NCBI GenBank assembly: GCA_000310025.1
Contig: FN649736.1
Location: 4,656,315 to 4,720,314 of the forward strand
Origin: Ectocarpus siliculosus
Taxonomy: Eukaryota; Sar; Phaeophyceae; Ectocarpales; Ectocarpaceae
Direction of reading: 5' to 3'
DNA length: 64,000 nucleotides
Shown here one piece after another: positions 1 to 64,000 of this stretch; the first letter of the stretch is position 1, and the number at the start of each line of letters is the position of its first letter. A program made the position numbers and the translations under genes. The notes below the pieces were generated by a model. It was given only the letters and a program-made list of their open reading frames with translations, searched no databases and was not told the origin of the DNA.

Positions 1-345
1 TCGGCATCTTGTACTTACTTCCTTGCGTACGGATGACAGCTACGTATGACTTAATTTATTTTCTGGTGCTTTCACTTCCAGAGACAGTTGTAAGCACTGT
101 GTAACTGCCTCGAGGAAGCTTGACCATTTTAACACAACGTGGTGCGATCATCCCCCGTTGCGCGGAGTGAGGTTTCTCGACCCCGCACAACATGATCTAC
201 TCGACCACCATTATGGTTACCGCCAAAAAAAAACCGAGGTAAAAAAAAAAAAAACGGTAACCTGGTTGCCGAGTTCACGAAGTGAATTGGCTTGTTTTAC
301 AACGTCGTTGCCAAGCGACGAAAACCCAATCCCGATGGCAAACAC
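1..345 (+). repeat. Dispersed repeat, copy A (inverted partner at 3961-4304)
   Basis: This segment reappears almost unchanged, in reverse orientation, at 3961-4304. Only a handful of differences are visible by eye (for example one substitution in the first 20 bases and one single-base indel near 100), so the copies are recent or under gene conversion. It carries two A-runs near 225-255 flanked by a short inverted motif (ggttaccg / cggtaacc). The left end is cut by the window edge. No coding frame is convincing. It is an unclassified non-autonomous repeat; I see no matching terminal inverted repeats within a single copy. Confidence 0.85.
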
Positions 346-490
346 CGAGTGGGGGGCTTGTTTTTCAACGTCGTTGCCAAGCGACGAAAACCCAAACCCC
401 GATGGCAAACACCGGGGGCGGCGGCTTGTTTTACAACGTCGTTGCCAAGCGACGAAAACCCAAACCCCGATGGCAAACACCGGGGAGGGG
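291..490 (+). repeat. Three tandem units of about 67 bp at the inner end of repeat copy A
   Basis: Three consecutive units each start with cttgtttt and contain caacgtcgttgccaagcgac and a gatggcaaacaccg end, separated by G-rich spacers. Copy B at 3961 carries only one unit, so the number varies between copies. Each unit holds a small hairpin-capable core (cgtcg...cgacg). Confidence 0.85.
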
Positions 491-1215
491 TGTTGGGGGG
501 GGGCTTATTTGTTGCTCGCCTTTCCGTATTGACGACAGGCACCTTCATAGTCGTTCCTTTTTGGCCGCGTGATGGAGCTATTCCCAAGAATTGAGTACTT
601 GTAGTCCTGGGGCTTGATTTGGCTTGGTTTCCATGACCTGCTTTCTGTCTTTTGTTTTATGTGGACTTCGTCTCCTCTTCGCCCTTGCCAGCTCTTGTCG
701 GGTCTTCTTCTGCCGTATAAAATCTGGCAGGCGCGAAGAGGCGACGAAGAGCACAAAAAGAAAGGCCGAAAGTAGGGCATGTAAACCAACCCAAATCATC
801 TCTAGGAGAACTCAGCTTGTTGCCTCGATTGGATTTGACGACGCCTTGGACTGGCGGAGCTAGCGGCCGTGGTTTGGGCCGGGGGGGGGGGGTGTACAGT
901 CGTGGGGCGTTTTCGAGTTTGACGTGATGTGATGTCATTTGCTGTGCCGTTGGCATCTGTGGTGCTATTTGCATGGTGTAAGTGTCGCTTTCGTTCCAAA
1001 GATGGTGCCGTATGTGCAATGGTGTGCGTCGAGTTTGGTTGCGGGTGGTTGTTGGTCACCACGATCACCACGCCATTGGTTCTAACGCCCCCCTCGCTCC
1101 GCTCGACTATCTTGGTGTTGTTGCTGGTGCTGCTTCTGCTCTTGTTGCTGTTGATGCTGGTGTTGCTCCGGCCTTGTTGTTGCTGTTAATGGTGGTGCTG
1201 GTGCTACTGCGTTAG

Positions 1216-9638
<8,423 letters not shown>

Positions 9639-10510
9639 GGGTGCGGCGCATCATGGCGCGCGCGCGGCGACGATGATGATGATGATGACGCTGTTGGCGT
9701 GGACACATGCCTTGGAGTGTTTCAGCCGTCCGGTTGTTTCTTGTGTGACGACAAGGGTACCGTGCGTGAGCTTGTCTTGGGTTCTCGGTAGCGGGAGCTG
9801 GCCGGGTTGTTTGTTCTTGGCACTATGTAGCGAAAGCGCATGCTCTGTGACGATAGTTGGGATTTGGGGAGACGGAACAGCCAACCGAATGTTCTGCGTA
9901 TGTTCTGTCTCGTTTATCAGGGAAACATACGTGGTCTAACGTTTAGAGCGGCTGAATGAAGAGACACAGTTGAGGCGCAAGATGTCTGTCAGAAGACGGC
10001 CATTGTAGATTATCTGGGACTTGACTATTTTCCTCGGCAAGACAGACAGACACACAGAGAGAGCTTGTTGATTTCCTAGACGCTCAGATCAACCCAGGTA
10101 CACTCAGAAACACAGGCCTGTCTTGCCCGACAAACGACCGGGAAGCACCCTTTGCGAGGAATGAATGGAGGAGAATGTCCCTGTTTCACGCAGAAAAGAT
10201 TCGGAGACCAAAGAGATTGTTGCGTTCCACCAAAAACATCGCGGATCCCTGACGCTGTGCACCGGATTGTGTTGGTTTGTTTCCGGTTTTTCCCCAAAGC
10301 CCAAGGCGGGGCGTTTGGACGGGCTCAAACGGAAGCCCGGGCGCCTGATTCGGGTTGATTGCTGTCTTCGTTTCGCCGGAACATCGCGTGATGCGGACTA
10401 GAGGTGCAGATTGTATCGACTCAGAGGGGCGCGCTTTGCTTGACGATGATAGCATGCGTCGGGCGTCCACTTGTAGCTTGCGTTCTTTCGTCTTTGGATG
10501 TAGGGTCTCC

Positions 10511-10511
10511 G

Positions 10512-10575
<64 letters not shown>

Positions 10576-10576
10576 C
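10511..10576. repeat. (CTGC)n microsatellite
   Basis: About 16 uninterrupted tetranucleotide units run here. The open frames across it, translating as Pro-Ala-Cys-Leu or Gln-Ala-Gly-Arg repeats, are by-products of the repeat. Confidence 0.97.
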
Positions 10577-11459
10577 ATGTATATCTTGTGTGGTACGACG
10601 GTGGGATTAGGAACTTGCAATTATGCACCTGTGGAAGAGACATGAACATTGTGAGGAGGCGATTGTAGTTTTTCATGAACGGCAGGTCGGGCGTTTCCAG
10701 GCTAGACAGGAGCAGAAGGGCGGGTGCTGCTGCGACCAGGGGCGGCATGATGAGACTGAGCCACGAGGGTATGGCAATGCCCTACAAATATGATTTATCG
10801 CGTTTCTGTACCTTTACACCGAAGGTTGCACCGTATGTGATGTATTCAGGGTGTTAACTCTTCGCGATGTATATTTTTTGGGGCGGTCTTGTCTGGTTGT
10901 TTCGTGCTGAATTTTTTTACGATCTGTGTGCACAGCAGGTCACACAGATGGTCCGTTCGTTGTTTCCTCTTGCGTATTTTGTCTGTATGGGTATAGTCTC
11001 GTTGCGTGTCCACTATTTTAGTCGCTTTCTGGTTCCAATACCTCCTCGCTGTCGCAGGAAAAGACCCTCTGTGAATTGTGTACAATTGTTTGAGGAAATA
11101 GAGGATTGTGACATCCTGGGAGATACACGCTTTTTGTTCTTGAAGCGTTTCACACACTTCACTGGCTGGTGAAACTGTAGGCGTAGGGTGTAGGCTAGGG
11201 TAAGGGCTGCATGGTATTTAGCACCCTCTGAGGGCTGAACGCTTCGCAGGGCGAAGGATTTATCGCTTCCATTGGTCTTGTCGGCGCCACAGCCTCTTTT
11301 TGAATCGGATCTTCTGGCTATGAACTTGTGGGCTCAAGTTATTTGGCTGGAATGGATTGGCTCACTCCGGATCCCCGTGCCTTGGTTCAGGAAATGTTGA
11401 GAGGCCCCGGCGGATACAAACTTTTAAGCTTTGGTCTTCCGGATTTTGTGACGCATGTT

Positions 11460-11473
11460 GGGGGGGGGGGGGT

Positions 11474-11503
<30 letters not shown>
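11460..11503. repeat. Poly-G followed by (GA)n simple repeat
   Basis: A run of about 12 G is followed by a GA dinucleotide tract of about 14 units. Confidence 0.9.
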
Positions 11504-11507
<4 letters not shown>

Positions 11508-13522
11508 GAGGATTCAATAGAAGGAAGTGTTGGTCAACATGAAACGGCTCAGGCTGCTGGCATAGCGACACATACACTTGAAAAGGCAAAACCTTTCAGG
11601 ATGGTATGCATGTATGGAGGCCTACATTCATCGCAGACCTCCCAAACACATGGCACAACACTCAACGGTGTGGAGAACAGGTCAAGGCTGTGTTTTGGTG
11701 TCTACTTTTTCCATCGCTACTCTCGATCGTTAGTATTTCTACCCAGGGCTTGACCAAGTCATCAAAGAAGGCGCATGGCTGCAGCCCAACCATCCCCGGC
11801 TTCCAACAACCGCGCGTATCGCGTCTCCCAGCCTTCTTCGAGGGCTTGCGCCCACTCAAAGCTAGCCAGACCTGGGCCTCGCAGACGGTCCCCGGCGTAG
11901 CGTTTCCTGCGTCCAATCGGGGAGGGGGTATTGCCGCTGTCACGAGCATTGGGGTGCCAAATCGTAGATAGATGTCTTCTACTTTGAGTCCCAAATTGGT
12001 GGAAGATAGGCCGATAGACCGAGGCAGCAGTTATTACGTGCTGACAGTCCGGGGGCGACCGTTTACGGATCTGATTCCGTACTACGTAAACGAGACGGAT
12101 TCCCGACCAAGGAGCGGTACAATAGAATAAGGGCATCGCTTCTATCCCTAGAGTGCACGTTGCGCAATCTTTCGGGGCCCGGCTTTGAGAAGATGTTGAG
12201 CGACTAGCCATCCATACCTTAGAGATGCGTACACTTTGAGACGCTCCAATAGCTTGACCGACCGCTTTTCATCCTCGAATTGCTGCCAAAGACGTGCTGC
12301 GACATCTTTCTGTCGAACGTAATTCGCACAAGAGAGTTGGAAACATGTGCCCGCACGATTGAAGGGGGACGGTGGGTGATGCGCACAACCAAGGTGAGGG
12401 TCGGAGATGGGGCACCGGCGAAAGAAACGACGACAAGAAACGGTACGAGAGAATTTTCCTGAATATTTCTAGCCCAGCAAGCGGAACAGACCCCCGTGCG
12501 CTGATCAGATCGACAAGAAACTGACCGCCAGGCTTCAACACGTCGTACCCGACCACATCATTTACCTTTTGAGACGCGCCTCCGCCGGACACGCGCCGCC
12601 CTTTGCGCCTCTTCCCCAACCACCTCTTCAGGCGACGCGATCGGACATTGGCTCGGAACGCGTCCACGGAAACCTACGGAAGATTGATATTGTTGCGGCA
12701 GGAAAGAGTGTGGGAGTGCAATTTTGATACCGCCCTAGACACTAGTCGCGACCGATGTCAGAGGAAGACGTTGTTTAAACGACGAACAGATACCGAAAAG
12801 ACGTAGAACGGCACTTACATACAATGCATACGAGATATACCGTGCCCCTCCAACACTTTCTCAGTGTGACAGTGGAGCCTGTCTTTCTCCAAGCCCTCGA
12901 TCTTCTAAGCATGGGAAGTACCCTGGTAGATAATGCCCGCATGATCGCGCTGCTGTTATACGGTCAGAGCAGTGTAGCGCTTCCCGCTTACACCAGAGCA
13001 TCAACCAGAAAGCCTAAGACGTAATGTTACCTGCCGTAGTACCGACAACAGCGCGGCGCAGGCACCGTATGTGGTCGGTTCTGCATCGATCGCCGCCAGA
13101 AAAAGCACCTCTGCCTTCTTGTCATCACCGCTGGCAAGTGTATGTCTTGCAAGAATATACCTGCATGGTAAGCACCGGGAAGACAGAGTAGGTGTGCTTG
13201 AGCATGCATGGCCGTGGGGTATATATTTCAGGCCCTTGCGTCCTGCACTGCTGTTTCAGGAAAAAGTACGACAGGTGCTCGTACCAACAAGGCGACATCG
13301 TTTTGGAGCCTAAGCATCAATCCTGCACGTCCCGCTTTGAACGTGTTCACTATCAAAGCAATGTCTTGTAACAGTTCCGCCGTCCTTCGCATACCATGTG
13401 CTCGTTTCTGTTTGAGTTGCGACAATGAAGAGTATGATGAATAAGTGAAAGATCGGCTCACACACACGAGATGAGCGGGAACATTACGGGTTTCATTTGC
13501 ATAAATACACCGCACGAAGGCT

Positions 13523-16122
13523 TTAGAGCGCGTGGGGGTGATGAAGGACCCTTAGCCAATGAGTGATAGGAAGAAGGCAGGGTGATGCCGACAATGGCGG
13601 TCGAAACTCGAAACAAGATTTGACAGAGCGAAACGGATCAAACAGTATCCACACCGCCAGACCCAACCCCGACAAAGAACACATTCCGTCAACCTTCTTG
13701 ACCACGCACCTTGCCAAGATCCCGGTCTTGGTGTTCGGAGCTGACACGCGCGCCGCCTCTCGTAAATGCCACTCTTTGGCGCCATCCCCACCCCGTTCCT
13801 GGGTCTGTGTTCCTTGACCCCGACCGTCACTGGAAGCATGGCCACGAGCTCCGCTCTTGCGCGCCTCCCTGAGGCTAAACCCTGACACCACGAGATGCAC
13901 ATCCCCCAGGACAGTCTGACCTTGACCGCTCATTTTTTTTTTCGTCTCCGCCGAGCTCCTGGCACGTTCAATACCATCATCGTTACTTTCTGGCTCGCCT
14001 TCGGCCTGTTCACCAAAATACACGCTTTCCGGCGGCATCGCCCCGCCCGCTGACGAAAACGCGCGAGCGAGGAGCCGTGCTGCTTCGTTCTTATCTTTCT
14101 CGGTCGGGAACGTTAGCGGCCGCAAGACCTCATCCCCCGCCGGGACCGAACTTCCCGTCGGGGCCGCGGCCGCTACCTTTGAAACAGTCGGTAGTGGGGC
14201 ACGCGGGACGTCCGTTTCCGGACGATTTGCTGCTTCAGCGGCTGCGGCAGCGGTTCCCCTGCTATGACCACCCGCATGCCCGTTTCCATCGATGGGAGGG
14301 CAAGGCGCCGCTGCCGGCGGGCGGCGGCGGTAATGTGGGGCTAAAAGCAGTTGTGCGAGGCCACAGAGAGAGAGAGGGTCTTCAAGTTCACCATCTTTGA
14401 TTCGGCTTCCTCTCAAGGTGTCGTAGTTGCCACTAGCACCGCCGGTGGCGGCCCTGCTGGCACGGCGAAATAGGGACATCGCCGACGATCGACGGCCTTG
14501 AGAAGCCCGGATCTGTGCGAGTGTCCGGAGCACGTCGTTTGGCACTGCCGATTTGAGGGGGGGGGGGAAAGACGCCCGGTCAGACCAAGGTGTCACCTGT
14601 TGATTGAGGCTTGCGTGTGTTGCATACCCATAGTATTCGTTCCTGGCTCAAGGGGAAGTCAACGGGTTATGTAGCTGGCGCAACTTACTGAAGGTCAGCG
14701 CCTACGAAAATAGGTAGTTGTTGTTCTGTATCGAGGAAAGAGAAGCGCGGCGGGAACAACACGACCAACAATCAAGCTGGAACAAAGTCGGGAAAGTCTC
14801 CACTACCCCCAGGTTTTCCTGCCACACGAAAATGAAGAATTATTTTGCTGGGCATACCTCGAGGACCGGCGCTGTCGACCGCTTTTTCAAGCAATCCTTC
14901 CGCTTTACCCACTGCACACCCGCCACCACGTTGTAGCAGCACAAACGCGAGCGCAGTCAGTGTCGGGACGTGGAACGGCTCGAGCTCCATCGCCCTCGCC
15001 AAGAGCGTCTCCGTTTGTTTTTCGTCAGCCGCCCGGTTGACCACCGCCGTTTGCGATCTCTCTCGCGCTAGAGTGTCGCCGTTGTTCGAAAGTGAGTTCA
15101 CTCTCCAGGTGTACAAATAGAGGGCCGCAGTTCGAAGCAGGGCTACGCTCTCTGTTCCCCCCGCCCCCAGGCCTCGTTGCGGTGTGGAAGTGCACAGAGG
15201 TGCTGGCAAGGCGTTTAGGAGGAGGCTTCGGGGGGTCTCTTCGTCGTCGCCAGTTTGCTGGTGGAGTTATTGCGGGCGCAGACGAACAGTGCATCACGAC
15301 CATGTTGGACAGCTTATTCGATAAATTCCCTCGACCTATTCAGAACCCATAGTTTCCACTCTCCCTGTTTCCAAGCGCTCCACACCTTTGAATCTCAGTA
15401 CGAAGTCCTATGTCTCTGGCTAGCTTGAATCGCATGCATTTGTTGAGTAATCCTCTCCAATCTTGGACTCTGAGTCAAGTTTTTTTCTGAAGAACACATC
15501 AAGTATTCCACACAGATTGTCGATGTTCCTGTTTCAAACGTTTTGGTGTAGTGACTCCGATGTTGTGCTTACTACTTTGGGAAGCTAGTCGATACCCAAA
15601 GAGTGAGGTGTCGTTTGCAACAAGTGTGAATCCTTGAACAAGCTACCGAGGCCAAGTCTAACCTACAGGCACCGCCCACCTAGTTCAGACAAAGGCGTGC
15701 TACGGACGCTTGAATCGGGCATAATCTTAACCGTTCCCCGAAGAATTGGATGATGTCACATTGAATTCACACAAAATTTCATACAAAACCTCTTCCATGT
15801 GTGACCAGAAACTATCCCGTCCTTCCCACCAAACACGCTACTCACCTCGTGACTTTCCCCATCGTTGTTGTTCTTGTGCAGGGCGTTTCCCGCTGCGGTA
15901 GGTTCCAACATCAAGCGTCTACACAATGCCACTGCTAGCCCTCTGGTGGCGGGAACAAACGGGTGATTGTTGAACTTTGCGGCATCCATTGCTCTCCGAA
16001 AGGAAGCAGCGGCCCTCTCCAGGATGTTGAGCCTCAAGCATCGGTCGATACGTTTTTTGCGGTCCTTGTTGTTGACCTCGTCGTTGATGGCGCTGCCTTG
16101 GTCGCTGTCGCAGTAGTTGCCG

Positions 16123-16162
<40 letters not shown>

Positions 16163-19100
16163 CGTCGTCGTGGCCGTCGTAGTCGTCGTCGCTATTCACG
16201 TTGGTGTTGTTCTCTTTGGAGAGCAAGAGGTGCCCAAGCGCAGTGTGTACTACAGGTTCGTTGAGATATCTGTTAAATTGAACACAAGAACAAACATGCG
16301 TGGCACGATAAAATACATCGGTTGCGGTGGTAGATGGAGATGGTGCCAGTTACGCAGGCGATGGTGGCCGACTTCTAACGTCACTATCCAACCTTGACAA
16401 ACAGTCAGCTAGTAGCTGGTTTGTTCTAGGCGTAGTGCTCCGAGAGTGGTGCTTGCCTGTGGAACATGAGAAGGAGAAATAAGAGAAATGTTATTGTAAA
16501 GGGGTTTCAACGCAACCTGTTGATGGGTTTCAGACACTACGGGCGGGCAGAGGGAGCAGATAGCACTCATAAACAGAGTTCGGCCACGGTGGCACGGTTC
16601 GGACGGGGAGTTCGAGAGTACACAACAGGCAAGGGGGTGGGGCCTAAAGTTGCCACATTCTCGTCCCGTTTGTCGTCGGGACCATGTATGTTTCTCTTGA
16701 TGGGTGCATATCCAGAAAGCGACAGCCTACGCTACTCCGCGGATGATGTTGCGTTTTCAGTTACGGCTGTCACGGAGTCATCGTCCTCCCACCAAGTGAA
16801 CAACTGAATAATGTGTGTGAAGCATCTGGTGCAAGTGACGGTGTGTCGTCACCTCATAGCAGCGTCCATCAAACTTTCTTCGGGTGAAGAGTCCACGTCG
16901 CCACCACCCCCAGATGAACCGGCGATGCACTCGGAAAGCTTCGGCCAACGCTGACAAAACTGTGCCCGCGCGACGAGCGTGAAAGGAACAGCTCCCCCCC
17001 TGAAGTCCAACTTGACCCCATCCCCTATTGTTCCGCCGTTAGGATTCAGGCCCCTCCTTGATCGGTACTGTCCCAGTCGACCCGGCAATGAAGCCGCAGC
17101 TGCAGCAGCTCTGTTGAGGGCGAACAGAGCCAACTGCGGGTCTTTCAAACAACGTTCAGCGAACTTGGCGTAAAATAACCACAACAACCATATCCCACGG
17201 CCGCCGCCACCGCCGCCGCCATGTCTGGCGGCGCCAACAGAGCTGCTTCTGGGTGTTGCGTCGTATTTGATCGGGGTGTTGTGACCGGCGTGGTTAGTGG
17301 TGGCCGTCGCCCCGACAGAGGCGCTCGCGCCCTTTCCTCGGATCCGGGTTGGCGTCAACGTGGGTGAAGAGGGTGGTGCCGCCGATGCTTTTGGTCTTAC
17401 ATTTCCGCCGACGGTATTGAGAGTGGGTGTCCGGGAGCGTGTGACGTGGCCATAGCCGTTGAAGTTTAGTACAGAGCGGAGAAGAGAGTCGATTTTCATA
17501 GTGGCCCTGTGGCAAGAACGGTTTCCAGAAGAAAGAAGCGGGGAGGGTGGGGGGGAGTTGCGGTCAATCAACAACCGTGCCAAGGCGGGAACAGACTCCT
17601 TCGTACAAATTTTCTACGGCATGCTTTCCCAATCAAAGTCGGAAAAAATGTGCAGGGACGGGGGACCTGGCGTACCGGCACAGACTTACGAGACTGAAAA
17701 TTTCGTGGGTGCGTTTGCGTTGGGGAATGTTTGAAGGGAAAACAATTTTGGTGCAGGTTCGCGCAATAACATTAGGATCTGTCGTTTTGGGCATTGACTA
17801 TCACCAAAATCCACACTCTGGCACCCACCTATAGTACTAGCGAACATTTACCTGGACGGAGGTCGCCCGTCCTTGAAAGGTCCGAGTTGCTCCAGCATGC
17901 AAACAGCCAGATGCACCTGCGAGGCCCGTTGTGAAGTGTTAAAGTCATCATCAAACCGCGCTCAGTAAAGGTAGCGCGCTGTGCACAAGGGTGCCTTCCC
18001 CATATGTTCGCCCACTACAGCATATGCACGCCGTTTTCACGATGAAATTGAGGTAGGATGGGTTGACTGGGCGGAACCCCTCACGGCGATGTTTCTAGCA
18101 AGTGCCCGCAAGGCTCGTGGATGTCACGGCGACTGCTTTGACGTGGTTCTACTTCAGCGCCTTCGGTGTGGAAAAACGGGGAGAGCCAACAGCTGCTAGT
18201 TGATCACCCCATTCCTGCTGATGCATGCGCGAAGGAGTAACCTTGTCTCGGCTCAGGATCGCTGCAGGTTAGAGCTACATGAGGTTTCTCCAAAAGTTGG
18301 GACAACAGAGTTGTGCTCCCGAAGTATTCCATGGAGGCATGGACGTGTTTAACGTACAAAGTGCCTTAAGCCATGTAGTGCAAATGTTTTTCACTGGGAA
18401 CCAAAAACAAATTGTTTAGGGCTGCATAAGTGCAGCGTTGTTCCCCCAACCGATTCGTCGGCTTCGAAGGCAGCCAACTGCCGTTGAAAAATTGGCTCAG
18501 GTTGGTTCTAGCGAGAGCTTTCCGAAACGAACCGTTCACTTTCGGGTGCCGACCCTGTTCAAAAACAGGGCGTGGGAATACAGCACAGTACCCCAGAGCG
18601 AGCCTCAAGAACTCAACACTAGCATGAAACCGGAATGGCTCAGTTGACGACGTACTATGTTCCGCTAATTGCTTCGACCGATCGTTCGCATGCGCGCATG
18701 ACGAACGTTTTGTCTGTCGGACACTAAGCTGGTCTTTTACCCCTTCGAAGCATTCTGTGAGCCCTTCGTGGTGTTATTTCTATGGAACATGTTCGGACGC
18801 CAAACATGGGGCGAAGAGGGACGGGGGGGGCTATTTAACAACGAAGCAAAAAATATGTACACGTAATACCTTTGCGGAAGCATGCCAAGGACTCTCCCGT
18901 AGGCAGGCCCTGAAGAATGCTGACGCCCTCTTTATGCTTCGGTTATGGACTAGCTCGAAGCGGCCGAGCTCTAGCAGAATCTCCCCCCTCGGTTGCCATG
19001 ATTTGTCGAAAGTCTCCGATGAAGATTGCGGCGACGTGGTGGAATCCACCCCTCCTTGTGGCGCGGCAGTAGCGGTAGCTTTCCGGGGTAGGGACTGTGC

Positions 19101-22100
19101 CACGCGCTGCTGTTCCAGGTTCGTCCAGTCCAGGCAGCTCAGAACTTTGCGAAAGCATGTCTTTCATGCGTTTATACGCGTACGGGGCAGGGGTTCAAGG
19201 TTTGCACAGCGTGAAAACGGCTCGTGCGGTTGGTGCACGATACTCACAGAAGGGAAGAGCGCAAGTACAACATACACTCCCCTTGGCACGCTACAGTATT
19301 GTCCCCCGATAGTTCCAGGGCGTGTTGATTCTACACCCATTGACGTCTCAACAAGCAACGTCCGGGTTCTTGTGTTGTCTTCTTCTCACCAACGTATCCG
19401 TTGCCCTCGCCGAGGACGGCGTTCTCTCTGCATAAAACTTCATCAGAGTAAGCCAATCTTCAGCCGCCCCAACCCCAGCCGTCTTCCCTCCCCTCTCTCC
19501 TCCCTTCGCTGCATGGTCGCGGCCGCCCGAGAGAGACGTAGCTCTCGTGAGGTACCTCTCGGCCACACTTAGCTCACCCTGTCGCCTCAGCATGTGCAAT
19601 ACACGGGTTGTTGGAACTTTCAATTTGTCTGGTCATTGGAGTCCATCATATATTTAAGTTCCGGTGCTACAAACGGGCAGTCGGATAGGCCGACAAGCTC
19701 GTTGGCCATGAGCTAAGCTAGTTATTCGAAAGGCAAATGGCCTCCCATAAACGCCTGCTTTTGCGAAACGCGAGTTGTTCGAGACTATATCTTCCTATAC
19801 GCTTGTGTTGGACCCTTTTCCGCGTTGAGCACCTACAGAAGAAAACAAATAATAATTTATTGGGGACACACCCAGCTCGGAAACTACGGAGAGTACAACA
19901 AGTTAGAGAATCAACCTTGGTAATACACAGCTAGAAGGTGAACCGAAAACAGGTTAGGTTGGTCGACGATGGGTAAACACCATTCCAGCTCTCAAAGGGC
20001 GATGCTTCAATGAACACCCCGCACCTTTCGCGCCGCCAGTCTACCATAGCTTGACAGGGCTGGTTTGTAGTCGGGGTCATGCAAAAGGCACCCCAAGAGA
20101 ATGATTTCCGCCGACCGGAAGTCTAAGAGGTATTCAAACACTTCGCTGGCCGACACCAGAACCGCGGGGCTGCTCAATAATCGGTTTATTGACGCACGTG
20201 CAGCAGGTAGAGGGAAAAAAAAAGGAAGAATAAACGTCCGTAGTACCAGCAGTTGACGATATACTGTAGGCTGAGAAACTGGGTCAAGTGAGGTCTCAGG
20301 TTTGGAACGTTGTTGGTGCCGTTGTTGCCGTCGTTGAAGGCGGTGCCGTTCAACATCATTTTGACCGCTCGTAGGGATTCCAGGATCTCGTCGTGCTTAG
20401 CTTCGAGACTCCCAGTATAACGTAGTTCTTCTTTGGATACAACGGCACACACTGTCGAAGTAGAGCCGTAACCTGTGCCGACCAACTACCCCATCCCCAA
20501 CGAGAAGTGATGTTTCCAATAATTCGCAGGTGTGAACAAATAATTATGGCAAGCAGCGTCATAGTCAGCTGTTCCCTGATAGATAGAAAGGGGTGCGTTT
20601 GCTACAGCAACGTAGGAAGAGTGTACCTCGTGTCGCGACCAGCTTTGGTGCTGTTGTCCGTGACGGTTCGCACAGCCTCTTTGACATGTCGCACGGCCTG
20701 CGGGTAGCGGCCGGTGGCGACGGCAAGACGGCCAGCCACGACAAGCAGCTGCCCGCGTAGGCCGGTCGGCAAGGCGGGCAGGGGAGAAAACGACCACGAC
20801 GAAGGCGGCGTGGCTGGTCTGCTTTTGCCTTCGTTGCCTCTGTTGCTGTTGCCGTAGTTGCCTCTGTTGTCTTTTCCGCTGATGCCGTCGCGCTCCGAGG
20901 TAGTGAACGAGGAGAGTATATGAAGGATGACCTTGTTTTGAGGAAATTCAAGCGGGCAGACATTGGGATAGTTGACGCCACGGGTGACAGCAAAAATAAT
21001 CACGTATCGACACGCCAGGGGTAGAATGGGTTCCACTGGCGAAGTACGAGCGTGAACGAGTCAACGGGAGCAGTCAAAAAGCGCCCGGCCAGTATGATGG
21101 AAAAAAAGAGCCGCGGAGAAAACCTATCACTTCCCCCCTTCATTTCACGTAGAGAGACAGAAACTTGGACACAGTAGTCCATCGCAACCGAATGATCCAT
21201 ACATCGCAAGGCATGACAACTGGTTTTCACACAGACACACACCGAGGCACGGGGCTGTCGCCCCCCGTTCCCTGCCTCACCTCGTACGCCTCTCGAAGGA
21301 GTTCGTTCTCCGTCAGGAACTGCGCGAACCGGCAAAGTCGAGCCAACTCCAACGGGTACTTGTCGACGCCGTGAAGGTGAGCCGAGAAGGCAGCGGCCAC
21401 GGCATCAGGCTTCGGGGGCGGCTTCGCGCCCACCTTACTACCCCGCCGTTCAAGACCCGGTACTACAGCTCCCGATTGCATCAAGCCTGCCGCCCCCCGC
21501 CTGCATCGAACTGACCCTGTGGCGGGCGTGTCCTCCTCGACGGATCCCGGTGTGGAAACTGGTGGGAGCAAACCGGGTCTCGGGCAGTTTTTCCCGCCTG
21601 CGTTTTCCGAAGGCGACGGCCACGACATCGCAGCCCCACCGTAGCTGGCACCCGCATCGTCACCGTTCCTCACCCTTAAACCGGTTGTGCCCACCACTGC
21701 CGATGGAGGTGATTGTGCCTCTTCTGCACCCTCAGTAGAAGCGACACGTTCGAGACTCATGTTGTAGGCGTCGTTTCCCCTCCCGTCGTTTGCATTGTCC
21801 TGATTGGGGTCGTCTGTGGACGTTGGTGTTATCGTATTATTTTCCCATTCGGGTGACCCGATCCGCGGGCTGCCTTGCCAGCGACGGTCGCAGCAGAACG
21901 GGTTGGTTTCGTTCCCCCAGCTAGACTGCTCCCGCACGACCGGAAACTTCTGGCGTAGATCTTCGAGCAGCTCCTGGCGAGACGATACGCGAAAGCAGTT
22001 GTCGAGAGGGAATTTTATCGCGTTGGCGGCGTGTGGTCAGATCTGCGAGTACCCTACCTGCCCACACCGGTTTTCGTCATATGTATGCGAGATCAAGGGG

Positions 22101-25100
22101 AATGGTTCCCGTGGTATATGGAATCCCATGTGCGAGGTAAGACCCTCGGCTGCCTAACGCACGTCAAACACAATTGTTTCGTTGAAACAATCCGGGTGGG
22201 ACTCCCAGGAAACACATACCTGACATATTCGACAACGACTTCGTTGAGGAGCGATGCCTTCAACTGCCTCGCCACCTGATGGCGTAGATGCTGCCTCCGT
22301 CCGCTGCCCGCACAACTATGCACACGTGGAGAGCAACCCGAAAACGAGGAAGAGGTTACCGGTATTTTGGTGGAAATGTACCCCGAAAGCAGATGGGACG
22401 ATTGGGAAACAACTACAACACGGGTTCACGGTAGCCATTTGGATGAATCTACGGCTCGTTACGCACATCTACGCGTCTCCCGCGGGTCGCAAACAGGTGG
22501 GGAGACTTAAACAATAAACCGATGACGTGAGCGCGTGCTCCGCGAGATCTTTCCTAAGACGATGACTGTCATAACGCGGTCTAAGAGTCGAAGGAACGCA
22601 ATTGATGCCACGAGCGTGTGTACGGAAGTGACGAAAACGGTATGCGCGCATGGGGGATGCCTCTTTCAGTTTTTTTTTGTGGGGAATAGGAAATTTTCTT
22701 CCGCACCTGCGAGTCCGAGAAAACGAAACGGCCCACAACATCCAGCAGCTCCGCAATGTGGGCTGAAGACACCGTTGCCTCTCTCGCACAGGATAGCCGC
22801 GCGTCCAGAGCGCGCTCTACCCTCTCGAGGGCGTTCAAAGAGGCCCCGATCCTCAGCTGCCTCCCGACGTGCACCGCCCGGAATGCATCTGTCTCCCCGA
22901 TAATACGCCGTCTTCTAGCGGCCACCCCGGCGTTGTACCGCCTGGCCAAGCGTTGGCCTAGGGGTGTCAAAGGACCGAAAGCATCAGTTCGCCGCCTCTT
23001 TCCCCTGACCTGATCGATGCCACCACAACCACCCCACATCCCGATAGGTTTACCCGAGTTTCCTTTCTTCCGGAGAAAAGCTGAGCGTTGTTGTTCCTGC
23101 TTGTGACGAGTCTGTAGGCTAACGGCACGGGAAGACAGCAGCCACGGTCGGCCAAGACCGGCAAGGGAAGCGTCCTGTGCCTCCACCCGCAGTCTCTGCC
23201 GAAGGGCTTCCGGCGAGGACAGCCTGCGAAAACCACCGGTGCCTTCGCGGCCGGCGGAGGTCCCAGGAATAGCGGAGGGGCGCGACCTTGGCAAAGAATC
23301 GCTCGATGTTGCAGTCGACGCAATCAGACGGGAAGAAGAAGGCGGTGGCGGGGGTGGCGAGAAGGCTGTTAAGACGTCGGATGCTCGGAGGCAGAATACC
23401 GACGACGCCGAGTTCAGGCGAGCGGCCACCTCAGGGTCAAGCTTTGTGAAAGGGCCCTTCGAGGCAGGAACACCGGGCGCCCTCTCGCTGCTGTCGCGAG
23501 GTTTCCTCCTCAATGAGCCGCTGCTAGGAGGAGGGAGGGTGTACAACGATGGAGCCCGCGCGCGCAAAGGCACGGGTGGGAATGTGGGCCAGTCGTAGTC
23601 CGGGCAGTCTTCCGATGATTCTGGCTCGGTGTCGTCACCGTCGTTGTCCGAATCGCCGTCCACTCCGTCTGCTTTGTCAATATCTTCGTCCGAACCGCTG
23701 TCTCCTGCGTTTTCCCCCAGATCCGACACGGAAGGTGCCGCTGATCCATCGTCGCTACTACCGCCACGAACAACATCGACTCCGGTTCCGCCGAGTAGGA
23801 AATTATCAACCTCCCGTCGCAGGGACCGTAATGCCACGACGAACCAGTCAGCGGTAGCTCTACTTCTGCTGCTGCCGGCGTTGCAGAGTTCGCCCGACGA
23901 GTTGGCTGCAGATGGTAAGACCGGCACAACTGTTGCCCTCTCTGTCGACAAACCGCCGGGAACTATTCCTAGCCTACCCTGTCTTCGACGCCGCCTAAGA
24001 AATGACTGTATTCGTGACGCAGCGGCGATTTCCTCCTCCTGGGCTGCCATCTCGATAGCCATGCTTGAGCCAGCGACACTGACTGCTGCTGGAGGTAAGG
24101 ACGGCCCCCTTGGTCCAAACTCGTCGCCGGTCCCGGCTGCTAGGCCGTTGGGTACAATACTAGCTGTTTCCGGGGCGATTACAACGACGTCATGCTCGTT
24201 ATCATTGTGTCCAACAACAACGGCAGCCGCATTGGCGGGTCCCTTACCCCTGCTGTCGCCCTCGTCTCCGCGGTCGATTTCTGAAATACAATTGATTTCC
24301 TCAAGCTTTCCACAATGCGTCCTGCCCAAGGGGTTATGGTCATGAGTGCTTGAACTACGAGACAAGGCGTATTCTCGCGGGATCGGCTTTTCGGCCTCGG
24401 CGTCCGCAATGAGCTGTGCCCCAGCGTCGCCCAGAGCCAGCGAGGCAGCGGCCTGGCCCGAAGCTATAAGTCTTAACTCATCGGCGAGCCTGCCCGCCTG
24501 ACTCCCCCTGCAGTTCGCAGCAAGATAAGTTTGAAACGACACGCCACAAGGAAATCCAGCAGACAGTCGATCAGTTGCGTGTGTGTTGTGTTCGTGCAGG
24601 GCTCTTCGGTCGCGCTTGGAATACAGATTAAGGGTGAAATGCGAACATGTCGATGGGTCTGTGTGTTGGGCCAGTCGAGCAGATCACCAAGGCGCGAGAG
24701 TCCTTCAAAGTTCTGAGAAAGAAACGTAACCGTTTAAGACCCCACATCCGACGGCATCAAGCGCACCAACGCACAAGAACACGCGCCACAGCTTTCATTA
24801 TGTTCCCGCACTCACTCAGAACATCTTGCACCTGTTGTACATGTCAACTCTACCTTGTAACCCAACAAATACCTGCGGATGGCTTGAGCGCGTGCGGCGG
24901 CGACGCTCCCGATGTCGACCCCACTCCGGAGTTCTTTCACCACGGCGGCAGCAAGCCTACCAAGCCGGCCCTGTGCCGTTTCGGTCGTCGTAGTTTCCTT
25001 CATACTGGCTTCGCTCATGTTCGTCTCGGCCGCGGCGTTAGAAACCGTAGCGGCAGAACCGCTGACAGCAGTTTTACTCCCGTTGTCGATGGTGGCGTTC

Positions 25101-28100
25101 TGCACATTGTTGATCGAATGCGGGTTATCTTCTCCTGCGTGGCTGTTGAAAACAGCCCCGCTCGCCGTCAGAATGAATTGCTGAACCTGTCCAATTTTTC
25201 GGGCAGTGGCATCGTATCACAAGGATAGAGTAGACAAAACTTAGGCCGGTCGCTGAGCGGATTTGACGATAGGATAGCCGTTGTACAATTTCGTTTCAAC
25301 ACGCGGGGGAGGGCGTATCCTGAGATGAACTTCGTGCTGAGGGGAGTTTATCTGTGTTCCCATGGCTCGTACACCATCACCCCTTGGACGCTGACCCCTA
25401 ACAGGGCGGGCTGTGAAGCAGTGCTCGCCCACAATAAGGAAAATATGGCAACTACAAGCTAGAAAGGGTTGAAATTGCGTTGGAAAAGCTGCTCGGGAGG
25501 AATGGTCCTAAGCCTCAATTATATATATCATGAGAAAGCCTGCACTCGTACCCGATATGCCAGCTTTTCTTGCACCAGGGTTAGTCGCCGGATGTCGTCG
25601 GCAACAAACCTCGCAGTTGCGGGGTCCGGAGCCACCTGGCACAAAGAATGGAGCACCAGTGTTCACGGCAACCGGTGGAAGCCTCGCGAATTACCCCTTG
25701 CCAGGACACACTTGCTCTTGAACACGATTTCTATTCGTGAACACCACGTTATCGGCGTCGTTTAGGGTCATCGGAGAAACCGATGTGTTGTGTTTGTGGC
25801 ATAATATTTACCATATCACCATTTATCAAGTACCAGTCGTGGACGCAACCATTGTTTCTCAATGCCATTCATTCTAAACTAGCAGAAGCACCTCCATTCT
25901 CGCGGCCGTATGCTGGTGCCTAGCCGCCACCAGCTTCGCGTCCTCCGCCAGCGACTCCGCGAGGCGACCTATTCTTCCCTTCCGTGCGGCTCGTGCCTCT
26001 ATCCGTGCGTCGATCTGGTCGGTTTTGACAAGAGGGCCGAAACTTTGGTGCGTCGTTTGCATAAAACGCGGCATCTGAATAATAGGTTATAGTGTTTCGT
26101 GGTACCCGAGCCTGTTGCCAATCAATACAGTCCAGCCTAAATTAACAGCATGAATAACTCCCAACCAGGTTACAAGGGCGGGCGAAATGACCCACGTGCC
26201 TTGGTTTCCGTGGATCTTACCCGCGAATGATCCGTGCGTTCGACAACCTCCTCCATCAGTCCGACGGCCTTCGCCTGCAGCCCCACCGAAGGCCCGAGCA
26301 CCGCCAGCGCCTCGAGCACCTTCGGAAACTTCCGGTGAAATGTTCGCGGATCTGCCGGCAGGGTACCCCTCGCATCTTCCGACGAAGGCTCCTGGAGAAC
26401 CTCGCTCGCCACCTCGCTTTGCCGTGACGCGAGCCGGCTGACGTCCGACGCGAGCACATGTGCAGCTCCACTCGTGGTGGTGTCGCAGGTGTCTGTGAAT
26501 GCGCTGGTGCGTTTTATCGGTGCACGTTGCTTTGGGTTGCTTCGCTCGGCGGCGTCGTTGTCCCTCGACCGACTCCGTTTGCGCGCATCGCCTGTTCTAT
26601 CACCCTGGGAGAAATCCCACGCACCTTGCAGCTCATCTTGGCGTATCGTGGGCGGTCGGTCGGACTTTTTCCGATCTTCTTTATCCTTGTCTCGGTTGTC
26701 AGCATCGTACATATGGGATTTGCCCTTTCTGCGACCGCCTTCTTCCCCATCTTCTGTCGTTAAGTCGCTACTCGGTTGGGGTGGGTTGTGGCTCATACCA
26801 ACAGGTGGGATCTCATCCGCTTTGACCTCCTGTGTGAGGCAAGGCGAGGTTTCTACCACACCTATCTCGAGTGGTGAAGCACCTGAAGCGGTCGTACTCG
26901 AGTCGTCATCGCCATCATCTACCGCGATGGAGTGCCGTATGGCCTCTCTGAAACTCGCCGCAGCTTGTGCTTGCTGAGCAGCGAGATCCCTGTTTTACCG
27001 TCGCGAGAGTGTGTGGCAGATTAGACGGAATCCGATATTTCGTCTACTGGGTTGACAAGCGTACATAAAGAACGGAGGAGTTGGCACTTGAAGAATAGAT
27101 GTCGTGTACGACTTGTTGTTGGACAGGTAGGCGAGTTGGGAGACGGTAGTAGGACCAGGATATGGCTGGTTCATCTTATATACGATTGGATAGTTCGAAA
27201 GAATTCTACCAAGAAGGACGTCTGTGGCCGTAGATGAATAAAGCCATCCGGGAATTACGACAGAGGCACCCATCCCCTGCTGCTGGTGCTGCTCCCTCGC
27301 CACCACCTGCAGCAGCGATTCCATTGCTGTATTCACCTGACAAGACTAATATACGATTGGCAGTGCCCCAAACCCTTTGACGTTAGTTTGAGAGCCGGAG
27401 ACACCCACATGAACTGAACATACATACGTGAGCGCGTTTTGACGCCGCCTGGGCGCGCGCATGCATGCCGTGCCTGATTCTGATTGCTTCGCGCTTAGAT
27501 GCGTCCGTCCCGGCGGCAGTCATGGTCGCTCGAGCAGCGGCCTGCGCCTGTGCCACCACCAGGGTGCGTAGCTCCTCAAGACTTTCCAGCGGGGCCGTCG
27601 TATCGAGATAGATTCCTTTTCTGGCCTTTTCCTCCTCGGCCTCATGCTCTAAGCTTTCCATTTCCTCCCCTTCGTAATCGAGTTCGCCGCCATTTGTTCG
27701 TGAAATGTTGCCCTCGCTCTGTATGTCCATTTCACGGTCCACGCCAGCACTTCCGCCAGCTGTCTTGTCGTCACCAAAGGTCGTTTTTGGAGGTTGTTGT
27801 TGTTGTTGTTGTTGCTGTTGTGCCTCCTCTTCCTCCGTCCTGACGGAATGTTGACGCAAGTAACCGTCTTCGGACGAAGATCCGCTGTGGTCATCATCGC
27901 CTTCTGAAGCCGTTAAATCTGACGGAATTCCTCCCTCCCCGGAAGTCCTTTCCGAACTCATAGTTGTTCGACTACTGTTGTGTATTCTTTCGTCCGAATC
28001 ATTGTCGTCCGTGTCCGTGACATCTTCTGTGCTCTCTTCATGGTCAAAACCATAGTAGGCATTGTCGGAAGCACTGCGCCCATCCTCTGAAGCGTCGGCA

Positions 28101-30823
28101 TCTTGTTGTCGCTCAGACCCCTTGGGAGAAGAAACAGCAGTATCGTAGTCGTTGCCGGGTGGCCCATCACCATCCGAGGATAGAACCTCGGGGTTAGGCT
28201 CTTCCGGTGTTGCTCCTCCTCCGCCCCATAGGTATCCGTTTCGCTGATATCCTTCCTCGTCAATTGTTCCCAGAGGTTCCGACTCGTACCCCGTTCCCAT
28301 GCCACCGTAGGCATCAATTCCCACCGGAGATCTGTCACGGTCTAGCTCGGAAGAGTGCTCGTGTTCGCTCAAGGCATAGGTATGGCCATCTTCTCGAGAT
28401 GGCGACCCTTCTTCCGAAGTCCTGTTATTATTGCTGTCAATGAGATCGGCGCGATCGTTCCATCCGTTCGCGCTCGCCTCTCCGTCAACGCTCCCATCGT
28501 ACGTTTCAGCCTCTTCTTGACCACCACCGGTAGTTGACTTCGCCGTCGTTTCTTCTGGGACAGAGCACGGTGATTGTGCTATGTCTTCGACGTTGCACTC
28601 TTGCTTCGACTGAAGAAGAACTACCGTGCCCTGAATGTTGTACACGTCGTCAAGATCATCCATTCCGTTGGACGTTGTGATACGCTCCCTTTCGTTTTCG
28701 TCGCTCTTGCTATCGCTCCCTTTGAGCATGTTCCGCGAGTGTTGGCTGTCTCGCTGTGCTTGCCATAGTAGCGCTTCTCTCCTTCCCATGCGACCCCGTA
28801 CCACCGCTTGGATCGTCGTGGCCGCTCGTTGCTTTGCTTCCCGTTCTTCTCGTCGCCTAGTATCGCCACGCTCGACTAGCCTTGAATATAACCGCCTCGC
28901 CGCCCAGCCCCTGGCTTGCGCCTGGAGCTTCACGATCGCGGCACATTGTCGCCTGCGCAGCATGCCCGCTTGCAGGCGCTGAAGAGCTACCGTTGCGGCA
29001 GCCACGTCGTCAAAAGAGAGTCTAGATGGCTGTTTCGCGGCGGAAGGGACGACGTGTAAGCTTTCGTCGTCTCCGTCCAGCACATCCTCAACGGGTGACG
29101 CGTCGCTCGTGCTGGACGGTTCTGAGGCTACTTTAATGGGTCCAAGGTCGGGTGCGGACAACTTCCCCGCTGGTCTCTCCTTGTGAAGCACCCCTGCAGT
29201 TCCTTCATTGCCGCTGGAAGTAACAGGCTCCCCAGGTGGACTTGATCGCCGTCGTAGATCGTCAGACTCGTCGAAGTCCTGCGCTGTAGAGACGTTGCCT
29301 GCGTCTCCTTCCGTCCCATCTTCTTCTGCCAAACGCGATGTTGACTCGGCCTCACTACCGGGACGTTCTTCTTGCGGCGGGGAATGCTGCTGACCGATAG
29401 ATGTTCCTTGTTCTTTCGCGTCGAGGTCGTCAGCAGATGGCAAAGGTGCCGTTGCCTGGCCTAGACTATCGACCGAAACAACCGACATTAGCGGTTGCCT
29501 GACGCTCTGGACACTGCTAGAAACGCTGCTGTTGGCCGTGGTTTCTGTGGTCTGGTCCTGTTGTTGTTCTTCCACGGCACAGGGTTCTTCCTTGATTGAA
29601 TCGCCTGCATCAACACCCGACGAAGGCGTTTCCGTGCTTTGTTCAGCGATGGATGCATGCCTAGAAGAAGTCGAGTGTTTGGAGGTCTCCTCGTCCGAAT
29701 TCTTCCTTTCCGACCCTGTACCTGTGTGATTGTTTCCCCCAGACGATTCTGTGTCCGTGAAATGCGATGCTTCTTCGATGTCTGCGGGACTCGCTGATTC
29801 TCTGTCCTCACTGGGGACTTCGATGCTAACAACTGCTCCTCTGTCGAGCGTGGACGAGTGACCAGTGACATATTTCGCCAGAGAGTCAAGCTCCCCGCCG
29901 TACGTGGACAAAGTGGAGTTCGAGCCTACCCTCTGCAGAAACGGGTCCGGACTCGACGTACTGGTGTTTCCGCCGCCACTATTGTCGTGAGCCTGTCCAT
30001 TTGCAGGAACCTCCTCCCCTGTTCCCGCCAACTTCGACACGTCGTCGGTTTCAACGACTCTGGGCGTCTCAAGCGCATCACTCCTTTGGTCAGTAGAACC
30101 ACCGGTTGCTAACGCGTTGCGATCCTCATTTTCGTTTTCGCCCGGTGCACCTGTCGCAGCCTCCGCGCCAACAACCGCTGAGGTTTCCATCTGCGGGTCT
30201 TGGACCGTATCTCCGTCGTCAGGTGCCTGACAGCGATCAATCTCCGGTGGTTTGTCCCACTGCGTCGCCCCGGTGTCCTCGTTCACGTAGTACGTGCTAC
30301 CCGTGTTGGTGTCCACGAGGTTACGCCACCTTTCTTTGGCTCTCAGCAAGGCTGGTACCACTCCGACCAAGGAGGTCTCCGCTTGGTGGGCCTGATGATA
30401 TGGGCTCGGGGTCAAAATTGCCTTGGTAGGGCTATCAAGAACAGTTTCTGTCGATAGCGTGATTTCCTCAGGTGATGGTTGTTCCCACTGGGACACACCG
30501 GTGGCTTCGTCAACATAGTATGTGCTACCTGTGTTACTGTCCACGAGCGCCCGCCACTTTCTTTTTGCCCGGATCAGAGCTGGTGCTAAACTGACCAACG
30601 ACGTGCCCTCTCGTTGCATCTTCGCCTGAAGGGTTGAGGGGTTCGCACTACTCGAGTCCAAATGTGACGGGGTGGTGATGCTATCCGGAGAAGTATCCGC
30701 GTTGGCATCAGCACCAGCCGTAGGTATGTCTGCTGGCCGTTCCCACCGGGATTCGAGGGTGACGGTGTTGTGGTAGAACGTCGTGCCGGTTTGCGGGTCA
30801 GTTTCTTCTTTCCACGCGCCTGT
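13523..30823 (-). CDS. Very large WW / IQ-motif / TPR-like repeat protein, multi-exon
   Basis: Reading right to left, the 3.4-kb exon 30823-27428 encodes three WW domains (near 30740-30822, 30485-30570, 30250-30335; cores such as TYYVDEATGVSQWEQP) that would bind proline-rich ligands, then long acidic Ser/Glu-rich sequence, then IQ-like motifs (AAIVKLQAQARGWAARRL, TTIQAVVRGRMGRR) typical of calmodulin binding. Further exons: about 27326-27258, 26973-26221, 26074-25880, 25186-24873, 24507-22707 (another IQ-like motif, SRIQSFLRRRR), about 22275-22220, 21973-21281, about 20961-20634, then smaller exons near 20.4, 19.5 and 19.0 kb, about 17620-16853, 16256-15846, 15148-14858 and 14544-13523. The later exons encode TPR-like helix pairs (ETLLARAMELEPFHVPTLTA; RASAFFRACLRESPWHASAK). 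Splice phases match at 26221/26074, 24873/24507 and 14858/14544, which supports one gene, but some joins (near 22.2 kb and 18-21 kb) are unresolved and two genes remain possible. The function is unknown; a scaffold role is inferred. Confidence 0.7.
16119..16160. repeat. GTT microsatellite encoding poly-Asn in the large minus-strand gene
   Basis: About 13 Asn codons in a row on the minus strand lie inside an otherwise TPR-like exon (about 16256-15846). Confidence 0.85.
27788..27825. repeat. TTG microsatellite encoding poly-Gln in the WW exon
   Basis: About 11 consecutive Gln codons on the minus strand lie within the acidic low-complexity part of the WW/IQ exon. Confidence 0.85.
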
Positions 30824-31691
30824 ATATCCAAAACAGGCAGGCACAAGAAGAGACTCAGAAAGCGAATGTTATACCGACGAAAGACGCTTCACGGTCAAAC
30901 TTTAGAAATGATTCGCGGGCGTCATGTGCTCGTTTCGATTTCCACCATCCATTGTTCGACATGAATGAGTGCATGTTCGAAAACGAAAACGATAATGATT
31001 ACAAGGAGGGACGGCTGGCCCTTTTGCTTTGCTACCCGATACAAGCGCAGTGCGTGATATGCCAAGAGTCCCCCAAGATTCAGAGTAGAACATCTAGCCT
31101 AGTCTAGACTGTAGTCTGGATAGTCGTTGGGTAACTTGCAAGAGAATCCTCTCGTAGCTCTTGCGGTGATGTGTACGTAGCACTTACTTACGGATACGCT
31201 GGATGAACCAAGCGGTGCCCCTTTGAGGGTTGACTACAGCGAGAGAGTTTCGTACAACTCTATAGGCCTACGTCCATACAAGTTTTTTTTTGGTCTATTT
31301 CGGGTAGCCCGAGGGAGCACGAAAGAAAGAAAAGTCTCAATCTACAGAAGAAGTTGGTACATTCAGTTCCAGAAGGCCTCGAAGATTGTATATTTTCTGC
31401 TGTAGCTTTGCTACAAAGCGTCGATAGTATGTAGAATGAATACTCCAATTTTCTGTAGTGTCTAGCCTACTCCAACGCATAATATGTAGCCTACAAACAA
31501 TACCTTCATTAAGATCGGGTTCTTGTACACATGTCCGGGCGTAGACAGACGTCGTGAACAACAACAGAGAGAGAGCGAAAAGAGAGATAATCTCTGTGCA
31601 ATAAATGCAGACCACCTTCTCCGCCTCCGCCCAGGGAGTACAACATACATTATGAATTACTGGTACAGTATTCTGCGATCTCTTGGCCCAC

Positions 31692-31848
31692 CTCTTGTTG
31701 TTCTTGTTGAAAAATTGTCTCCCATTGCGTCGCCATTTGAGTCGTTTTCCGTGCCCTCCTGTCTGACCAAGGCCGATGGTATCGTGGGCAGTGAAATCTG
31801 GTAGGATCGGTTGGAGGAGAGGTAGTCTTCTTCATCATCGTCTGCCAT
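31692..31848 (-). CDS. Candidate first exon of the WW/TPR gene, or a separate short ORF
   Basis: An ATG at 31848 opens a frame starting MADDDEEDYLSSNRSY, acidic and Ser-rich like the rest of the WW protein. It runs to a plausible donor (caagag then gtgggc) at 31692. It is the nearest minus-strand start upstream of the spliced WW exon. The join to 30823 is not shown by the sequence, and one or more exons could lie between. A competing frame over the same bases (MATQWETIFQQEQQEV) is also open. Confidence 0.35.
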
Positions 31849-32844
31849 TCTCATGTCACTATGTTGTTGTCCTGTTGTTGGTCACTTCAGCAGCGTCTTG
31901 TACCGTGTGCCCCGTGTACAGCAGTACAGAAGGAGAGTCTCGATGGCACTCCGATTCTTGGTGTCTCATATCCACGGAGGGCGCACTCTATTACAGTAGG
32001 CTCCACGTCCTCCGGCTTGTGTCACATCCCGCTGAGGCCCCCTCCTCCAAGGTGTGGTGTTGTGTGCATGTGGTGCATACGTACGTCTATCCGTCCAATA
32101 TCTACTCTGCTGTTCGGTCTTTCGCTGGAAAGAGAACCAAGAACAAATGGATCTTTGCAAAGATCCACCGTTGAAATTGTTTTTTGGCGGGCGTTTCACT
32201 CACCCCGTACCCCCTACGCATGCTGCTTCCCCCGAACCTATGAACGCCCTTGTTCCATATCTCCACATCTTTTGTGCATTTGCGCTCTGCAGAGACCCAT
32301 CAACCATGCAACAACCAGCAGCACCAACACACCGTCGACCATCTTCCTACTCTCTGTATCTGCCCTTTGTACCCTAAGCCGCAATATCCTCGCGTAAACC
32401 ACACCACCCCGCAGCAGCGCGCCCGAAGCAGCTTGACTGAAACAGACACGAACATCAACCCGACCACAGCCAGCCGCATGCGGAAATCTTTTCAAGTAAA
32501 AATCTTTGGTCGTCCTGGATCCTGACCATCCGCTATCAGTTTAAATGCGATATTCCACGGTTCCCTAGCGTATGCGTTCAGTATGGATGGCTCTTTCTGG
32601 TCGTTTGATTCACACGTCTTGCTGTTCGCCACCGCCTCGATCATTTTTCGATATGCCGTGATCTTCACGAAAATAACAAAGTAACTCACCATCTCACTCT
32701 CTCGCCGGCATATAGAATGCCGGCCGCCTCGTAAGAATGCGTACAGCAATTAGCGCATGGTGCAACGCCTTGAGGTATCTCAACGACTGAGCATAGAGAG
32801 ACCCTTCTCTTAGATACCACATAGTAGGAGTTAGTGTGGTGTAT

Positions 32845-32890
32845 AGAAGCCGAAATCAAGTCGTTGTCTAATGGTTTGATTTCGGCTTCT
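32845..32890. other. Perfect 15-bp inverted repeat (hairpin-capable)
   Basis: The stem agaagccgaaatcaa at 32845-32859 is the exact reverse complement of 32876-32890, with a 16-base loop. No poly-T follows and no RNA family is recognised. It lies between genes. Confidence 0.75.
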
Positions 32891-34353
32891 GTAGGTGCCT
32901 GCGGCTGAGCCAATTTCTCGCGCCATTTTCAGTTTTCAATCGGAGCTTCTCTCACAGCTAGCCCGAGACTACAAAAAGTAAAGTTGTCGGGCTGTTGTGT
33001 GGCACTTTCTGGAATACGTGTAGTCTATTTTGTTTCTGGGACCCCTTGGTACAGGTTTCGAGAAAGATCCAATGCATGAAATTACCTGAAAATATATCCA
33101 GACGATTCGGGCTATCATGTATGTGCACTTTGTTTCGGTTAGAAGAGCGCGAGAGGTTGGGCTCAACGAGTTGTACTGTTCGGAGGTCGCGCATGTGCAA
33201 CTCCGCCATATAGTCTAGACATAATTGCTGGGAAAAATCGTAAATAATACGTATTTCGGCATCTCGGCGCGTGCGCACCAGCGCTTCACAGCAGTTAGTC
33301 CGGCGTGCGACACGGTACTTATTACACGCACACGGTGAACGCACAATCGAGAGACACCACTTCCCACCCCCCAAGAAGTTCAACCGGCTTGGGGCTTCGA
33401 TACTGTTCGACTCAGAACTCCAATGATGATTGAATCGCTGGCGATAGCAGCGTGTGACCCCTCCCAAGACGCGCTGATCCCCAAGCAAAACTCCGTTTGG
33501 CAGAAGATGCACGGCAACATTTCTGCATCCATGGTAGTCCACGCGAATCCTGAAGCCGAAGTCCCGCACCCCAGTCACGAATCATTCGTTTCGCCCGCAA
33601 GGCTACATACATATTTCCCAAATAGAACAAGACTCAAGCAACATGCTCAAATGTGAATGCCTTTGGAATTCGTTGTATATATTTCGGTACAAAGCAACAA
33701 GACCAAGCGAAGATGCTGGTTCAGCGCTTTTTCTCGGCTGCAAGCATGGTCGTAGCCTCTCGTACTATCGCAGCCCCAGCTTGATCCACCTCTTTCCGCG
33801 TGGTATGCCTGTAGCAAACGCGAACGGCAGTGCGAACAGGTTGAGGAATGCAGAACGATGACAGTAAAATATACATACCTTAGGCGGAAACGCTCGGTTG
33901 AGAGGGAAAAGAGACGGAGAGAAGAAGAATAGAGAGGAAGTGCGAGAGGTTGGGTGAGGCAAAAAGAAGGAGGGGAGATACGGCGCACTACTACTGTGTC
34001 GCTTGCTGTACTGTATGTAGCGACGGTCCTGCACACCAAATGAGAAGGAGCACCGTTTCGTTTCGACAAAGAGACGAAAGACGATGTTTTGCCCCTCTGG
34101 CTTCTATAGCGACATTCCAGCAGTAATGAACCCCACCTGCTACTGAATGAGCCCCGAAGGCTTTCGTCGCGTATTTCAGCGGGGTGGTGGGGCGGAGAGA
34201 ACAATGGGACGAAACCGATGTTATCAGGCGGTCATTTAATAACAGAAAGCAAGACGTGTCTCCAAAAATGAGTGTGCTGTAGGCATGCAGGATGATCTGT
34301 CGTTCTTCCAGCTCCAAACCAGGAATTCGCGCGCGTGCTAACAATGCATCGCT

Positions 34354-37300
34354 TCATCTCCAGATTGCAACGGAGAACCTACGAAAGTTCTTAAACCACC
34401 CAATACTGCTCAGCAATGCCGTGGCATACCTCCCAACGGATAGCCTAAGGGTGCCAAATCCCGTCGGCTCATCCACGCCCATCGCTTGCAATACCCCAGA
34501 CATGGTCGCCTCGCCGGCGTGGCATGCCGAACCCGCGGACGCCGCCACCGTTTCTGACAACTATGCATTACAGAGTACAAAACGTGACACACCACGGACG
34601 TGCGCGAATCAGTCAAGGAGGGAAAGGGGGGGGTCGTTCATGGTCGGATGGGAGTCACAGGCGTGGTGACGACTGATTCAACAGTGTATGCACGCGTATT
34701 TATTTTTCACTGTAGGAAAGCTGATGTCACCTTGGAAGGCACTTCGTTGTCGCACTCTGCCCTTACAAGCCCGGAGCATCATTTGGCTGTTTTCCCAATG
34801 CTCGTCGATGCTGCGATGATTGCTTCGAAAATTCGCGACGGCTTGAGCTGATACGTGAAGACTGGATGTATCGCTCCCTACCCGGCACCCGGAGCGAATG
34901 CCGCACAACAAACACCTTCGCCCTCCGCAGGGTCCATCAACTCCGCGATCTAATTATTTCTGGGGTAATGCCGGCCAAAAATTGTGTTAGCAGCAGGCAG
35001 AAACACAATACTGTAGAGGCGGAGTACCAATTTGCTTTGAACAGCAAGAGTCTTACGGAGCCGGGCCTTTGACACGAACGTCCAGCCTCTCCTAAGTATC
35101 TGTGTACCCTGAGGTGTGACCTCTGGGCAAAAATCATCATCGTGCTCTCCAGCAACGCCTACGAGTCCGTGAACGGGAATCGAAAAATCGTCAAAAACCT
35201 TGACAAAATGTACTGTTGTCGTCCATCGGTCGAAAGTTGAATAGGCTAGATACCCGTTGAGTTTGTTCCATCTGACGCGATCGATGCTGTTCTCAAGCCC
35301 CCCTCACCCTCTCGAGCAGCACCCGTGCCTCCACCCCCGGAAGACCGATGCTGAGTGTGTTGGGCAGACGCAAGGAGGGGCTGCGGGGACCGTGTACCTT
35401 TACGCCGTCCCCCAAATCCGCCGCCATGAGCAGCTCCAGAAGGCGTTCGCGCATCGCGGCAAGGTGCTTCGAGAGCCGCTCGAGCTCGACGTCAACAATC
35501 TGCGGTCAGACCCCATGGCACGATGCAACGGGTGGTACAGCATAAACGGGAGGGGGGCATGGGTCAAAGATGATGTGCAGACACGCGAGCCGGCAGCGAG
35601 ATCGAAGGGAAAGGGACTGGAATCATCATTGAGGAAGGTAACAACAGGGAACAAGCCGCAAAGGGCAGGAAGGGCGGATGGATCCGTGGAACAGAGAGCA
35701 GCAAAAACAACAGCACAGCTGCAACTTCAGCGTCGACACAGAGATGCATGTAGATTTTCGTCTGGGTTCCACGATTGAGGCCCACAGATACCCCCCCCCT
35801 CTTTCGACAATTTCAAGTACAAAGGGTCGGGGCACTCGTCGTCGCATCGTGGGACACATTCGTCCGCCCGCCAGCATCAACAAGCAGCCTGAGAGATCCA
35901 CTGAACTGGAGCGGATCGCCGGGAAAAGTCCTCCCAATTGCGGCGGATGGACGTCATTGCACCCTCTACTGGTCCCTGGCCCTGCCATTCGTGGCTTCCC
36001 ACACCTCTTGGTATCGCCGGGAATTCTTTAGTCCACGTATGCCTTATTTTTGGTAGGCCGCGGCCAAGACCAAACTCGCCGGACCTCGTCCGAAACACGG
36101 GGCGACTGAATGAACGCCTCAACGTCGTCTTCTTCACGGGAAGTACAAAACAAAAAAAAACAGCGACAAACGATGGCGACAAAGACAGCGACGACCACGA
36201 AGAAGAAGACAACGAAGAATACGACAAACCTCTGCCGCCTTGCCCATCCCAGAAATCAGGAGCACGTTCTCGGTCCCCGCTCTCCTTCCTGCCTCTTGAC
36301 CCCCGCCGTGTATCATCGGCGGGAGCGCCAGCCCTCGCCGCACGAAGAGAGCGGCCACTCCCTTGGGTGCTCCGAACTTGTGGCCAACGAGGGTGAGCAT
36401 GTCCACGCCTAGGTCCGCCACCTGCCTTGGTTGTTGCATTCAGTGCCCGGCGCGCGCGAGATAACGGCATGATTTAGCTGCCACCAGAAGAGGGAACCCC
36501 TTCTCGAGCGTCTGTGAAACCTGCTGGGTGGATGGTAACAGTGCTAGCGGGGGAAAAACACAGATACAACGTCTTTTGTCCTCAGGGTCCCCGACACGGG
36601 GGGCGCAGAAGAATGCCGGACACAAAGGTCCAGCCTCTCCCGGATTTCGAACGTACTAACATAAGAAGACGACACAGCAGTGTGTGTGTGTGTGTCTGTG
36701 CGTGCGCGCGGTTTTAAAGTGTGAGTCAACGAGCATCCCCCTTGGGAGGCGAAACAGCGGCGTATCCCGCAGGCGGATTCAGCAAGGAGTTTGGGCAGAC
36801 GAAACGACGGTATGTACCTCAAAGCTTCCCCGCGAGAAACACTGCAGCCTGTGCCACTTTGTGTCAACGCGGAAGGAAGAGCAAGACACAAAAGCGCAAT
36901 CACACGTGCTTCGCCTCGCGGCGGGGGCTCATTTCGCCACTCGTTCTTGCCAACGTGATTGTGAACACGGGCTCAAACGATGAACGAATACTAATGCTTG
37001 CCGATCAGACCCAGGGGGGGGTGGGAACACGCACCTTCACGGGCACTTTTCCGATGCTTTGGGCGGCATCGGTGTGGCACATGATCCCTCGTTGCCGACA
37101 AGCCTCCGCGATCTCCGTGATGGGCTGCAGAGACCCCACCTGAACACGACCGGTACACGCAGAAAGAGCAAAGGTAACCATATTATACGCTGCTGGGAAG
37201 AAGAATCCTCTCTCGTGATCTGATGTCGGATACACTCCGAGGAATGTGCCCAGTAGTTGCAACAACTTTGGTGATATATTGGGGTTTCTGTACTTGTGGG

Positions 37301-39490
37301 ACTCGCGCCTCTAATAGCTTGGGTTGTTGAACGCGATGACGGCAACTGCACCGCTCGGTGTCAACAACAACAGGATGCAAATAACAAGGAAGCACAACAC
37401 ATCGGCACCGTACCGAAACCGACGTCTGTGCACCAACGGGTTGATGGTCGCTATTGGAAGAGCGATGCCAAGGGAACGTCTTCTCACGCCAGGATTGCTG
37501 GTAATTGTGAGCTTTTCCGTTGCCGGCTTTGTGACGAAAGTATGTGACGCAACCAGCGCCCATAGAAACATGAACATACATCGCTGAATATATAGACCTC
37601 TCAACAATTCTTGCCATCGCTCTGCCTGGCAGTCCCAACATAAACACGACACCGGTTGAAACAATCGAGGCTTGCTTGACAGTGTGAGCGATGAAAGTCA
37701 ATGCCGGTCGAGCGTCACTCCCGCCACTCATGACACAAGGACGTTCTTCGAGTGTGAAGACACCTGATTCTTGCTTTCCGTAGGTGATGTCGGCGCATTT
37801 CCGATCGCACGCATCCAAACATGGTACGTCTTCAAGCACGGTCCGAACAACGAAACTGCCTTTGCTCATGGCCATCCCAACTCCGTCCTTCCAAGGGAAG
37901 AAGAAGTGCATGAGACCGACCAGCCCTCACCTCGTTGTTGCTGTGCATGATGGTCACAAGCGCCGTCTCCGGCCGAAAAGCTCCCACGACACCCTCAACG
38001 GAAACCCTGCCCTCCTCGTCTACCCCAACGAACGTCACTTCCACCTTTCCTTCCGCCACGAGGTGGTTGAGGCACTTGGTGACGGCGGGGTGCTCGATTG
38101 CCGAGGACACCACGTGCGGCAGCGAGCTCGAAGCAGCAGAAGGAGGAGCTGTCGCTGCTTTGGAGCTTAGCGCCAACTGGATCGAGACGACGGGGGTATA
38201 AATAACGTTCCTAGGTTAGGGGTATGACTCTGGAGGACCGCAACCTAACGGAAGCAAGCGACGGACTTTGCGAGGGGCTGGAAACGAAGTAAAGCGTATC
38301 GCAGAAGCGACCGGGCCAAAACCACGCACTGCGTGAAACCCAGCGATTTGTTCAGACCAACCTAGCGTGCATCTTACCGAAGCGAGAATCGCGTGGTTGT
38401 CGGCCTCCGACCCGCTCGCGACGAACACGACCTCTTCCGGCGAGCAGCCGAGCAGCGACGCCACGCGCGCGCGAGCCAGCACGACGGCCTTCTTGCAGGC
38501 CCTCCCCAGGGCGTGGCCGCTCGAGGGGTTTCCGAAGCACTCGCCGAGGAAGGGAAACATCTCGCGTGAGACCTTTAAATAAATTCAGAAAAGGAAGGGA
38601 AATGGGTTGTTCGTAGGACGGCGTATTGTCGAGGAGGAATGCGTATGTGAAGAGACCATGTGCGGAAGCGGGGAAGGGCATCTTGCGCAAGACTCGAAAT
38701 TTGATGAGGTTGCACAATCCAGGTAGGCATATATGCGGAAGGAGCTTGCCGGAAGTCTCGAAGAGAAAGAGGTACATCCCTCGAGATTGATGGGCATGCG
38801 TGTCTCCGCGAAGATAGGGACCTGGTCGGTGATCTCATCGTTCCAAAGCAGCCACACATATCGAGACTCCACAAAGGAAAAGGTAAACGAAAACATTACA
38901 CAACAGAAAGGGAACGGGTGAGGTCGGAACCTAGCCAAGGGTTCACACAACACCTCACCACAAGACCAATACCGTGCCAAGTCCAGAATATCTCCTAGGA
39001 AACAACTCGTGCGAGACTCAAGTAAAAACATTTGCTGGTTCCTGGCAGCAGCATTGGTTTCCAAGACGTTGGTCCCAGGCTTTGAAGGGGCTTTGTGGTC
39101 CAAGAGAAGCAACTAAGCCTCTGTGCTAGAAGGAAGGGGAAACAAACACCACAACCGCGGGCAAGTTGGCCAACTGTCCGCAACGCTGAAAAGAAAACGC
39201 AGGAGTTGCTCATATGCGAAAGGGCAGCTAGCTTGACGTTCCTCACACTCGAAACAGCTTGACCTTCTTCCTCGGACTCGAAAATAGACAGCAGGGGTCA
39301 GAAGACTCACCTCCGGAAATATCGGCGAAGTGGCGTTGTAGTCCTGCAAGGCGACGACAACACCGGGCGGTCCAAATAGAGAGACGGATCAAGCGCAAGA
39401 CAAAAGATCTACATAAAAATAGAGGAAGATCGTCAGGTTCTCGCCTGGTGTACTCACAAGCGTGTTTCTCGGGCAGTCATTCCTCGCCAT
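34354..39490 (-). CDS. Cysteine desulfurase / selenocysteine lyase family enzyme (class V aminotransferase fold), 8 exons
   Basis: PLP enzymes of this family remove sulfur from cysteine for Fe-S clusters and thiolation, or selenium from selenocysteine. Exons: 39490-39458 (ATG, MARNDCPRNTL), 39343-39311 (DYNATSPIFPE), 38572-38378, 38176-37931, 37139-37035, 36421-36230, 35499-35308, and 34560 to the stop at 34354 or to a donor at 34430. All introns are phase 0. The motifs appear in the right order: DYNAT and GNPSSGH near the N terminus, SAIEHPAV with the PLP-stacking His (about residue 116), HTDAAQ with the cofactor Asp (about 193), VGHKFG with the Schiff-base Lys (about 219), GGGQEAGRRAGTEN, and the catalytic Cys loop SAGSACHAG (about 345). 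The ending LRLSVGR recalls selenocysteine lyase (SCLY), so a cytosolic SCLY-like role is possible; no targeting peptide is evident. Family alignments expect about 20 more residues after LSVGR, so a last exon beyond the donor at 34430 may be unlocated. Which substrate it uses cannot be read from sequence. Confidence 0.9.
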
Positions 39491-39768
39491 GCTCAAATCG
39501 ACTTACATAAGAGGCTACAAGAAGGGTTTCACACATATCGTTTAACATAACTGGCCACCTTTCTTCCTTGCCTGGGAGCAGCTGCTCTTCCTCTCCCCTC
39601 CCCCTCTCTCAGTTGGGGGCACAATAACAGCGGAAGGTATCGTTACGTCGTCTTGGAACAATTACAGCAGAAGGGTCATTAACTGCAGTGTGTCAACAAG
39701 CCCTTCAGTTTGTTGTTGGTCTGTTGACCTTAACACTGCGACTGTGCCTCTCTCGCGCTCTTCCTCAC

Positions 39769-41343
39769 CAGGTAAATGCACCGCCGGGTCCCTCGATAGG
39801 GTAACGCCACGGCTATCCCAGTCTTGGAACTCATCCCGTCCGTGTTCAGACATGCACGCGGGGAGAAGAACTTGTTTGTGGCATCGACGATAACCAGCAC
39901 GAAGAACGTCATGGCCACGATATACCAAAAGCCTGCGTCTGCACGGATGGGTAAAAAAAAAACAGAACCATACATTGAATACTATGTATACACGTGAGGG
40001 AATTGTACAGGTCCAACAATGCTCTGAACAAACCGGCGGATCCCCTTGATTCACAGATGATGCAGATACTTGCGTCGCCTCCCGCGCTTTTGTCGCAAAG
40101 TGAGAGCGTTAAAATACCAGACAGTTGGCTGCACGCTAGAGGGATGAAAACGGGTGTCGACGATTGCGAGGCGAAAGCTCACCGGAAAACCGCATCAAGT
40201 TTCCGGTGGTAGCGGGCGTTTCGATGCCAGCCGCGGCGGTTACTTCGGCTGTCACGGATCCGACACACATCCCTGCTGCCACGGCCGCCACCGAGAACTT
40301 CACAGTCGACAGGCAGCGGGAAGTAGCGGGCGGTCGGCGGGCAGATGGACACACAAATTGGAAGCGGTCACTAGCGTCGAAGTCGCTGCGGGAGAGGGTT
40401 GAGGGATGCGGTACTACACCGAACAGACACGATACCACGATCCAGGTCGCTCGAGATATAGAGGCAGGCAACTACAGGAGGACCCCGTTATTCATGTGCG
40501 CCCACTGGTTGGGGAGAGCAGCAGCGCGACAGGAGAGAGAGAGCATCGTTGCTGGCTCCGAACCACACCGATGTGCCAGCCACCTCACACCGCGAGGCGA
40601 CTTTGCTGGTGCAATATTCGATGAGGTTAGACCGTGTCCTCAGAAAGAGACCTTGCGGGCGCACCTCTCTTGAGTGATTGGTGGATAAAAACCTTGAACA
40701 TGAAATATGTGTCTTTCATCGAATGAGGTGGGGGGGGTGTTATCTACCGTGGTTGGAGGTTGGTCCGAAAGTTTGCTCTTCCCGACCAGCTCTTCGTTGG
40801 CTTACCGAGCATGCCTGAGCTCTCCATAAAATCAAAGTCAGTGGAGCGGGTGTTTGGCAGCAGAAATTGTGTAGCGCTACAGCAGTACCACGCACACGAA
40901 TGATCTATAGGTAGTTCCCACACGCCAGAGACTCACCATCGACAGAAGATGCATATCCTTCGAAAGTGTATCAGGTACAGCAGTACAATTGTAGTAGCCT
41001 GCTCTTGATGGCGTGTTCCGCCTTGATCACCAACACCCGATGCTGCCCGGTGTTGATCTGAGCATTCAACACCGCAGATCCTGTCCTGGGTGATGCTGAT
41101 CCGCGGATGGTGGGGCTTGGTGTGCCCTACTGCTTTAGTCTAACAGTTTGGGGAGTGTCGAGGTAACGAAGGATGTCGCGAGCTGCTCTTGTTGAAGAAC
41201 ACAACCTTTTTCGCGGTTGCTGAGACGATCAGGAACAGCAGGAGATAGCAGCCCTGACGAATATGCAGTGGGCCGACAAGAGACAGCACGTCGCGCGCCA
41301 AGCGTGTTGTCAGAAGCAGCGCAACGGCCTCATGCAAGGGCAG
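39769..41343 (-). CDS. Predicted small multi-pass membrane protein, partial exon set
   Basis: Three minus-strand exons carry hydrophobic segments and good splice sites: 41343-41206 (LLLFLIVSATAKK at its end), 40385-40183 (FSVAAVAAGMCVGSVTAEV) and 39938-39769 (FWYIVAMTFFVLVIVD). The phase-1 junction between 40183 and 39938 joins cleanly (MRFS then DAGFWYIV). The first exon and the link from 41206 to 40385 are not resolved; an open frame near 41.45-41.54 kb, antisense to the start of the peroxiredoxin gene, could be upstream sequence. A tiny last exon near 39.68 kb is possible. I recognise no family; the spacing of hydrophobic stretches suggests three or four membrane passes. It sits between the desulfurase start (39490) and the peroxiredoxin start (41561). 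Confidence 0.5.
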
Positions 41344-41560
41344 CTACGCAGCTAACCAGAGGCGGCGAGACTGTCAGGTTTCACAGCTTGTCGGGCGTTT
41401 TGGTTAAAAAAAAGAAAGTCACACAGAGTCCGCAACAGACAATCTTTGGCGATTGACAGGCCCACAGGCCACAAGCCAGACCCAGCACCCAGCACACGGC
41501 AGTGACTACTTCTGTCGTCTGCCCTCCGAGCTCGCCCTGTAGCGCATTGCATCTTCTGCG

Positions 41561-44312
41561 ATGTCGGATGAATCTAGCCACGATAGTAGCAGTAAACTGA
41601 ATGGGCTGGTGGGTACCGGGGGGAGGCCGCTTCAGATCGGGGACGAGATCCCGAACTTCACGTGCGAATCTCACATGGGGAGCATAACGCTTCACTCGTA
41701 CATCAACAGCGGCTGGGGGGTAATCTTCACGTGAGAGGCGTGAATCTGCGTAGCTGTCAATTGTCACAGTTTGCTGCGCTTTTGTATGTTAGACTGTACC
41801 AGACACGACAATAGTAGTTAGTCTAATCCTGGCCGTTGTGTCTAGGTATCTTTCGGTGATGTTGCGTGAGACTTTGGGTATCATGCATGCAGCAGTGCTG
41901 TGCTGTACCACGTACATGTATATCAGAAGGCCATTGGTGACACCACCAAAGCAATCGTATAGTCTCGAGGGAAAAACTCGAGCAAGTCAGCTTGAGCACT
42001 TGCTGTTCCAGAGAAACGCGCCCCTTGCGCTAAAAAGGCTTGTGCCTGTACGTTGGTGCGCATCTGATTGTGCCACTTGGCCAGACATTCGCATGGGTGC
42101 GTCCTGCCGACGGGATGCAGATGTTACGGCTCGACCCTAGGGGGGACAACCGCTGTAGGACAACACACTTCCACATTAAACGCTGCGCCGCGCACGAGAG
42201 CAGTACCTTCCGTTGTTGTCTGTTGGCGGCTGGGCCTACAACTACAACATTTTCTCGCATTAATTGCAAGCTGTTGTCTACTCCGTGTACAAGATGTTTT
42301 GATTTTGGTACATTTGCGGCACTCCCGGTTCTAAGGGGTTCCTGCCGATCCACCCACAACCGCCCTCTGTACTATTAAAGATATCCGCGAAATAACGACC
42401 CTGTAGCTTGCACGGAGCTTGGAATGCTGAGCAAACTGTCCGAGGAGTTCGACGAGAGGAACTGCAAGCTGCTCGCCATCGGCGTGGACTCAAAAATAGG
42501 ACATCGGAACTTCATCAAGGAGGTGCAGGTACTGACAAGAAAACCACATCAATGGTTCAAATGACATGACCGGATGACAAATCTTACAATACACGAGGGC
42601 ACACGGCACCACCAACCAGAAAAGCCCTTACGGTAGGCCTGGTGCTAGTGAGCTGTAGACGAGGTGGGAGCTCACAATCCCGTAAGGCCGCGAACGCACT
42701 TTTGAATTGGATCGCGACAACGAGTGAGAACGAACCATCAGCATGCACGCCGCCAGTGCAGGGCGACGACAACTAGACTATATCCTCCCCGCCCAGCGCC
42801 AAATGATCAAAGGCGACACCGCGTGATTCTCAAACCCCGCTTGCACTTGCCCGACCTACCCAGGAACTCCAGGACTGCGAGTTGAAGTTCCCCATCATAG
42901 CCGATGCCAGCGGCGAGATATTTTCGCTCCTGGGTTTGGTACGGGAGGATGCAATGGACCCCACCAAAGGACTTGTGCCTCAGGTGCTGCGTGTGATGGT
43001 GTATATCGCACTCATGGGTGTGGGTATTTGTTTGCCGCAGATTTGAATCGAGAAGACCACGTCCAACCAGTGCGCTTGCCTGGAGACAAATAGTATTATA
43101 CGTTTGGCGTGCCAACCGGCCGTGGTTAGCGCGCAAAGATTTCGACACCACCAGTGCCTGGGGTGCTGTGCACGGCTTCTTAGACAACGACAACTTATCT
43201 TGTTGATGCCAGCCAGACGAATGGATGCTGTAGTAAATTCGAGTTCCCGTCAAGTTTTCATACGCCCCCCCTTCGTGTGTCCTCCTGCCCACAAGTTGGC
43301 CAACCACTCCACGCAATCATGACTCTTGCTGAACAGACGTCTTTGCTGGTGATCGACTTGGACTTGCGTGTGAGGATGATAGTCCAGTACCCGTGTACTG
43401 TTGGGCACAACTACTACGAGGTGGGACGATCTGCGTGATACGAAATATATTGCAACCATCCCTTACACCACGACGGCCATAGGCGTTTTTGTATGAATGT
43501 ATGCATAGAGAACCATCAAACCAATCGAGCCGGGGCAACTCACCGAAACCGTCAACTATCATCGTGGGGTATCACCAGCGTACACCGAGCCTGCCCATCT
43601 TGGACGATACATCCCGAGTCTACCATGGCAAGCCGTGGACGATCCCACCCCCTCTCTCCCCTGTGCATGCGTATGATGTGCGTTCTAGTTCTAATTATTT
43701 GTCTGTTCTCCTGGGGGGCACAACGCAGGCTCTGAGGGCGATTGATGCGCTGCAACAGGCAACGTTCAACCGGGTCGGGATACCGGCCAACTGGAAAGAA
43801 GGCGAGGATGTGCTTGTCGGGGCAAACGTAAGTCTTCCTCTCCCCCCACTTCCCCTACCCCTGGGACCTTCCAAATTTGTCTGTTTGTGTGTATTCCTCG
43901 CACAAGCCGTTTCTGATGTGTAGGTCATTTTGACTTCTACCCTGGCGTACCTAGAGTTCCGTGGCAACACGTTTTTGCCAATGGAACATCAACTCGGCCA
44001 GGCCCGGTCCCGATCATTCGCCGAACTGGGAACCATAAAAATCTATTGTCACTGAGACACGTTGGAAATCTGGGCGGAAACGGTTCCCGCTATTGTAGTG
44101 GTTGACACATGGTACCGGGACAAAGACAAAAAAACTGTCAAGTTCAACGGCACCCATACCAGTGAGACGTGTCGACGGTCCGTATCGAGTCTCAAATCAC
44201 GTACTGCCCGTTATCCCAGGTGTCATCGTCGGACGTTGGGCAAATGTTTCCCAAGGGGTTCGTCCAGCTACGACCATGGTTCAGGGTGACCCCTCAGCCA
44301 GACTACGACTGA
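41561..44312 (+). CDS. 1-Cys peroxiredoxin, Prx6 type
   Basis: Prx6-type peroxiredoxins reduce H2O2 and lipid hydroperoxides with a single catalytic Cys. Exons: 41561 to about 41733 (MSDESSHDSSSKLNGL then IGDEIPNFTCESHMGSI and SGWGVIF), 42407-42528 (CTELGMLSKLSEEFDERN, LLAIGVDSK), 42864-42983 (CELKFPIIAD, EDAMDPTKGLVPQ), 43337-43420 (VQYPCTVGHNYYE), 43729-43827 (ALRAIDALQQATFNRVGIPA, NWKEGEDVL) and 44220-44312 (GQMFPKGF, RVTPQPDYD, stop). The C-terminal FPKG...YTPQP region is specific to the Prx6 branch. The peroxidatic Cys is the one in CTELG at the start of the second listed exon. The residues that should precede it (the H-P-x-D-F-T-P-V part) were not found, and the splice phases (2 out, 1 needed) require an extra small exon between 41,733 and 42,407. 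The first 23 residues are Ser-rich. Confidence 0.9.
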
Positions 44313-45307
44313 CAGTTACGCGAGGACGGAGAGGGGGAAAAGGGACGAGGGCGGGGGCGGGCGGGCGGGGGGTGCATGCCCTACAGAAATAAGAGCCAGG
44401 ATCCATCGTTCAAAGCTCGTCTTGTGGGCCATACTTTGCCACAGGTTGGTAGATATTCGTGACCTATTTTCTGAAGGACCCAATGTGACCTGAGTCTTGA
44501 GATCACTGCCCATCAGGCTTGCCTTGAAGACCACTGCCATTTGAGAAAGGATAGCGAAAAGCAACGCAAGAACTCCAAGGTACTACGACAACAACGGGGT
44601 CGTGCTGACAGACACCCTTTTCAACACGGCAGGTTCACCAGTTTCACGCGCATCAAGGGCTAGGCTCTGGTTCAACTAGCATCCAAAACATTCTGCCATT
44701 TCCATGTCTTTGCTTCCCATGGCCACAGCGGTTGCCCGGGGAAACATCGCCTGCTGTGCATACAACACCGGCAAGTATGTATCATCCGAGTGTGTTAGCC
44801 AACGACAATAAGAACCACGATCAGAACCACGACACGAACATCTATCTGTGGATTTTCTAACTCCGAGCGAAACGCCAAGGGCAAACGCGACTCGCAATCG
44901 CGTCTGGGGAGCGAGCAAAAATCGAATTCCTTCTTCGACCGCGGAATAGTCTACCGAAGTCTCCCGAAGGAAGTCTTCGAAATACCCATTGGCACTTACC
45001 AAAAGCGAGTTGGCAATGTACCTACAGAACGATCGATTGGCCGTTCGGGAAACGCCTCTGCATATCAACAGCGTAGACTCTCTCGCTCCTCCCTTTACGA
45101 CACCCTATCAAAACAAGTTACAGGGCGTTCGAATACAGAGCATCTGCCCTTGTTGGCTGACTGGAATTCAGGTGTGGACTCTCGCGCCGAAACGTGATCT
45201 GGACAAGTGTACAGGACTATTGTATGTGCTGATCACCACATTTTTGTTCGTTGCCTTCTGCTGCATGACACATTTGAGTTGCGTAGCAGGGGGGTCATTG
45301 CACTCAC
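44313..45307. other. No supported gene
   Basis: This stretch holds a minus-strand open frame near 44.7-45.07 kb (containing NGYFEDFLRETSVDYSAVEE) that could be a further exon of the gene at 45308-46616, but no splice match was established. Nothing else is seen. Confidence 0.4.
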
Positions 45308-46616
45308 CACGATATGACCCTTGGTTCGGTACTCGAGCTCCCACTGCTTGATGGTGCCCTCCGACATCTCGACAAACTCGGCCGACGCCTCGAAGGCTTC
45401 TCGCCTCGACACCCCCTCGAGTAACTTGCTGTACACCGCTCTCAGGGCGAGGGCTTTGATGAGCAGTTTGCCAGCTTGTGCGTGCGAAACATCCATGGTC
45501 TCCTGGGGCGGCAAGGGTAAATCATGGCGGTGGGAGAAGAGGGCAGTGTTTGGTGTGCAGCTCGTTTCGTTGCACACATAGCACACACACACACGTTTCA
45601 GATCTCGGGAGAGAACACCGTCGCGTGCAGCGCCAACAAGCAGTAAGACAGCACAACTCCGACAATGTATCGTACATTGTACATGTTCAGAGAAAGGATC
45701 CAACACAACTGCTTCAGCAACAGGGTTCAATACAGCAGTTCAACAACAGTAGCAACAGCGATGGCTACATATGTACCACAGAACTACGGGGCCACTGCTG
45801 TGTGAAAGTCAGTACACAGGATACCAGCCAGATCCACACTCACGTCGAGCCCAGCAGATGTTGCTGCAACTGCACTCTGGCACTCCTTCACAACGGCGCG
45901 GAAGTACTCGACTCCTTTCTCCCAGCCAGCCTTGCGTGCAGCGGACGCCAAGGCTGCCTTCTCCAGCTGCGATCTATGATTTGCGAGCTTGCCCAGAGCC
46001 TCTGTCCTTCGCACACCCCTGTTGCTCTGGCGCTTGAGGAAGGCCTGTCGCCAGTCCTTCTCATGTCTGTCCACTTCTCGCGCCGCATCAAACATCGCGC
46101 TTGAGAGGGCCCGCACATGCCAGCCAGCAAACGCCAGCTGGTCTTGCTCCACGCACGCCTGGTATGTTTCCATCATTGCACGCAACCTCTTCCGGCCGAA
46201 GCTTCCCTTCGGTCGGCCAGCCCCTTCACGTGCTGCCTGCTTTGCACGTGGTGGAGGCACTGGGAGGATCTCGGCCGGGGGTTGACAGTCCCGCGGCCGT
46301 TTTTCTCGAGGAGGAGGTGTGACGTTGCTCTGGCGCCCCGCATCTGGAGAGAACGGCGCTACCGCTAGAAGAAGACGGCCGCCACGCAGTAGCGAACTTT
46401 GCTTCGGCCGACCAGTCACGTGCCTTTTTGTTTGACTTTGGGTAGTTGATGCAGTCGCTGTACCAGCTGCTGCTGGAACCATCCGCGAGGTCTGCTGTCA
46501 GCTGCAGACGATACATTTTCGGGCTCTTCACTTGATGCACACCGGTCAACGTAGAACCACGCCTAGTCAGGGCTTCCCTGATGGCCGCATGGGCCTCAGG
46601 GCGAAGCATGGAGGTC
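45308..46616 (-). CDS. Unrecognised protein, possibly derived from a DNA transposon
   Basis: An ATG at 46616 opens a frame beginning MTSMLRPEAHAAIREALTRR. A second, longer frame runs from about 46482 to a consensus donor at 45844 and encodes a basic AT-hook-like segment (GAGRPKGSFGRKR) and a charged helical region (RSQLEKAALASAARKAGWEK). A phase-0 splice to 45504-45308 adds AGKLLIKALALRAVYSKLLE and EMSEGTIKQWELEYRTKGHI, which resembles the helix-turn-helix that precedes catalytic domains in several eukaryotic transposase families. The reading frame changes part-way through the first segment, so an unrecognised intron or a break is possible. No catalytic domain, terminal repeats or target duplication were found. 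The transposon link is inference. Confidence 0.45.
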
Positions 46617-47822
46617 ATGGGCGTGCAGTGCGTGCACCGCTAGCTTGTTTTGTTTTCAGCCGTTGGGGCTGATGTGGGCAATTTTTGAAAAATCTTGTTT
46701 CTGATTTTTTGCGGCATGTTGTCAAAAAGGTTCGGAAATGGAACCAACGCCATAAAATAGAACAGAAAGAGAGCGTCAATTATCTGCAATTTTTTTCGGT
46801 GGGTTCGCCGTAGTTGTCGAGATATGGAGGATTCAGTGGAGTAAAGTCCCTTCGCTGGCGATGGTAATAGGTCCATAACTCTTGATCCAGAGCGAACCCA
46901 CCGCTTTTGAAAGGCTTATTCGAAAGCTACTGGCGAGAGCTTTCGAACGCACATTTGTTTGTCGCCCAATTCTTTTGACAACCCTTTCAAAAAAATCACC
47001 CCGCCCCAAAAATGTGGGACAATCGATGGAACTGTAGGAAACAAAATCGTGGCAAAAGCGTCTTGCTTCGTCTTTACAAGTTAGGGCCGCTCTTTTCCAC
47101 AGGACACAAGAGCAACGCTGTCCGCCGTCCTGCCCGACATAGCTTTCTCAGCCAAAAAAGCAAGCACAGCATTAGCGCCAAACAAGGCGTCCGTGACAAA
47201 GATCCCGATAATGCCACCACACTACATTAGCACACTGGTAAGGCCAAGAAAAACGGCATGTAATCAGGAAGGGAATACTAGAGGGGTCAGTCAATCTAAT
47301 CGAGGAATCATGTCCCTTACCGCACCCCCACCAACCCATCTCCCTCCGTCGAAAGAACCCGAAGTCAATCGGTCATACTGCCTGTAGGCGGGAAAGAAAG
47401 CAACGAGAATGCTTCCCCTGCACGCGGCGTCCTTCCTCTATTTCCTAATGAAATGAAACCTCACGATATCACTAAACCGTACCAGGTATATATTAAAATC
47501 AAGAAAACTCGAGATGACTAAACTGTTGGGAATTGTGCGACGGTGTCCCCAGAAATGCACTAATTTCGACACCATTTCACTCTGTTGGTTTTGAAAAACA
47601 TCACCGAAATCTACAACCAGCGACGGTGGGTGCTATTTCACAGCTGGGAGAAAGGACTAAAAACGAGCTCCTTGCGAGGATTGCTCTCTCTGTCTCTCTC
47701 CGCTCCTCCACAACAACGGCGCGCTCCCCTCTCAGCCACTGGAGCTGCGTGGCTCCTATCGCGACCATGGGCAGTCAGTCACACTTGCGTGTTCTAATGT
47801 TTGTTCCTTGCGCAGATCCAAT
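46617..47822. other. Spacer without a supported gene
   Basis: The 46.64-46.99 kb part is AT-richer than its surroundings and has short inverted motifs such as gaaagctactggcgagagctttc (46921-46943). No gene was found in the rest. Confidence 0.5.
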
Positions 47823-50268
47823 TTACTTCTTATCCCCCTCCTCCTCCTTCCCCGAGACCTTGTCGACGATGTCGTCGAAGAGCATCTTCCACGTGTTCTG
47901 CGGCTTGTTGCAGCTCTCCACGTAGATAAGGTGGGTCCCGAACTGCGTCTCTACCGGGCCTGGAATCACACACAGAGGACAACACCAAAAAGGCACAAAT
48001 AGAGGTGTATTGGAAGTCGAGCCTGGTTCGGGTCCCACTGCAGCAGGACCTCAACAAATTGCCTGGTAGCTACATCATACGGTGTCGAACCAAACCTACG
48101 CCGAGAATACATGTGACAGCTGGGCCAGTACAGCGTATGCGTAGGGTGCGGAATCTCTCAATGCGTGTGTTGTCTGTTGACATATGTAGAGGGCTTCTCT
48201 CTCAAGGCAGAATCAGATCGCACTCATGTCGTGTTGTAGATGGACGGAAAACAGGTCAACCGATTTCGCCGGCAGGATAAGAACGCTACCACACCCGCCG
48301 CCAACACCATCGCCACAAACAAAAACAACGACGAGACTCAATTTTTCCACGATCCTCCCAGGAAAACGGAAAGAGGAAGACTCACCGTGGACCACTCCGA
48401 GCTCCCCGTTGAACGCGATGTCGTCAAATTCGGGAACCGTCTCCCCACGAGCCAGCAGCTTCAGTCTACCCCCCCTGGGCTGCACACACCAGAAGAGCCG
48501 GAACATCGCAAGTAGCCGCACGCACAGGTGAAAAAGAGGTAGGTATTCTTCCTCGACAGACGTTGGACACTCTGACTGGCCCTCGATCGTTCTCTCTAGT
48601 TTGCGGTTGCCACAATTTCTTGGTGTTTGGCGGCGACGGTAGCGGGATTTGATCAAGGGTTATCTTCCAACATTTCATCGTCGACACCACCGTGACAAGA
48701 GGGAATCGTCCAAGACGGACGTTGGGGAGATATGACCCAAGCCAAGAGGTAAAGGCCACCTCCACACACATGTGTGGATATTACAACGGATCCCTCCGTC
48801 GTGAGCTCCTAGATGCCGGAATTGCGGTGCCGTTCAGCTGGGCCCATGCAACACCGCGCTCGACCTCCAATTTGGCGGGGTGCGTACGGTGGTTCCATGA
48901 CCCAACACCCTACAAAATCCAACGCCGTCCAGCTGTAGAAAAAAAATGCTCGGCTCACCGCACTGGTACACGTGCTCATCTTCTCCGCCACTTCGGAGAA
49001 CTTGTCGAGGTCTCCCGCGATCTCTTCCTTGGCCTCCTCGAGCTTGGAGCGACCCTCCTCTCCCTTCTCCTCGACCAAGATGTGCCTCACCCGCGCGTAG
49101 CGGGGGTCCGACATCTTCTCCAGCGTCCCCTTGAAGTCGAAGCCCATCGACAACGATGACGTTGATGTCCTTGCTACAAGTTTGATTGCAGCGAGCGAAC
49201 GTTTTGAGGGTTTTGGGGATATGGACACCATTTGTGTGCAAATAATAATATTTAGTGTAGGGCCAACATGACGGCGTGAGGTATCAAAAGTCCTCGCGGG
49301 GGAAATGTCGGTGAAATAAATGTATCTACGTTGTGATTAACACTGGCAGTACTTGTAGATGTCAGGCGGTTTTCTTTCACAACATCTCGCGACAGCGTTT
49401 GGATCGACCTGCGGCACCACTGGAAGCCAGCCGACCTGCAGGCTACAGCAGTACGTCTGCAACGGTGGGACATAGCGCAGGAAATTCTTGAGTATAGATG
49501 ATGGTCATATCGCCCCACCACATTCCAACACGACCCTTCAACACCGGTGGAATATCGATGCCTCGCAGTTTCACATCTAGGAGTAGTAGTGTTGTAGAGT
49601 TCCCAAGCCGCCTCGATCAAATGTAACGTCTACATAGCGCTCCGACGAATGATAACTTGCAGATTACCGTCTCTACAGCAGTATGTCTCTCTGCTATATG
49701 TTGTGGTCGTAGGGTCAGGGCACAGCAAGCAGTTGGCGCTCGCGGGTAGGTGCTGCCACACTATTGTCAAGAAAAAATCATATTCAGTCAAACGAACAAG
49801 GCAGGTCACATCACCACAAGATCTACGGATGTGAGTGCCTGTCGGCGGGGAACTGGAAAAGCTAGCATCCCAGCTGCTGTAGATGCCGTAGAAAAAAACA
49901 GCATTTCTCTTCCGGCAGAACATGTCTGTCTGCAATCTGGAGCAGGAATTTGCTCCTCGCTCTGCTCATGAGCCTTGCCCACATCATACCACAAACCAAC
50001 ACCACGATGGCAGCAACGCCATGACGGCTAGAGTTAGCGGTTAATATTTCCAGGAAGAGCAGCAATCGCGCCAGCACTAACCCGCCGCCCTGCACACCAA
50101 GCAGCATGTAGTAGCAGTAGCCGCAGAACGACACATCAACAAGGCAGAGTTGACCTTACCTGGTGTGCCCACAGCCGAGCGCGCATTCCGGCAGATAGAA
50201 GGCGCAGGGACGAACCCGGCCACGCTCACCAGCACGCACAATAGAAGCAGTATCGTTTCCCGCATCAT
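47823..50268 (-). CDS. Parvulin-type peptidyl-prolyl cis-trans isomerase with bipartite plastid-type presequence
   Basis: The enzyme catalyses proline cis-trans isomerisation during protein folding. Exons: 50268-50160, 49173-48959, 48479-48386 and 47959-47823 (stop); the junction phases 1, 0 and 1 match. Exon 1 encodes a signal peptide (MMRETILLLLCVLVSVAG) followed at once by FVPAPS and a basic stretch (CRNARSAVG). That is the heterokont plastid presequence: signal peptide, Phe at the cleavage site, then a transit peptide. The mature part is one PpiC/rotamase domain of about 125 residues: ARVRHILVEE, KFSEVAEKMS, GGRLKLLARGETVPEFDD, and GPVETQFGTHLIYVE, ending in an acidic and basic tail. The usual CPSGKKGGDLGWF of parvulins is replaced by CTSAPRGGRLKLL. 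An alternative single-exon start at 49231 in the same frame exists but lacks the signal peptide. Plastid location is inferred from the presequence only. Confidence 0.88.
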
Positions 50269-51392
50269 GTCTCTCGCTTGCTGTGGCACGAGGAGAGGAG
50301 AGCAGCAGGATACCGACTGCAACCAGACGCACCTCGCTCGGAGTTTTGCGCCCGCTCTCCCCGCTGTCTTTCACAGTCCCTCGATCTGCGGAGCCCCCTC
50401 CTAGCTCAGGGAGGTGTTGTTGGGGGCTCCGCCGTTTCCCTCTGGCCACGCTGCAGCTGTCTCGCGCTGTCCATTGTGTCTGGAGAGCAGCTGGCGTGGT
50501 ACATGGCTCGATCAACGGGAGAAGGGTGAGATTGTGTAGCAGAAGTGTATTGGATTTGGAAGCTGACTACACATTGTATTTTTTGCACGGTTCCTCAGGT
50601 ACCCACTTGCAGTATATTGTACGGACGTCGCATTTTTGAATTTGAAAGTTGTCAAATTCGTTCGATAGTAAAGCATTAGCGCCCCCGTTGTTCCTCTGTT
50701 GGGGGTTAGCCTTGGAATGGTCTGTCAATGGTAAGATTTCACCCTATTGCTGAGTGGTTGTTGCGCTGTTGCACTGTGTTTTCAAGAGTCGAAATGGGCA
50801 GAGACTCGGTAGTAGGACTAAGAGCTCTTTGTCTCTTCCTGTGCCCTTGTACAGCACCCACTCACTGACGGTTGGGATATGCGGTCTCTTGCCTCACTCA
50901 ACTCGAAGGGTAGGTGCATTAACTACATCCGTGCTCTGTAGTTCACGGCGTGAATATGTACTGCTGTACGCATCAAACATCGCGACAATGTTCGGAGCGT
51001 GCAAGCTTTCAGACATGGAGTGTCAAAGGATTGCCATTGTACCCGCGGTGGGCACGCCATTCTACACCACTCCCGTTACGACGGGTAGCGTTTATGTTGG
51101 ATAGTTTCTCTTGGGGTCTGCTCAAGTATCCATGGAAATATCCGTAATAGTTTTAAATGATGTGCATGATTTGTTTCGTGTGCAGAAGAGCACGGCGATC
51201 ACCGCAACTGCTGTGTATGGCCATCCTTGTCTTAGAGGAGTGTATTCTCCTTTATGCCTCACGGCAGCCAAAGGCAATCACTCCAGCACGTCGGCACTTG
51301 TACCAGTGCGGAACGCGCAAGCTCTAATAGGTTCCGCCGAGGCTGGGGTTGTTAGTTGCCGGGGCCATGCTACGAATGGTCGCCATATAGAT
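50269..51392. other. Upstream region of the parvulin gene, no gene found
   Basis: No frame with coding character or recognisable domain is seen on either strand between the parvulin start and the TTG microsatellite. Confidence 0.5.
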
Positions 51393-51403
51393 TCAAGTGT
51401 TGC

Positions 51404-51443
<40 letters not shown>

Positions 51444-51451
51444 GCTGTTTC

Positions 51452-51483
<32 letters not shown>

Positions 51484-51484
51484 C

Positions 51485-51518
<34 letters not shown>

Positions 51519-51685
51519 GCTGTTGTTGTTGTTGCTTCTATTGTTATTGTTGCTGTTGTNNNNNNNNNNNNNNNNNNNNNNNNNNNNNNNNNNNNNNNNN
51601 NNNNNNNNNNNNNNNNNNNNNNNNNNNNNNNNNNNNNNNNNNNNNNNNNNNNNNNNNNNTTGTTGTTGTTTGTTGTTGCTGTTTC

Positions 51686-51725
<40 letters not shown>

Positions 51726-51736
51726 GCTGCTGTTTC

Positions 51737-51778
<42 letters not shown>
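51393..51778. repeat. (TTG)n / (GTT)n microsatellite interrupted by an assembly gap
   Basis: TTG units with occasional CTG or TTTC interruptions flank a run of Ns. Long Val, Leu, Cys, Asn or Thr homopolymer open frames here are by-products of the repeat. Confidence 0.97.
51560..51659. other. Assembly gap (100 N)
   Basis: There are exactly 100 Ns inside the TTG tract. The round number suggests a placeholder rather than a measured gap. Confidence 0.99.
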
Positions 51779-52240
51779 CTTCACATTCATAACCGTTCCG
51801 GTCTCCGCTCAGTACCTTATAACAAGTGTAGGGGTTCTTAACCGAGCTTACAAATGGCGCTGTGGTTCTCAAATTTCGAGTTTTTTTTGGCTCAATTTCT
51901 TAACTCCTGGGTTCTCATGTGCGGGCGCGTTCTGTACAAAACCTCAACGTGAATATGCGCTGTACCTGAAGTTGGATTTTAGCACAGCTTTGAGTTTTTC
52001 GTCGAATATGTTCCCGTGCACCCACTACTACAGAACGGGCGCGGAGATAAGAATCGCCAAAATCGGCTCGAGGCTCAGTTTCTAAGTTTCATCGCTACTG
52101 CTGTCGAGAATTTTTTAGAGTGTAGTTGAGGATCCACCGCTGAGCTGATAATTCGTAACCCTACTTTGTTGTTTTTCGTGAAGATTTGAACCTGCCTCTC
52201 TCTGCTTGTTATTGGACTATTTCTGAACTGCGGGCCCGTT

Positions 52241-52955
52241 GTGTACACCAGCGGGAGTGCCGCCAACGGTAAGAAGAAAGCGTCCGCTACCAAGAAACCT
52301 CGTGGGTCGTCGGCGAAGAAGGGTTCGCCTGCGCCCTCCAAGAGAAAAGCCGCGGGAGCGAAAGGGAAGGGGAGGAGGAGGGTGTCGGACGACCAGATCG
52401 CCAATCAGCTCAAGGTCGTCAAGCAAATCAAGGCAAGACTTCCGCGCTTTCTTCTTCTTCTATGCGCGCGCGTGTATTGCCCTTGCACGAGCTGTCGAGA
52501 CCTCGGTGTTAGTTATGTCACCTTCCAGTGTAGTTTTGCGTTTGCTTTTTTGTCCTGAATTTTTTGCTGACTTCTTTTGCGTTCGTGGAAACAGCCCTGC
52601 TTCGGGCTTGGTTTCGGCGTGGCGGAGGGTCGGCCGTCGACACAAGTGAAGGGAGAAGGGAACCATAACCCGGGACGGATTTAATCGCCAATCATTCGAA
52701 GCTGCATATCCTTGTTTCGCATGCGCGAAAATCTTGTTTCGCATGCGCGAAAAGCCGCACCATCCACTCGCTTGGTGGCCACCAGAGCGTTTTCAAATTT
52801 GTGTTCGTCCGTGTCAAAACGACATGATGTCCTTGCACGCCTCTATCGCTCAACACGGACAGGCGAGGCTGAAGGATGTTGTCGGCAGATTCGAAGAGGC
52901 GTATCCCGAGGGACTGGATTTTGCGCCCAACTCCAACGACGCAGACTTCGCGTGA
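52241..52955 (+). CDS. Small basic chromatin-like protein, exons partly resolved
   Basis: The first open segment (about 52241-52436) encodes a Lys/Ala/Ser-rich stretch with GKKKASATKKPRGSS, KRKAAGAKGKGRRR and then VSDDQIANQLKVVKQIK; it has the composition of a linker-histone tail or an AT-hook protein. After ATCAAG the sequence reads gcaaga, a possible GC donor. The last segment, ending at 52955, encodes LHASIAQHGQARLKDVVGRF and EEAYPEGLDFAPNSNDADFA before the stop. No ATG is seen in frame upstream of 52241, so at least one 5' exon is missing and the acceptor of the last exon is not fixed. I do not recognise the family; nuclear location is inference from composition. Confidence 0.5.
52711..52754. 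repeat. Two tandem 22-bp units containing TTTTCGCGC
   Basis: The unit cttgtttcgcatgcgcgaaa plus two bases is repeated twice without spacing. On the minus strand each unit reads ttttcgcgcatgcgaaa, which contains an E2F-type core (TTTTCGCGC). It lies in the presumed intron of the small basic gene. Confidence 0.7.
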
Positions 52956-53065
52956 ACCAGCAAACACAACACCAGGTTTGTTTTCACAGCAGCAGGGTCT
53001 CCCCAGTGCTTACGAACGAGTGCGGCATTTCGTCAGCAACGTCGAATATTTCTTTGGGTGACAGC

Positions 53066-53368
53066 ATGCCTGTTTATCCACCGAATGGGCAAGTAGCGAC
53101 GCTGAGAGAGTCGCCAAGGGTAGTATCGAAGCTGGGAGAATTGAGAGCGTTGCCGACAGCCGCGGTATTGGCGAGGCTGAAGCAACACCGACTGTATGCC
53201 CAGGGTGTAGCGGAGAGCACGGGCATACCACAGCAGTGGCTGGAAGGGGCGGTTACGGATGAAATGCTGGTGTATCATCCAGAAACCGTCACGACACGCT
53301 GCCGAGACTTGGGGTCTACCCGCCCTGGTAACTATTTTAGGCATCAGTTGTGGGGCTCTCCACTTTGA
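53066..53368 (+). CDS. Hypothetical ORF of 100 codons
   Basis: An ATG-to-stop frame starts MPVYPPNGQVATLRESPRVV and contains an amphipathic stretch (AAVLARLKQHRLYAQGVAES). Codon use looks reasonable, but there is no family resemblance and no splice or neighbour support. It may be chance or part of a repeat. Confidence 0.2.
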   Translation: MPVYPPNGQVATLRESPRVVSKLGELRALPTAAVLARLKQHRLYAQGVAESTGIPQQWLEGAVTDEMLVYHPETVTTRCRDLGSTRPGNYFRHQLWGSPL

Positions 53369-56300
53369 ATGGAACACAAGAAATATTTCAGACGGAGTTC
53401 TGACATCCTCCGCTTGTTTTCTTGTTTTCTATGCGCTCTACTCTTTTGCCGCAGGGTTCTGTTCGGAGCGGCTGCCCTTTCGTCTGCGAGGCGGGTGCTC
53501 GGCTCACTCTTCGCTGTCATCTATCGCGCAGGGGCAGCACCAAGAGTTTCGGGGTTGTTGGCGAAGAGCGCGAAGGAGGTTCGACGCCCATGCAAAGGAA
53601 GGAAACAGCTTCCAGGGACAGTTCGCGAGAGATACCGACTCTTCTCTTCTGCAAGGGATGAATCGCAAACCCAGAATGAGGAGGCCGGCATGACGCGTGG
53701 TGTCTGGGATCGGAACCACCAAGCACAGCCCGTAGCCCCCGTTCCGCGGCGAATTTTCTGGTGCGGAATGAACGGTTCCGGTTCGGCGACAAGTTGCGGA
53801 TAGATGACCCCACTTGTTGTCTGTTACCAGTACAACCGAGGAGGTTCTGGGTAGGCCGCCACCGTCACTGCCACCATCTGGCCGAGCTTGGAGCTTGCAG
53901 CGAGATAGACGGAATTGATTTTTTTTTTTCCGGAGGGACTGTAGCAGAACGAGGGCACCACTCTTCCAACTGTCGAGGACGCGTTTCGGAAGGTGTGACC
54001 GCAGCATGTGCGTGTATTTTTATTATTGGCATCGACCGTGCTAAACGGTGACCAATGAAATGACGTCAGTCTCAGTGCGGCTGAAAGCGTGAAATGCGCT
54101 TTTGTGCTCTACCTTTCCTGCCTGCAGTGCGTACCGTAGATGAAAAATATCTTCCAAGACTTGTGCTTGAGCTCTCCCCGCCATATTGTTGTCATGCCAG
54201 CATCTTGAAGTCGCTTGCACTTCCTGTTTGGCCGGCCCATCAGGACTGGCTGTCGTGAGCTGTCGTAAAAGTACTACACGTGACCCGTGTTCCAGGGCTC
54301 AGGCGTTTGGTTGGCGCCGTAAAAAAATCAAAGAAAGCTTTCCTGGTTCATCGATTGACCCACCCCCGACAGGCAGGCAGATCGGAACAACAGAACTCTC
54401 GAGAGGAAAATATATTTCGCCTGCCAAGAACGTGGTGATCTTATTCGAGGCCTCTGGGAAATGCCTTCAAGGGAATTGTCAACACCATACATGGTCGACC
54501 AGGAGATGTTCTCCAAGTTGCACCTCCTTTCTCTCCTTTGTGGATAGACTTCCCCTATCAAAAACGCAAAGAATCTTTTTGAGTCGTGCCCATCATTCCG
54601 TGTTTCGTTCTTCTACCGCTGTGTGCCCTCTCCCGCGGGGAGGCAGGGGGCGTTTGTTGGGCTAGGACCCGTGCATCGGAGCGGAAGAGATTAAACAGGT
54701 CCCAATTGCGTACCCCCGGAAGCGTGAGAGAAATACAGTGAACGACTCCAGGCAATCCGACGCTTTTACCCAAATACTCATCTTGTGTTCGAGCGGGACT
54801 AATGCCAGATACGCAAGATTTTAGGACGGCGTCTCCCGAAAGCAACCGTTGCCTTTGGAGAGGCATTGCCCTCTCTTGATTGAGTTACGTGTAAATATGC
54901 TGTTTTCCGTCCCACAGGAGAACAGGGATAGCAAGACGACGCCAAGACGCTAGCAGGCGATACTTCCGAACAACCCCCCCCCCCCCGCGCCAAAGCTGCC
55001 CCCTCCAAAACCTCCGGCCTTAAAATACACCCACGGAAAACAACAACCACCAAAACAATCCGGTGCGTGACGCTTACATATCTTGTCTGCTGTCTGCTCT
55101 CACCCCTGCCGACCGAAAAAAACGAAGAAAGGGAAGGTGTTGCGACAAAATATTCGTTGTGAAAACAAGTTGCACAGTCTAACCACGAAAAAAAAACACA
55201 GAACCAAATCCGAGCAAGTACAAGCGTGCCAGGAAAACACGACACGAACGAACGTAACCTCATCTGTAACAACTGTAAAGCGGTAAAAGCCCTATTTGAA
55301 TACCAACCCCGTTTCCCTCTCCCGTCTTTTGGCCAAGAACAAAAAAAAACGTGACGCGGAGCGACAGCTTTCTCTCCTATGCACTGTTGGTCGGAGATCA
55401 TGCATGTCTAAGATGACAAGCATCACAAGAGAGACCCAACTTTTTCCCAACACGCCACTCCGAAAAAAGGGCTTTGAAATCGATTCAGATTAGTTAAGTT
55501 TAAATCTATTGAGACGCTGTCAAAAACGCTCCCGCTAAAACAATCCCCCATGACGCTTGCATCCCCACGTTGTAAATCATGCAGACATATAAAAGCCACG
55601 TTCGTATGCACACTTATTGCTTCGCGCGCACACCAACAGAAACAAACTGCTCGGAAACTGCACAACATCCAGTCCCGAACTAAAGAACCAGAAAAATACC
55701 ATTTTCTCTCGACCACTTACACACAACCCGCGAATATTCCTCTGCTTTCTCTGTTCTATCTCCACGGCAACAGACAAAGAGATAAAAATACCCACGCCTG
55801 GCCAAGGGTGTGACTTTCCCTTTTCTACCAGTCACGTCACGCTCATCGAAACGCACAAGAACGAATATTGATGTGTCCTCCTTGTCCCAACCCCGTCGCC
55901 TCCCTACATAATTTTTGCGCCGTCTCCACGAGAACACCAACAAACAAAATGACGCGCCGACGTGTGGTGAGCCAACCCCCGACACCATTTTCATGAAAGG
56001 ACCCCCCGAGAGACGCGCGCGCACACGAAAACCAGCGCAGATGACACTAGCCACAGCGCTGCGCCTACTATTGGGGGCGACGACCGCAAAAAGCAGGTCT
56101 TGGGGTGGGGGGATCATACGCCGCGCGGACAGTGTGAGAGTACGCACTTCTTTCTACTCACTTTTCTGCCACGCCATGGGCCATCGAACACAACCAAATG
56201 TACGCCGCCCTGTGTGCATCTCGCAGAGCCGGGAACAGGGAATAACGTCGGGTTTTCCCCCCAACAAGGAAGGCGTACGTACGCACAGGAAACGTCAATC

Positions 56301-57338
56301 AGCACCCCCCGTGTTCGGTTCAAGGCTAACGCGTTCAAGCAACCCGAGGATAGAGGTCACAACGAGACCGTCTTTGCAGCTACTGCACAAAGCTTCAAGT
56401 ATGGACGGCGCAGGTGTTCCAACGCCTTGGGGATGCTGTGGACGAACGGAAAACTTGTCTTCAAATGCCCTTTCCCCGCCTCGGAGTATCGAAAAACGCG
56501 TCCAGCATTCCGTCCGCCTGGAGGAGAGACAAGTCGCGCAATCAGAGGCCGGGGAGGCTCCTCAAAATCTTTCCACGACCCTTGACGCGAGCCAACAACC
56601 CGTGTGAATCACAACAGCAACGAAACTTTCAACCAGAACAAGACCTGTGTTAGCTCAAAAGGAGAAATGCAAGGGCTGGTGGCTTGTGATATGAGAGCTC
56701 TACCGATTCCTTTGCACACGGCCGCAGATCGTGATTTCAGTGGCTTGACAACCAGCCCTGAACAAAGGGCGGAAGCCGCCGTGGGCAAAAACGACGTAAC
56801 TGTTCTCAGACTACAGCATGTGTCTACCGTATGCCACCGCATCCAAAAGATAACACACCCGGTGACGACATTCTTGGCGCTTAAAAAAATGGGGTCTACG
56901 TTTTAATCCTCAAACTGGTTGAGCATCAAAAATATCACCCCCGGGTGTTTGTGTGGTATCTATCGTGCATATATTGTCGTGTGAAATACATACACGGGTA
57001 AATGGCTTCACAGCAATAATGCTGTTCGAAATGCGTCCCAGGATACAGCTGAGGTAAATTCCTGGACAAGAGTGCAAACCACAAGAAATATCTTTCGACC
57101 ACACTGCTATTCGAATCAAGATATACCGCCCCCTGCGCCGTCTACTGCCAACCACCAGGTACACGGGAATACCACAGCAGTCACGAAAACCAAAAAGGTA
57201 ACCCATCTAACGTACAGATACACTGGGGTTAATCGATGCAACGGTCGAATTGTAGCCTCGCTATTGTTCGGAAACTCTGAATGACAAAAAATACGTTTTA
57301 GGCAGATGGATTTCGAAAGTACGCCAGCACTAACGCAC
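53369..57338. other. Intergenic stretch without supported genes
   Basis: I found no frame with recognisable domains or paired splice signals on either strand. There are C-runs near 54976 and A-rich tracts at 55.1-55.5 kb. The E2F gene's last located exon ends at 57339, and its remaining 3' end probably falls in the right-hand part of this stretch. Confidence 0.45.
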
Positions 57339-60300
57339 CTGCTGCAGGTCGTCCCCTTGCATGTTTCCCCCGGGGGCTTGCACGCCGCCGCTGGCCCCGA
57401 CAAAAAGCTCCGTCAGGCCGTGGTCGAACATGTTGTACGAGAAGTCGGGCTCGGGCTGTTTTTTTCGGAGTCCCCGTGTATCGAGTTTTCAGACGTCCCG
57501 TGATAGCGTGTAACGGCCACATCAACCGGGTTGAAGAATTCCATCCGATCCGCAAGGCAGTACGCGGTTCACAGAGCAGGCAGTGGCACGCGGGGGGGGG
57601 GGGGGGGGGTACAGTGGTGGGGACAGAAGAAACAGGGGAAATGTTAGGCACAAAAAATCACACAACAGGAAGGGGAGTCCATGAAAAACTTGCGCACGTG
57701 AATGCCATACAACACCGCCAAGTAAAGGGCCCGTGACACCGATCAACAAGCGTAGTTTTACGTGCAACAGCATGTAGAATACCTTCCATATGGTATTTCT
57801 CGAGTAAATATTCCGCGCAGAGAACCACGTTTGACGACGAGGGAGGGTGCCACTGCAGCGGCAGCGTGCGGTTGTTCGAGGATAAATAACACGCGACGCG
57901 AGACACGTTCAATTTTTTTTTGGCGACGACCAAGCTTAAGCTCCATCGCCCGCACTCCGTCCTGAAACTGTCCAATGACTACCGTTCCGCAAGGCCAAAT
58001 TTGATCATGGTCGCCACGTGCACAATAGAATCAATTTCGACATCAGCGGGGAAGACTTCCTAGACCCCGATGAGGTTGCCCGTCGATGACAATCACGTTC
58101 CGAGAACAACTACCCCCCCCCCCCCCCCCCCAAGCGCGCGCTTGCTCTCCGGCGACCCAGCCACGCACGTGTACGTATGCGCACGCATACCTTGCACGGG
58201 GATAGCTTCGTCATGAGCGGTGTCAAGCCCAGCCCCAATCCGACGCCGAGACCGGGCCCCGGTGACTACCAATGAGGGTGAGATCGGACAAACAAGAAAG
58301 GGGGGTGACTGGTTGATTACCTACGCCATCACTGCTGCCCATGAGGGTGATGTCAGACAAACAAGCAGTTAGAGGGGGACAGACTGACTACGTGCGCCAT
58401 CGCATCGGACAACGTGCGAAAGCCCATTCAAGATAAAAGTGTCAAGTCGGAGCGCGGGCGGGGGGATACCAACGTATTTTCAACTTGGCAATAGGAGGCA
58501 GTATTTGAGGGACAGGGCGAAGCAAAGAGTGCAAAGGTGCTACCGCAAACGATACTGTTGTTGATTGTTAAGTCTTCCACCATGCATCATCGTTATATGT
58601 TGGTTCCTATTCTTCACCGATGCTGTAGACGGCATATTCCAGGACAAGGGAAATTGTTCGCTGGTGAACGGGAGGTTCTGGCAATTGGGAGCTTCCATGC
58701 TCGATAGGCTGCAATACGCCTGACGGAAGAACACTAAATAACGACATCATGCACCTCGTCTTGACGTTTCTTGCTCCACGTAAACGTCCCACTAGTAGAC
58801 GATACGGCAGGGCAAGGTATGGAACAACCAAAAAACACGAACACCACCAAGAAAACGGCTATGGCGTCCCCAGACAAAAAAACGAGTTTCAACGAGCTGC
58901 GGCAAGACAACTCTCTGAGTGACAACGCACCTAGCAGACAAGCAAGAACACGACTTCACGCATACGACGAAGCGCCTTGCAGGCAACACAAGCTGAGCGC
59001 CTTGCAGGCAACGCAAGCTGCTCGTTCACACGGGTTCGAGGCCAACAAGAACTCCGCATGTGGACTATCTCCGCTTCGGTGCTAAGCCCCCTCTCGCACC
59101 AAACCAACTCCAGCCAAGGGGGCAACAAAACATGCACCCCCCCCCGTACCACCCACTCTACATTAGCTTTCCCCACCCTGCTTGGATTACCTGCCGCGCG
59201 CTTGTCGGGAACATGAGACCTCGATATCCTCCGGGGGGGGGGGAAGACAGCTCTCCCTGAGTGAGCGCAGGGTACTCCGCGCCCGCTCCCCCTCTAGCTG
59301 GCGTGGTTCCCCCAACCGTTGCTGCTGCCGCTACTGCCGCTGCCGCTGCCGCCGCCGCCGCCGCTGCCGTGCTTCCCGCCCCTCCTAACCTACCCGGCGT
59401 TTGCTGTCCGGCGGGGGGGGGATGCCGACCTGCCACATCGACCCCCTCCCCCCGCCCCCTGCTTCCCTCCTGCCGCTGTTGCTGCTGCCTTTGTAACCGG
59501 CTATGTCTAGCCCGTGGGTCTTCCTGACCTCTGTGGAAACCCGACGGGTCGTGCGCTCTAGCTGATCGGGGGTTCTGCTTCTGCTTGCGAGCCTGGTTCT
59601 CCTGGTGGGGTTGGGGCTTCTGTTCTTCGGTTTGGTGTCGGCGGTGGTTATTATCTGCTCGTGTCCCGCCGCCGCCGCCGCCGCCGCCTCCTTCGCCATT
59701 CCCCCCTGCCTCCTCCTCCACATCGCCGTCCTCGTCTTCCGGGCCCGGCTCGATTCGTTCGTCAACCTTCCAAGAGAAAAATGTTCCAACAAATTAGAAA
59801 GCTAAAGAGTCCAGGCGAACAAGTAAAAAAAATCTGCGACGCAACTATCGACGGCCGGCTCCATTCGTTCGTCAACCTTCAAGAAACCATGTCACGAAAA
59901 AATTGAGGTAAATAGTTCTAAAAATCTGCGATACAGCCGTCGACGGGCGCCTGGACATCTACCCTGCCGTACTGTACACACTCGCCGTAATACATTTGAG
60001 GGATACACCGCAGACAAACTCTCCTGTGGAACCCTCAATCGTAGCTCGCAGGTAGGCTATGGTGGATCGCATGTATCCGGATCCCGTGACACGAAAAATT
60101 CATGCCCGACATGCCAACATCGTGTGTACCACAGGATTCAATGTGTTGTCGCGTGTGTTCCCACCTGGCTAACGACGTAGACGTCGATCGGACCCGACGG
60201 GCTCTTGAGGTAAATCTGATACCGCCGCTCCCCGTGCGGCATGCCCTCGTCAGGATCGGGCACCTTGGGGGTTGGGGTTTGCGTAGTGGTGTTCGGTGGT

Positions 60301-60558
60301 ACACACAGCAAGATTGCGGGGTGGGGGCGGGGGGGGAGCAATTCGAACATCACAGTCATGAAAAAGCGCGGGGTTGTCTCAACAAATAACATACGTAATT
60401 GTCATCTAACAGATCGATAATTAGAAAACAACAACGGAAACAACAGCAACAACCACAAGTACCAGCAAGAACAACAACAACAATAAGAACATAATTTAGC
60501 TCTACCGGAAAACGTCGTCAGCTGGTCCTGCCAAAAATTAGACAACACCAACAACACC

Positions 60559-60591
<33 letters not shown>

Positions 60592-62989
60592 ACGCACCTC
60601 CAGAGTGGTTCCCGCTGGCGCGCGTATCGCCATCACAGTGTTCTTCTTGTAGCACGGCAACCCGCGGATGTCTTGCTGGTGGAGGAACATATCGCCAGAA
60701 GGCTTGTTCGATTCGGTCGGCTAACAAGTGCGACCAACACATGAAAATTACGGGAGGACAAGGGGTGGGTTGGAGGGGGTGGGTGGGGTCAGGGTAATGG
60801 GGGGGGTGACGGGCGCAGCTGCTGGGAGCGAACAAGACCTCCCTCTGCTACAAAGGCGCGAGAAGAAAAAACACAGCGGAGCATGTGTACTATAATATAA
60901 TAGTGTGGACGGGCTCTAGCGCCCACTACGCCATACCGCCAACACCGCCAACACTCGGCAGTGGAGAGGGGGGGAAACAATCCCGACACACCGCACAACG
61001 AGAGAGGTGAAACTCATGTTCTGGTGAACGATGATAAAAGATCTTGCTGGAGAACTCACAGCACGACAACCGATTTTGCAAGCACAAAGCTACAGGCTCA
61101 AACCATCTCCTCCCTCCCATCTCTTGGCTACCGCTTCCTACCGGCTGGCTGTCACGCCTGCCCCTGGTTTTCACAACATTCCAACATCCCCAGTCAGCCG
61201 GCTTTGTCTCCGCCTCTGCTACACTTTCTCGCTCCATGTGTCTGTCTGTCTGTCCGTCTGTCTGTCTGTCTCTGTCTCTGTCTCTCTGTCTCAATCTGTC
61301 TCGATCTCTCTTGTCTAGCTCTCTTTTTCTCTCTCTCTTCTTCTATATAATTTTCTGAACCTGAGGTAACCAAACGAACTACACTCGTTATCTTCCTCCC
61401 TCCCTTCCTCTCGCAATCTCACCAGCTTCTTGAGCTGCCCCTTGACGTGGGCGATGAGCTGATCCACCCTCGCCTCCTGGTCCACCAGCTCGTGGATCTC
61501 CTCCTGCACACACGCGAAACACATGGGCAAACACCTTAATACATCCTCACAGAAAACCGAATAACGTAGGTTGCATTAGATACGACACCCCCTGGACTCA
61601 TTTTCAACGCCTGATTACTCCACGACGAAGAGGATGCCGAAATCAAATGGTGCGTTTTCGGAAAGCTCTCGACGGAGCGATTCTAACGCCGCCATTTTCG
61701 GCACTACCGCTGCTTTTCCTGCCGGTTAATCGAGATCTGAAAATCGGCCCAGGGGGTGCGATATCTTACGCAACCTACAGTACAAAGCGAAGTGTATCGT
61801 CTCTAAACTACGGGTAAGCATCACCACAGAGCTAAGACACCCCCCGGAAATTATGGTCGAAAATAGGACGAGCGCTGCGGTGTGTTCAAGACGAGAAGGA
61901 ACGCTCCTCTGCCTCAAAACGGATGTTTAGGCAATGGTAATAATCCTTTTGAAACGAAGCATGGGCCGACGAACATCGTTCCGCCCTCAATGGCCTACCG
62001 ACTACGGCACTAGGGCACGCGTTTACATGCGTACCCCCCCCCCCCACCCCCCCCGGCAAGGGGGCCCCCCCCTTTGCCCCCCCCCCTCCCTCTCTCCCCC
62101 CCTTTTTCCCCGGGGCCGAGGGGGGGCGTTGTTTCCCCCGGGGGGGGGCCCCCCCCCAAAACGCCCCCCCTTTTAAAAAAAAGGGGGGTNNNNNNNNNNN
62201 NNNNNNNNNNNNNNNNNNNNNNNNNNNNNNNNNNNNNNNNNNNNNNNNNNNNNNNNNNNNNNNNNNNNNNNNNNNNNNNNNNNNNNNNNAAACCCGGGAA
62301 ACGGGGCGAAAAAGAAAGGAAAAAAAGCAAAAGGAGCGGGCGCAAGGGCGCTGAAAAGTGAAGGGGCCACGCGGGGGGAAACCACCACCCCCCCCGCGTT
62401 AAAGGGGCCGCTAAAGGGGGGGTCCATTCCCCATTCAGGGGGCGAAATTGTGGGAAAGGGCAATGGGGGGGGGCCTTTTCGTTATTACCCCAGCGGGAAA
62501 AAGGGGAATGTCCTCAAAGGCAATAAAGTGGGGAAACCCCAGGGTTTTCCCAGCCACGACGTTAAAAAACGACGCCCAGAAAATTGAAATACGACCCATT
62601 ATAGGGGAAATGGGCCCCTCAAAATCCATCCTCGAGGGCCCCCCAGTGGGCGGAAAAGGTTAAGAAAATGAAAAAAACCCTTTAAAAAAAAAGCAGGGGC
62701 CGACAAAAATCGTCCCCCCCAAAAGGCCCTCCCGACTACGGCATTGGGGCACGGGTTAAAAGGGGAACCCCCCCCCCCCACCCCCCCCGCCACGCGCGCG
62801 CGCTCTCGTGCCCCCCTCCCTCCCTCTCTCCCTCCCTTTGCCCCTGGCTCTCACTTGCGCTTCGTTCTCCTCCTCGGTGTTGCCCTCCCCCAAACCGTCC
62901 CCCTTCCCCTTCCACTGGATGTGGTTCTTGGAGGTCTTGTGGATCAAGCCGATCCCCTCCAGGACATTCGTGATGTCATAAATACGCCG
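57339..62989 (-). CDS. E2F: E2F-family transcription factor, 5' end missing
   Basis: E2F proteins dimerise with DP and switch on S-phase genes; retinoblastoma protein binds and silences them. Exons: 62989-62855 (winged-helix half [16 protein letters not shown] then SKNHIQWKG), 61503-61423 (coiled coil [20 protein letters not shown]), 60720-60598 (marked box [18 protein letters not shown]), 60263-60165 ([24 protein letters not shown]), 59766-59191 (acidic start, then poly-Gly, Gln/Arg-rich and poly-Ala low complexity), and 57455-57339 ([15 protein letters not shown]). All six are multiples of three, giving phase-0 introns. The last motif matches the Rb-binding pattern of E2F1 (DYHFGLEEGEGIRDLF), so this is an activating, Rb-regulated type, not the DP-independent E2F7/8 type. 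The first half of the DNA-binding domain (LDLN...VQK) was not found up to 64000. Exons between 59191 and 57455 and the stop are unresolved. The intron 61504-62854 contains an assembly artefact. Confidence 0.92.
59741..59950. repeat. Local tandem duplication spanning an E2F splice acceptor
   Basis: Two imperfect copies of about 105-110 bp lie side by side: both contain attcgttcgtcaaccttc and, about 75 bp later, aatctgcga. The left copy holds the acceptor of exon 59766-59191. The right copy carries the same acceptor context and the first codons (VDERMEP instead of VDERIEP) but soon reaches a stop. Confidence 0.7.
60560..60590. repeat. (GAT)n microsatellite
   Basis: About ten GAT units lie in the E2F intron immediately next to the donor of exon 60720-60598. 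Confidence 0.95.
61238..61345. repeat. (TCTG)n / CT-rich simple repeat
   Basis: TCTG and TCTC units form a pyrimidine-rich tract in the E2F intron downstream of exon 61503-61423. Confidence 0.85.
62031..62189. other. Low-quality contig end before the gap
   Basis: The sequence collapses into long C and G runs. Its order of features (C-run, A, C-run, then CCCTCCCTCTCTC) is a degraded version of 62770-62840, so it appears to be poorly base-called sequence of the same locus. Confidence 0.75.
62190..62289. other. Assembly gap (100 N)
   Basis: A second run of exactly 100 Ns lies between two low-quality contig ends inside the E2F intron. Confidence 0.99.
62290..62660 (+). other. Cloning-vector contamination (f1 origin to lacZ-alpha to polylinker)
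   Basis: With many base-call errors, this follows a standard pUC/pBluescript/pCR-type vector in order: the end of the f1 origin (ggagcgggcgcaagggcgct, 62333-62352), the lacZ-alpha region (ccattccccattcagg near 62423; cttttcgttattaccccagc near 62475), the M13 forward site (agggttttcccagccacgac near 62541), a T7 promoter (aaatacgacccattatagg near 62587) and a polylinker with gggccc and ctcgag followed by a ccagtg (62612-62649), as in pCR/TOPO-type vectors. The errors are mostly C/G or A homopolymer mistakes, as expected for a poor Sanger read. It is not algal DNA. Confidence 0.92.
62661..62790 (+). repeat. Artefactual second copy of 61927-62060
   Basis: Directly after the vector polylinker, the sequence repeats 61927-62060 with errors: gcaggggccgacaaaaatcg versus gcatgggccgacgaacatcg, then cgactacggcattggggcac versus cgactacggcactagggcac, then the same C-run. 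This is the insert end of the vector-bearing read, overlapping the left contig. Confidence 0.88.
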
Positions 62990-63654
62990 CTAGTAGTTTG
63001 TTGGGCGTAGCGCGGGGGAGGGGGGAAGGTGTCAGAGAGAGAAACGGGGAGGGTAATATGTCTTTCGAGGAATTTCGCTGGGGGTGGTGGAATTGAAGGG
63101 GAACGTTCCTGTGCAGCAGGTATTCTTGTCAAGGAGCAAGTGTGACGTCACGTCCACTACTGCTGAGAATGTCTCCTCAGAATGTCTCGTAGATTGTGAC
63201 GTCAGATGACCTGTCGGAGATCTACAACCTTCGGGGGTGCTGCCACAGATAGAGTTAGCGGTCACGCTGAACCCGCGTACAAATACAACGGGCCAGCTGC
63301 CGCGTCTCTCACAATCCATATCGTACACCGCGTTCTCCCTTTCTCAAGAGAGGTTGAACCACGTGTGTCTTTCAACATTGAGCCGCAGCGCGAACCCGGA
63401 GACGACCGTCTCAATAATTAGCCCCGACAGCAAGACCAGGCTCGCGGCACGTCCAGCTTGATGACAACGCCCCAGCAGAAGACAAAGCTTCTCCAGACCG
63501 CGGAGGTGCGACCGAGCGCAAGACTTGCTGCTGCTGCCACTGGATGGTGGCAGCGGAGAGTTCATGAGGGAAGGCTCGCGCTCCACAATATTCGCATGGA
63601 GGTACGTCTTGACCTCCTGCCTGCAGACAGCCCGTCATGTCTCGCGACGTCTTT
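62990..63654. other. Upstream of the DNA-binding exon of E2F, no exon recognised
   Basis: The acceptor at 62990 shows that a further E2F exon lies to the right, but no frame with the E2F N-terminal helix was found up to the end of the window. Confidence 0.5.
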
Positions 63655-64000
63655 AGAGCCCGCGGAAGCTCTTGCTCAGGCCGACCATGCTACGTAGGCT
63701 AAAGGCGACCCCAAGCATGACGCTTGACCAAGAGCGCGACCTCATCGCCACGTTCTCGGAAAAGCTTCGTGGTCGGAATATCCCTCAGCTTCTGTAGCGT
63801 GGTAGGTCGGTGCAAGAGTGTACGGAGGCTCTACAGACGTTGGAAGACATGGCGTCCGCCACACGGCGCCTTTGAGAGCCTGCTCAAGCTCTTGCTCAGG
63901 CCGACCATGCTACGTAGGCTCACGGCAACCCCGAGCATGAAGCTTGACCAAGAGCGCGACCTCATCGCCACCCCCTCGGTCAAGCTTAATGGTCGGAATA
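63655..64000. repeat. Direct repeat, period about 220 bp, running off the window
   Basis: 63655-63780 and 63875-64000 share caggccgaccatgctacgta, cttgaccaagagcgcgacct and ggtcggaata at a constant offset of 220, with scattered differences. About 94 bp of unrelated sequence separates the copies. The last copy reaches the window end, so the array may continue. Confidence 0.85.

Follow-up and report, generated by a model that had tools for sequence, protein, structure and literature searches.

Leftover cloning vector with a misread duplicate of the flanking DNA in an E2F intron of the Ectocarpus siliculosus assembly

The E2F gene and its intron

The window, by which we mean the whole 64,000-nucleotide stretch analysed here (C11:4656315-4720314), belongs to the Ectocarpus siliculosus assembly that was searched in this work (189.46 Mb, 492 contigs). 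It has two gaps of 100 N, at 51560-51659 and 62190-62289, and the second of these lies inside an intron of an E2F gene encoded on the reverse strand. The exon preceding this intron, at 62855-62989, encodes the second half of the winged-helix domain, and its start at 62989 is predicted from the AG in front of it. The exon matches PF02319 (E2F_TDP) at 1.6e-13 over positions 38-65 of the 65 in the profile. In a six-frame search of the genome, the same exon matches positions 36-65 of the domain with one TAG inside the match, which we read as the match extending a few bases into the preceding intron. The same search placed the first part of the domain (positions 2-37) at C11:4721374-4721481, upstream of the exon on its strand and outside the window. 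A sequence-only reading of this DNA had labelled the gene E2F, and these matches bear the label out. The next exon, from 61503, has a weak match to PF16421 that is below the cut-off (18.9 versus 33.9 bits).

The intron is placed at 61504-62854 on the reverse strand. A GT at 62854 and an AG at 61504 join the two exons in phase, and these splice sites are predicted from the splice signals, the in-phase exon ends and the Pfam matches in the exons. As assembled, the intron measures 1351 bp. Without the 734 bases at 62056-62789 that appear to be in excess, it would measure 617 bp, close to the earlier suggestion that it is about 700 bp too long. Neither of the neighbouring exons falls in the excess stretch.

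A cloning-vector arm to the right of the gap

Directly to the right of the gap, positions 62290-62650 read on the forward strand through what we take to be an f1 origin, then lacZ-alpha, the M13 forward site, the T7 promoter and a polylinker that ends in a BstXI half-site. When 62290-62662 was used as the query of a blastn search against a 7.3-billion-base collection, 1319 plasmid records matched, with a best E-value of 2e-74. Query coverage reached at least 80% in five of the 1319, two of them from E. coli and three from E. albertii, at 78-80% identity; an annotated lacZ underlies one shorter plasmid match (H19). Two of the matching sequences were aligned pairwise with the window. The first (L002) follows it with single-base gaps only through lacZ-alpha, the M13 forward site and the T7 promoter as far as GGGCGAATTGGG, and the second (L003) follows the same block to GGGCGAATTGGG with a few small insertions and deletions. 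Both diverge from the window at GGGCGAATTGGG or a few bases away, where the window goes on into a GGGCCC-TCTAGATGCATGCTCGAGCGGCCGCCAGTGTG polylinker.

With this polylinker as a query, one genome contig matched, the vector-bearing contig L004, into whose polylinker 62610-62650 extends; the same query gave no match among viral contigs. To judge by this order of elements, 62290-62650 is one arm of a cloning vector of the pcDNA2.1/pCR2.1 type. The layout of the arm agrees with these products, whose exact names are presumed. The presence of vector around the gap had already been claimed by the sequence-only reading, and it is confirmed by the 79% blastn match and by the co-linear order of lacZ-alpha, M13 forward site, T7 promoter and polylinker. 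With the arm as query, the sole match in the whole 189-Mb assembly, in a search of limited sensitivity, is the region at 62290 itself. That search covered the one arm only.

A screen against UniVec had been recommended as a check, and it would probably fail at standard VecScreen settings. Under VecScreen-like settings, with a composite vector as the reference rather than UniVec itself, the best score is 19, and the weak threshold of VecScreen for internal matches is 23, so such a screen would probably miss the vector. The longest exact vector match is 15 bases, and megablast against the composite vector gives no match. The failure of the VecScreen-like search is due to the miscalls in the sequence, and being flagged by such a screen is a means of detecting vector, not a property that defines it. 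Default blastn against the same composite vector matches 62290-62648 at 79%. Vector blurred by stutter can therefore slip under a VecScreen-like screen and yet be plain to ordinary blastn, which here finds 79% identity over 360 bases.

Overlapping contig ends

The sequence on the two sides of the gap is the same. An ungapped direct repeat pairs 61925-62113 with 62659-62847 at 77% identity and an offset of 734, and the alignment extends to 62169 and 62903, with 181 identical, 63 mismatched and 2 gapped positions. The local score of 61925-62169 against 62659-62903 is 114, whereas 100 base shuffles gave at most 27.5. Without gaps, 182 of 265 positions are identical at offset 734, whereas the next best offset gives 145 and the mean across offsets 700-769 is 85; in the last 25 of these 265 positions the identity (10) is near chance. 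The sequence-only reading had described a second, degraded copy of 61927-62060. The copy is indeed present, but it begins at 61925 and is longer than was supposed, reaching 62169/62903.

Laid out from left to right on the forward strand, the left contig ends with clean intron DNA at 61925-62033, whose first base corresponds to 62659, where the cloned insert begins. A C12-A-C8 tract follows at 62034-62054, and then a blurred tail at 62056-62189 that is redundant with 62790-62923 (84 of 133 aligned positions identical). Beyond the gap and the vector, a blurred second copy of 61925-62033 at 62659-62767 (30 mismatches) starts the cloned insert and leads into the right-hand copy of the C12-A-C8 tract at 62768-62788. 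Clean intron sequence resumes at 62790-62854, and both the overlap and the base composition suggest that it should directly succeed 62055. This agrees with the earlier expectation that 61,930-62,050 would continue directly into 62,790. The excess at 62056-62789 is made up of 134 bases of tail, 100 N, 369 bases of vector and adaptor, and 131 bases of second copy, 734 in all.

A search of the genome with 61860-62050 listed that sequence itself and two short partial repeats. It missed the blurred copy at 62659, and its sensitivity is accordingly limited. The sequence flanking the gap pairs at the constant offset of 734 and, within the limits of that search, is not a dispersed repeat. As far as sequence can tell, the contig ends truly overlap by about 245 to 265 bases, the gap is a false one, and no missing sequence is expected in it.

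The cloning junction

The second copy begins at the cloning junction, in the order vector, adaptor (if present), insert. When a model of vector, adaptor and left copy was aligned with 62290-62790, the columns comprised 396 identities, 104 mismatches and 3 gaps. The alignment scored 286, where 100 base shuffles reached 9.5 at most. Among the junction models tried, the best consists of BstXI-cut vector, an 8-base adaptor and genomic DNA from 61925, with a score of 117.0; the best model that is free of an adaptor scores 111.0 with 8 fewer reference bases. Compared with the uncut polylinker, the adaptor model scores 50.5 versus 46.5.

A BstXI adaptor at 62651-62658, on the forward strand, thus probably joins the vector to the insert, a reading that depends on 8 bases and on what we take to be the adaptor sequence. 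We grade it as no more than probable, since the adaptor fits at 6 of 8 positions and literature searches for its sequence in print gave, among the matches listed, titles on other subjects. A genome-wide search for the junction, in which up to 2 mismatches were allowed, gave 0 matches, and blurred copies can escape a search of this kind.

Where the blur begins

The two copies are not degraded in the same half: the blur affects the left copy to the right of the C tract, and the right copy to the left of it. The change can be followed in the fraction of isolated bases. In the left contig this falls from 0.50 in the clean part (54 of 108, 61925-62034) to 0.11 in the blurred part (15 of 132, 62056-62189), and in the right contig from 0.55 (36 of 66, 62790-62857) to 0.23 (25 of 107, 62659-62767). 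Here, 62790-62857 was judged clean by its composition and by the coding exon that it adjoins. From the tract onwards, each contig end is unreadable.

That both contig ends fail at a single tract, from opposite sides, points to slippage at that tract. The proposal that two overlapping contig ends failed to merge at a C run is upheld by the 182 of 265 identical positions and by the blur that sets in at C12-A-C8 on both sides; it is presumably because both ends turn blurred there that they were left unmerged around 100 N. Homopolymer errors had also been claimed for this region. The 12 most homopolymer-rich of the 100-base windows (taken in steps of 50 across the 64 kb) do all start between 62001 and 62751, but the errors themselves are one-base stutter substitutions and not errors of run length.

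The error pattern

Errors in 62290-62790 are nearly all substitutions, as the 104 mismatches and 3 gapped columns show. The identity is similar on the two sides of the cloning junction, at 79% in the vector part and 77% in the genomic part, and this equality makes evolutionary divergence hardly the source of the differences. For the right contig, the errors were tallied against a reference of vector, adaptor and left copy, with the C tract excluded. The wrong call equals the true base at +1 (to the right) in 92 of 103 cases, where 34.0 are expected, and the true base at -1 (to the left) in 33 of 103, where 28.0 are expected. If each mismatch is counted once, +1 explains 92, +2 explains 10 and -1 explains 1. 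When the wrong letters were permuted among positions of equal true base, the mean was 42.0 and the maximum in 10,000 permutations was 60, against the 92 observed. No errors fall on the 36 run-internal positions, versus 83 on the 246 isolated bases.

The same holds for the genomic part taken separately. At 62659-62767, the true base at +1 accounts for 25 of the 30 mismatches (10.0 expected), all 30 equal a true base within 2 positions (20.7 expected), and none of the 8 run-internal positions differs. The left tail at 62056-62189 has 44 mismatches, of which 34 match the true base on one side or the other (18.7 expected); the errors there are two-sided, with 24 of the 44 at -1 and 24 at +1, and a single error falls on its 21 run-internal positions. 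As a control, we used seven copies of a diverged transposon-like repeat from the same genome, with 267 mismatches. Of these, 74 agree with the base at +1, where 74.3 are expected. The control is not perfectly flat, with a mild excess at -1 (86 versus 68.0 expected), and its differences inside runs number 10 of 138. The differences near the gap look like the overlay errors of one read and not like mutations, and they continue unchanged across the junction between vector and insert. Asking whether the wrong base is the next true base can help to separate reading errors from real divergence where no traces are at hand.

These results weigh on two readings in which the sequence would be real. In one, 61925-62189 is truly duplicated in tandem and the vector contamination is a coincidence. 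The two copies and their constant offset would fit; the 25 of 30 next-base mismatches and the undisturbed run-internal positions set the second copy apart from the diverged repeat, and it begins precisely at a cloning junction. We give this reading a very slight chance. Slighter still is the chance that vector DNA truly resides in the algal genome, through a transformed line or an insertion, for which nothing more than its presence in the assembly speaks. The arm adjoins the gap on one side, and at its other end a cloning junction leads into the repeated flank sequence; vector and flank copy share the same stutter errors, and the search with this one arm matched nowhere else in the assembly. 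Both readings were rejected on the error pattern that vector and flank copy share across the junction.

Origin of the artefact

We are very nearly certain that the excess is an assembly artefact, in which leftover vector and a wrongly read duplicate of the flank were retained in the E2F intron. The source would be a Sanger clone with a small insert in a vector of the pcDNA2.1/pCR2.1 type, to which genomic DNA from 61925 onwards was joined, probably through a BstXI adaptor. Since the vector stretch extends behind the M13 forward site, the read would not have begun at that primer and would have come through the insert from the right. It would thus have run leftwards from the far side through the C12-A-C8 tract, the rest of the insert and the vector arm, to beyond the M13 forward site. 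Sanger reads extend to at most about 1 kb, which would put the start of the read to the left of about 63300 and the length of the insert at some hundreds of bases.

Strand slippage at the C tract would have overlaid the true sequence with a copy lagging by one base, and sometimes two, and past the tract roughly a fifth of the bases would have been called as a neighbour. Another read, entering the tract from the left, would also have become unreadable. The blurred vector may then have escaped trimming, the overlap may have been too poor to merge, and the scaffolder would have placed 100 N between the two ends.

The same artefact could have arisen with errors from end-of-read signal decay or peak tailing in place of slippage, and we consider this unlikely, while allowing it a much larger share than either of the readings in which the sequence is real. 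Tailing-type miscalls are common at read ends and yield the same calls of the previous base, and a one-sided lag at +1 would fit tailing peaks without any slippage. The errors are also uneven by true base (A 3/113, C 29/122, G 35/153, T 36/89), which slippage alone does not predict. The two-sided errors of the left tail, with one of them inside a run, likewise speak against a simple form of the account. Against decay or tailing, the identity per 50 bases stays flat at 0.72-0.86 over 500 bases without a gradient, and blurring sets in at one and the same tract in both contig ends, which meet it from opposite sides. We therefore prefer slippage at the C tract. Whichever of these caused the miscalls, the artefact is without biological interest beyond the correction of the gene model. 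For the quality of the assembly, it means that an E2F intron is recorded at about twice its real length and that vector, a gap and a false duplication lie inside a gene model.

Repeats near the gap

The C tract is preceded by about 40 bases that recur in other places. Four sites, two in the window and two elsewhere in the genome, have such a sequence with internal differences (AATGGYCTAMCGACTACGGCA ... ATGMGT) running into a long C tract: 61989-62054, 4445-4494, and the loci centred at L007 and L008. With up to 2 mismatches allowed, the inner 15-mer of this element has three occurrences in the window (0.06 expected), one of these being the artefact copy at 62729. We suggest, tentatively and at rather low confidence, that a short dispersed element ends in the C tract at which both contig ends failed. 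Such an element could be a small retroposon, unusual in having a poly-C end, and its copies may coincide with further breaks in the assembly.

The same intron also holds a MITE-like repeat of about 220 bases at 61562-61782, with terminal inverted repeats of about 50 bases that are 75% complementary. A first look at the genome gave 2077 candidates for it, and among the 40 that were scored, those other than the repeat itself are 80-86% identical. TA stands at both ends in five of the seven other copies fetched. Further to the right, a direct repeat of 129 bases pairs 63652-63780 with 63872-64000 at 88% identity and a spacing of 220, and runs off the end of the window. The other gap of the window, at 51560-51659, lies within a TTG trinucleotide array that flanks it left and right, and may hence likewise be an overlap that was left unmerged.

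Comparison with known systems

The error pattern resembles that of Sanger traces with stutter after homopolymers. Stutter peaks are attributed to polymerase slippage and said to be stronger at homopolymers in PMC10643650. Here, likewise, the wrong calls are the neighbouring true base and set in at the C12-A-C8 tract; unlike stutter documented in chromatograms, it is known in our case from the called bases alone.

For the alga Bathycoccus, PMC3491373 describes a 3-kb library that was made with pcDNA2.1 and BstXI and went through the Genoscope assembly pipeline. PMC2270835 describes the use of pcDNA2.1 with BstXI for banana BAC subclones made at Genoscope. The arm found here has the same order as pcDNA2.1/pCR2.1, from f1 origin through lacZ-alpha, M13 forward site, T7 promoter and GGGCCC polylinker to the BstXI half-site. 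It differs from these vectors in that about 21% of its bases are miscalled and only one arm is present. As a whole, the locus is like other false duplications at scaffold gaps, in which contig ends were left unmerged and the same sequence stands on either side of 100 N, and it goes beyond a plain case of this kind in that untrimmed vector is present as well.
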